A stretch of 64,000 nt of DNA from assembly GCA_009667805.1 (NCBI GenBank), contig CM019065.1, positions 13,870,952 through 13,934,951 of the forward strand, given 5' to 3'. Both the position numbers and the translations under genes were made by a program. Below the pieces are notes generated by a model that saw only the letters and a list, made by a program, of their open reading frames with translations, did not search any database and was not told where the DNA came from. This DNA comes from Leptobrachium leishanense. Lineage: Eukaryota > Chordata > Amphibia > Anura > Megophryidae. Shown piece after piece: positions 1 through 64,000 of the stretch. Position 1 is the first letter of the stretch, and every line of letters starts with the position of its first letter.

Positions 1-343
1 GAGGAGATTAATCGCCCTCTGCCCTGCAGCAGCAGAGACCCCATGGAGCCAGGAGGTGAGTTATCACACTGCCTGCCCTCCATCTGCCCCTCTCCCTTTC
101 ATGATCTCCTCCCTCTCTGAGATACAGAGATAGTGCCCCCCCCCCCTCACACAAACACAGCAAAAGTGTGAGAGATCTTCCCTGCTGTGAAGATGCTTCT
201 GTTTTTAACTCTTGCTGGACCAGGTCATCCTTCCTGATAGTAAAGCACAGCTGAAGCACATTGTAATATGATGCTCAGATACCTGGTCCAGCAAGAGTTA
301 AAAACAGAGGCTTCTCCTTCACAGCAGGGGAGATCTCTCACAC
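1..343. repeat. Inverted repeat flanking the first minisatellite
   Basis: Arms at 166-225 and 281-343 are near-perfect reverse complements (about 60 bp each, starting GTGTGAGAGATC) around a 55-bp loop, so the segment can fold into a long hairpin. Bases 1-165 contain a 5' splice-site-like AGGAGGTGAGTTAT at 51-64 and a C-run at 135-146. No coding potential was recognised. It may be the terminal part of the element that carries the adjoining array. Confidence 0.75.
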
Positions 344-3240
344 TTATATCATTGTTACTGCTCCCACTGGGTGACTATTCCATGTATCTACTACCCTTTC
401 TATATCACTGTTACTGCTCCCACTGGGAGGCTATTCCATGTATCTACTACCCTTTCTATATCACTGTTACTGCTCCCACTGGGAGGCTATTCCATATATC
501 TACTACCCTTTCTATATCACTGTTACTGCCCCCACTGGGAGGCTATTCCCTGTAACAGTGATATAGAAAGGGTAGTAGATACATGGAATAGCCTCCCAGT
601 GGGGCAGTAACAGTGATATAGAAAGGGTAGTAGATACTGCTCCCACTGGGAGGTTATTCCATGTATCTACTACCCTTTCTATATCACTGTTACTGCCCCC
701 ACTGGGAGGCTATTCCCTGTAACACTGATATAGAAAGGGTAGTAGATACATGGAATAGCCTCCCAGTGGGGCAGTAACAGTGATATAGAAAGGGTAGTAG
801 ATACTGCTCCCACTGGGAGGCTATTCCATGTATCTACTACCCTTTCTATATCACTGTTACAGGGAATAGCCTCCCAGTGGGGCAGTAACAGTGATATAGA
901 AAGGGTAATATATACTGCTCCCACTGGGTGACTATTCCCTGTATCTACTACCCTTTCTATATCACTGTTACTGCCCCCACTGGGAGGCTATTCCCTGTAA
1001 CAGTGATATAGAAAGGGTAGTAGATACAGGGAATAGTCTCCCAGTGGGAGCAGTATCTACTACCCTTTCTATATCACTGTTACTGCCCCCACTGGGAGAC
1101 TATTCCCTGTATCTACTACCCTTTCTATATCACTGTTACAGGGAATAGCCTCCCAGTGGGGCAGTAACAGTGATATAGAAAGGGTAATAGATACAGGGAA
1201 TAGTCACCCAGTGGGAGCAGTATCTACTACCCCTTCTATATCACTGTTACAGGGAATAGTCTCCCAGTGGGAGCAGTATCTACTACCCTTTCTATATCAC
1301 TGTTACTGCCCCCACTGGGAGGCTATTCCATGTATCTACTACCCTTTCTATATCAGTGTTACAGGGAATAGCCTCCCAGTGGGCGCAGTAACAGTGATAT
1401 AGAAACGGTAGTAGATACTGCTCCCACTGGGAGGCTATTCCATGTATCTACTACCCTTTCTATATCACTGTTACTGCCCCACTGGGAGGCTATTCCATGT
1501 ATCTACTACCCTTTCTATATCACTGTTACATGGAATAGCCTCCCAGTGGGAGCAGTAAAAGTGATACAAAAAGGGTAGTAGATACAGGGAATAGTCACCC
1601 AGTGGGAGCAGTAACAGTGCTATAGAAAGGGTACTAGATACATGGAATAGCCTCCCAGTGGGAGCAGTAAAAGTGATACAAAAAGGGTAGTAGATACAGG
1701 GAATAGCCTCCCAGTGGGGGCAGTATCTACTACCCTTTTTGTATCACTTTTACTGCTCCCACTGGGAGGCTATTCCATGTATCTAGTACCCTTTCTATAG
1801 CACTGTTACTGCTCCCACTGGGTGACTATTCCCTGTATCTACTACCCTTTTTGTATCACTTTTACTGCTCCCACTGGGAGGCTATTCCATGTAACAGTGA
1901 TATAGAAAGGGTAGTAGATACATGGAATAGCCTCCCAGTGGGGCAGTAACAGTGATATAGAAAGGGTAGTAGATACATGGAATAGCCTCCCAGTGGGAGC
2001 AGTATCTACTACCGTTTCTATATCACTGTTACTGCGCCCACTGGGAGGCTATTCCCTGTAACACTGATATAGAAAGGGTAGTAGATACATGGAATAGCCT
2101 CCCAGTGGGGGCAGTAACAGTGATATAGAAAGGGTAGTAGATACTGCTCCCACTGGGAGGCTATTCCATGTATCTACTACCCTTTCTATATCACTGTTAC
2201 AGGGAATAGCCTCCCAGTGGGGCAGTAACAGTGATATAGAAGGGGTAGTAGATACTGCTCCCACTGGGTGACTATTCCCTGTATCTACTACCCCTTCTAT
2301 ATCACTGTTACTGCCCCACTGGGAGGCTATTCCATGTATCTACTACCCTTTCTATATCACTGTTACTGCCCCCACTGGGAGGCTATTCCCTGTAACAGTG
2401 ATATAGAAAGGGTAGTAGATACAGGGAATAGTCTCCCAGTGGGAGCAGTATCTACTACCCTTTCTATATCACTGTTACTGCCCCCACTGGGAGACTATTC
2501 CCTGTATCTACTACCCTTTCTATATCACTGTTACAGGGATAGCCTCCCAGTGGGGGCAGTAACAGTGATATAGAAAGGGTAATAGATACAGGGAATAGTC
2601 ACCCAGTGGGAGCAGTATCTACTACCCCTTCTATATCACTGTTACTGCCCCACTGGGAGGCTATTCCATGTATCTAGTACCCTTTCTATAGCACTGTTAC
2701 TGCCCCCACTGGGTGACTATTCCCTGTATCTACTACCCTTTTTGTATCACTTTTACTGCTCCCACTGGGAGGCTATTCCATGTAACCGTGATATAGAAAG
2801 GGTAGTAGATACATGGAATATCCTCCCAGTGGGGGCAGTAACAGTGATATAGAAAGGGTAGTAGATACATGGAATAGCCTCCCAGTGGGGGCAATAACAG
2901 CAACATAGCAGAGGCAGTAGATACATGGAATAGCCTCCCAGTGGGGGCAATAACAGCAACATAGCAGAGGCAGTAGATACAGGGAATAGTCTGTCAGTGG
3001 GGGCAGTATCTACTGCCTCTTCTATGTCGCTGTTACTGCCCCCACTGGGAGGATAGTCCATGTATCTACTACCCTTTCTGCATCACTGTTACTGCTCCCA
3101 CTGGGAGGCTATTCCATGTAACAGTGATGCAGAAAGGGTAGTAGATACTTCCCTCTGGGAGCCTATTACATGTAACAGCGACATAGAAGAGGTAGTAGAT
3201 ACAGGGAATAGCCTCCCAGTGAGGGCAGTAACAGTGATCA
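344..3240. repeat. 56-bp minisatellite in both orientations, CR1-derived unit
   Basis: About 50 units of 56 bp repeat and switch orientation many times, giving nested palindromes. In one orientation the unit contains GTAGATACATGGAATAG followed by CCTCCCAGTGG. This aligns to the 3' coding end of the CR1 LINE at 21952-21995 (GGATACATGGAACAG, then CTTCCAGT), with mostly transition differences, and translates to the same VVDTWNSLPV block. Some units lack the ATACATGGAATAG section, and the last units (about 2880-3240) diverge. All open frames here are simple translations of the repeat and are not genes. Confidence 0.9.
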
Positions 3241-3354
3241 CGCACAATTGTAAGTCCTTTCTCTACGCTGATAGGCATGGCACAGATAAGAAGGGAGGGG
3301 GGGCACCAAAAGGCACCTTCGCCTGAGTAGACAAAAATGCTTGCACCGGCCCTG
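3241..3354 (-). mobile_element. hAT-like element end (CAGGGCCGGTGC terminus)
   Basis: On the minus strand the segment starts CAGGGCCGGTGCAAGC at 3354, like the terminus at 5792. The partner end is not seen. It abuts a Tc1 fragment directly. The superfamily is inferred from the CAGGG-type terminus only. Confidence 0.4.
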
Positions 3355-4056
3355 GCTATAAGAAGATTGCAAAGATGTTAAACATACCAAGAGACCATAG
3401 GAAGCATTATTCGCAAATTCAAGGCAAAGGGCACTGTTGAAACGCTACCTGGTCGTGGCAGAAAGAAGATGTTGACTTCGACTGCTGTGCGCTGGATGAC
3501 AACGTGATGCAGTCCGTCACAAACCTGAGGCTTGGGAGACGTTGGACAATGATCCCAAGCATACCTCCAAGTCCACTAGAGCATGGTTGCAGATTAAAGG
3601 CTGGAACGTTTTGGAGTGGCCATCGCAGTCACCTGACTTAAATCCGATTGAGAACCTCTGGTGGGACTTAAAGAAAGCAGTTGCAGTGCGCAAGCCTAAG
3701 AATGTGACTGAACTGGAGGCTTTTGCCCATGACGAATGGGCGAAGATACCTGTAGTTCGCTGCAAGACACTTGTGTCAAGCTATGCTTCACGTTTAAAAG
3801 CTGTTATAACTGTAAAAGGATGTTGTACTAAGTACTAAGATTGAATGTCACTTGGGGGTTGAATAAAACTGATAATGATGTGAGCACAGAAAAGACATTT
3901 GTAGTTATTTCATTATAAATGTTATGTTATATTTGTCTGACCTACACGTGCCTCTTTGATTTAATTGTAAGCAAGATGACTGAATGATCAAAATCAATGT
4001 CAAACTGGCCAAAACACTCAATTTCAGTGGGGGTTGAATAATTTTGAACACAACTG
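3355..4056 (+). pseudogene. Tc1 transposon copy 1, truncated and internally deleted
   Basis: This is a remnant of the Tc1 family that is complete at 33734-35350. It begins inside the transposase gene, at the [10 protein letters not shown] region. One deletion joins the sequence near 3493 to GGATGACAACG, removing about 460 bp that includes the first catalytic Asp. A second, 14-bp deletion near 3547 joins two GGAC tetramers and removes QQ of the QQDND motif. The C-terminal half (DNDPKHT to the [11 protein letters not shown] block and the stop at 3838) and the 3' inverted terminal repeat ending ACACAACTG are kept. It is followed by TA. It cannot make a transposase. Confidence 0.92.
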
Positions 4057-4244
4057 TATATACATACCCCACATAAAAATCACTCCTTATATATCAATAA
4101 TGAAAGTGAAATGCATGAGTTCTCACACTGCCATGCATGCGCCTCTACCCGGTGCTCCCTGATGATGTCACACTGATCATCAGGGTAACTCCAGTGCACG
4201 TACTAGCAGCTGTGTCCTGGAACCCCGCTTGTCGAATCGAGCAT

Positions 4245-4625
4245 ATCTATTATTATTATTTATTATCATCATTTTATATAGCTCCAACAGTTTCCGCAGC
4301 GCTTTACAATAAAGGGAGTGAGATACAGATAAACGGACATGGGCTTCCCTGATAGGAGGTTACAGTCTAGAGGGATTGGGGTTGAGGAAGAACAGGGGAG
4401 TTTTAATGGACAGCAGGATCATTAGTGCCAGTGGTTTGGGAATGGTGGGGTTATAAAAGCAGCTTCAATCCTGTGAGTAGGTGAGCAGAGGGATGAGTTC
4501 CATCAGTGATGTGGTACGCTAATCTGAAGAGATGGGTTTTGAGGGATTTCTTGAAGGCCTGAAGATTAGGGGAGAGTTTGATAGGGCGAGGTAAGTCATT
4601 CCACAGGACCGGAGCTGCCCTTGAG
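4245..4625 (-). mobile_element. 5'-truncated L2-type LINE fragment
   Basis: Read on the minus strand, the segment encodes a typical L2/CR1-type C-terminus (RAAPVLWNDLPRPIKLS followed by FKKSLKTHLFRLAYH) in 4451-4640. It then runs into a 3' tail with the AAAGCGCTGCGGAAACTG block and a TAA-rich microsatellite at 4245-4262. It is cut on its 5' side by the TAGGGATGAGC element at 4626. Only the last 60 or so codons remain. Confidence 0.7.
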
Positions 4626-5791
4626 TAGGGATGAGCTTTCGGTTCGATCAGTTCGGAGTTCGATTCGAACTTTGGCCGTTCGCGAACTTCAAACTTTTTG
4701 GCGTGTTTGGTTCGAGTTCGCAAAAAAAAAATTTTGAAAAAAGTATAAAAAATGCTTAAATACTAAAAAATCTAGAAATAAAGAAACTCTTTACTGCAGA
4801 ATATTCTAAGCAACGGTTTATTAGATATTGAATTAAAAACTAATGTCTAGGTGCAAAGATTCTCACCTCTAAATGACCTGTGTTGTCAAAAGTTGTAAAC
4901 ACCCAGGTGTTTTTAGTCCGGTGTAATGAATTTGATACATTGTATGTAGACTATACTGAGGGTGTGGTGTCTGCTTCTGAGAAGTGTTAATTTCTCTACT
5001 AAATTTTCCTCTAATATGCTGCATATCACTGCTGTGTGCTCAGCTCATTTTTACCGCTTTCGCTCATGTTTAAACGTGATTCGAACTCGAACTTTCCAAA
5101 TGTTCGAATTCGAACTCGAACTCAATGCAAGTCAATGGGACTCAAAATTCGATTTTTAGAGTGCCCTCCAAGAGGGCATATATGCTAGATATTTGCCATA
5201 AAAGGTGTATGGGGGTCCGGGTAGTGCCCTGGGGGACAGGAAACAAGGACAAAAAGTAAGAAAAAAAAACGTTTTTAAAGGGACAGTGAGTTTTCCATGA
5301 AATAAGGGTTAAAAATAAAAACGAAAAATTCCTTCAAATATCGTGCCTAGGAGGTCCCCATAACCTGCCCGTGAAGTGGCGGATTTGTAGGAATTATAGA
5401 AACCTTTAAAAACAAAATTACGTTTCAAATGACGGTAAATGCTTTTCCTTTAATCTATCCATAAACAACTGCTTGGGACGGCAGTCTGTTTGAAAAGACA
5501 TTTTAGGACGCGCAGAACAAGTTTAGTGATTTTTTTTGATTTTTTTTTGGCCAAATTATTGTTAAATTTATGCAGGCTTTGGATGAAAGTAACAATAGGT
5601 GCTTTTAAAATTGGGCTTTTAGCGTCGGCAACAGTGCCGTCACACCGTAACCCCTCTGAGGATATGAATCTGATACAGGCGTCAGTGGCAGTGCACCCAG
5701 ATATTGTGCTTTTGGTGCCAGGCCTGCAAGTACTATCATACAGTAACCCCTCTGTGGTATTGTGGAAGAGTGCAGGGGTGGACCATGCAGT

Positions 5792-5910
5792 CAGGGCCGG
5801 TGCTAGACTATTTTGCGCCCTAGGCAAGACCAGCTACTTGCACCCCCCAAAAAAAAAACGACACAACATGAAACTGCTAAATTTCTTTTTATTTAAGAAT
5901 AAAGTTTGAA
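5792..5910 (+). mobile_element. hAT-like terminus CAGGGCCGGTGC
   Basis: CAGGGCCGGTGCTAGAC followed by a CGCCCTAGGCAAG block looks like the terminus of a non-autonomous DNA element. The other end was not located, so the right limit is arbitrary. The region up to 6071 is A/T-rich with nothing else recognisable. Confidence 0.4.
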
Positions 5911-6889
5911 AAGCACCAATAGTAAAGGTAAAATAAATATAAATAAACTGTATTAAACCATTTTAAATTAACTCTAAACAAATTAAAATTAACTGTATTG
6001 AACAAATATTTTTTTTTTTCCATTAATTTATAAGAGTTGTCACGTAAGTTTCAATTTCAGACACATCAAAATTTCACTTTGCGTGCCTTATCCTTTGCAA
6101 ATTTTCATCATGCGTATATATATATATATTGCCCAGGCCAGCTCACATCATGCGTATATATATTGCCCAGGCTAATCCCCTGGTGGAGATGGGGGGTTCA
6201 TTTGAACCCCGATATCTTCAGGCATCTAGGGGGTCATGGAGGGTGTCAATCGAAAGGCCTGAGCATGATACCCAACATGACCAGGTATAAAGTAAAGAAA
6301 AACATGAATTTTTTTTGTGTGTTATTTTTATTAATGCAGCAATATTGTTCACATTTCAATTATATTGTGAACGATGATGCACTAATTTTTTTCTATGGGG
6401 TGTGTTTGCTATAAATCACGTAATTCCCCCCCCAAACTGTAACAAGTCCCCATTTCTAGTTTTTGTACAAGCGCACCCCATAGAAAACATAACCGCAAAC
6501 GCTCATTTGCTAAAATGTGAAAAAAACAAAAACTTTACACACTGCAGATGATTAAAAATTCAATTTTTATTGCATTTTTTTGTCATAATATACAGGCAGG
6601 ACATGACGTATACATATAAAAATGCAGGGGTCAAGTCCTGGGGAAAAAAAGGGAGGGAACTCACCCACGAATTCCACAACCCCTATTACCTGAAGAAAAT
6701 ATATATATATATTACGAGTATAGCAGTACGTGGTGATACCATTTTTATTGGGTTAGCATTACATTTAAAAGAGAAGCTTTCAAGAGTGTAAACTGGAAAC
6801 TATACTGATCAGTGAAAGGTATCACTACGTACAGGTATACTCGTGATTGTGGCAACTGGACTAACGCATTTTATATATATCTCCAGGCA

Positions 6890-7045
6890 CAGACCCCCCC
6901 CCAGAATTATATACACAGTGCTGAATCCACAGAATAACATACACAGCACTGAGGCCCCAGGATAATATGCACAGCACTGAGCCCCCAGAATAATATCCAC
7001 AGCACTGAGCCCCCAGAATAATATGCACAGCACTGGTTATATGGA
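6890..7045 (-). repeat. 28-bp minisatellite, left arm
   Basis: About five degenerate units of 28 bp (minus strand: CAGTGCTGTGGATATTATTC then TGGGGGCT). The right arm carries the same unit in more copies at 9495-9712. Confidence 0.85.
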
Positions 7046-7059
7046 TATATTTTCCCCAG

Positions 7060-7450
7060 TTCACATGGATATAATTGCCCCCAGCTCATATGGGTATATA
7101 TTGCCCCCAGCTCGTATGGATAATGCCCCCAGGTCTCATGGATAATGCCCCCCCTGCTCTCATGGATAATGCCCCCAGGTCTCATGGATATTGCCCCCCC
7201 AGGTCTCATGGATATTGCCCCCCCAGGTCTCATGGATATTGCCCCCCCAGGTCTCATGGATATTGCCCCCAGGTCTCATGGATAATGCCCCCCAGGTCTC
7301 ATGGATATTGCCCCCAGCTCTCATGGCTAGTGCCCCCAGCTCTCATGGCTATTGCCCCCAGGTCTCATGGCTATTGCCCCCAGGTCTCATGGATATTGCC
7401 CCCCAGGTCTCATGGATATTGTCCCCCCAGTGTCATGGATATTGTCCCCA
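7060..7450 (+). repeat. 24-25-bp minisatellite, left arm
   Basis: About 15 units of GGTCTCATGGATATTGCCCC plus a C-run of varying length. The unit is closely related to the 26-bp array at 27540-29350. Confidence 0.9.
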
Positions 7451-8821
7451 GCTCACCTCTGCTTCTTCTGTGGCTGCTGCCGCCGCCGCTGCACATTTCA
7501 GGCGGCCGCGTGCTTCCTGCTTCAACGCCGCTGACAGGAAGTGAAGCCGAGCGGCTCCACTTCCGGTCAGCGGGCCGTTCTAACAGGATGCACGCGGCTG
7601 CCGGCAATGTGCGGCGGCAGCGTTCGGGCTCAGGCCACAGCGGGAAAGCTGCGTTCCTGCTGTGGGAGAAGTGCGGGAACGCTGTTCCCGCTCGACTCGA
7701 GCCCTGTAAAAATGATATATTATTAATCTGCGGAGTCTGCCGGAAAGAACGATATCTAATATGTCTGGGTTATTTAATAAAATGTGGCTTTAAATCGTGT
7801 TTTAAACATGATGAGCGAAAGCGGTAAAAATGAGCTGAGCACACAGCAGTGAAATGCAGCATATTAGAGGAAGATTTAGTAGAGAAATTAACACTTCTCA
7901 GAAGCAGACACCACACCCTCAGTATAGTCTACATACAATGTATCAAATTCATGAGACCAGACTAAAAACACCTGTTGTTTACCGTTTGAGAACACAGGTC
8001 ATTTAGAGGTGAGAATCTTTGCACGTACACATTATTAGATATTGAATTAAAAACTAAACCATTGCTTATAATATTCTGCAGTAAAGAGTCTCTTTATTTC
8101 TAGGTTTTTTAAGATTTTAATTTTTTATACTTTTTTTTTTAAAAAAAAGTATAAAAAATTAAAATCTTAAAAAACCTAAAATAAAGAGACTCTTTACTGC
8201 AGAATATTATAAGCAATGGTTTAGTTTTTAATTCAATATCTAATAATGTGTACGTGCAAAGATTCTCACCTCTAAATGACCTGTGTTCTCAAACGGTAAA
8301 CAGGTGTTTTTAGTCTGGTCTCATGAATTTGATACATTGTATGTAGACTATACTGAGGGTGTGGTGTCTGCTTCTGAGAAGTGTTAATTTCTCTACTAAA
8401 TCTTCCTCTAATATGCTGCATTTCACTGCTGTGTGCTCAGCTCATTTTTACCGCTTTCGCTCATCATGTTTAAAACACGATTTAAAGCCACATTTTATTA
8501 AATAACCCAGACATATTAGATATCGTTCTTTCGGCAGACTCCGCAGATTAATAATATATCATTTTTACAGGGCTCGAGTCGAGCGGGAACGGCGTTCCCG
8601 CACTTCTCCCACAGCAGGAACGCAGCTTTCCCGCTGTGGCCTGAGCCCGAACGCTGCCGCCGCACATTGCCGGCAGCCGCGTGCATCCTGTTAGAACGGC
8701 CCGCTGACCGGAAGTGGAGCCGCTCGGCTTCACTTCCTGTCAGCGGCGTTGAAGCAGGAAGCACGCGGCCGCCTGCTATGTGAGACGACGGCGGCGGCAG
8801 CAGCCACAGAAGAAGCAGAGG

Positions 8822-9470
8822 TGAGCTGGGGACAATATCCATGACACTGGGGGGACAATATCCATGAGACCTGGGGGGCAATATGCATGAGACCTGGGGG
8901 GCAATATGCATGAGACCTGGGGGGCAATATGCATGAGACCTGGGGGCAATATGCATGAGACCTGGGGGGCAATATGCATGAGACCTGGGGGGCAATTTCC
9001 ATGACACATGGGGGCAATATGCATGAGACCTGGGGGCAATATCCATGAGACCTGGGGGCAATATCCATGAGACCTGGTGGCAATATCCATGAGTCCTGGG
9101 GTGCAATAGCCATGAGACCTGGGGGCAATAGCCATGAGACCTGGGGGGCAATTTCCATGAGACCTGGGGAGCAATTTCCATGAGACCTGGGGGGCAATAG
9201 CCATGAGACCTGGGGGGCATTATCCATGAGACCTGGGGGGCATTATCCATGAGACCTGGGGGGCAATATCCATGAGACCTGGGGGGCAATATCCATGAGA
9301 CCTGGGGGGCAATATCCATGAGACCTGGGGGCATTATCCATGAGAGCGGGGGGGCATTATCCATGAGAGCGGGGGGGCATTACCCATACGAGCTGGGGGC
9401 AATATATACCCATACGAGCTGGGGGCAATATATACCCATATGAGCTGGGGGCAATTATATCCATGTGAAC
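8822..9470 (-). repeat. 24-25-bp minisatellite, right arm
   Basis: About 26 units, with a sub-block (8880-8995) of ATATGCATGAGACC variants absent from the left arm. The arms have therefore changed independently in unit number and sequence. Confidence 0.9.
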
Positions 9471-9494
9471 TGGGGAAAATATATCCATATAACC

Positions 9495-9712
9495 AGTGCT
9501 GTGCATATTATTCTGGGGGCTCAGTGCTGTGGATATTATTCTGGGGGCTCAGTGCTGTGGATATTATTCTGGGGGCTCAGTGCTGTGGATATTATTCTGG
9601 GGGCTCAGTGCTGTGCATATTATCCTGGGGCCTCAGTGCTGTGCATATTATCTTGGGGCCTCAGTGCTGTGTATGTTATTCTGTGGATTCAGCACTGTGT
9701 ATATAATTCTGG
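9495..9712 (+). repeat. 28-bp minisatellite, right arm
   Basis: Seven to eight units of the CAGTGCTGTGGATATTATTC type, versus about five in the left arm. Confidence 0.85.
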
Positions 9713-10584
9713 GGGGGGTCTGTGCCTGGAGATATATATAAAATGCGTTAGTCCAGTTGCCACAATCACGAGTATACCTGTACGTAGTGATACCTTTCAC
9801 TGATCAGTATAGTTTCCAGTTTACACTCTTGAAAGCTTCTCTTTTAAATGTAATGCTAACCCAATAAAATGGTATCACCACGTACTGCTATACTCGTAAT
9901 ATATATATATATTTTCTTCAGGTAATAGGGGTTGTGGAATTCGTGGGTGAGTTCCCTCCCTTTTTTCCCCAGGACTTGACCCTGCATTTTTATATGTATA
10001 CGTCATGTCCTGCCTGTATATTATGACAAAAAATGCAATAAAAATTGAATTTTTAATCATCTGCAGTGTGTAAAGTTTTTGTTTTTTTCACATTTTAGCA
10101 AATGAGCGTTTGCGGTTATGTTTTCTATGGGGTGCGCTTGTACAAAAACTAGAAATGGGGACTTGTTACAGTTTGGGGGGGGGAATTACGTGATTTATAG
10201 CAAACGCACCCCATAGAAAAAAATTAGTGCATCATCGTTCACAATATAATTGAAATGTGAACAATATTGCTGCATTAATAAAAATAACACACAAAAAAAA
10301 TTCATGTTTTTCTTTACTTTATACCTGGTCATGTTGGGTATCATGCTCAGGCCTTTCGATTGACACCCTCCATGACCCCCTAGATGCCTGAAGATATCGG
10401 GGGTTCAAATGAACCCCCCCATCTCCACCAGGGGATTAGCCTGGGCAATATATATACGCATGATGTGAGCTGGCCTGGGCAATATATATATATATACGCA
10501 TGATGAAAATTTGCAAAGGATAAGGCACGCAAAGTGAAACGGCCAAAGTTCGAATCGAACTCCGAACTGAACAACTCATCCCTA

Positions 10585-10883
10585 GTGACGTCACCCCTCC
10601 CGCTGTTTTAGTGAACCAAATATATCATTCCCAAATCTCTTTAAATGTGTTTTTTTTAATGGCTTTAATGTTGCATGTAAGGGAGCACAGCATTTAGTTA
10701 AAGTTTGCCGTGTTCTCATATGGTATATAACTATATTGTATGTATCTTAAACATAAAATTAAAGGCGATGGGCATTAAAAGTAAAGTCACAAGATATTTT
10801 CACTTCTACATTAAAGTAATGGAGGAATTTCTAATCTCCAGCTGTGATGCCGGCTCTATGCCCTATTTTATGTGTGTGTACAT
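10585..10883. other. Unassigned AT-rich sequence
   Basis: No ORF, repeat family or RNA motif could be recognised here. It may be unique DNA between element insertions. Confidence 0.5.
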
Positions 10884-10886
10884 TAT

Positions 10887-11404
10887 GGCCCCTATTACAT
10901 TCTTCGCGAAAATTCGTCCGCACAGCACAATTTTTTTTGCGCGCAGCGTTATCGCGCGAAAATTAACGGTGGTATTACGATCCGAACGCATTTTCTCATC
11001 CGTCCAAAAATAACGTTCGTAAAAACGACGTGCAAAATGAAGAGTAATACGCGCGCAGTAACGTTGCACATGTAAATCAGTGTCGGACTGTTTTTTTCAC
11101 GGGATTCAGCCAATCAGAATTAAGAACCTTACTTGACATCAATTTACCTTAATTGACTCCCTTAAGTTTTTTCGCCTGTCAAAGTAAATCTATGCTGCAG
11201 CAATAAAAAAAACACGCACATATTCACCATTTTATTGTTTGGGTATGTGTAGAATGTGTAACTATACTGTGATGTATTTTTTTTTTTTTCGTGCTGGTGT
11301 TTTTCGTTTCGGCCAGAACGTTCCGATTTGCAGTTACCACCAGCTTTTCAAAGACGTTAAAATTCTGACATTAACGTAAATGCACGAGGAATGTAATAGA
11401 GGCC
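10887..11404. mobile_element. 518-bp MITE, termini GGCCCCTATTACATTC
   Basis: The terminal inverted repeats GGCCCCTATTACATTC (10887) and GAATGTAATAGAGGCC (ending 11404) are flanked on both sides by TAT, a possible 3-bp target duplication. The interior is rich in CpG-containing short repeats (GCGCGAAAATT, AACGTTCG). There is no coding capacity, and the superfamily is not certain. Confidence 0.7.
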
Positions 11405-11407
11405 TAT

Positions 11408-11783
11408 TAATATTATCATTTTTATTCAAACGTTTATTATTTTCAGCAGACCGTCTTATCTTTTGGAACATTTTTGTATTGTATTTTATTTTTTTTATTT
11501 AGGCAAAATTCTTGATTCCCTATTTTATCTTTATTCTGTAACAGACCTTTTTATTAGACACATTTTAATGCATTTGTATTGCTTTAAAACACCTATTAGA
11601 AGAATAGCATAGGTTTTTTTCTTTCATTTGCAGTTTGGCAGTCTTCAGCGGTCAGTTCGGCGACCCTGTGGTGAATAGTGAATTCACCATAGGATCAGTA
11701 AAATTCAATCGCCGGAGTGCACCAAATTTCAGTGCTTTCTGAATAACTCATAAGTTTTTAATCCGCAACAATAAAAGCTAGTT
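11408..11783. other. Mostly unassigned; old TATTCAG-family remnant at its end
   Basis: 11408-11635 shows nothing recognisable. 11640-11755 resembles the end of the TATTCAGAGAGC family (CAGTGCTTTCTGAATAACTC near 11730), in degraded form. Confidence 0.4.
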
Positions 11784-11784
11784 G

Positions 11785-11812
11785 ATATATATATATATAT
11801 ATATATATATAT
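11785..11812. repeat. (AT)n microsatellite
   Basis: Fourteen uninterrupted AT dinucleotides. Confidence 0.97.
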
Positions 11813-11985
11813 TTCTTTTCTTAGAAATATTTCTATTTTTAATGTTACTTAAGGTTACTGTGCATGTTTGGAAAAATCAAGACTGGCCGACAGAAGACAG
11901 GGCTGTGAGCATGAATACAGTGAAGCACAGTTAACCAGCTAAAGGATGCAGGTTATTCACTAGGTGCGGTGTTTTGCAGTGTTAA

Positions 11986-12230
11986 CCCTTTCACTGCTGA
12001 GGATGTGTGGGAAGCGTCCTCATTGACTCCTAAGGAAAGATAAGGGGTTCCTTTTGAACCCTAATTTCTCCTGACTGTTGGCAGCTAGCAGGGTCATGTT
12101 TGGTATCATTAGAAAGACCAGAGCCTGGCCTTTCCAATGATTCCAAACATGACCGTGTTTAAAGTAAAGAAAAAAAAAAGAAGTAAAACGTGTTTTTTTT
12201 AAGACGTGAAATGGCTCAGCAGTGAAGGGG
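11986..12230. mobile_element. 245-bp TTAA-target MITE (piggyBac-like)
   Basis: The termini CCCTTTCACTGCTGAG and CTCAGCAGTGAAGGGG are inverted and flanked on both sides by TTAA, the duplication typical of piggyBac-type elements. The interior contains a palindromic TTTGGTATCATT block also seen in the long copies at 16944 and 51524. It is non-coding and must be moved in trans. Confidence 0.88.
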
Positions 12231-12234
12231 TTAA

Positions 12235-12731
12235 AGCACCGACAAATGCTGGTGTGTCACCGAAGTAAAATTGAAGAGCAACAGGATAAGTGTTACAGTG
12301 TATATGAAGAGCGTCAGTGTCACACTGCACACAGAGATGGCGTCTCAGTACTGCAACATTAGATTACACCGGCAATCAGTGAATTACCATAATCTGTCTT
12401 CAGATAGGTATGATTGGGTGACATTGTGTAGCTGTGTCTGCCCCGGCAGTGTCTTTAGCAGGGTACGCAGCAGGAGATTTGTTTTTTATTGTGGGATAGT
12501 TATTTAAATGCTGTTTTATTGAAATGATTTTGCTCGACAGGAAAAGTAGATTGTCATTAGGGGCAAGTAGATTGGGCTCCCGGCTTAGTCCGTTGGACAA
12601 GTAGATTTTTTTTAAAAATTTCCACACACCCCTGTAGAGGGAGCAGTTGGATCCAGAGATGGATTTTTAAGGATCGGGCTACCGTAGCATGTTTGAGGGG
12701 AGCAGGAAAGACCCCAGACATTAAGGACAGA
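12235..12731. other. Unassigned sequence
   Basis: No repeat boundary or coding motif recognised in about 500 bp; short open frames show no known domain. Confidence 0.4.
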
Positions 12732-12735
12732 TTAA

Positions 12736-14075
12736 GGCTGGACGTCCACTGGATCCGTAGTCGGACAACCTACTTTTTCATCAGACCATGGACGACGTCG
12801 CTCGTCAGACCATTTCAGACTAGGGTCGTCCACTGCGTGTGATCTGTCGTGCGACCACAGACGATCCAGATCTAAATCAGAGGTGGAGTGCAGAGGCTAC
12901 CAAAACCAGAATGAACTGGTTTTACATGCAAAAACAAGTTCATTCTGCTTTTGGAACCAGTGCAGTCCCTTTTTTTTGTTTTGTTACTATTAGGTTTACA
13001 GACAAAGCGCATAGTAAAAATGTCAAACTATCCCCTAAATCAGGGCATGACACCAACACTTCAGTGCAGTACTGCGCTCTGGTAATCATTCTCTCTGCCA
13101 ACGCAGATTGCCGAAGTGCAGCGATCTGCAGCAAACTGCACCATATTTCACCATCATATTTACATTACAAACAGCAACAACATTGCACCGTGTGGGGAAA
13201 TTCAAGATTCAGTGCCCTTCGGGAGGCATGTCAGTGCTTAGTAAATAAACCCCTTTGTGCAGCAGCACTACTAGCCCCACCATGTTACACAGCTAGTCCC
13301 ACCATGCACAAAAGGTGTTTTGGTAAACTTGCATCATGTCGCACCATTTATTTTCAATAGGAGTTAAAAAAAACAGCAAAACCGATATAAATGTGTTTTT
13401 TTTAACTCCCCTAATGAGTTTGTCAACGTCCATCTTGCCCAGAAATCGTTCAGAACTCCCAGCCTGCTAGGTGAGATCGCCCAACTGCTGTGGTCTTTAC
13501 CCATCTCCAGAAGTCGGACGTCGAACGTCTGCCGCAATGGATGATGGTTCCATTCACATTCATGTTACAGGATCGGACGTGCGACGACTGATATCGGATG
13601 ATCGCACCATCGCACGAAAACATAAATACAGAAAAAATGGCGTCGCGCCCATACTCACCGGAGCGGCAGCAACTGCCAGGAGTAACAGCCCAGTCAATGC
13701 ATAAAACATAACAAGGAAAAAGAGTGTCATCTGCGCTCGTTTCTATGTGTTCCATGTATAACAAAAATGAGGTTTTTGTTTGTTTCAATGGCCATTGCAA
13801 CGTAAGCCCACTCGCCACTTCAAGGCACCTCTTTAGAGTGAGTACCTAACAATTGTAACCAAAAGGCCGCTCTACTGAGCAGCTCCAAGCCCCTTCAGAT
13901 GCTTTTCAGCCAAGGAGAGGCAAAGATGGTGGCTTTTATTTATACACGCACCAAACACTTCCCATTTGGGATCAAAAACAAAAACATGGAAAGAGGAACA
14001 GCTGCAGAACGACGGACTGGTGTTACAAGCATGATATACATAAATACAGAAAACCATTCCAGTGGACGGCCAGCC
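12736..14075. mobile_element. 1.34-kb TTAA-flanked non-autonomous element
   Basis: The inverted ends GGCTGGACGTCCACTGGA (12736) and TCCAGTGGACGGCCAGCC (ending 14075) are each bordered by TTAA (12732-12735 and 14076-14079). Subterminal regions carry dispersed CpG motifs (CGTCGCACG-like) on opposite strands. A 5' splice-site-like GGTGAGTATG lies on the minus strand at 13651-13661. No transposase was found. Confidence 0.8.
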
Positions 14076-14312
14076 TTAAGGTGTGGGTCAAGGATGGTAC
14101 GAGAGAAAATGAATGTGTTTTGGTAAAATGTGAGGGAACGGGGTTGAGGGAGCAGGTAGTGGGATGAGAGGATTGTAATAATTTGAAGACCTCTTGTTCA
14201 ATCGCAGAAGGGAACGCGTTAAACGTGTGAGATTAGACTTGATTATCATCTTCCTTCATGGGTGATAACAGCACTGTTGAGATATCGGTTCTTATTTGTT
14301 CTATATTTGCTG

Positions 14313-14840
14313 TAGGCTTGTGCACCGCTTTTTTTTTTTTTTTTTTTTTTCGGTTCGGTTCGATTTTTCGGATTTTTAAACTTTTCGATTCGGCTCGTTT
14401 CGACCGATTTCGGTTTCGATTCGATTCAGTTCGACCTGTTTTTCGGGTCCTTTTTTTTTCGTTTTTACAAAATTTTCGTTTTTCGGAATTGCACATTTTT
14501 CGGCATATCGACCATTTTTCGTATTTTTCGTGTCATTTTGCCCGTTTTTTGTATCGACTTTTCGTTTTTTCGAAAACTTTTCGTTTTTCAGAAAATGTTC
14601 GTTTTTACAAAATTTTCGTTTTTCGGAAAATTTTCGTTTTTCGGAACATCTGTTCTCCTCGTTTGCCACATTTCAAGCCCATTCGAAAAATCCGAAAATA
14701 TTTCGTTTTGGCTCGGAAAACATTTCGGATCTGAACTTTTCGGATCTAAAATTTTTCGGAAATTCGGCCGCATCCGAAAACACGAATCGGGAAATTTCGT
14801 GAAAATTCCGAAATTCCGAAACCCGAAACGCACATCCCTA
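14313..14840. mobile_element. 528-bp hAT-type MITE with 8-bp target duplication
   Basis: The ends TAGGCTTGTGC and GCACATCCCTA form an inverted repeat, and ATTTGCTG is duplicated exactly at 14305-14312 and 14841-14848. The interior is a low-complexity TTTTTCGG/TTCGGTTCGG sequence, so open frames on both strands are artefacts. The 8-bp duplication and TAGGGATG-like terminus indicate hAT. Confidence 0.93.
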
Positions 14841-14848
14841 ATTTGCTG

Positions 14849-15058
14849 TGAAGACGCATGCTAGGTCTTCGGCTATTGAGGCCAGTGTGAGGAACAGCCA
14901 CCGCAGGATGGAGAAGGACGGTCCAGGGCGTTTTGGGCTCCAGTAGTGAGTGTGTATGAGGGCCGTATAATACAACGACAGAAAAGATGGAAAGCGCCTT
15001 CTGCCTCACCTGGTTCCAAAGGAACCCACTTGCACAGAAGATCATATAGTAAAACAGG
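14849..15058. other. Unassigned sequence
   Basis: No recognisable element; about 210 bp between the hAT MITE and an L2 tail. Confidence 0.4.
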
Positions 15059-15126
15059 ACATACTTGAAAATGAGAGAAATCTGAATGTATCCTTCCTGG
15101 TAAAATACTTTATAAATAAATACATA
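15059..15126 (+). mobile_element. L2-type LINE 3' tail only
   Basis: About 70 bp matching, in reverse, the 3' terminal sequence of the L2 copies at 37313 and 49056 (TCCTTCCTGGTAAAAT then a TTTATAAATAAAT tail). It is an extreme 5' truncation or a SINE that shares this tail. Confidence 0.75.
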
Positions 15127-15653
15127 TGATAGAGAAATCTAAATAATAATGCAAGAAATGCCATGCAGTAATGTTTGGGTACATATATATGGAGGATAAA
15201 CATATATATATGTATTACGTTGTTTTTATTAAAAGTATTGTTCACCTTTACCTGGTCATGATGCCAGGTGAAAGATAAATATTTGCGAGATTTCCAGTTC
15301 TCAAACAGCTTTATCACCTGGTCACGTTACATCGGGTCAGACTGATCCTTTAACCCTATCACAATCTGATCAGAGCGACAGCCGGGACAAAATGTATTTA
15401 TTGGAAAATAAAATGATTTTCTAAATACACAGGTCTGTTACAAAATAATAGAAAAAATCATTTAAAAAAAATTAGAAGATCAAAAATGTGATCTAAGAAC
15501 ACAAAAAGGGTGTTCTAAAAAAATAAAAAATAAGTGTTTTTTGCTGAAAATGAAAAGAGTAAAGGTCTTTAAAAATAAAATTTAAAACGATATTCTATTT
15601 ATTACATTGAATCCAATGGTGTTCGCCTGTTTAAACCTGTCGAACTGAAATAC
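15127..15653. other. Unassigned A/T-rich stretch
   Basis: Nothing recognised except 15590-15650, which resembles the inner part of the TATTCAG family (TTCGCCTGTTTAAACCTG). Confidence 0.35.
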
Positions 15654-16429
15654 TCAGGGTTCTTCAGAGAGCATAGAAATGTCACCGACATTTCGGCGCC
15701 CTCTTGTTCCCCACACTTCCCTGCACTTCGGGGGATTACAGGTCACCACCCTGTGGTGTATTCAGCATTCACTGCAGGAAAAATTCGCTGCAAACCTGCC
15801 GAACACTCACTGAACACTTCTAGAAACCACTGCAAAAACTACACAGAACACGCCAGAAAAAGCCAACGAGCTGCCGATCACAGAGCAGAGCAGCCACCGG
15901 AAAAAGCCAACAAGCTGACGAACAGGGCAAAAAAAAAAAAGTACGCCTGAAAGTGTGAAAATTGAAAACTACTGAACGAAAATGTCTGGAATTTCCATAT
16001 AAGATCCTATGAATGATAATAAAAAGGTCTGTTACAGAAAAAGAAAAAAACGCTTTAAAAAAAAGGAAAAACATTTTTTACAGAAAAAATCCTGAAAATG
16101 CATAAAAGAATCAATAAATAAAAAGACTTTTTGCTGCAGATTAAAATAATAAACGCTTTATTAGATATTGAATTAAAGCGGGAATATTTTTAACATTGAA
16201 ACCTATGGGATTCGCCTGTATAAACTTCCCGAATGAAACCACCGAACAGCAGGACATTTTGGCAACTTTTCACTGCTGTTCGGTGTCTCTGAATAGATAA
16301 CCATTGCTTCTCTATGGGGGATTTCACTGCCGTCGAACAGGCACCGAACATGCTGGCAATTCGCCAAAATTTGGCTGAACTGCCTGCTCTCTGAATAGCC
16401 GAATGGCCCCGAAATGTCACCATACCCTG
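15654..16429. mobile_element. TATTCAGAGAGC-family non-autonomous element
   Basis: The left end CAGGGTTCTTCAGAGAGC and right end near CTCTCTGAATAGCC through ACCCTG are diverged inverted repeats. The interior carries family hallmarks: CTACTGAACGAAAATG, an AATGATAATAAAAAGG block, CTTTTTGCTGCAG, TTTATTAGATATTGAATT and AACATTGAAACCTATGGG. No ORF is present. Confidence 0.7.
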
Positions 16430-16457
16430 AATTTCAGTGTCCAGTTACATTTTAAGC

Positions 16458-16838
16458 TTGTATGTGCCATTACAGGGATGAATGCTCCATATGCAAATCA
16501 GTCTGCTCTCACCCAATGAGGGTGGCCAGTGCTGATTGCCAAGGACGTCATCCCTGCACGAGAGGTCCAGCAACCCCCGACGATCGTTTCGACCTTGTTA
16601 GGCCTTGTCAGGAGGGTATAGCTGACACCCCTCAGACGTGGAACCCTTGCTTGATGTACCTAGAGGGGTGTCAGCTATACCCTCCTGATGAGGCCTAACA
16701 AGGCTGAAACGATCGTCGGGGGTTGCTGCACCTCTCGTGCAGGGATGACGTCCTTGGCAATCAGTACTGGCCACCCTCATTGGGTGAGAGCAGACTGATT
16801 TGCATATGCAGCATTTATCCTTGTAATGGCACAAGCAA
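16458..16838. repeat. 380-bp palindromic element carrying hammerhead motifs
   Basis: Arms 16458-16635 and 16664-16838 are near-perfect reverse complements around a 28-bp loop. Both arms encode the same hammerhead-like sequence, so it occurs once on each strand. It resembles inverted terminal units of a Penelope-like element or a small non-autonomous relative. That class is inferred from the ribozyme only, since no reverse transcriptase is present. Confidence 0.85.
16679..16723 (+). ncRNA. Type I hammerhead ribozyme motif, minimal stem III
   Basis: The core CTGATGA at 16685-16691 is followed by stem II (GCCT, loop AACA, AGGC; closing pair G-U), then GAAA at 16706-16709. Stem III is only two base pairs around loop GATC, and the cleavage triplet GTC ends at 16717. 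Stem I pairs ACCCTC (16679-16684) with GGGGGT (16718-16723), five Watson-Crick pairs and one G-U. A two-pair stem III with a 4-nt loop is the arrangement known from newt satellite and Penelope-type hammerheads, which work best as dimers. The left-arm copy (minus strand) has CTGACAA in place of CTGATGA and is probably inactive. Confidence 0.75.
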
Positions 16839-16943
16839 GCTAAAAGCTTGTGAGACCTGAGCGGGCCCCACCTAGAGTAGGCCACTAGTGCTGTTGCTCG
16901 TCCTCAGGATCCTCACACCCCCCCCTTTCGCTTCACCCTTTAA

Positions 16944-17752
16944 CCCTTTTGCTGCGGATGACGAATGGGGACATCCTCGGGTGTACACGCTGTGTTCGGA
17001 GGACATCCCCCACACATCATACGGTTTCCGTCATGAGGACCCAATCTGTTCAGGAACATCCCTTTATACCCCTCCGGTTGATGTCAGTTTCAAACGTCCT
17101 TCATGACCGATTCGGGGGAGTGCCTGAAAGTGACAGTGGTTCTTTGGACCCCTCTCCCTCCAGATCAGGAGAATTTAGAGAAAAAAAAGAGGCCTTGCTG
17201 GAAGGGTCACAGTTTAACCTTTCCAGCAATGCCTCTCTTTAACCCCTTAGGTTCCAGTCCGTGATCGGGCGCCAGAAACCGGACTTCTCCTGGAGGTATC
17301 TTGGATGTCAACAAAGCCTGCGGGACCTCCCACGCCCACTGACGTTATCGCGTATGGGCACGGTCACATCAGTTAGGGAATTAACCACTAGCTGGCCTTA
17401 TGGTGAGATAGTGGGGTCTTTTGGACCCCCGTATGTCCCGATTGGTGGCAGCTACAGGGTAATTTTTGGTATCATTGGAAAGGCCAGAGAATGGCCTTTC
17501 CAAAAAAAATCACATTTGGCCAGGTTACGTGTAAAATAAAATTTAAAAAATGTAATGAATAAAACCTAAATATTTTTTTCTTTAGTAATACAGCACTAGT
17601 GTTCACTTTTAAATTTTATTGTGAACAATGATGCTGCACAAACTAAACATTTTGTTTTTTCAGTTTTAGTTAATAACGCGTATTTTCTTAGTATAATACA
17701 GTAACGAGTTTCCGTTTCTAATTTTTTTAACAAGAGTACCCCATAGAGGGCC
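16944..17752 (+). mobile_element. TTAA-target (piggyBac-like) element, right end lost
   Basis: TTAA at 16940-16943 is followed by CCCTTTTGCTGCGGATGACG. The interior shares the TTTGGTATCATTGGAAAGG block, the GTGAACAATGATGCTGCAC block and the AACAAGAGTACCCCATA block with the complete copy at 51524-52756. The right terminus is missing, replaced by the element at 17753. Non-coding. Confidence 0.75.
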
Positions 17753-18365
17753 ACATTACAATCTAGGTGCTAATGTTAATGCTCACCTGCGTTAGCATTA
17801 ACGTTAGCCGTGATGGCCACCGTATATTCCAATCCACACGCAAACAGGTTAAGTAACCCGTTAGCGTTTGGTACCTTAAGCTTTTCAGCGTGAGGTTACT
17901 GTACTTTGCGCTCCCCATGTTAAGTATAAGGAGCACAAAGTGTTAATCAGTGTTAGGATTACAATCTACTAGCGCTGATTAACGTCCAGCTCTGGTTAGC
18001 GGAAAGTTAACCACAGCCAGGACATGGTGTTAACGGATTCCGCTTCTGCAGAATCCGTTAATACCAGCCAAAAAAAATAAAAAAGTGATCATATACTCAC
18101 CTCCTATCCCGCGGCGAGAACCGCGGCGAGAACCTCGGCTCTGTCTGCCTCCTCCATCCAGCGGGAGCAGGGAAAAACTGGGAGAAAAAGTTCCTCAGTC
18201 TCTCCCTGCTTATCACTACGCCAACCGGCCGGATCTCGCGGGGCGAGATCCGGCAGGTCATGTGACCGCCGGCGTCTGGCTCAATGGAGTTAGCGAGCAT
18301 CCTGGGGCGTAGCGCCCGCTATCAATGCAGGCATCTTTTTTAGGTGCCTGCATTGTAATCCTTGG
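17753..18365. mobile_element. MITE with TTACAATC-type termini
   Basis: A left end near GGCCACATTACAATCTAGG and a right end near GCATTGTAATCCTTGG form a weak inverted repeat, with an internal GGATTACAATCTAC at 17955. Subterminal GTTAGCATTAACG palindromes and a GC-rich core (18105-18270) lie inside. A 5' splice-site-like AGGTGAGTAT is on the minus strand at 18094-18103. No ORF. Confidence 0.55.
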
Positions 18366-18760
18366 CATGTGTTTGGGAGGTGCAGGTCTGATCTGTGTGG
18401 TTTCCTTGCCCTCTCTTGTGTGCGGAGTGTTTGTGTAATCTGTGTTATGTAGGAATAATGTTATTGCCCATTGTTATGGTTTATTTGTATCTGCTGTTAT
18501 CTGATGATAGGTGTGCAGGCTGCTTATGTGTATATTTAAGTAGTTTGTTAATCTGCCTTGTCATACAAACACTGCCCCAATAAAACCAGTTCCATTTTGA
18601 CTGTGAAAGGTCTCCGATCTACAGCCTCACCTTATTTCTGGGGTATGCTTGATCTAAGGACTGGAGAAAGGCACAAGAGTCTGCTGTGGAGAGCACAGGG
18701 GTCCAGCAAGGAAGCGGCATGGACAGATGTGACCCGGTCAGTGTACTGAGATCTGTTACA
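18366..18760 (+). other. Unassigned, LTR-like features only
   Basis: A TATTTAAG box near 18531 and AATAAA near 18579 are spaced as in an LTR, but no TG/CA boundaries or partner were found. Nothing else recognised. Confidence 0.25.
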
Positions 18761-18940
18761 TGTGTATATATATATAGACTGAGGGTACAGGATAAATATG
18801 TTTACATATAGATTGAGGGTAAAGGATAAATGCGTGTATATATAGACTGAAGGTTCAGGATAAATGTGTGATTAATAGACTGGGGGTACAGGATAAATGT
18901 GTGTACATATAGATTGAGGGTACAGGATAAATGTATGTAT
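18761..18940 (+). repeat. Degenerate ~34-bp minisatellite, island 1
   Basis: Units of TATAGACTGAGGGTACAGG followed by ATAAATGTGTG. The same unit continues at 22170-22573, 24562-24848 and 29636-29760, interrupted by insertions, and isolated units recur near 37010-37070 (inverted) and 42310-42440. Confidence 0.85.
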
Positions 18941-19216
18941 ATTCTTGGAGGTGAAATACAGCAGATTGCGTCCACTGTGTCATTCTCTGAAGTTTTGCCT
19001 GTGCATAACATTCAAGATAGAAAGATGCGCAATAAGGAATTCAATTTGTGGCTTCGGGAATGGTGTCGGGAGCAAGGATTTGGCTTTGTGTCCCATGATA
19101 GCTTTAATTGGAGCAGAAAGGAACTGTATAAAAAAGATGGTTTGCATCTTACTCATAGGGGAACATATGTTCTCAGTGAGAAGTTCAAAGGTTTCACAAA
19201 GAAATATTTAAACTAG
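18941..19216 (+). CDS. CR1 ORF1, C-terminal part (esterase-like domain)
   Basis: The open frame from the truncation point to the TAG at 19214-19216 encodes the end of the CR1 ORF1 protein. The DGLHLTHRGT block near its end matches the Asp/His block of the SGNH-type esterase domain known in CR1 ORF1 proteins; this assignment rests on the motif and position. The N-terminal part, including any nucleic-acid-binding region and the catalytic Ser block, was lost by 5' truncation, and the upstream open codons belong to the minisatellite. ORF1 ends TAT TTA AAC TAG, where T-TTA-AAC is a canonical -1 frameshift heptamer. ORF2 is in the -1 frame and overlaps the last 37 nt. Confidence 0.85.
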   Translation: MLGGEIQQIASTVSFSEVLPVHNIQDRKMRNKEFNLWLREWCREQGFGFVSHDSFNWSRKELYKKDGLHLTHRGTYVLSEKFKGFTKKYLN

Positions 19217-19259
19217 GAGGGGGGGACAAAAGGGTAAACAATCTGCCCGATTGTCCCCC
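19207..19259 (+). promoter_or_regulatory. Candidate -1 ribosomal frameshift signal between CR1 ORF1 and ORF2
   Basis: The heptamer TTTAAAC (19207-19213) sits in the ORF1 frame as T TTA AAC, directly before the ORF1 stop. After a 7-nt spacer (19214-19220), GGGGGACAA (19221-19229) pairs perfectly with TTGTCCCCC (19251-19259). An inner GGG/CCC pairing (19232-19234 with 19246-19248) lies beneath an 11-nt loop. Slipping by -1 enters ORF2, which has no ATG upstream of its endonuclease domain. Heptamer type, spacer and stem all match known -1 signals. Function here is inferred. Confidence 0.7.
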
Positions 19260-22062
19260 AAAACTAAATCGGAGGGTGCAAGCAACATGCGAGGTAAAAA
19301 ATGACAAGCTCAGAGTCGTGTCTATAAATGCTCGCAGTTTAGTCAATAAAATCAATGAACTGGAGGCAATGATGGCAGCTGAAAAAGTAGATTTAGTGGC
19401 GGTTACTGAGACATGGTTCAGTGAGAAAAATAACTGGGACATAACAATACCGGGGTACTCTTTATATAGAAAAGACAGAGAAGGTAGGAAAGGAGGAGGA
19501 GTGGCCCTGTATGTGAAAAACAACATAAAAACGAACCAAATAAAAGTGAGCGAGGTGAACATAGAGTCAGTTTGGGTTACACTAACATTTGGCAATCATA
19601 CAGTAGCTCGTGTAGGTGTGATCTATAGACCCCCTGGACAAGTAGAAGAGCTAGATAATCTGCTGGTTGAGGAAATAGCCAAAATGGCAATGAAGGGGGA
19701 AGTTATTATCATGGGGGACTTTAATCTTCCTGATGTGAACTGGAAAACCAAAACAGCTGGGTGCACCAGGAGTACAAATATTCTAAACTCCTTACTGGGA
19801 TTATCTCTAACACAAGTAGTTGAGGAGCCGACCCGTAAAGAGGCCATATTGGATTTAATACTCACAAATGGAGGTTTGGTATCGGACGTTGTTGTAGGTG
19901 AAAATTTGGGATCTAATGATCACCAGTCAGTATGGTTTAATATAAGAACAGGGATGGAGCCGCACCACACAAAAACAAAAGTTTTAGACTTTAAAAAAAC
20001 AGATTTTTCTAAAATGAGATTTTGTGTGAAGGAGTCATTATCAGACTGGAGGAGTTTAAAGGGAGTCCAGGAGAAATGGGATTATTTAAAGGAAGCATTA
20101 TTGAAGGCCACAGGAAATTGCATTCGGCTTGTTAGCAAAAACAAAAAAGGGAAGAAACCACTGTGGTACTCTGCAGAAGTGGCCAAAATAGTAAAGAACA
20201 AGAAGATAGCATTCAATAATTATAAAAAAACTCAGCGTGAAGAAGATAGGCAAACCTATAAGATTAGGCAGAAAGAGGCAAAGCAATTTATAAGAGCTTC
20301 CAAAGCACACGCAGAAGAGAAAATAGCTCAGTCAGTAAAAAAGGGGGACAAAACATTTTTTAGATACATAAACGAGAAAAGAAAAGTAAAACAAGGATTA
20401 GTTAGATTAAAAACAAAGGAAGGAAGGTATGTAGAAGAGGATAAAAGTCTCGCTGACTGCCTCAATAAATATTTTTGTTCAGTCTTTGCAGAAGAAAAGG
20501 AAGGAAAGGGACCTCAGTTAGGAGAGAACACTAAAGAGACATTTACATATGAGTTTACAGAGGAGGAGGTTCTAAAGCAGCTGTCTAAAGTAAAGACAAA
20601 GAAGTCAATGGGGCCTGATGGGATCCACCCTAAATTATTAAAAGAGCTCAGTGATGTAATAGCAAAACCGTTAACAGATTTATTTAACCAATCCTTGTTA
20701 ACAGGAGTCGTCCCAGAAGACTGGAAATTAGCAAATGTTGTGCCTATTTACAAGAAGGGTAGTAGGGAGGAATCGGGGAACTATAGGCCAGTTAGTCTTA
20801 CGTCAGTAGTTGGGAAATTAATGGAAACCATGTTAAAGGAAAGGATTGTTGAACACCTAAAAACACATAGATTACAGGATCAGAAACAACATGGGTTTAC
20901 CTCAGGGAGATCATGCCAAACTAATCTTATTGATTTTTTTGATTGGGTAACAAAAATAATAGACACAGGTGGTGCAGTAGACATTGCTTATTTAGATTTC
21001 AGTAAGGCTTTTGATACTGTTCCGCATAGAAGGTTTATCAATAAATTGCAATCTTTGAGCTTGGATTCCAATATTGTTGAATGGATTAGGCAGTGGCTGA
21101 GTGACAGACAACAGAGGGTTGTGGTAAATGGAGTTTATTCGGCGCAAGGTCTTGTTACCAGTGGGGTATCTCAGGGGTCAGTACTTGGACCCATTCTCTT
21201 TAATATTTTTATTAGTGATATTGCAGAAGGTATTAATGGAAAAGTATGTCTTTTTGCTGATGACACAAAGATTTGCAACCGGGTTGACGTTCCTGGAGGG
21301 ATCAGCCACATGACAAATGATTTAGGTAAGCTAAAAAAATGGTCGGAGTTGTGGCAATTGAGTTTTAATGTGGATAAGTGCAAGATAATGCACCTGGGAC
21401 GTAAAAACCCAAGGGCTGAATATAGAATATTTGATACAGTCCTAACCTCAACATCTGAGGAAAGGGATTTAGGGGTTATTATTTCAGAGGATCTAAGGGT
21501 AAGTAGTCAATGTAATAGAGCAGCAGGAAATGCTAGCAGAATGCTTGGTTGTGTAGGGAGAGGTATTAGCAGTAGGAAAAGGGAAGTGCTCATGCCACTG
21601 TACAGAGCACTGGTGAGACCTCACTTGGAGTACTGTGTGCAGTACTGGAGACCGTATCTCCAGAAGGATATAGACATCTTGGAGAGAGTTCAGAGAAGGG
21701 CTACTAAAATGGTGTACGGCTTGAAGGAGAAAAGTTACCAAGAAAGGCTTAATGATCTTAACATGTACAGCTTGGAAAAAAGACGAGACAGAGGAGATCT
21801 GATAGAAACATTTAAATACGTAAAGGGAATACACAAGGTAGAGGAAGGGAGTATATTTAAAAGGAAACAAAGTAGCAAAACAAGAGGACATAGTCTTAGA
21901 TTAGAGGGGCAAAGGTTTAAAAGTAACATCAGGAAGCATTATTTTACTGAGCGGGTGGTGGATACATGGAACAGTCTTCCAGTAGAAGTGGTAGAGGCCA
22001 AAACAGTAATTGAATTTAAGCAAGCATGGGATAGGCATAAGGCTATCCTAAAGAAAAGATAA
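19213..22062 (+). CDS. CR1 ORF2: endonuclease and reverse transcriptase, intact
   Basis: This frame is open from 19180 to the TAA at 22060-22062, about 950 codons after the proposed frameshift entry. The protein nicks target DNA and copies the LINE RNA at the nick (target-primed reverse transcription). The N-terminal APE-type endonuclease shows SINARS, TETWF, IYRPPG, GDFNLPDVNW (near 19714) and SNDHQS (near 19912). The reverse transcriptase follows, with MGPDGIHPKLLK, NYRPVSLTSV, YLDFSKAFDTVPH (near 20989), GVSQGSVLGP and FADD (near 21253). The C-terminus ends with the CR1-typical RVQRRATKMV and VVDTWNSLPVE blocks. No stop or frameshift was seen. The first in-frame ATG lies about 30 codons inside the endonuclease, so a conventional start is unlikely. 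Confidence 0.95.
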   Translation, partial: LGGGDKRVNNLPDCPPKLNRRVQATCEVKNDKLRVVSINARSLVNKINELEAMMAAEKVDLVAVTETWFSEKNNWDITIPGYSLYRKDREGRKGGGVALYVKNNIKTNQIKVSEVNIESVWVTLTFGNHTVARVGVIYRPPGQVEELDNLLVEEIAKMAMKGEVIIMGDFNLPDVNWKTKTAGCTRSTNILNSLLGLSLTQVVEEPTRKEAILDLILTNGGLVSDVVVGENLGSNDHQSVWFNIRTGMEPHHTKTKVLDFKKTDFSKMRFCVKESLSDWRSLKGVQEKWDYLKEALLKATGNCIRLVSKNKKGKKPLWYSAEVAKIVKNKKIAFNNYKKTQREEDRQTYKIRQKEAKQFIRASKAHAEEKIAQSVKKGDKTFFRYINEKRKVKQGLVRLKTKEGRYVEEDKSLADCLNKYFCSVFAEEKEGKGPQLGENTKETFTYEFTEEEVLKQLSKVKTKKSMGPDGIHPKLLKELSDVIAKPLTDLFNQSLLTGVVPEDWKLANVVPIYKKGSREESGNYRPVSLTSVVGKLMETMLKERIVEHLKTHRLQDQKQHGFTSGRSCQTNLIDFFDWVTKIIDTGGAVDIAYLDFSKAFDTVPHRRFINKLQSLSLDSNIVEWIRQWLSDRQQRVVVNGVYSAQGLVTSGVSQGSVLGPILFNIFISDIAEGINGKVCLFADDTKICNRVDVPGGISHMTNDLGKLKKWSELWQLSFNVDKCKIMHLGRKNPRAEYRIFDTVLTSTSEERDLGVIISEDLRVSSQCNRAAGNASRMLGCVGRGISSRKREVLMPLYRALVRPHLEYCVQYWRPYLQKDIDILERVQRRATKMVYGLKEKSYQERLNDLNMYSLEKRRDRGDLIETFKYVKGIHKVEEGSIFKRKQSSKTRGHSLRLEGQRFKSNIRKHYFTERVVDTWNSLPVEVVEAKTVIEFKQAWDRHKAILKKR

Positions 22063-22128
22063 ATCCAGGTAAAGTATCCATGTAATTGGGCAGACTAGAT
22101 GGGCCGAAAGGTTCTTATCTGCCGACAT

Positions 22129-22168
22129 TTTTCTATGTTTCTATGTTTCTATGTTTCTATGTTTCTAT
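22129..22168 (+). repeat. CR1 3' octamer tail
   Basis: About five CTATGTTT octamers end the CR1 copy. The minus-strand copy at 31057 has a shorter version. Confidence 0.9.
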
Positions 22169-22573
22169 ATATACAGACTGAGGGTACAGGATTAATATGT
22201 GTATATATAGATTGAGGGTAAAGGATATATGTGTGTATATATAGACTGAAGGTTCAGGAAAAAATGTGTGATTAATAGACTGGGGTACAGGATAAATGTG
22301 TGTGTATATAGATTGAGGGTACAGGATAAATGTATGTATATACAGACTGGGGGATACATGATAAATATGTTTATATATAGACTGAGGGTAAAAGATAAAT
22401 ATATAGACTGAAGGGTTGGGATAAATATGTGTTTATACAGACTGGGAGTACAGGATAAATGTGTGTTTATACAGACTGGGGTACAGGATAAATATGTGTA
22501 TTTATAGACTGGGGGTACAGGATTAATGTGTGTGTGTGTGTGTATATATATATATAAACAGGGAGTACAGGAT
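22169..22573 (+). repeat. ~34-bp minisatellite, island 2
   Basis: About a dozen degenerate units (GACTGGGGGTACAGGATAAA type), ending with a short TG/TA run at 22520-22555. Confidence 0.85.
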
Positions 22574-24561
22574 TAGGGATGAGCTGTCCGGTTCGATCAG
22601 TTCGGAGTTCGATTCAAACTTTGGTCATTCGCAAGTTCGCAAACTTTGAACTTTTTGGTGTGTTCGGTCCGAGTTCGCAAAAAATTTTTGTTGAAAAAAG
22701 TATAAAAAATGCTTAAATACTAAAATTTAGATAAAGAAAGAGACTCTTTACTGCAGAATATTATAAGCAACGGTTTATTAGATATTGAATTAAAAACTAA
22801 TGTGTACGTGCAAAGATTCTCACCTCTAAATGACCTGTGTCCTCAAATGGTAAACAACAGGTGTTTTTAGTCTGGTCTAATGAATTTGATACATTGTTTG
22901 TATGTAGACTATACTGAGGGTGTGTTGTCTGCTTCTGAGAAGTGTTAATTTCTCTACTAAATCTTCCTCTAATATGCTGCATTTCACTGCTGTGTGCTCA
23001 GCTCATTTTTACCGCTTTCGCTCATCATGTTTAAATGCGATTTGAAGCCACATTTTATTAAATGACCCAGACATATTAGATATCGTTCTTTCCGGCAGAC
23101 TCCACAGATTTATAATATAAATTCTTATATGTATACATTCTTATATGTGTACGTCATGTCCTTCCTGTATATTATGACAAAAAATGCTATTAAAATTGAA
23201 TTTTTAATAACCTGCAGTGTGTAAAGTGGGTTTTTTTTCACATTTTAGCACATGAGCGTTTGCGGTTATGTTTTCTATGGGGTGCACTTGTACAAAAATT
23301 AGAAATGGGGACTTGTTAAATTTTTTGGGGGGAATTATGTGATTTTTAGCAAACGCACACCATAGAAAAAAATCATTAGTGCAGCATCATTGTTCACATT
23401 ATAATTGAAATATGAACAATATTGCTGCATTAATGAAAATAACACACAAAAAAAAATCCTTTTTTTTTTTACTTTATACCTGGTAATGTTGGGTATCATT
23501 CGAAAGGCCATGCTCAGGCCTTTCGATTGACACCCTCCACCATGACCCCCTAGCTGCCTGGAGATATCGGGGTTCAAATGAACCCCCTATCTCCACCAGG
23601 GGATTCCGGGCAGCTAGGGGTTCCCTGGCTATCTGACGTCATCACGCTATGCGTGAGGACGTCAGGCAGTGAGGGGGGACCCAGGGGTGGAGCCTCCATC
23701 CAAGATGGCAGCCCCCACCGGAGCTAGGCCGCACTTCGGCGCCGCAAGGCGCCGAAGTGCGACCCGGTGCCTAAGGGGTTAAAGCCAGGCACTGCTTAAA
23801 AGGGGAGACTCTCTCCTTTTAAGCGGTGCCTGGCTTTTTTGTGGGACCTCCCAATCGGGAGGGAGAGGGATCCGAACGGATCCCCCATCCCTTCCAGGTG
23901 ATCTCCTGGCATTGCCGTGGGTCGTCTGGAAATGACGTCATCGCGCATGGCGCGATAATGTCATTTACGTCAGAAGGAGCTTGACTTCAGCGTCTGAGGA
24001 CGCTGAAGTCAGAGCGCCGCGGGACCCCGGACAGAGAGGTGAGTATCTCCGCCGGGGGTCCCGCAAAGCTGATGACGTGTGGGTCACGTCCTCCTCAGCA
24101 TACAGCGGGAGTAAATGAGCCCACACGTCGTCAGCAGTGAAGGGGTTAAAAACGTATTTTTTTAAAACTTTTTGTCCTTGTTTCCTGTCCCCCAGGGCAC
24201 TACCCGGAACCGGACATTGTTTTTAAGTGTTTCTATACATCCTACAAATCCGCCACTTCACGGGCAGGTTATGAGGACCTCCTAGGCACGATATTTGAAG
24301 GAATTTTTCGTTTTTATTTTTAACCCTTATTTCATGGAAAACTCACTGTCCCTTTAAAAATGTTTTTTTTAACTTTTTGTCCTTATTTCCTGTCCCCCAG
24401 GGCACTACCCGGACCCCGATACACCTTTTATGGCAAATATCTTGCATATATGCCCTCTTGGAGGGCTCTCTAAAAATCGAATTTTTGAGTCCCATTGACT
24501 CAGAATTCGAACTTCTGAAAACGAATGCGAACCGAACTCGGGGGTGTTCGGCGCATCCCTA
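22574..24561. mobile_element. 2-kb hAT-type non-autonomous element
   Basis: The ends TAGGGATGAGC and GCGCATCCCTA are flanked by TACAGGAT on both sides (22566-22573 and 24562-24569), an 8-bp duplication, although the host repeat itself contains that word. TTCGAACT-type motifs fill both ends. The middle (about 22985-24145) is a TTAA-target piggyBac-like element in inverse orientation, whose end CAGCAGTGAAGGGGTTAA is intact at 24132-24149. A GC-rich part contains AGGTGAGTAT at 24038-24047. No transposase. Confidence 0.8.
22985..24145 (-). mobile_element. Nested TTAA-target (piggyBac-like) element
   Basis: Read on the minus strand, it begins CCCCTTCACTGCTGACGACG after TTAA (24146-24149). It shares the GTTCACATTATAATTG block and the hexanucleotide context around 23280 (CTATGGGGTGC) with 51524-52756. 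The other end near 22985 (CACTGCTGTGTGCTCAGC) has lost its TTAA. Confidence 0.65.
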
Positions 24562-24661
24562 TACAGGATAAGTGATATATATATATAGATTGTGGGTACA
24601 GGCTAAGTGTGTGTGTGTGCATATATATATATAGATTGGAGGTACAGGCTAAGTGTGTAAG

Positions 24662-24706
<45 letters not shown>

Positions 24707-24723
24707 TTGGAGGTACAGGCTAG

Positions 24724-24766
<43 letters not shown>

Positions 24767-24785
24767 GATTGGAGGTACAGGCTAG

Positions 24786-24820
<35 letters not shown>

Positions 24821-24848
24821 GATTGGAGGTACAGGCTAAGTGTGTGTG
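24562..24848 (+). repeat. Minisatellite island 3 with (TG)n and (TA)n runs
   Basis: Units of about 60-75 bp, each GATTGGAGGTACAGGCTA followed by expanding TG and TA runs. Open frames rich in C-V-Y-I are artefacts. Confidence 0.9.
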
Positions 24849-25675
24849 TACAGTTGTGTTCAAAATTATTCAACCCCCAAAGCTGTAAAGGGTTTTAGGG
24901 AATTTAGTGTACATTTGTAATTGTATTCAGAATGAAATCCTACAAGGACTTTTTAAAGAACCATATGCAACTAAAATGACATCAATTGGTTTTGTAATAC
25001 AGCAGTAAATGTTTCTTTTGTGAATTCTTCATTGACACAATTATTCAACCCCTTAAAGACTACCACTCTGAAGAACAGAGGTTCATTCAAGTGTTTTCAA
25101 TAAGGTATTGAAAACACCTGTGGATGTCACGGAGCAGCAATAAAGCATAATAAGCACCAATTAGGCAGCTTTAAAATGACTGTGATACTCAGCTCCTTCT
25201 AGACATTTACTGGTGTGGTTACAAACATGGTGAAGTCAAGAGAATGGTCCAGGAAGACAAGAGAAGAGGTGATTACTCTTCACAGGAAGGGCAATGGCTA
25301 TAAGAAGATTGCAAAGATGTTAAACATACCAAGAGAGACCATAGGAAGCATCATTCGCAAATTCAAGGCAAAGGGCACTGTTGAAACGCTACCTGGTCGT
25401 GGCAGAAAGAAGATGCTGACTTCGACTGCTGTGCGCTACCTGAAGCGTAGAGTGGAGAAAAGTCCCGTGTGACTGCTGAGGAACTGAGAAAAGATTTGTC
25501 AGATGTGGGTACTGAAGTTTCAGCTCAGACAATACGGCGCACACTGCGTAATGAAGGCCTCCATGCCAGAACTCCCAGGCGCACCCCCTTGCTGTCTCCA
25601 AAGAATAAGAAGAGTCGACTGCAGTATGCCAAAAGTCATGTGGACAAACCACAGACGTTTTGGAATAGTGTTCTG

Positions 25676-27193
<1,518 letters not shown>

Positions 27194-27418
27194 TAAGATT
27201 GAATGTCACTTGGGGGTTAAATAAAACTGATAATGATGTGAGCACAGAAAAGACATTTGTGGTTATTTCATTATAAATGTTATGTTATATTTGTCTGACC
27301 TACACGTGCCTCTTTGATTTAATTGTAAGCAAGATGACTGAATGATCAAAATCAATGTCAAACTGGCCAAAACACTCAATTTCAGTGGGGGTTGAATAAT
27401 TTTGAACACAACTGTATA

Positions 27419-29633
27419 TGCTGTATTTTTCGCTCCATAAGACGCACCTGACCATAGGACGCACCTAGTTTTTAGAGGAGGAAAACAGGAAAAAAAATAT
27501 TCTGAATCAAATAGTGTAATAATGGATAAAGCCCCACCTCCTCTCATGGATATACTGCCCCAGCTCCTCTCATGGATATACTGCCCCAGCTCCTCTCATG
27601 GATATACTGCCCCAGCTCCTTTCATGGATATACTGCCCCGGCTCCTCTCATGGATATACTGCCCCAGCTACTTTCATGGATATACTGCCCTGGCTCCTCT
27701 CATGGATATACTGCCCCACCTCCTCTCATGGATATACTGCCCCAGCTACTTTCATGGATATACCGCCCCAGCTCCTCTCATGGATATACTGCCCCAGCTA
27801 CTTTCATGGATATACTGCCCCAGCTCCTCTCATGGATACTGCCCCAGCTCCTCTCATGGATATACTGCCTCAGCTCCTTTCATGGATATACTGCCCCAGC
27901 TCCTCTCATGGATATACTGCCCCAGCTCCACTCATGGATATACTGCCCCACCTCCTCTCATGGATATACTGCCCCAGCTCCTCTCATGGATATACTGCCC
28001 CAGCTCCTTTCATGGATATACTGCCCCAGCTGCTCTCATGGATATACTGCCCCAGCTCCTTTCATGGATATACTGCCCCAGCTCCTCTCATGGATATACT
28101 GCCCCAGCTGCTCTCATGGATATACTGCCCCACCTCCTCTCATGGATATACTGCCCCAGCTCCTCTCATGGATATACTGCCCCAGCTCCTCTCATGGCTA
28201 TACTGCCCCAGCTCCTTTCATGGATATACTGCCCCAGCTCCTCTCATGGATACTGCCCCAGCTCCTCTCATGGATATACTGCCCCAGCTGCTCTCATGGA
28301 TATACTGCCCCAGCTCCTTTCATGGATATACTGCCCCAGCTCCTCTCATGGATATACTGCCCCAGCTCCTCTCATGGATATACTGCCCCAGCTGCTCTCA
28401 TGGATATACTGCCCCACCTCCTCTCATGGATATACTGCCCCACCTCCTCTCATGGATATACTGCCCCACCTCCTCTCATGGATATACTGCCCCAGCTCCT
28501 CTCATGGATATACTGCCCCAGCTCCTTTCATGGATATACTGCCCCAGCTCCTCTCATGGATATACTGCCCCAGCTGCTCTCATGCATATACTGCCCCACC
28601 TCCTCTCATGGATATACTGCCCCACCTCCTCTCATGGATATACTGCCCCAGCTCCTCTCATGGATATACTGCCCCAGCTCCTCTCATGGATCTACTGCCC
28701 CAGCTCCTTTCATGGATATACTGCCCCAGCTCCTCTCATGGATATACTGCCCAAGCTGCTCTCATGGATATACTGCCCAAGCTGCTCTCATGGATATACT
28801 GCCTCAGCTCCTCTCATGGAAATACTGCCCTCAGCTCCTCTCATAGATATACTGCCCCAGCTGCTCTCATGGATATACTGCCCCAGCTCCTCTCATGGAT
28901 ATACTGCCTCAGCTCCTCTCATGGATATACTGCCCCAGCTCCTCTCATGGATATACTGCCCCAGCTCCTCTCATGGATATACTGCCCAAGCTGCTCTCAT
29001 GGATATACTGCCTCAGCTCCTCTCATGGAAATACTGCCCTCAGCTCCTCTCATAGATATACTGCCCCAGCTCCTCTCATGGATATACTGCCCCAGCTGCT
29101 CTCATGGATATACTGCCCCAGCTCCTCTCGTGGATATACTGCCCCAGCTGCTCTCGTGGATATACTGCCCCAGCTCCTCTCGTGGATATACTGCCCCAGC
29201 TCCTCTCATGGATATACTGCCCAGCTCCTCTCATGGATATACTGCCCCAGCTCCTCTCATGGTTATATTGCCCCAGCAACTGGATGCTCATGGATATATT
29301 GCCCCACCTCCTCTCATGGTTATATTGCCCCAGCAACTGGATGCTCATGGATACTGCCCCCAGGCCCCAACTCACCTCCTGCCGCCGCGTTTTCGGCTCC
29401 CTCTGAGCGTCCGGCGGCATGGAGCTTGGGCACTCGCCTGGGGGAGCCATGTGACCAGCCGCGATCTCGCGAGAACTCGACTGGTGATGTGGTTCCCCCA
29501 GGTGAGCGCCAAAGCTCCATAGCTTCGGACGCTCACAGGGAGCGAACACTGTATTCGCTCCATAAGACGCACGCACTTTTCCCCCCACTTTTTTCGGGGG
29601 GAAAAAGTGCGTCTTATGGAGCGAAAAATACGG
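27419..29633. mobile_element. Non-autonomous element with GTATTTTTCGCTCC termini
   Basis: The ends CTGTATTTTTCGCTCCATAA and its complement (ending CGAAAAATACGG at 29633) form inverted repeats that include a GACGCAC extension. The right end is followed by TA. The body is almost wholly a 26-bp minisatellite, then a GC-rich block (29370-29530). No transposase. The superfamily is not assigned. Confidence 0.8.
27540..29350 (+). repeat. 26-bp minisatellite, about 70 units
   Basis: The unit is CTCATGGATATACTGCCCCA plus GCTCCT, with variants. The array creates open frames of up to 666 codons in all three plus-strand phases (26 is not a multiple of three), which shows these are not genes. Confidence 0.97.
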
Positions 29634-29703
29634 TATAGATTGGGGGTACAGCATAAATATGTGTGTGTGTGTGTATATATATATAGATTGGGGTACAGGA
29701 TAA

Positions 29704-29742
<39 letters not shown>

Positions 29743-29765
29743 ACGGAGTACAGGATAAGTATAAG
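29634..29765 (+). repeat. Minisatellite island 4
   Basis: The GATTGGGGTACAGGATAAGT unit with TG and TA runs, the last island of the locus that starts at 18761. Confidence 0.85.
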
Positions 29766-29800
29766 GGAGTCCCTTGGCCTATGCAACATTAGGCCGTTCC

Positions 29801-29848
29801 TTTACTCCTGATGATGCTGGGTTACCAGTGAAACGCGTCGAGCTAAAT
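29801..29848 (+). ncRNA. Degenerate hammerhead-like motif
   Basis: CTGATGA (29808-29814), a 4-5-bp stem (GCTGG / CCAGT), GAAA (29830-29833) and GTC (ending 29839) occur in hammerhead order. Stem I has CTC/GAG plus TTTA/TAAA around a bulge. The unpaired T after CTGATGA and a two-base stem III loop make activity doubtful. Confidence 0.4.
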
Positions 29849-29859
29849 GAGACTTTTTA

Positions 29860-31056
29860 TCTGTCTATGACTGCTCTTTCCTAATGACACCATGCCGGCA
29901 CAAATCATGCAGTAAGAAAAAAAAAATTCTATATTTTCCTTTCAAATTATTGCAATTGCTTGTTGTAGCATCCTGAGACGAGGCAGGCTGATATACTCTG
30001 ATATACTCAGATTTATTCGGTTGTCCTTTGTGGAATTTTTTCTTGACAATATCTGAAGCCTAGCCTCCTCAAGCTGTAGATGCGATATGTTGATTGAGTT
30101 GCTGTGTGTTTTATGTGCTTTTCCAGCTTCCCTGGTTCGTGGGTATTTTTTTTTTTTTTTGAGAAAGGATTTTACCAGGAAAGATACATTGAGATTTCTC
30201 TCGTTTTCAAGTATGTCCTGGGTGGCGAGCATTTAGCGACAAATTAAATCATTTTTTCCATTCTTTCCTATATTCAGACCCACGAAGGTCTGTTTCTAGC
30301 TATATTTATTGTCTATTATTTCTACATATAGCAATGCTATTTTTAACTGGGTTTGGTTAGGCAGCCTTTGTGATAGCCTCCACCTATCATATGATTGTTT
30401 TGTTTCTGTATGGTCCGGACCGTATCCTTATATGTTTAAACTCTCATAGATTTTTCTCATAGTCTCTTATGTTCAGACACTTACCGCATTGAGTCTGTCA
30501 ATCAAACACACTCTCTGAGGTTTTTATCTTTTTCAAGTAAAAGCTAAGTTTTATTTTCCTTTGGTGTTTTGTCAATTATTCAAGCTAACCAATTTGGGTT
30601 ACCCCCCCCCCCAGTATTTCAATCTGGCAAATACCTCCATGTTCTGAAACATATCAAGCTGCTTTGTACCAAGTTTTTGTTGTCCTGGAACCCTGTATTT
30701 ATTATATACTCTCAGCCAGGAATTGGTGTTTGCTCTGCGCTTGGTATGTGTTTTAATCCTGGACGGGAGCCTCTATAGAGGATGAGTGCTGCTAAAGAAA
30801 TAAAATCGTTCACCAGTAAACGTTTAAAACGATTTATCCCATAAAAACAATAAAATAAAAAAATATAAAATGAATAGAGGCAAAACAAGTTAATAATAGT
30901 CTCCAAAACGCATTTTGCGTACGGTCCCCTTCTTCATCCAACTGGGGCGTGCACACCTGTAAAGTCCTAATTACTGGATGTATATATACAGTATATATAA
31001 ATGTGTTTGTTCTCTTGTGTATGCCATCCTATGCCATCCTGACCAAAGTTCCTGTA
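29860..31056. other. Mostly unassigned, with an L2 tail at 30150-30232
   Basis: The only repeat recognised is 30150-30232, minus strand, matching the L2 3' terminus (AGGATTTTACCAGGAAAGAT). The rest shows no ORF or motif. Confidence 0.55.
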
Positions 31057-32753
31057 CATAGAAACATAGAAAATGTCGGCAGATAAGAACCTTTCGGCCC
31101 ATCTAGTCTGCCCAATTACATGGATACTTTACCTGGATTTATCTTTTGTTTAGGATAGCCTTATGCCTATCCCATGCTTGCTTAAATTCAATAACTGTTT
31201 TGGCCTAAACCACTTCTACTGGAAGACTGTTCCATGTATCCACCACCCTCTCAGTAAAATAATGCTTCCTGATGTTACTTTTAAACCTTTGCCCCTCTAA
31301 TCTAAGACTATGTCCTCTTGTTTTGCTACTTTGTTTCCTTTTAAATATACTCCCTTCCTCTACCTTGTGGATTCCCTTTACGTATTTAAATGTTTCTATC
31401 ATATCTCCTCTGTCTCGTCTTTTTTCCAAGCTGTACATTTTAAGATCATTAACCCTTTCCTGGTAACTTTTCTCCTTCAAGCCGTACACCATTTTAGTAG
31501 CCCTTCTCTGAACTCTCTCTAAGATGTCTATATCCTTCTGGAGATACGGTCTCCAGTACTGCACACAGTACTCCAAGTGAGGTCTCACCAGTGCTCTGTA
31601 CAGTGGCATGAGCACTTCCCTTTTCCTACTGCTAATACCTCTCCCTACACAACCAAGCATTCTGCCAGCATTTCCTGCTGCTCTATTACATTGACTACTT
31701 ACCCTTAGATCCTCTGAAATAATAACCCCCTAAATCTCACCCCTCAGATGTTGAGGTTAGGACTGTATCAAATATTCTATATTCAGCCCTTGGGTTTTTA
31801 CGCCCAGGTACATTATCTTGCACTTATCCACATTAAAACTCAATTGCCACAGCTCCGACCACTTTTTTAGTTTACCTAAATCATTTGTCATTTGGCTGAT
31901 CCCTCCAGGAACGTCAACCGTGTTGCAAATCTTTGTGTCATCAGCAAAAAGACATACTTTTCCATTAATACCTTCTGCAATATCACTAATAAAAATATTA
32001 AAGAGAATGGGTCCAAGTACTGACCCCTGAGATACCCCACTGGTAACAAGACCTTGCGCCGAATAAACTCCATTTACCACAACCCTCTGTTGCCTGTCAC
32101 TCAGCCACTGCCTAATCCATTCAACAATATTGGAATCCAAGCTCAAAGATTGCAATTTATTGATAAGCCTTCTATGCGGAACAGTATCAAAAGCCTTACT
32201 GAAATCTAAATAAGCAATGTCTACTGCACCACCTGTGTCTATTATTTTTGTTACCCAATCAAAAAAATCAATAAGATTAGTTTGGCATGAGCTCCCTGAG
32301 GTAAACCCATGTTGTTTCTGATCCTGTAATCTATCAGGGTTATTCAGAGAGCGTGAAAAGCAGGAGAATGATTGGAGAATGATTGGAGAATGATTGGAGA
32401 ATGAAAAATTCTAGGTCAAAATAGCCAAACCAAAAAAATTCTCCCTTTCATCTCACTTTCCAAATCGGCTATTTTGACCTACAATTTTTCATTCTCCAGT
32501 CATTCTCCTGCTTTACACTGCTCTCTGAATAGCCCTGTATGTGTTTTTAGATGTTCAACAATCCTTTCCTTTAACATGGTTTCCATTAATTTCCCCACTA
32601 CTGACGTAAGACTAACTGGCCTATAGTTCCCCGATTCCTCCCTACTACCCTTCTTGTACATGTGCACAACATTTGCTAATTTCCAGTCTTCTGGGTCGAC
32701 AGATTTATTTAACCAATCCTTGTTAACGGTTTTGCTATTACACCACTGAGCTC
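31057..32753 (-). pseudogene. CR1 LINE copy 2, 5'-truncated ORF2 remnant
   Basis: The minus strand matches the CR1 at 18941-22168 from the reverse-transcriptase NQSLLTG region to the 3' tail, at roughly 95% identity by eye. Frames hold the FADDTKI block (31757-32155) and the VVDTWNSLPVEVV end (31205-31660), with stops between. It is split by a 203-bp MITE at 32335-32537 and carries a 29-bp microinversion at 32699-32727. Confidence 0.93.
32335..32537. mobile_element. 203-bp MITE of the TATTCAGAGAGC family
   Basis: CAGGGTTATTCAGAGAGC opens and GCTCTCTGAATAGCCCTG closes the element, with TAT on both sides. The uninterrupted CR1 sequence (at 20868-20874 on the other strand) shows a single TAT, so the target duplication is 3 bp. 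The element is almost one hairpin and contains GGAGAATGATT three times (32362-32405). Confidence 0.93.
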
Positions 32754-33731
32754 TGAGCTGTGTTGCCCGGAGGGTCTGGGCATAGTTCAGTGCCACTGGC
32801 TGGTTGTTTGCCAGCACCTTGTAATGGCCAAGCAGCCTCTGAGGGGGCGGGGCCTGGCATGGTCACGAGAAGCCGCCGGGTTTAACGCAGGATGCGAGGA
32901 GTTGCCTCGTCACCCTGACGTGGAGTTCTGTTTCCGCATCGCTAAGCTGATTTTCTTATTGCTGATTTAGTTACCGACTCATTTCTGTCTACGATTCCTG
33001 ATTTTGACCCGGCTTGTTTCTGACCATTCTGTTCTACCATTAGCAATTGCTAATATTGGGCATTGGTGGATTAACCCTATGTTTGCTGCTGGGGCTTTCA
33101 CTCGCTATCTGGGATTATTCCCATCTCGCTCTGGCTCTGGGGTATCATTTGTGGCCTTGTCTGGTTACTATTTAAGACCCAAGGTGTATGTTTCATTGCT
33201 AAGAGTATATGTGCAAATCACGGTAAATAAATACTGTTTAAATACCGCATATGATCATTGCATCCTAACCACTAAATATACCCAGGTCTGTACCAACTGT
33301 ATACCCACATGTGTGAGAACCACCTCTGATAATTGTAAAGTACTTCTTACCCGCTCGAGCTTATCAGATAACGCTGAATCTGTACTTTTATTGACTGCTC
33401 TGAATCCTGCACAATTCATTGACTGTCAAGAAAATCATTGTGTTTCTGAAGGTGATCTAAGTTGTCCGTTGGTCCGGGGTCAGAAACTGGGTGAGATAAA
33501 CAGCCACATCATTGGGAGCACTGGGCAGCCATATCCTCTACAATAATAGACTGCCCTCCTGGCAGGCTTTACAGCTAGTGCTGCAATAAAACCGAATATT
33601 TTTATATTCCGCTAAAAAGTCTCCGTGTGCGTCCGATTACTTGTTTCTTCTATCTATTATCGGCTGACGGATTGTTTGCACCGGAGCAAGTACGACGGTA
33701 CGTGGATTGCGGGGTCTCTTGGATGTATATA
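32754..33731 (+). mobile_element. Possible LTR sequence, boundaries unclear
   Basis: GC-rich start, a TTTGACCCGGCTTGTTTCTGA block typical of some Ty3-type LTRs, and AATAAAACC near 33584. A 180-codon open frame at 33004-33546 has no recognisable domain and is unlikely to be a gene. No TG...CA pair or target duplication could be fixed. Confidence 0.3.
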
Positions 33732-33733
33732 TA

Positions 33734-35350
<1,617 letters not shown>

Positions 35351-35358
35351 TATATATA

Positions 35359-37001
35359 CAGTCAGGTCCAGAAATATTAGGACATCGACACAGTTCTAAC
35401 ATCTTTGGCTCTATACACCACCACAATGGAGTTGGAATGAAACAAACACAATGTGCTTTAACTGCAGACTGTCAGCTATAATTTGAGGGTATGTACATCC
35501 AACTCAGGTGAACAGTGTAGGACTTACAGCAGTTTGCAGATGTGCCACCCACTTGTTAAGGGACCAAAAGTAATGGGACAATTGACTTCTCAGCTGTTCC
35601 ATGGCCAGGTGTGTGATATTCCCTCATTACCCCAATTACAATGTGCAGATGAAAGGCCCAGAGTTCATTTCAAGTGTGCTATTTGCATTTGGAATCTGTT
35701 GCTCTCAACTCTGAAGATGAGATCCAAAGAGCCTTCACTATCAGTGAAGCAAGCCATCATTAGGCTGAAGAAACAAAACAAACCCATCAGAGAGATAGCA
35801 ACAACATTAGGCGTGGCCAAAACAACTGTTTGGAACATTCTCAAAAAGAAGAACGCACCGGTGAGCTCAGCAACACCAAAAGACCCGGGAGACCATGGAA
35901 AACAACTGTGGTGGATGACCGAAGAATTCTTTCCCTGGTGAAGAAAACACCCTTCACAACAGTTGGCCAGATCAAGAACACTCTCCAGGAGGTAGGTGTA
36001 TGTGTGTCAAAGTCAACAATCAAGAGAAGACTTCACCAGAGTAAATACAGAGGGTTCACCACAAGATGTAAACCATTGGTGAGCCTCAAAAACAGGAAGG
36101 CCAGATTAGAGTTTGCCAAACACCTAACAAAGCCTTCACAGTTCTGGAACAAGATCCTATGGACACATGAGACCAAGATCAACTTGTACCAGAGTGATGG
36201 GAAGAGAAGAGTCTGGAGAAGGAAAGGAACTGCTCATGATCCTAAGCATACCACCTCATCAGTGAAGCATGGTGGTGGTAGTGTCATGGCGTGGGCATGT
36301 ATGGCTGCCAATGGAACTGGTTCTCTTGTATTTATTGATGATGTGACTGCTGACAAAAGCAGCAGGATGAATTCTGCAGTGTTTTGGGCAATATTATCTG
36401 CTAACATTCAGCCAAATGCTGCAGAACTCATTGGACGGCGCTTCAGTGTAGATGGACAATGACCCAAAGCATACTGCAAAAGCAACCAAAGAGTTTTTGA
36501 AGGGACAGAAGTGGAATGTTATGCAATGGCCAAGTCAATCACCTGACCTGAATCCCATTGAGCATGCATTTCACTTGCTGAAGACAAAACTGAAGGGAAA
36601 ATGCCCCAAGAACAAGCAGGAACTGAAGACAGTTGCAGTAGAGGCCTGGCAGTGCATCACCAGGGATGAAACCCAGCGTCTGGTGATGTCTATGCGTTCC
36701 AGACTTCAGGCTGTGATTGACAGCAAAGGATTTGCAACCAAGTATTAAGAAGGGAAAGTTTGATTTATGATTATTATTCTGTCCCATTACTTTTGGTCCC
36801 TTAACAAGTGGGAGGCACATCTGCAAACTGCTGTAAGTCCTACACCGTTCACCTGAGTTGGATGTACATACCCTCAAATTAAAGCTGACAGTCTGCAGTT
36901 AAAGCACATTGTGTTTGTTTCATTCCAACTCCATTGTGGTGGTGTATAGAGCCAAAGATGTTACAATTGTGTCCATGTCCCAATATTTCTGGACCTGACT
37001 G
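35359..37001 (+). mobile_element. Second Tc1-like family (CAGTCAGGTCC termini)
   Basis: The termini CAGTCAGGTCCAGAAATATT and complement (ending 37001) are flanked by TA. The 5' inverted repeat continues to about 35580 and is matched at 36780-37001, giving about 220-bp repeats. It sits 8 bp from the preceding Tc1. Confidence 0.95.
35717..36748 (+). pseudogene. Tc1-like transposase, frameshifted, first Asp lost
   Basis: Start at ATG 35717 (MRSKEPSLSVKQAIIRL). The helix-turn-helix IREIATTLGVAKTTVWNIL is followed by a one-base frameshift in the A-rich stretch at about 35842-35852, then GRPWKTTVVDD. A second one-base shift lies at about 36448-36455, just before DNDPKHTAKATKEFL. The first catalytic position reads WTHETK, His replacing Asp, while the second Asp (DNDPKHT) and Glu (SPDLNPIEH) remain. 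The two shifts and the active-site change make it inactive. Confidence 0.93.
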
Positions 37002-37003
37002 TA

Positions 37004-37185
37004 TATATAAAATTATATACACACATTTATCCTGTAGCTCCAGTCTATATCTATATATACACACATATTTGTATATCAATATAAATCACGAGTATACCAG
37101 TGCGTAGTGATACTTTTTTTTTGGACTAACGTTATATTTAAAAGACAAGCTTTTGAGAGTATACCTCTCGTCTATACAGTATATA
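37004..37185. repeat. Minisatellite unit and short dispersed repeat
   Basis: 37010-37075 is the minisatellite unit of the 18761 locus in inverse orientation. 37083-37175 (ATCACGAGTATACCAGTGCG ...) resembles 6710-6800 and 9770-9880 in the palindrome arms. Confidence 0.6.
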
Positions 37186-37508
37186 CAGTTGTGTTCAAAA
37201 TTATTCAACCCCCAATGCTGTAAAGGGTTTTAGGGAATTTAGCGTACATTTGTAATTGTATTCAGAATGAAATCCTACAAGGACTGTTTAAAGAACCATA
37301 TGCAACTAAAATTTATTTATTTATTTTATTTATTTATAAAGGATTTTACCAGGAAGGATACATTGAGATTTCTCTCGTTTTCAAGTATGTCCAGGGTTCA
37401 AGTACATTGAAGTGTTACATTTACAGAAATACAAAGTAATACAATGTAAGATATTAACAACACAAATATACAGATTAACAGAAAATAAATATGTAGGAAA
37501 TATAGTCA

Positions 37509-40500
37509 CTAGGTTACATGTTTACAGGTGCATTCTGTATTGAGGTATGTTAACAGGGAAATTTTGAGTGACTTAAGACTGGTGGAAGATTTGATGGTGT
37601 CTGGGAGGTTATTCCATAATTGTGGTGCTCTGTAGGAAAATGAGGACCGAGCCACTGTCTTTTTGTATTGTGGCATTGCAAGTAAGGTGCTGGTCCTGGA
37701 TCGGAGGTTATAGGATGAGGGAGCTGCTGGGGGAAGCAGTCTATTCAGGTAGGGTGGCAGCTTCCCAGAGATGCTCTTAAACACCAGGCTGGAAAGGTGA
37801 AGGGTGCGTCTGGATTCTAGCGATGGCCAGTTTAGCTGTTTTAACATGTCACAATGGTGGGTCATGTAGTTACATTGTAGCGCAAAGCGGCAGAATGAGT
37901 TATACAGTGTAGTAAGTTTATGAAGGTGTGTTTGCGGGGCGGCTGCATACACTACATCTCCGTAATCAATAGCCGGCATAAGCATTTGCTGTACAATCTG
38001 CTTTCTTACCGCGGGACTCAGGCAGGATTTGTTTCTGTACAGGGCACCTAGTTTGGGGTAAAGTTTAGATGAGAGTTTTTCGATGTGGGGGCCAAAGGAT
38101 AGATTAGGGTCCAACCACATACCTAGATATTTGAGAGAAGTGACTGTGGTCAGTGTGCCATTTGATATTGTCCCAACACATAGATGGGGATTTTGCAATT
38201 TGTGTAGTTTAGGTGCTGTTCCAAAGAGCATCGTTACAGTTTTGTCAGTATTTAAAAAAAGTTTGTTGTTTTTGATCCACTTTTCTACCTCTGTGAATTG
38301 TTCTTGCAGCACGGCCTCCAGCTGCGGGAGATTTGGTTTGCTGGTATAGATCACAGTGTCGTCTGCGTACATATGTACAGTTGAGGCTTTGCAGACGTTG
38401 GGCAGATCATTTATGAATATTGTGAATAGCAGGGGGCCTAGTACTGAGCCTTGGGGTACACCGCAAGTGACTGGGAGCGGGAGGGAGGAGCTGCCAGAAA
38501 TTGACACATATTGTGATCGGTCGGATACATATGATTGAAACCAGGTTAGCGTGCGATCACCAATGCCAGAGTTTTTAAGTTTTTCTAACAAGATGCCATG
38601 GTCTACCGTGTCAAAGGCCTTGGCAAAATCAAGGAAGATGGCTCCAGTTAGGTTTCCTTGTTCCATCCCAGCTTGGATATCATTGCAGACTTTTAAAAGG
38701 GCGGTTGTGGTTGAGTGATTTGGGCGAAAGCCTGATTGATCCGGGTTAAGTAGTTCCAATATTGATAATAATCACGTAATTGTGTGTAGACACATTTTTC
38801 CAAGACTTTTGACATTACAGGGAGCAACGATATCGGACGGTAGTTGGATACCAAAGTACTGTCCCCACTTTTATGGATAGGTACCACTCTTGCAGTCTTC
38901 CAGAGCTTGGGTATGTAACCAGTTGCCAGTGACTCATTTATTAGGGTTGCGACTGGATTTGCAATTGCTGGCGCACTGATTTTCAGCAGCATTGCTGGTA
39001 TTTGATCAGGTCCAGACTGGTATTTCATTTTTTGCTTACGGAGAAGTTTAGTAACGACACTGACAGGCACTGGTCTAAAACTGAATTCCTGTGTGATACA
39101 GGGACTTTGCACAGTTGTTGGGGCCTGACCTGCACGAGGCCTCTCTGATTGCATGTCATTTCCTAGCTTGGCAATCAAAGTGGTGGCACATCCAACAAAA
39201 TAATCATTAAAGGCATTTGCTACATCTAGCGGGTGTTGCAGGGTTTGGTTGTTTACTTTGACAGCAGCTGGCTGGGAGTGGACTGGGGTGCTTGTATGTT
39301 ACTTATGGTTCTCCAAAAGTTTCTAGGGTTTGAGATGTTATTGTTTAGATTTTCATTGAAGTAATGGGCTTTGGCCATTTTTGTTTGTTTTGTGCATTCA
39401 TTCCGACATTTTCGGTATTCGTAGTGATCGTTCATGGAACCAGTACTCTTGAAATTTGACCACCGTGAATCTCTAAGCTGGTACATTAGTGTAAGATCAG
39501 CTGTAACCCAGGAGAGATGAGTCCCTTTTACTCGCACTTTACGCAGCGGGGCATGGGAATTCCAGACTTGCAGGAGCTCAGACTGAAAGTATTCAACTGC
39601 ACAGTCTAGGTCTGGGATTAGGTTTAGCCTGTACCAGGGGAGCTGTTTGAGTTCACTTAGGAAGGTTTCAAGAATAAATTTCTTGAAAGACCTGGTGGTT
39701 ATTACCTTTGGGGAAGATTTCAAGGCCTTAATTTTGCGCACGCAGTACACTAGACAATGGTCACTAAAGCTATTAGCAAGCACGCCTGCCTCCTGTATTC
39801 TATCAGGAGATGAGGAGAGAATCCAGTCCAACAAGGTATGGTTGGGGCTTTTCATATTAATGCGAGTGGGGGAGGAGATTAATTGAGTTAGCTGCAAAGT
39901 TTTAAACAGCGAGCAGTGTTTATTGTTTTTAGGATTTAGCCAATCTGTATTAAAATCGCCAAGGACCAGCAGTTCACTTTTTTGGTTTTGGGCAAGTAGG
40001 TTATTAAGGATTTGAGATATGTCAGAGAGGGAGTGCACTGGAGAGCTCGGTGGGCGATAGAACCAGCAACAATGATTGATTTACTGAATGGGATCTCAAT
40101 TATACCAGAGAAGAAATCAAAGGTGACAGGAGAGCTAGAAGTCTGTAAGGGGGTGAACTTTATGGACTCCTCAACATAAATAACAATTCCCCCTCCTCTC
40201 TTTGCTCTGTCTTTTCTAAAACATGAATACCCCTGTATTGATATGGCAGAGTCTGGTACTTTTGGGGTTAACCATGACTCTGTGAGCACAATGATTTTGG
40301 GTTTGTAATAACAACACCAAGCCTGAAGCTCATCCAATTTAGGGAGTAAACTACGGATGTTACAGTGCACAAATGAGAGGCCTTTTTTAGTGGGGAGACT
40401 AAAGGTTGTGTCACCTATAGGACCAGGGTTAGTTTCCACATCGTTTGCCAGGGAAAGTAGCAGAATAAATAGGAATTTGGACAGTGTTTTCTTTTGATAA

Positions 40501-40817
40501 TGTGGTTGCAGAGTTTTAAATCTTTGTGTGGGGGTAGGAGGGCTGGATTTTAACACTCTCCACCAGCACTCAGCTGATAGGTTAAAAGAACTGAGCAGGC
40601 TGTGGTGTATTGGCACTGGTTTTCCATCCTGGGGTAATTGGAAAGGTGTATAGAAGGAGAGAGTAGCTTTAGAGAGATGGGATGATAAAGAAAAGAGAAG
40701 CAATAGTGGGATAAACATTATAGTGAAAGGTGTTGGAGGTGAGTAAACAGGAAATAGAGAGGTAAATGGTGTAGGTTGCTGCGATATCACATGATCAATT
40801 AGTTGGGTATATATCAA
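37509..40817 (-). pseudogene. L2-type LINE polyprotein (2A, endonuclease, RT), three frameshifts
   Basis: About 1,100 codons across four frame segments. From the start: an N-terminal region of about 120 residues with hydrophobic stretches; a 2A motif (DVETNPGP); then APE-type endonuclease (HCNIRSLLPK, LTESWLT, GDFNTDWL, SDHCLVYCV); then reverse transcriptase (YQSGPDQIPAMLLK, NYRPISLLPV, FLDFAKAFDTVDH, GVPQGSVLGP, MYADDTVIY); and the L2-type C-terminus (RAPQLWNNLPD). One-base indels lie at about 40060 (inside the YRPP block), 39283 and 38750. There are no other stops, so the copy died recently. The ATG at 40815-40817 is the first in frame; whether it is the true start is not known. Confidence 0.9.
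40419..40442 (-). other. 2A translational recoding motif, DVETNPGP
   Basis: Residues 126-133 of the LINE polyprotein read DVETNPGP, a perfect match to the D-x-E-x-N-P-G-P consensus at which ribosomes skip a peptide bond before the final Pro. It is preceded by the hydrophobic FLFILLLSLAN. 2A motifs near the N-terminus of APE-type LINE proteins are documented, including L2 and CR1 relatives. Here it would separate a 132-residue leader from the endonuclease-RT. Confidence 0.9.
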
Positions 40818-41081
40818 ATGAAAACCTTGGGGTGGGTGGGTTGGTTTTGTAATACAGTAGTAAATGTTTCTTTTGTGAATTCTTCATTGACACAATTATT
40901 CAACCCCTTAAAGACTACCACTCTGAAGAACAGAGGTTCATTCAAGTGTTTTCAATCCGGTATTGAAAACACCTGTGGATGTCACGGAGCAGCAATAAAG
41001 CATAATAAGCACCAATTAGGCAGCTTTAAAATGACTGTGATACTCAGCTCCTTCTAGACATTTACTGGTGTGGTTACAAAC

Positions 41082-42061
<980 letters not shown>

Positions 42062-42302
42062 AAGGATGTTGTACTAAGTACTAAGATTGAATGTCACTTG
42101 GGGGTTGAATAAAACTGATAATGATGTGAGCACAGAAAAGACATTTGTGGTTATTTCATTATAAATGTTATGTTATATTTGTCTGACCTACACGTGCCTC
42201 TTTGATTTAATTGTAAGCAAGATGACTGAATGATCAAAATCAATGTCAAACTGGCCAAAACACTCAATTTCATTGGGGGTTGAATAATTTTGAACACAAC
42301 TG

Positions 42303-42440
42303 TATATATATAGAGAGAGAGACTGGGGTTATGTATATATACTGGCAGTATGGGATAAATGTGTGTGTGTATACATATATATATACTGTTGTATGGAATT
42401 GTATGGGATAAATGTGTATGTGTGTATATATATATATAGA
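42303..42440 (+). repeat. Minisatellite units and TA/TG runs
   Basis: Degenerate units (GGGATAAATGTGTG) related to the 18761 locus. Confidence 0.7.
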
Positions 42441-43407
42441 ACAAACCACAGGGTGGGTTGCACTCAACCTAAACTTGCAAAACAAGCGGGTGCATCTAAG
42501 ACTTTAAATACAAAACACAAAAAAGAGCACTCCATGTCAATGACCACCTTCATCCACCATTTTCTGCAACAAAAAAAAACATTTAAAAAATTCCAAAAAA
42601 CCTGACTGAGGTGAAATGATGGGGATTCAGTTCACAAAGTATGATCATAGTTTGTGTAAGCCTGACACAATCGCTAATGTATCCCATCGCTGACAGGTCC
42701 TATCTGACTGTATCTGCATTTACAGAATTAACTCACCTTAGAGCTTCCCAGCAGGCACTAGCCTTTATAGGCTATATATAAGACTTGGGCAGGCCCAGAC
42801 TGGCCATCGGGCATACCGGCTTGCCCAGTAGGTCGCTGCCCTTTCGGACTGGTTGGCTGCTCGAAAACAGGCCTTAAGTACCCACCCGGCCAGGCTGCCT
42901 TGGTAACACAAGACATGTGTCTTGATAATGTCATAGGACGCACTGGCCAGCATCCCCAGGCCCAGACAGGCCAAGGCCCACAGGGAGAAGAAGACGAGGC
43001 AAAGATTGCGCAGACCAGGAGTCCACCTTTCTGGTAAGATGACTCCAGGGTTCAGCTGCCTCTCCCCCCAGAAAAAAATGCCCCCCCATCCTCCCCCATG
43101 AAATAATAATAATAATAACAAAAATTGCCTCCTCCAAAAAAAATTTGCCCCCAACCTGAATAATAAAGCTGCAAACCGCCAAACAAACCACTGTGCGCAG
43201 TTTGTACGTCAATTTGAATAGCCGAATAGCCGAATGGCCACGAAATTGCACTGTACGGGAACTTTGGGGCCAGATCGGCTTCTCTGACTAGCCCCTTATG
43301 TGTATACTTCTGGGGTGCAGCAACCTTGGCCATCCAGATGTTTTGGAACTACATTTCCCGTGAGTCTCAGCTAACCTAATTAGTGTCTTGGCAACAAATG
43401 AGATTTT
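42441..43407. other. Unassigned; possible fragments of dispersed repeats
   Basis: A GGCCCAGACTGGCCATCGGGC block at 42792-42812 and GCAGCAACCTTGGCCATCC at 43318-43336 look like interspersed-repeat ends. 43195-43260 resembles the TATTCAG family. Open frames here have no known domain. Confidence 0.35.
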
Positions 43408-43731
43408 GGGTGTTATTCAGAGAGCACCGAAATGTCGCCGACATTTCAGTGCTCTCTCGTTCCCCGCACTTCCCTGCACTTTGGGGAATCAATGTTCCCC
43501 ACCCTGTGGTGTATTCAGCATTCACCGCAGGGTCCCTGAAGTGCAAGGAAAACCTGCCGAAAACCCACCAAACACCCAGCAAAAACCCACTTTAAACCCG
43601 CCTGAATGCCACAAAAAACACCCTGAACACGTCGGAAAAAGTCCCCTTAGCCGCCGATCACAGCGCAGACCAGCCGCCGGAAAAAGTCGACAAGCTGACG
43701 AACGGGGTAAAAAAAAAACACAGTACGATTG

Positions 43732-44218
43732 TGTTAGATTTTAATTTCCTGTAAATATAATAAATATTTAGTCTTAAAAAGCCGGTTCTTATAAATGGGC
43801 TGTGAAATTCCCCCCTCCATTTTTGTTAGTGTCAATACTGTATAGACCGTTCTTCCTTCTATAGGATATGAGCTGTGGCCGATTTCCTGTTATGTTCAGT
43901 GCAGGAAAATGTGCGCAGAAGCGGGAAGATGGGAAAAGGGTCTCGTGAACCATATATGGTAGTACTTTAACTGAGTGGCTAAACTTTGATGTTGTAATGT
44001 ATCTGTACACTGATTGGCTATAAATTCTGTGTATTTTAATAAATAGATCTGGCTTAACGAGGAAAGCTAGACTTCTGAGAAAGACCAATACAGTTTTGTG
44101 ATTGATTCTTTTTGGGGGTCTCCGCCATGGCGTAGCGCAGCTCTTATTTTGGTTTTGATATATAAGAAGAAACTTGGAAAAGGTTTATGGTAATTATAAT
44201 GAATAATAGAATTTTTCA
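43732..44218 (+). repeat. 5' LTR (487 bp)
   Basis: TG...CA ends. An inverted CCAAT-like ATTGG precedes TATAAA at 44019-44024, and AATAAA follows at 44038-44043. By eye it differs from the 3' LTR at about four to five positions. Confidence 0.93.
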
Positions 44219-45066
44219 GTTGTTGTCTGAAGTGGGATTTGCCATTCAGATGTATCCTTATATTTAAGTGTATCTTTACATTTGAATGTATTCTTACATT
44301 TGCTTGTTCAGATTTTGCGAACTTGCCTCCAGGCTTGGTTTCCTTGAAGTTAAAGCTATGGTTCAGAGCTTGTTGATTTTTTTTTTTAAATTTTTTTTTT
44401 TTTTTTTTGGTGCAAGGTTGGACTCTTTGTCTTGATTTGTTTTTGTCATTTTATGTATTGTAGTAAAGGAAAATAGTTTGAGGACCTCACGTGTGTTTGA
44501 ACTCGCCCGCTGTGTTGAGTATTTGTATTTGCTGGAAATTGAACTCATAAAAAAAAGAAACGAGATGTTTCTAGTTGTTTTGTCTCCGTTCTGTGTCTAT
44601 CTTGTACTTCAATTCTGGTGTTTCTGGGTCGTCCATATCTTGTAATTGTGAGAATTTTATTTTAACTGATTAGATTTTCTTCTTGTATATCAACTGATTT
44701 AATCTCCCATTGAGAGACAGTTTTTTTTCCTCTTAATTTTTTATTTTTATTTTCTTGCGCGCTGCTGCCATTTTTTTCTTTATTTTTTTGCTGCATGTGT
44801 TTGCGCGCTGATTCTAAAGGATTTGCTAAATGTTTTTTTTTCAGATTGCATGTTTGTTTTTGTTTTATTTTTTATTTTGTTTCTGGCCATTGATTGCGTC
44901 TGTTTATTTAAATGTTTGTCTTTACTAACTATTAATGTATGTGTTTATCTTTGATGTTTTGTATTTCGTAGTTTTGATATTATGTTTTTTATATGTAATT
45001 TATGTATAGGGACTGCTTTTCGTAAACCAGGTTTCTTTGTTTCTGTGTCATTACTGCCTTGCCTCG

Positions 45067-45101
<35 letters not shown>

Positions 45102-48100
45102 CAGGAAATGGAGACAATAGGGCTTTACTTTTACAGTGACTTTCAAAAGCGCTTGCTAACTTTTTTCTCTTTCTCATACATTCATTTTTTCTCTCTTTGT
45201 TCTTTTTTATTTAATTAAAAAAAACTCTTTATTTGTAATGTATAATGTTATTATGTGTTTGTATAAGGACTTTTTTTTCTTTGAATGCTAGTAGTCTTTT
45301 AGCAGTGCAAGTTGGATAATGAATATGTAGTTATTGTTGTTGTTCTGTGAGTATCTATTTGGGATAATTGAACAGTATATACAAATGACATGTGTCTAAT
45401 GCCTTGAAAGACTGTAGTAGCAGTTGAATTCTGGAGCTGTTAGTGCTTTATAAAACTGTAACTGTAACTGTTGTGGAATTGGGCGCGGTTTGAGTGCTTC
45501 GGCGTGCGTACAGTAGTGGAACAGAAGAAAGTAATTATGGGAGCTGGATTTACTGTAAATGGATTATAAATTGATGTATGATATATATATATAAAAGAAG
45601 TAGTGTATCAAGGTGATGGGCTCAAAGTTGTACATTTTCCCAAGAGAGGCGTGGTCGGTTATTTTCCTCTGGTCTTTGTTTGAGTCCAGCACTAAGGGAT
45701 TGACCACACCTTAATATAGGTTATATGTTTTGCCAAAATGGCTGACTGAGATCATTTACAGTTTTGTAACTTGTATAATGGAATATATATGTAGGTTCAT
45801 GTTTAGTTGTTTGGAATCTAAGAGGATGAAGTGATATAAAGCTGAAGGATTTGAGTGAAAGTTTAAAGGAAAGCGCCTACAGGTTTAGTAGCGCTGTACA
45901 AAGGAATTTAGGCAGATTTCAAATAAGAGAAGGTGTTTTTTTTGGTTTTATTTTAGTTGACTAAGGGAGATGGAAGGTTGTAGTTTGGTATCTGAGTATT
46001 GTTTGATTTGTTTTCTTTTTCTGCAGTGGTAGCCAGATGTCTAGTATTATTTTTTTTGCTGTCTGATGTTTTTGTCTTTTGGTGTGAAGTGCAATAGCGT
46101 ATAACTTTGCCTCCATTGAATATTCTTGGAGGGAATAAAACAGGTTGTAAAATAGCTGCACAAACACCTCACGTTTGAATGTTTGTTTTTAACCAATATC
46201 CTTAATAAAGATTATTGATGTTTATTAAGAATCTTTTTCTCTGAGTTTCCTCTGAGAACTTTGTGCTAATTAACGCGTCAAGTTTTAAACATGCCCTTCT
46301 ATACTTTCTTTCCCAGTTCATGATATTTTTGTTGTGTTTTTTTATTTGAATTGAAGTTCACATTCTTTTCCTAGTCTCCTCCATTTTGTCTCACTCATGA
46401 CCCCTCCTCTCCTCCGTGTTGTCTCACTCATGACCACTCCTTTTCTTTGTGTCCAAAAATGTGTTGCATTTTTTTCTCCATTTTAAAAGTATTTTAACCA
46501 TATGAATTTTAAAGTTTTTGACAGGTTAATAATACATTTTTTTCCAAAGTTTTTACTTTAGGTGAAAATTACCCATGCATGCCAATTTTGCTCAAGCTAG
46601 ATGGAAGATTATGCGATACCAATATTGATAAAGATGTTGGAATTGAAGGAAATTTACTCAAGCACATTATCATTTCACATTGCAATGTTACATCAACCGG
46701 ATAATAAGGAATTATCAGACACCAGGCAATAAAACAATCTAATTATCGACAACTCATCAATAAATCATGCTATTTGTAGAAGATCATTGATTTGGAAATA
46801 CAACTTAAGACATGTCAGTTTTACAAAACTGTTATTTTCAACCAATAAGACAGAAGACAAAGAAAGAAGATAATGTATTTTTATATTCTGATGTCGTCTA
46901 AGTAATAATTATTTTGTGTCTTTTATTATTTTATATTTTGTTATTTTTGTTGTTTAGTTACAATCAATATTGATCAAAATTCCCTGACACATTTAGGATT
47001 ATTGAAGATCACATCCAATTAAAATTAGAGTTCATTAATGTATTTAGGAACATATAATTTAATGCATTTGAATAAATATGTTTCATGACATATATAGTGG
47101 TAAATGGAAAGTTTTAATTCGATAAAATTAATGCTGTTTTTATTTTTTTTATTTTTTTTATTTCATTTGAGGATTGGTGTGTTTTATAAACGCCAGGTTT
47201 GTTTCACAACACCGAACAAGACTGAATAGGATAGTAATTAAAAAAAAATAAAAAAATAAAAAAAAATTATATTTAATAAAAGGGTGGAATATGCACTTCG
47301 GCTATTTCCCTTTTGAGCCAAAGTTGCGTATATATATTTTTCTCTAACAATGAGTCAGAAGTAGTATAATTTTTTTATTGCGTGAGGCCGACAGGCTTCG
47401 CGGGGACATTTTGAAATTTATTATCTGTGTCTCTTCTTGTGTAAATTAACATTTTTATTGTTTTCGTGCATTTGAGAGTGACAATGAATGAATGGATGTA
47501 TATGATTAGCGGGGTATACCATATTTTCTTTTCTTTTTTATTTTCTTTATTGTTGCTAAAACCATATCACATCATCAAGAAACCTGACAGTCACAATGAC
47601 TGCATATGGAACGAATCATGGACATTTTGTGTCAAGGTCAAAGGTCACAGGTAATAAGCAACCAGCGCAAAGAGACAGCTTGTTCAGGAGTCCCTATGGT
47701 GGGAGCTCTGATGACATTCAATGATTATGCGTCTCAAGCTGGGATGTTGAAAATAAAGACCACACCCTGATCTCGCACTGTGGACTATGGTATTAGATTA
47801 TGGAATATTATTTTTTTTATTTAATCCCCTAGATAAGTGTGAGAAAGGATTTAATTTGTGAAAATGAGAATGTATTTCTTGAATGTGTGTATGAATGCAG
47901 GTGTATATGCGTTTTGTGGAGTGAAGCTGAACATAGGAAAACACACAGATATAGATCTGACTCATGTTGATTTATTAGATAAATGAACTTTTACATTCAA
48001 GTTATTATACTTTTCTTGTTCGGTGAATTATATTTTGGGAAATGGGAATAAATAGTTATTTAAGGTCTAGATTAGGTATTTTTGCCTACGCTCCAAGTGG

Positions 48101-48353
48101 TTCGCTGGAAGAGTGAATCTAGATAGATAAGTGTATTTTATGCTCATAAAGGGCCTCTTTGGGGAATCCCTTTTATACATTATTAAAGGTATTGAGGTAT
48201 TTTAGGAGTAAATACCAGAATTTTTTTCTTCCCATCTGAGCATCTAGAATGATCTAAAGGTCTTAGGCAAGGACACTGTAGCCCAGGTTTAATTGTCTAA
48301 GTTTGGTTTATCTTTTAGATGATCACAGGTGATATGTGATCAAAGGAAAGAAT
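44219..48353 (+). other. Internal region of LTR element, no genes
   Basis: About 4.1 kb, T-rich on the plus strand, with homopolymer runs (A-run 45070-45097) and no open frame beyond chance length. A short direct repeat (TTGTCTCACTCATGACC) occurs at 46387 and 46420. The purine run AAAGGAAAGAA at 48342-48352 just before the 3' LTR is the likely polypurine tract. Confidence 0.75.
44221..44238 (+). promoter_or_regulatory. Probable tRNA-Leu-type primer-binding site
   Basis: TGTTGTCTGAAGTGGGAT, two bases after the 5' LTR, differs at two of 18 positions from the Leu-tRNA primer site used by ERV-L-like elements (recalled, not searched). Confidence 0.5.
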
Positions 48354-48984
48354 TGTTAGATTTTAATTTCCTGTAAATATAATAAATATTTAGTCTTAAA
48401 AAGCCGGTTCTTATAAATGGGCTGTGAAATTCCCCCCCTCCATTTTTGTTAGTGTCAATACTGTATAGACCGTTCTTCCTTCTATAGCAGGGGTCTCAAA
48501 CTCTGGCCCCCCTGATGTTTCTGAACTACAACTCCCACGATTCCCTGGCCACCTATTGTATTCAAAGCATTCTGGGACTTATAGGCAAAAACATCTGGGG
48601 GGCCGTGAGTTTGAGACCCCTGTTCTATAGGATATGAGCTGTGGCCGATTTCCTGTTATGTTCAGTGCAGGAAAATGTGCGCAGAAGCGGGAAGATGGGA
48701 AAAGGGTCTCGTGAACCATATATGGTAGTACTTTAACTGAGTGGCTAAACTATGATGTTGTAATGTATCTGTACACTGATTGGCTATAAATTCTGTGTAT
48801 TTTAATAAATAGATCTGGCTTAATGAGGAACGCTAGACTTCTGAGAAAGACCAATACAGTTTTGTGATTGATTCTTTTTGGGGGTCTCCGCCATGGCGTA
48901 GCGCAGCTCTTATTTTGGTTTTGATATATAAGAAGAAACTTGGAAAAGGTTTATGGTAATTATAATGAATAATAGAATTTTTCA
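48354..48984 (+). repeat. 3' LTR (631 bp including a MITE)
   Basis: Equivalent to the 5' LTR once the 135-bp hAT MITE and one 8-bp duplication are subtracted. Confidence 0.93.
48488..48622. mobile_element. 135-bp hAT MITE inside the 3' LTR
   Basis: The ends CAGGGGTCTCAAACTC and GAGTTTGAGACCCCTG are inverted repeats, and TTCTATAG is duplicated (48480-48487, 48623-48630). The 5' LTR shows the empty site with one TTCTATAG. Confidence 0.97.
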
Positions 48985-49204
48985 GATTGAAAGTGTCAAA
49001 ATTGAATCTATGTTTGCATAAAAACTACTGAACGAAAATGCGTGGAATTTACATATTTATTTATAAAGGATTTTACCAGGAAGATACAATGACATTTCTC
49101 TCGTTTTCAAGTACGTCCTGGGTTCAAGAACATTAAAATGTTACAGCTACAGAAATACAAAGTAATAAATGCAGGATATTAAAAAAACACACATATATAT
49201 ATAC

Positions 49205-50137
49205 AGATTAACAGAAAATAAATATGTAGGAAATAGTCATTGTTACATGTTTACAGGTACATTCTGTAATAGTCACTGTGTTACATGTTTACAGGCACAT
49301 TCTGTATTTAGTCACTATGTTACATGTTTCCAGGTACATTCTGTATATAGTCACTGTGTTACATGTTTACAGGTACATTCTGTATATAGTCACTGTGTTA
49401 CATGTTTACAGGTGCATTCTGAATATAGTCACTGTGTTACATGTTTACAGGTACATTCTGTATATAGTCACTGTGTTAAATGTTTACAGGCACATTCTGT
49501 ATATAGTCACTTTGTTACATGTTTACAGGTGCATTCTGTATATAGTCACTGTGTTACATGTTTACAGGCACATTCTGTATATAGTCACTTTGTTACATGT
49601 TTACAGGTGCATTCTGTATATAGTCACTGTGTTACATGTTTACAGGTGCATTCTGTATATAGTCACTGTGTTACATGTTTACAGGTGCATTCTGAATATA
49701 GTCACTGTGTTACATGTTTACAGGTACATTCTGTATATAGTCACTGTGTTACATGTTTAAAGGTGCATTCTGTATATAGCCACTGTGTTAAATGTTTACA
49801 GGCGCATTCTGTATATAGTCACTTTGTTACATGTTTACAGGTACATTCTGTATATAGTCACTGTGTTACATGTTTACAGGTGCATTCTGTATATAGTAAC
49901 TGTGTTACATGTTTACAGGTGCATTCTGTATATAGTCACTGTGTTACATGTTTACAGGTGCATTCTGTATATAGTCACTGTGTTACATGTTTACAGGTGC
50001 ATTCTGTATATAGTCACTGTGTTACATGTTTACAGGTGCATTCTGTATATAGTCACTGTGTTACATGTTTACAGGCACATTCTGTATTTAGTCACTATGT
50101 TACATGTTTCCAGGTGCATTCTGTATATAGTCACTAT
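49205..50137. repeat. 39-bp minisatellite grown from the L2 3' end, part 1
   Basis: About 23 units of GTCACTGTGTTACATGTTTA followed by CAGGTGCATTCTGTATATA. The corresponding single unit in the other L2 copy is at 37503-37542, across the stop codon and 3' UTR. Variant units recur at fixed distances (for example the TTTCCAGG unit at about 49325 and 50105). The 366-codon open frame is an artefact. Confidence 0.95.
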
Positions 50138-50539
50138 CAGGGTTATTCAAAGAGGTTTGAATTGCTTGAGAAAGGTAGCCGAATGCTGAAAATCAGCATT
50201 TGGTTACCTTTCTTGGCCATTCGGCTATCCAGAGAGCAGGCAATTCGCCAAATCCTGGCGAATTGCTGAACATACAGTGCCTGTTCGGTGCCTGTTCGAG
50301 GGCAGTGAAAACCCCATGAAAAAGCACTGCTTTGGCTATTCAGAGAACACAAACCAGCAGTGAAAGGTTCCCTTACTGCCCTGCCATTCGGTGGTTTAAT
50401 TCGGCAAGTTTATTCAAGAGAATCGCATAGGCTTCAATGTTAAAAATATTCCGGTTTCAATTCAATATCTAATAAACCGTTCATTAAAAAATTATGCAGT
50501 AAAAAGTCTCTTTATTTATAGATTTTTTAGGATATTTAA

Positions 50540-50964
50540 GGCTAGGGTCAGACTGAGGCAGTGCGAACGCGCGTGCAGCCGCACTTAATCACGGCCGCAC
50601 TAGCAGCACATGCCGGGCAATGACGGCCAATATACGAAGTACGGTCGCACAAAAGTCCGGCTGCGCAACGCAAGTGGAAAATGAACGCATTTTTTCGAGA
50701 ACGTTAAACCACTAGTACTGACGTACAGAGTGCGCTGCGTCCGCTAGCGGCGTGTGTGTGTGATTAGGAGACGTCAGACGCTGCTAATGTCCGGCCAACA
50801 TAACGTCCAGACACAAAAAGTGTTTTATTGATGATCCGTACAAAATCACGGACGAAAATGCGCATAGTATGACCACTATCACGTATTCTGTGAAAAAATG
50901 CGTCCATTCGTTCGAACGCACTTTTTCACAGACAACATAAAAATGCGTTCGTCTGACCCTAGCC
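50540..50964. mobile_element. 425-bp TTAA-flanked MITE
   Basis: GGCTAGGGTCAGAC and GTCTGACCCTAGCC ends, with TTAA on both sides (50536-50539, 50965-50968). Sister copies of the host family show a single TTAA at this point. The body is made of CpG-rich hexamer-like motifs (ACGTCC, GCGCAC). Non-coding. Confidence 0.93.
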
Positions 50965-51523
50965 TTAAGCATTTTTCTGAATATTTTTTTTTTTTATAAA
51001 TCCCTTTTTTTTTTTTTTAAGTTTAGTTATTTTTTCTGTAACAGCCCTCTTTATTATTCCCTGGACCTCATATGCAAATTTCAGACATTGTCGCTCAGCA
51101 GTTTCTTTGCAAACAGTCAGGGTTATTCAAAGAGCCCCGAATTGCTTGAGAAAGCGTTCGGTTACCTTTCCTGGCCATTCGGCTATCCAGAGAGCAGGCA
51201 ATTCACCAAATCCTGGCGAATTGCCTGAACATACGGTGCCTGTTCGGTGCCTGTTCGAGGGCAGTGAAATCCCCATGAAAAAGCACTGCTATTCAGAGAA
51301 CACAAACCAGCAGTGAAATGTTCCCCTAATGCCCTGCCATTCAGTGGTTTAATTCGGCAGGTTTATTCAGGAGAATCCCATAGACTTCAATGTTAAAAAT
51401 ATTCCTGTTTTAATTCAATATCTAATAAACTGTTCATTATAAAATTCTGCAGTAAAGAGTCTCTTTATTTATAGATTTTTTAGAATATTTTAATCACTTT
51501 TCTTAATTTTTTTTATTTTTTAA

Positions 51524-52756
51524 CCACTTCAATGCGGAGGACGTGCTCAGCGCGTCCTCCGCATTACCGCTGCTGTGCGGAGGACGCGCTGAGCGCGTCC
51601 TCCCATTGGGGTCAGCGTTCGGCCGGGTTCCGGCCGATCGCTGGCCCCCCCGGTGCGGGCTGACATCCTCGATGTCAGCCCGGCATCCGGAACCGCAGCC
51701 GCCGGAATTAGGTGTCATCGCGGCAGCGCGATGACACCTAATTCAGGCGCCCCCCCCGCATGTGCGGAGGAGGCGCCTGAAAGGGAGGGGGGGAGGTCCT
51801 TCGGACCTCTCTCCCTCCCGATCGGCGGCGTTGCGGGGGTTAACCCAGGCACCATTTGGAAGGGCACAGCCTGCCCTTCCAAATGGTGCCTGGCATTAAC
51901 CCCTGGGGAGCCGGATCGCGAATCGGCGCTGAAAAGCGCCGGTTCACGATCCTTTCCCGGAGCTGGCCGACATCTTGGATGTCGGCCATGCCTCCGGGAA
52001 CTCCCCCTGAGGACTGGCGTCATCGTGCGTAGCACGATGACGCCAGTCCTAGAGTTAACCCCTAACTGCCACCAACGGTGGAGATAGGGAGTTCCAATGA
52101 ACTCCCTATCTCCCGATCCGTGGCAGTTAGGGGTTAATGTTTGGTATGGTTGGATCAGCCAGAGCATGGCCGTTCCAACGATACCAAACATGAAAGTGAA
52201 AAAGTTTTTTTAAAAAAAATTAAAATTAAAAATATAAATATATTTAAAAAAAAATTATAAAAAAAAAAAATAAGCATTTTTTTTTCTTTTTTTTGGTTCG
52301 TTAATGCAGCAATATTGTTCCCATTTCAATTATAATGTGAACAATGATGCTGCACTAACGATTTTTGTATGCGGTGCGTTTGTTAAAAATCGCGTAATTT
52401 TCCCCAAAGAAAAATGTAACGAGACCCCATCTCTAATTTTTTTAACAAGCGCACCCCATACAAAATATAACCGCAATTGCTCGCATGTTAAAATGTAAAA
52501 AAAAACACTTTACACGTTGTAAATTATTGAAAATACATATTTTATTGCATTTTTTGTTATAATATACAGACATGACATAACGTATACATATAATAATGAC
52601 ATATTATGAATCTACCGAGTCTGACGGAAAGAACGATATATAATATGTCTGGGTAATATACTAAAATAAGCCTTCAAAACACGTTTAAACATGATGAGCA
52701 AAACCGGTAAAAATGACCTCAGCACAGAGGTGTGAAAAGCCTCAGCAGCGAAAGGG
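51524..52756 (+). mobile_element. 1.23-kb TTAA-target (piggyBac-like) element studded with hairpins
   Basis: The ends CCACTTCAATGCGGAGG and CAGCAGCGAAAGGG are bordered by TTAA (51520-51523, 52757-52760). At least seven perfect short hairpins follow one another in the left 650 bp. The right half is AT-rich and shares the GTGAACAATGATGCTGCAC block with the other long copies. No transposase. Confidence 0.88.
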
Positions 52757-52846
52757 TTAAAAGTCCATTTTTTTTAAATTTATTTTGTTAAGTTTACTTA
52801 TTTTTTCTGTAACAGCCCTTTTTATTATCATTCCCTGGACCTGTAT

Positions 52847-53345
52847 ATAGTCACTATGTTACATGTTTACAGGTGCATTCTGTATATAGTAACTGTGTTA
52901 CATGTTTACAGGTGCATTCTGTATATAGTCACTATGTCACATGTTTACAGGTGCATTCTGTATATAGTCACTATGTCACATGTTTACAGGTGCATTCTGT
53001 ATATAGTAACTGTGTTACATGTTTACAGGTGCATTCTGTATACAGTCACTTTGTTACATGTTTACAGGTGCATTCTGTATATAGTCACTGTGTTACATGT
53101 TTACAGGTGCATTCTGTATATAGTCACTATGTTACATGTTTACAGGTGCATTCTGTATATAGTCACTGTTACATGTTTACAGGCGCATTCTGTATATAGT
53201 CACTGTGTTACATGTTTACAGGTGCATTCTGTATATAGTCACTGTGTCACATGTTTACAGGTGCATTCTGTATATAGTCACTGTTACATGTTTACAGGCG
53301 CATTCTGTATATAGTCACTATGTTACATGTTTACAAGTGCATTCC
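52847..53345. repeat. 39-bp L2-derived minisatellite, part 2
   Basis: About 13 more units, some 36 bp long (lacking GTG), running directly into the LINE's coding end at 53345. Confidence 0.95.
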
Positions 53346-54565
53346 GTATTGAGGTATGTTAATAGGGAGCTCTTGAGTGACTTTAGACTGGGGGAAGATT
53401 TGATGGTGTTTTGGAGGTTATTCTATAAATGCGGTGCTCTGTAGGAAAATGAGGACCGATCCACTTTCTTTTTGTATTGTGGTATTGCAAGTAAGGTGCT
53501 GGTCCTGGATCGGATGTTATAGGATGAGGGAACTGCTGGAGGAAGCAGCCTATTCAGGTCGGGTGGTAGCTTCCCAGAAAAGCTCTTAAACACCAGGTTG
53601 GAAAGGTGAAGGGTGCGTTTAGACTCCAGCGATGGCCAGTTTAGCTCTTGTAACATGTCACAATGGTGGGTCATGTAGTTACATTGTAGCACAAAGCGGC
53701 AGAATGTGTTATACAATGTAGTAAGTTTCTGGAGGTGTGTTTGCGGGGCGGCCGCATACACTACATCTCCGTAATCAATAGCCGGCATGAGCATTTGTTG
53801 TACAATCTGCTTTCTTACCGCGGGGCTCAGGCAGGATTTGTTTCTGTACAGGGCACCTAGTTTGGGGTAAAGTTTAGATGAGAGTTTTTCGATGTGGGGC
53901 CAAAGGATAGATTAGGGTCCAACCTCATACCTAGATATTTGAGAGAAGTGACTGTGGTCAGCGTGACATTTGATTTTGTCCCAACACATAGATGGGGTGT
54001 TTGCAATTTGTGTAGTTTAGGTTTTGTTCCAAAGAGCATCGTTACAGTTTTGTCAGTATTTAAAAAAAGTTTGTTGTGCTTGATCCACTTTTCTACCCCT
54101 GGGAATGGTTCTTGCAGCGCGGCCTCCAGCTGCGGGAGATTTGGTTTGCTGGTATAGATTACGGTGTCGTCTGTGTACATGTGTTGAGTTGAGGCTTTGC
54201 AGATGTTAGGCAGATCATTTATGAATATCGTGAATAGAAGGGGGCCAAGTATTGAGCCTTGGGGTACACCGCATGTGACAGGGAGGGGGAGGGAGGAGCT
54301 CCCAGAAATGGACACATGTTGCGACCGATCTGACACATATGATTGAAACCAGGTTAGTGTGCGATCACCAATACCAGAGTTAAGTTTTTCTAACAAGATC
54401 CCATGGTCTACTGTGTCAAAGGCCTTGGCAAAATCAAGGAAGATGGCTCCAGTTAGGTTTCCTTGTTCCATGCCAGCTTGGATATCATTGCAGACTTTTA
54501 AAAGGGCAGTTGTGGTTGAGTGATTTGGACGAAAGCCTGATTGATCCGTGGTTAAGTAGTTCCAA
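53346..54565 (-). pseudogene. L2-type reverse transcriptase remnant
   Basis: The minus strand encodes the FLDFAKAFDTVDH, GVPQGSILGP and MYTDDTVIY blocks (53857-54471) and, in another frame, the C-terminal part (53423-53794). Ala to Thr in the YADD box (YTDD), frameshifts and loss of the whole endonuclease leave it dead. It is about 90% identical by eye to the copy at 37509. Confidence 0.92.
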
Positions 54566-55057
54566 ACATATAAGATCCAATGAATGATAATAAAAAGGTC
54601 CGTTACAGAAAAAAGAAAAAAGCGATTAAAAAAACAACGAAAAGAATGTTGCCGAAAAAATTCCCAATAATGCCTAAAAGATCCTAAACAAATCTATAAA
54701 TAAGAGACTTTTTGCTGCAGATTAAAATAATAAACAGTTTATTAGATATTGGATTAAAACAGGAATATTTTTAACATTGAAACCTATGGGATTCGCCTGA
54801 ATAAACCTGCCATATGAAACCACTGAACAGCAGGGCATTTCACTGACGTTTCTCTGCTGTTCGGTGTCTGTTAATAGATTATCCATTGCTTCTCTATGGG
54901 GGGTTTCACTGCCCTCGAACAGGCACCGTACTGGCTGGCAGTTCCCCAAAATTTGGAATCCTGTCTGCTTTCTGAATATCCGAATGGCCCCAAAATGTCA
55001 CCGTTCGGGGAAATTCACTGTTCAGTCAGTGGCATTTCGGTGCTCTCTGAATAACCA

Positions 55058-55316
55058 CTAAAATACTGTATATATTTCAGAGCTTTTTTTATCTAAAGCA
55101 AAGAGGCAGTTTGCCTATCAGACACTGGGTGGCAGTATAACACCACATAAAAGCTATACTTAAACTGGAATCTGTATTGAAAACGATTTAGACAGTTACA
55201 GGGTCCTCCCTCCTTCTGTTCTGTGTGTGTAACGTGTATGTATATTTCTTATTCTGTCTCTCCCATTGTACAGCGCTATGGAACCTGTTGGCGCTTTATA
55301 AATGCTTGTCACTGTA
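55058..55316 (+). other. Short unassigned region with L2/SINE-type tail
   Basis: 55262-55305 (TTGTACAGCGCTATGGAACC, then TTGGCGCTTTATAAAT) is the 3' tail common to many tRNA-SINEs and L2-type LINEs. No promoter boxes of a SINE were identified upstream. Confidence 0.45.
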
Positions 55317-55419
55317 GCCTCTACCACTTCTACTGGAAGGCTGTTCCATGTATCCACCACCCTCTCAGTAAAATAATGCTTCCTGATGTTACTTTTAACC
55401 CTTTGCCCCTCTAATCTAA

Positions 55420-55866
55420 GGCTGCTGTCAGACGAGCGTAGTGTTCACGTCCGTGATTGCGCCTAAAAGTACGTCCGTGATAGCATGACAGAAAGTCCAT
55501 CGGAGCCCGACACATGAAGTACGTCCGCACTGAACTGCGGACGCACAACGGCCGCGGCCCACGGACGCAAGGCAGGCAAGAACGTACAACTCCTAGAACG
55601 GCCGCACAAAGTGCACTGCGTCCGCAACGTCCGCATAGCTTTGTGTGTGAGTGATGGAACGTGGTCAGACGGACTGCATTTATACGTCCAGCATTTTTCA
55701 CGGACAAAATGGTTTTGCTTTTTATTTTATTTTCCCTCCTACATCCGTCAAAATATACGTCAGTGAAGAAACGGACTGTGTGGCCACTACTGTGTCTTCC
55801 GTACTGACGTACGTCCGTGTGCACCGACGTACAGTCTGTAGAAATCACGCTCGTCTGACCTTAGCC
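55420..55866. mobile_element. 447-bp MITE with GTCAGACGAGCG termini
   Basis: Inverted ends GGCTGCTGTCAGACGAGCG and CGCTCGTCTGACCTTAGCC, related to the MITE at 50540. Flanks are CTAA and TTAG rather than a clean TTAA. The interior repeats ACGTCCG motifs on both strands. Confidence 0.85.
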
Positions 55867-55875
55867 TTAGACTAT

Positions 55876-56771
55876 CAGGGTAATTCAAAGAGATTCGAAA
55901 AGTCACCGCACGTTCGGTGACTTTTCGTTCTCTTCAATTCGTATGCTTTTGCCGATGCCATTTCGGTGACCCTGCGGTGTATTCAGCAAACACCACAGGG
56001 TCCCCGCATTGCAGGGAAAAGCTGCCGCAAACCTGACGAAAACTCACTGCAAAACCCACCGAATGCACGTCGAAAACCTGCAAAAACATCTGCATTAACC
56101 CGTCGAAAAACCCGAGCAAGAGCCGATCACACGCAGCGAAGCAGCCGACACCGCAGAGGAGGCAGTGAATAAATTAGCAAAACAGTTTGCTTGAATGTTT
56201 GAAAATGAAAAGCTGTTTGCAAAGAAACTACTGAGCGAAAATGTCTGAAATTGACATATGAGGTCCAGGTAATGATAATAAAGAGGGCTGTTACAGAAAA
56301 AATAAGTAAACTTAAAAATATGAAAAAAAGAAAAAGAAAATCGGACTTTAAAAAAAAATCCAGAAAAATGCTTAAAATATCCTAAAAAATCTATAAATAA
56401 AGAGACTCTTTACTGCAGAATTTTATAATGAACAGTTTATTAGATATTGAATTAAAACGGGAATATTTTTAACATTGAAGTCTATGGGATTCTCCTGAAT
56501 AAACCTGCCGAATTAAACCACCGAATGGCAGGGCATTAGGGGAACCTTTCACTGCTGGTTTGTGTCTCTGAATAGCCGAAGGCAGTCTTTTCATGGGATT
56601 TCACTGCCCTCGAACAGGCACCGAACAGGCACCGTATGTGCCGGCAATTCGCCAGGATTGGCAAATTGCCTGCTCTCTGGATAGCCGAATGGCCAGGAAA
56701 GGTGACAGAACACTGATTTTCAGCGTTCGGTTACCTTTCTCAAACAATTCGGATCTCTTTGAATAACCCTG
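55876..56771. mobile_element. 896-bp TATTCAG-family element, TAT duplication
   Basis: CAGGGTAATTCAAAGAG opens and CTCTTTGAATAACCCTG closes it, with TAT at 55873-55875 and 56772-56774. The CR1 target has one TAT. It contains the family's CTACTGAGCGAAAATG and ATAAACCTGCCG blocks. Confidence 0.93.
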
Positions 56772-56828
56772 TATGTCCTCTTGTTTTTCTACTTTGTTTC
56801 CTTTAAAATATACTCCCTTCCTCTACCT

Positions 56829-57483
56829 CAGGTCTCAAAATTTCCACTCGCCTATTTGGCGAGTACAAATTAAGTGAGGGTGAGTGGAAATACACACACA
56901 GGCAGCACAATAAATTAGTTTGTGCTGCGTATTCCAGCGGTGCCACCATGCAGTCCCCCCCTTTCCCAGGCTGCACAGTGGCAGGGATCAGCTGCCTAAC
57001 CTCACCCAGCTCGTCTGTGTCACTGGCAGGGGGTGGAGAGGAGCTTCCCTGCTTCCTTGCTCTGCTCACACTGGGGTCTGATGACTGGGTATACATGTAT
57101 CTGGGGTCTGATGACTGGGTATACATGTATCTGGGGTATGATGACTGGGTATACATGTATCTGGAGTCTGATGTCTGGGTATACATGTATCTGGGGTCTG
57201 ATGTCTGGGTATACATGTATCTGGGGTCTGATGTCTGGGTATACATGTATCTGGGGTCTGATGTCTGGGTATACATGTATCTGGGGTCTGATGTCTGGGT
57301 ATTAATGTTATTTTTGTAACTTTATTCTAAATAAAACCTTTAACAGTGTAATTTCATAAGATAATTTGAGAGTGTGTGTTTAGGGGCAGAGTTAAGGGCT
57401 GGGTAGGGGTTAGGTGGAGCAACTGGTGGCGAGTAACTCTTATGGCCTGGTTAGTAGCTTGGGACTTGAAATTTTGAGCCCCG
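56829..57483. mobile_element. 655-bp hAT MITE with internal minisatellite
   Basis: The ends CAGGTCTCAAAATTTC and GAAATTTTGAGCCCCG are inverted repeats, and CTCTACCT is duplicated exactly (56821-56828, 57484-57491). A 30-bp minisatellite (57074-57303, eight units of CTGGGGTCTGATGTCTGGGT plus TATACATGTAT) lies inside. Its open frames are not genes. Confidence 0.95.
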
Positions 57484-57640
57484 CTCTACCTTGTGGATTC
57501 CCTTTACGTATTTAAATGTTTCTATCATATCTCCTCTGTCTCGTCTTTTTTCCAAGCTGTACATGTTAAGATCATTAACCCTTTCCTGGTAACTTTTCTC
57601 CTTCAAGCCGTACACCATTTTAGTAGCCCTTCTCTGAACT

Positions 57641-57852
57641 AGACATGGGCACAGCATTTTTTTTTTTTTTCGTTTAGTTTAGTTTTGGATTTTTTTTCTA
57701 TTTTGGGTCAATTCAATCATTTTTGTTTTGGGTCGATCGTTATTTTACCGCGATTCGTATTTTCAGACTGATCTCAAATTTAGAAACTGGGGTATCGTTT
57801 TTGGATCACATTGTTTTCCATCTTATGGGTTATTTAGTTTTTTTGATCAATT
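57641..57852 (+). mobile_element. Possible hAT end (AGACATGGGCAC), truncated
   Basis: TAGACATGGGCACAGC followed by a T-run and TTTCG-like simple sequence resembles the element at 14313. No right end. Confidence 0.35.
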
Positions 57853-58379
57853 AGGGTGTTATTCAGAGAGATTCAAAATGTCGCCGCACGTTCGGTGCCC
57901 TTTCGTTCCCCACACTTCGGGGCGATTCTAGTTCGCCACCTTGCGATGTGTTCAGCAAGCACCGCAGGGTCCCCGTAGTGCAGGGAAAACTCACCACAAA
58001 CCCGACGAACACTCGCCGAAACTGCCACAAAACCCCACCGAACACGCTGGAAAATCTGAGGAGCCGCCGATCACAACGCAGAGCAGCCGCCGAAAAAATC
58101 CGACAAGCAGGCGAACGGGGTGAAAAAAAAAAAACCGTACGCTTGAACGTTTCTAAATTGAAACGCTGTTTGCAAAAAGACTACTGAACGAAAATGCCTG
58201 GAATTTATATATAAGATTCAATGAATGATAATTAAACGGTCTATTACAGGAAAAAGAAGATATGATTAAAAAAAAATTGCCTAAAAGATCCTAAAAAAAA
58301 ATCAATAAAGAGACTTTTTGCTGCAGATTAAAATAATAAACGGTTTATTGGATACTAGGTGTAAAGCCTGCCCAGAGGG

Positions 58380-58860
58380 CAGTCTATTGATAAGTGTGGT
58401 GCGTTGTGTTTGGTTCGGTGCCATTTATTGTGCTGTGTTTGGCTCTGTGCTCGGCTCTGTGCCGTTTATTCTGTTGTGCTCGGCTCTGTGCCGTCTATTG
58501 TACTGTGCTCGGCTCTGTGGAGTTTATTGTGCACGGCTCTGTGGCGTTTATTCTGTTTTGCTCGGCTCTGTGCTGGGCTCTGCACATCGGCTCTGTGCTC
58601 TGCTCCGTGCCGTATATTGTGCTCTGCTTTTTATTGTGCTCTGCGCCGTTTATTGTGTTGTGCTTGGTTCTGTGCTCGGCGCCGTTTATTGTGCTGTGCT
58701 TTGCTCTGTGGCATTTATTGTGCTGTGCTTGGCTCTGTGGCGTTTATTGTGCTCGGCTCTGTGGCGTTTATTGTGCTCGGCTCTGTGGCGTTTATTGTGC
58801 TCGGCTCTGTGCCTTTAATGGGTTGTGCTCTGCTCTGTGCCATCTATTGTGCTCTGCTTG
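58380..58860 (+). repeat. ~29-bp minisatellite
   Basis: Degenerate units of GGCTCTGTGCCGTTTATTGT plus GCTGTGCTC, of variable length. Confidence 0.88.
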
Positions 58861-58864
58861 GCGC

Positions 58865-59555
58865 TCTGCACTCGGCGCTGGGCTGTGTTCAGGTACTGGG
58901 CTCAGGCGCTGGGCTCTGCGCTCAGGCGCTGGGCTCTGCGCTCAGGCTCTGCGCTCAGGCGCTGGGCTCAGGCGCTGGGCTCTGCGCTCAGGCGCTGGGC
59001 TCAGGCGCTGGGCTCTGCGCTCAGGTGCTGGGCTCTGCGCTCAGGCTCTGCGCTCAGGCGCTGGGCTCAGGCGCTGGGCTCTGCGCTCAGGCGCTGGGCT
59101 CAGGCGCTGGGCTCTGCGCTCAGGCGCTGGGCTCTGCACTCAGGCGCTGGGCTCTGCGCTCAGGCGCTGGGCTCAGGCGCTGGGCTCAGGCGCTGGGCTC
59201 TGCGCTCAGGCGCTGGGCTCTGCGCTCAGGCGCTGGGCTCAGGCGCTGGGCTCAGGCGCTGGGCTCTGCGCTCAGGCGCTGGGCTCTGCGCTCAGGCGCT
59301 GGGCTCAGGTGCTGGGCTCTGCGCTCAGGCGCTGGGCTCAGGTGCTGGGCTCAGGCGCTGGGCTCTGCGCTCAGGCGCTGGGCTCAGGCGCTGGGCTCTG
59401 CGCTCAGGCGCTGGGCTCAGGCGCTGGGCTCTGCGCTCAGGCGCTGGGCTCAGGCGCTGGGCTCGGGCGCTGGGCTCAGGCGCTGGGCTCGTGCGCTGGG
59501 CTCTGCGCTCAGGCGCTGGGCTCGGGCGCTCAGGCGCTGGGCTCAGGCGCGTGGC
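58865..59555 (+). repeat. 13/20-bp minisatellite
   Basis: Mix of the 13-mer CAGGCGCTGGGCT and the 20-mer CAGGCGCTGGGCTCTGCGCT. The W-A-Q-A-L-G-S frames are artefacts. Confidence 0.95.
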
Positions 59556-59755
59556 AACCTCCGTAACAGGCTGTTGCGGTTGGATGCGCGCGCGCCACCT
59601 GCCGCAGCACGCCCAAAGCGTCCAACGGAGGTTGGATGCGCGTGCAGCAAACCTCCGTAGGACGCTTTGGGCGTGCTGCGACGGGTGGCGCGCGCGCACC
59701 GGCTGCGCGCGCATCCAACCGCCACAGCACCCCGTGGGCTGCGCGCATGTGCAGT
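59556..59755. repeat. GC-rich inverted repeat
   Basis: Arms at about 59586-59635 and 59648-59697 pair (GCGCGCCACCTGCCGCAGCA and complement with few mismatches), with CCTCCGTA-type repeats at the tips. Confidence 0.85.
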
Positions 59756-59756
59756 C

Positions 59757-59757
59757 C

Positions 59758-59797
<40 letters not shown>

Positions 59798-59860
59798 TGT
59801 AACCCCATGTGGATATATATACACACACATATATGGTTGTTACAGTGTGTGTGTGTATGG
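59757..59860 (+). repeat. (TA)n(CA)n microsatellite
   Basis: TA and CA runs, then ATATATACACACACATATAT and a TG run. Confidence 0.97.
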
Positions 59861-59861
59861 C

Positions 59862-61600
59862 TGGCATCCAGGCTCAGGCGAGCCCCCGGCTCGGCTGGGC
59901 CTCTAGGCCCAGGCCAAGCCGGGGGCTCGCCTTAGCCTGGATGCCGGCCAAGCAAGTAGCTCGGCCGGCATCCAAGCTTGGGCGAGCCCCCGGCTTGGCT
60001 GGGGCCTAGAGGCCCAGCCGAGACGTGGACTCGCCTGAGCCTGGAGGACGCCCGAGCAGGCAATTCGGCCGGCCTCCATGCTTAGGTGAGTCCCCGGCTC
60101 GGCTGGGCCTCTAAGCCCAGGCCAAGCCGGGGGCTCGCCTAAGCATGGATACCGGCCGAGCAAGCAGGGTGGGTGTGGAGAGCACATACTCACCTACATC
60201 GGCCCTCCAGCGATGGCAGTCCTGCTTCCAGTGTCCTCTCTCTGTTGGTCACCGGTATGACATCACAAAAGCCTTTGACCCAGGGTCAAAGGCTTTCGTG
60301 ACGTCATACCGACGACCAACGGAGACACAGAGGACGCTGGAAGCGGGACCGCCATCGCTGGAGGAGCTAAGGGCCGATGTAGGTGAGTATGTGTAGGCAA
60401 CATCCTCCTACATTGGCCCTGAGCTCCAGCGGTGACCGTCCTCCGGCTGTCGCTGGCTGCTCGGCCGGCCTCTAGGCTTAGGCGAGTCCCCGGCTCGGCT
60501 GGGCCTTTAGGCCCGAGCCAAGCCGGGGGCTGGCCTGAGCCTGGAGGCCGGCCTAGCAGCCAGCGACAGCCGGAGGAAGTCACCGCTGGAGCTCCGGGCC
60601 AATGTAGGGGGATGTTGCCTACACATACTCACCGACATCGGCCCTTAGCTCCTCCAGCGATGGCGGTCCCGCTTCCTCTCTCTCTTCGTTGGTCGCCGGC
60701 ATGATGTAACGAAAGCCTTTGACACCGGCATTTTGACCCGGGGTCAAAGGCTTTCGTGACGTCATACCGGCGACCAACGGAGAAGGAGAAGACGCTGGAA
60801 GCGGGACCGCCATCGCTGGAGGAGCTAAGGGCCGATGTCGGTGAGTATGTGTGGACCGGTGGAGGACTCGAGGCCGATGTAGGTGAGTATATGCTCTCCA
60901 CACCCACCCTGCTTGCTCGGCCGGTTACCAAGCTTAGGTGAGCCCCCGGCTTGGCTTGGGCCTAGAGGACCTGTCGAGCCGGGGACTTGCCTGAGCATGG
61001 AGGCCGGTCGAGTTGCATGCTCGGGCGTCCTCCAGGCTCAAGCGAGTCCCCGGCTCGGCTGGGCCTCTAGGCCAACGCCAAGCCGGGGGCTCGCCTAAGC
61101 TTGGATACCGGCCGAGCAAGCAGGGTGGGTGTGGAGAGCACATACTCACCTACATTAGCCCTGAGCTCCAGCGGTGACTGTCCTCCGGCTGTCGCAGGCT
61201 GCTCGGCCAGGCTCAGGCGAGCCCCCGGCTTGGCTTGGGCCTACAGGCCCAGCCGAGCCGGGGGCTCGCCTAAGCCTGGAGGCCGGCCGAGCTGCCTGCG
61301 ACAGCCACCGCTGGAGCTCCGGGCCAATGTAGGGGGATGTTGCCTACACATACTCACCGACATCGGCCCTTAGCTCCTCCAGCGATGGTGGTCCCGCTTC
61401 CAGCGTCCTCTCTCTCTTCGTTGGTCGCCGGCATGATGTAACGAAAGCCTTTGACCCCGGCATTTTGACCCGGGGTCAAAGGCTTTCGTGACGTCATACC
61501 GGCGACCAACGGAGACAGAGAGGACGCTGGAAGCGGGACCGCCATCGCTGGAGGAGCTAAGGGCCGATGTCGGTGAGTATGTGTAGGCAACATCCTCTGG
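59862..61600. repeat. Block of GC-rich palindromes with splice-donor-like ends
   Basis: Alternating hairpins: GAGCCCCCGGCTCGGCTGGG types, and a TTTGACCC/GGGTCAAAGG hairpin flanked by GACGTCAT motifs at 60244-60320, 60693-60780 and 61420-61510. GGTGAGTAT occurs eight times in both orientations here. Confidence 0.85.
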
Positions 61601-63735
61601 AGGAGGAGGTCACCGCTGGAGCTCAGGGCCGATTTAGGGGAGTATGTTTTGGGAACTTCGGTCCTGAGCTCCAGCGGTGACCATCCTCCGGCTGTCGCTG
61701 GCTGCTCGGCCGGCCTCTAGGCTTAGGCGAGTCCCCGGCTCGGCTGGGCCTGTAGGCCCAAGCCAAGCCGGGGGCTCGCCTGAGCCTGGAGGCCGGCCTA
61801 GCAGCCTGCTCGGCCGGAGGAGGTCACCGCTGGAGCTCAGGGCCGATTTAGGGGAGTATGTTTTGGAACTTCGGTCCTGAGCTCCAGCGGTGACCGTCCT
61901 CCGGCTGTCGCTGGCTGCTCGGCCGGCCTCTAGGCTTAGGCGAGTCCCTGGCTCGGCTGGGCCTGTAGGCCCAAGCCAAGCCGGGGGCTCGCCTGAGCCT
62001 GGAGGCCGGCCTAGCAGCCTGCTCGGCCGAAGGAGGTCACCGCTGGAGCTCAGGGCCGATTTAGGGGAGTATGTTTTGGGAACTTCGGCCCGGAGCTCCA
62101 GCGGTGACCGTCCTCCGGCTGTCGCTGGCTGCTCGGCCGGCCTCTAGGCTTAGGCGAGTCCCCGGCTCGGCTGGGCCTGTAGGCCCAAGCCAAGCCGGGG
62201 GCTCGCCTGAGCCTGGAGGCCGGCCTAGCAGCCTGCTCGCCGGAGGAGGTCACCGCTGGAGCTCAGGGCCGATTTAGGGGAGTATGTTTTGGGAACTTCG
62301 GTCCTGAGCTCCAGCGGTGACTGTCCTCCGGCTGTCGCTGGCTGCTCGGCCGGCCTCTAGGCTTAGGTGAGTCCCCGGCTCGGCTGGGCCTGCAGGCCCA
62401 AGCCAAGCCGGGGGCTCGCCTGAGCCTGGAGGCCGGCCTAGCAGCCTGCTCGGCCGGAGGAGGTCACCGCTGGAGCTCAGGGCCGATTTAGGGGAGTATG
62501 TTTTGGGAACTTCGGCCCGGAGCTCCAGCGGTGACCGTCCTCGGCTGTCGCTGGCTGCTCGGCGGCCTCTAGGCTTAGGCGAGTCCCTGGCTCGGCTGGG
62601 CCTGTAGGCCCAAGCCAAGCCGGGGGCTCGCCTGAGCCTGGAGGCCGGCCTAGCAGCCTGCTCGGCCGAAGGAGGTCACCGCTGGAGCTCAGGGCCGATT
62701 TAGGGGAGTATGTTTTGGGAACTTCGGCCCGGAGCTCCAGCGGTGACCGTCCTCCGGCTGTCGCTGGCTGCTCGGCCGGCCTCTAGGCTTAGGCGAGTCC
62801 CCGGCTCGGCTGGGCCTGTAGGCCCAAGCCAAGCCGGGGGCTCGCCTGAGCCTGGAGGCCGGCCTAGCAGCCTGCTCGGCCGGAGGAGGTCACCGCTGGA
62901 GCTCAGGGCCGATTTAGGGGAGTATGTTTTGGGAACTTTGGTCCTGAGCTCCAGCGGTGACTGTCCTCCGGCTGTCGCTGGCTGCTCGGCCGGCCTCTAG
63001 GCTTAGGTGAGTCCCCGGCTCGGCTGGGCCTGCAGGCCCAAGCCAAGCCGGGGGCTCGCCTGAGCCTGGAGGCCGGCCTAGCAGCCTGCTCGGCCGGAGG
63101 AGGTCACCGCTGGAGCTCAGGGCCGATTTAGGGGAGTATGTTTTGGGAACTTCGGCCCGGAGCTCCAGCGGTGACCGTCCTCCGGCTGTCGCTGGCTGCT
63201 CGGCCGGCCTCTAGGCTTAGGCGAGTCCCCGGCTCGGCTGGGCCTGTAGGCCCAAGCCAAGTCGGGGGCTCGCCTGAGCCTGGAGGCCGGCCTAGCAGCC
63301 TGCTTGGCCGGAGGAGGTCACCGCTGGAGCTCAGGGCCAATTTAGGGGAGTATGTTTTGGGAACTTCGGTCCTGAGCTCCAGCGGTGACCGTCCTCCGGC
63401 TGTCGCTGGCTGCTCGGCCGGCCTCTAGGCTTAGGCGAGTCCCCGGCTCGGCTGGGCCTGTAGGCCCAAGCCAAGCCGGGGGCTCGCCTGAGCCTGGAGG
63501 CCGGCCTAGCAGCCTGCTCGGCCGGAGGAGGTCACCGCTGGAGCTCAGGCCGATTTAGGGGAGTATGTTTTGGGAACTTCGGCCCGGAGCTCCAGCGGTG
63601 ACCGTCCTCCGGCTGTCGCTGGCTGCTCGGCCGGCCTCTAGGCTTAGGCGAGTCCCTGGCTCGGCTGGGCCTGTAGGCCCAAGCCGAGCCGGGGGCTCGC
63701 CTGAGCCTGGATGCCCGCCGAGCAGGCCGCGACAG
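61600..63735. repeat. 213-bp satellite, about ten units, each two hairpins
   Basis: The anchor TTTTGGGAACTTCGG recurs about every 213 bp from 61647 to 63567. Each unit contains an inverted repeat around GAGCTCCAGCGGTGACC / GGTCACCGCTGGAGCTC and a second around GGCCGGCCTCTAGGC / GCCTGGAGGCCGGCC. Units are about 97% alike by eye. Two slightly different forms (GGTCCTGAG and GGCCCGGAG) partly alternate. Confidence 0.93.
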
Positions 63736-64000
63736 CCGGAGGATGGTCACCGCTGGAGGATCGGGGCTTGCGGCGTCAAAACACACGGGTAGCTGCGCGC
63801 GTGATTTTTTATTTTTTTTTGCAGGCGGCCGGCACGCGCAGCTACTTGTTTGTTTTAACGGCCACTTTCAAATGTCCGTCGCGCATGCGCAGACCGCTTT
63901 TGGCGACGGACACTTGAAGGCTTACTCTTTTATAGTATAGATTGGATTAAAACGGGAATATTTTTAACATTGAAGCCTATGGGATTCTCCTGAATAAACC

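What the first reader, a model, noticed from the sequence alone, without database searches (positions are those of the whole stretch)
19180..19280. Candidate -1 programmed frameshift joining CR1 ORF1 and ORF2
Seen: T-TTA-AAC in the ORF1 frame directly before the ORF1 TAG; a 7-nt spacer; a 9-bp perfect GC-rich stem (19221-19229 with 19251-19259); ORF2 in exactly the -1 frame, open from 19180, with no ATG before its endonuclease domain. Known: this heptamer, spacer and stem are the hallmarks of -1 frameshifting in RNA viruses and some retroelements. I do not know of CR1 LINEs being described this way. If right, ORF2 is made as a fusion to the ORF1 esterase protein at low frequency.
Basis: partly seen in the sequence, partly recalled or inferred. 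Interest (0 to 1): 0.92.

Follow-up and report, generated by a model that had tools for sequence, protein, structure and literature searches.

The report
Frameshift signal joining LINE genes
A frog jumping gene of the CR1 type carries, between its two genes, a slippery sequence and an RNA hairpin of the kind that some viruses use to make ribosomes change reading frame, which could explain how it makes its second protein although that gene has no usable start codon.

Summary
Observation confirmed. In a 5'-truncated CR1-type LINE, ORF1 (esterase) ends T TTA AAC TAG; after 7 nt comes a strong hairpin; ORF2 is in the -1 frame with no in-frame ATG until inside the endonuclease. In the window's own genome (3.5 Gb; nearest named protein is from the frog Leptobrachium leishanense) 28 near-identical copies read, the window's included, share the junction (ranked by similarity over it). 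In a sister subfamily ranked by ORF1 alone, 106 of 110 copies keep TTTAAAC. Against: only 56 of 103 of these have ORF2 in -1 (7 of 15 with an uninterrupted ORF2 stretch), mostly because a G-run in the stem varies; 6-G copies do not cluster on a tree, which suggests recurrent loss from a 7-G, -1 source. A distant CR1-type element (about 41% identity), found by its ORF2, has the same layout with T TTT TTA, but also an ATG before its endonuclease. Two other relatives join ORF1 and ORF2 in frame by UGA CUA, a readthrough context. Best reading: -1 programmed frameshifting makes an ORF1-ORF2 fusion. Frameshifting was not measured, and stem covariation was not tested.

The parts
18942..22168 (+). 5'-truncated CR1-type LINE copy (end of ORF1, all of ORF2, 3' end with TTTCTATG repeats), lying in a minisatellite (by eye)
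   Evidence: other genome copies align from base 3 of 18940-22160 onward
18947..19216 (+). ORF1 C-terminal part, SGNH/GDSL esterase end (DGLH), ends KYLN*; in other copies the same ORF runs upstream to a 306-residue protein
   Evidence: Pfam Lipase_GDSL_2 E 0.002 for this piece, below the curated cut-off; relatives P0018/P0020; full-length ORF1 open in 5 of 8 longer loci
19207..19213 (+). slippery heptamer T TTA AAC in ORF1 phase
   Evidence: present in 28 of 28 (the window's own copy included) and 106 of 110 genome copies
19214..19216 (+). ORF1 stop TAG directly after the heptamer; the next zero-frame stop (TAA) is the seventh codon after it, so plain readthrough cannot reach ORF2
19214..19220 (+). 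7-nt spacer
19221..19259 (+). stem-loop: 9 bp (19221-19229/19251-19259), 2x2 internal loop, 5 bp (19232-19236/19244-19248), 7-nt loop
19180..22062 (+). ORF2, -1 frame, 960 aa, no ATG before the endonuclease
19327..19893 (+). AP-type endonuclease domain
   Evidence: Pfam PF03372, residues 50-238 of ORF2
20752..21417 (+). reverse transcriptase domain
   Evidence: Pfam PF00078, residues 525-746 of ORF2

Best explanation
The junction is a -1 programmed ribosomal frameshift site. Ribosomes translating the esterase ORF1 reach T TTA AAC while the hairpin 7 nt downstream holds them. Most read on to the adjacent UAG and release ORF1p. A minority slip back one base (TTA AAC to TTT AAA) and continue as ...KYLN-LGGGDKRV... 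into ORF2, giving an ORF1-endonuclease-reverse transcriptase fusion, as in retroviral Gag-Pol. Shown: sequence, frame, predicted hairpin, lack of a usable ATG, presence in many genomic copies, the same layout in a distant relative. Inferred: that slippage happens, its rate, and that the fusion (or a product cut from it) is the active ORF2p.
For: Anatomy and chance tests. Three of five ORF1 hits reach the C-terminus and all three stop at the same LN*. TTTAAAC in 28 of 28 near-identical copies (ranked by similarity over the junction, the window's own included) and in 106 of 110 sister-subfamily copies ranked by ORF1 only. The sister subfamily's loop is 3 nt longer, which keeps the -1 frame; its commonest junction (27 of 109 read) is a 7-G, -1 form. 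6-G copies do not cluster on a tree made without the junction. Independent replicate: L050 reads CGT TTT TTA GTG TAA at the end of ORF1 (T TTT TTA in phase), ORF2 in -1 (1003 codons to the contig end, no stop), and a stem starting 8-11 nt on; its junction fold is within the top 0.2% of 3408 positions, and 1.4% of codon shuffles put a heptamer so near the end. An annotated Leptobrachium protein, 98% identical, starts at the first in-frame M, inside the endonuclease.
Against: Only 56 of 103 sister-subfamily copies have ORF2 in -1, and of 15 with ORF2 residues 41-470 uninterrupted only 7 do (6 in +1, 2 in zero frame); the G-run inside the stem is unstable. 88 of the 103 are not intact, so heptamer conservation among copies reflects common descent at least as much as selection, and the tree of such similar copies is weakly resolved, which can hide clustering. 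Covariation was not tested. L050 has an in-frame ATG 30 nt after its ORF1 stop, and with 77 nt folded its z-score is only -1.2, 23 of 200 shuffles folding as well (z -3.6 for the 31-nt hairpin). I looked for a pseudoknot by eye only and saw none. No translation data.
Confidence: 0.75

Rival explanations
1. ORF2 is started internally after ORF1 ends, by reinitiation or at a non-AUG codon (CTG 19243, GTG 19276 or GTG 19318), with the hairpin helping; the heptamer is incidental.
For: In-frame CTG/GTG codons exist; 8 of 15 copies with an uninterrupted ORF2 stretch are not in -1; L050 has an ATG shortly after the ORF1 stop. [quoted passage not shown]
Against: Four out-of-frame ATGs precede the first in-frame one; it would not explain an in-phase heptamer plus one of the element's strongest hairpins at the junction in two distant elements; 6-G copies do not form a lineage on the tree.
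Confidence: 0.15
2. Chance: ORF2 expression uses an unrelated route and the heptamer and hairpin are coincidences.
For: Heptamers are common (1251 in the window); the finding was picked out by a reader from much sequence.
Against: Each part is rare at the junction and L050, fetched by its ORF2, repeats the layout.
Confidence: 0.08
3. A spliced or slipped transcript joins the frames (RNA-level rather than ribosomal).
For: The G-run varies in length between genomic copies, so it may also slip during transcription or reverse transcription.
Against: The G-run lies after the ORF1 stop, so slippage there cannot by itself bypass the TAG. Splicing was not examined.
Confidence: 0.02

Closest known systems
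-1 programmed ribosomal frameshifting of RNA viruses and retroviruses (coronavirus U UUA AAC; HIV-1 U UUU UUA with a stem-loop; motifs recalled)
   Same: X XXY YYZ heptamer in the upstream phase, short spacer, stable stem, downstream ORF in -1 coding a polymerase
   Different: In a non-LTR retrotransposon; UAG directly after the heptamer; plain stem-loop, no pseudoknot seen by eye; efficiency unmeasured
CR1-clade LINEs with an esterase ORF1 (Type IV ORF1 of PMC4120745, passages seen; esterase paper PMC3905857, passages seen)
   Same: Esterase ORF1 followed by an endonuclease-RT ORF2
   Different: Neither paper's main text contains the word frameshift (term searches); the -1 junction is not described in the passages I saw
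Telomeric LINEs of Drosophila (HeT-A, TART)
   Same: Recoding in a non-LTR element: HeT-A gag is said to need a frameshift (PMC5009743, section 13)
   Different: HeT-A encodes no RT; not an ORF1-ORF2 fusion
LINEs with 2A peptides, and stop-start coupling of SART1 (both recalled)
   Same: Recoding or coupling in LINE translation
   Different: 2A separates products and SART1 reinitiates at UAAUG; here a fusion by change of frame

Membership tests
CR1-clade LINE | Endonuclease plus RT ORF2 that groups with CR1 elements | tested here: inconclusive
Domains met.
CR1-clade LINE | Esterase-type ORF1 (one of several ORF1 types in the clade) | tested here: met
   P0018/P0020 carry precomputed PF13472 and P0019 is named SGNH hydrolase-type esterase by UniRef; my own scan is just under the Pfam cut-off (31.6 and 30.5 bits against 32.9)
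-1 programmed frameshift site | X XXY YYZ heptamer in phase with the upstream ORF | tested here: met
-1 programmed frameshift site | Stable stem or pseudoknot about 5-9 nt downstream | tested here: met
   (predicted RNA fold)
-1 programmed frameshift site | Downstream ORF open in -1 in source copies | tested here: inconclusive
   Met in 28 of 28 near-identical copies, the window's included; 56 of 103 sister-subfamily copies in -1, 52 of them open past the stop; 6-G copies not clustered
-1 programmed frameshift site | Covariation in the stem | not tested
   No pair count was made; the copies read are too alike
-1 programmed frameshift site | Trans-frame protein made | not testable with these tools
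   needs a reporter or mass spectrometry

The most novel reading that the evidence does not exclude
Recoding at the ORF1-ORF2 junction is a general habit of CR1/L2-type LINEs: some lineages fuse the two proteins by -1 frameshifting (this frog element, L050), others by UGA-CUA stop readthrough (L054, L055, perhaps L051/L052 with UGA-CAA), while others carry 2A peptides ahead of the endonuclease (the L2-like element in this window, L053, L058). LINE ORF2p would then be a Gag-Pol-like product set by a recoding rate, rather than the product of reinitiation.
Probability: 0.5. Interest if true: 0.85.

Novelty: new variant of a known kind. Interest (0 to 1): 0.72.

Why it matters
How LINEs make their scarce ORF2 protein is an open question (the review section read leaves the mammalian LINE route unknown). 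A compact, testable frameshift signal in an abundant vertebrate LINE would give a defined ratio of ORF1p to ORF2p and a covalent ORF1-ORF2 product, with consequences for how the RNP assembles. Five answered paper searches listed no title or abstract start reporting this in CR1; the library lacks most subscription papers, and I could not see the original chicken and turtle CR1 papers, so priority is not established.

Tried and rejected
Readthrough of the UAG: rejected, a zero-frame TAA is the seventh codon after it. Copy-specific mutation: rejected. A 6-G lineage with another mechanism: not supported, 6-G copies do not cluster. Rfam: no match in 19150-19350 at E up to 1. Viral contigs: ORF2, ORF1 and pattern scans gave no relative (the 51 pattern loci were checked by tblastn with E up to 0.01, no hit). 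Plasmids: 42 records with distant matches, none covering 80% of ORF2; the best of the 20 listed covers 38%. GTDB contigs gave 11 loci, by their titles microbial bins, by content evidently animal DNA. Junctions were examined in 8 of the 11 (L050-L056, L058); L057, L059 and L060 were not used; L056 shows no clear ORF1 by eye.

An unbiased genome count of the G-run and genome searches with P0021, P0022 and the L050 ORF1 did not complete. My word 'older' in the notebook for the second subfamily is unproven; it is called a sister subfamily here (its ORF2 is on average 97.5-97.7% identical to the window's).

Full report
What is there. The window holds a CR1-type LINE copy, 5'-truncated at about 18942 and ending in TTTCTATG repeats near 22168. 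It keeps the last 89 codons of ORF1 and a complete 960-codon ORF2 frame with endonuclease and reverse transcriptase domains. ORF1 ends TAT TTA AAC TAG. The seven bases TTTAAAC (19207-19213) are in the phase needed for a -1 slip. Seven bases later a hairpin begins: 9 perfect pairs, a 2x2 internal loop and 5 more pairs (-25.8 kcal/mol, z -4.1). ORF2 is exactly in -1 and open from 19180, so a slip at the heptamer runs straight into it. The first in-frame ATG, 19369, lies after the first strand of the endonuclease, and four out-of-frame ATGs precede it.

Is it more than chance? Among 1251 heptamers of this class on both strands the site ranks 4th for downstream folding, and it is the only one of 19 with a near stop, a long -1 frame and a fold below -10 kcal/mol. 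Only 1.5% of codon shuffles of ORF1 put an in-phase heptamer at its very end, and no position of 3161 in the element has a stronger 40-nt downstream fold.

Relatives by protein. Of five ORF1 hits three reach the C-terminus (P0018, P0020, P0021); all three end ...LN at the same column as the window. The other two, P0019 and P0022, are Leptobrachium gene models that diverge before the end and say nothing about it. The best ORF2 hit, a Leptobrachium leishanense protein (98% identical), begins at the internal M.

Copies in the same genome. The genome search answered twice against 38 busy replies. The first gave 787 candidates, of which 40 were scored; I read 28 (8 loci, one of them the window itself, and 20 fetched). 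All 28 have an identical junction, but they were ranked by similarity over it, so this shows only that the junction is not private to one copy. The second used P0020, which covers ORF1 only; 129 of 8892 candidates were scored, and I read the first 110 (30 loci, and 80 fetched). Nearly all belong to a sister subfamily whose loop is 3 nt longer. TTTAAAC is present in 106 of 110; the others read TTTAAGC, TCTAAAC, CTTAAAC and, in L143, which my script could not place, TTGAAAC. One further copy (L113) has lost the TAG. In the 103 copies with the endonuclease start, ORF2 is in -1 in 56 (52 of them open past the ORF1 stop), in +1 in 36 and in the zero frame in 11. Of 15 with residues 41-470 of ORF2 uninterrupted the split is 7, 6 and 2. 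This is the main result against the reading. Of the 36 in +1, 27 have 6 instead of 7 G in the stem. On a tree of ORF2 DNA without the junction, 78 copies with 6 or 7 G need 26 changes, against a mean of 22.7 in 500 shuffles, 493 of which need as few or fewer: the 6-G copies do not cluster, so they look like repeated loss from a 7-G source (or reverse-transcription or assembly slippage), not a propagating 6-G line. The copies are so alike that the tree is weakly resolved. In the 37 copies with ORF2 in -1 and open past the stop (the 28 included) none has an in-frame ATG before the endonuclease anchor.

A distant replicate. A scan of GTDB contigs for ORF2 relatives returned 11 loci. L050, about 41% identical in ORF2, has an esterase ORF1 ending CGT TTT TTA GTG TAA: T TTT TTA in phase, ORF2 in -1 and open for 1003 codons to the contig end, and a stem beginning 8-11 nt on. 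Its junction fold lies in the top 0.2% of 3408 positions, and 1.4% of shuffles place a heptamer so near the end. Two cautions: an in-frame ATG follows the ORF1 stop by 30 nt, and the 77-nt fold has z only -1.2. Window element and L050 share a supported group in the tree but are far apart, so the layout is either ancient or convergent.

Other solutions among the relatives. L054 and L055 (from Poribacteria bins, so presumably sponge DNA) have ORF1 and ORF2 in one frame separated by GAC TGA CTA, with the endonuclease starting a few codons on and no ATG for 340 and 66 codons. UGA CUA is a strong readthrough context (recalled). L051 and L052, nearly identical, have TGA CAA between same-frame ORFs. 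L053 and L058 (from Bathymodiolus symbiont records, so presumably mussel DNA) and the L2-like element in this window carry NPGP 2A-like motifs before the endonuclease.

Literature. Five searches were answered; none listed a CR1 frameshift. In the review PMC5009743 I saw passages and read section 13; it mentions a HeT-A gag frameshift and leaves LINE ORF2 initiation open. Passages only were seen of PMC4120745, PMC3905857, PMC4316615, PMC1925062 and PMC7140322. The original chicken and turtle CR1 papers were not seen.

Conclusion. The site has the sequence features of a -1 frameshift signal that could be tested here, in a place where one is needed. Slippage, its rate, the fusion protein and conservation of the stem beyond near copies remain to be shown.

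Noticed in passing
window 40419-40451 (-), inside ORF 39936-40883 (-): A decayed L2-like LINE (37.5-40.9 kb, minus strand) carries a 2A motif, LANDVETNPGP, just before its endonuclease.
   Followed up: partly
L054:1435-1443, L055:1520-1528: Two LINEs from Poribacteria bins join ORF1 and ORF2 in frame by GAC TGA CTA, with no ATG for 340 and 66 codons: candidate stop-readthrough LINEs.
   Followed up: partly
L051:353-358, L052:1230-1235: ORF1 and ORF2 in one frame separated by TGA CAA; the first ATG is at the start of the endonuclease.
   Followed up: partly
L053, L058: LINEs from Bathymodiolus symbiont records with NPGP 2A-like motifs ahead of the endonuclease.
   Followed up: partly
L056:595-3519: LINE ORF2 open for 974 codons with no ATG in the first 221 and no ORF1 recognisable by eye upstream.
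   Followed up: no
window 19219-19225 and genome copies L091-L200: The G-run at the stem varies (mostly 7 or 6 G) without clustering on the tree: an unstable site that may switch copies off.
   Followed up: yes
window 25451-27196 (+), 34086-35132 (+), 41058-42061 (+): Tc1-like transposase open frames, some interrupted (family name from recall).
   Followed up: no
GTDB records behind L050-L059: Microbial genome bins hold animal-type LINEs, evidently contamination.
   Followed up: no
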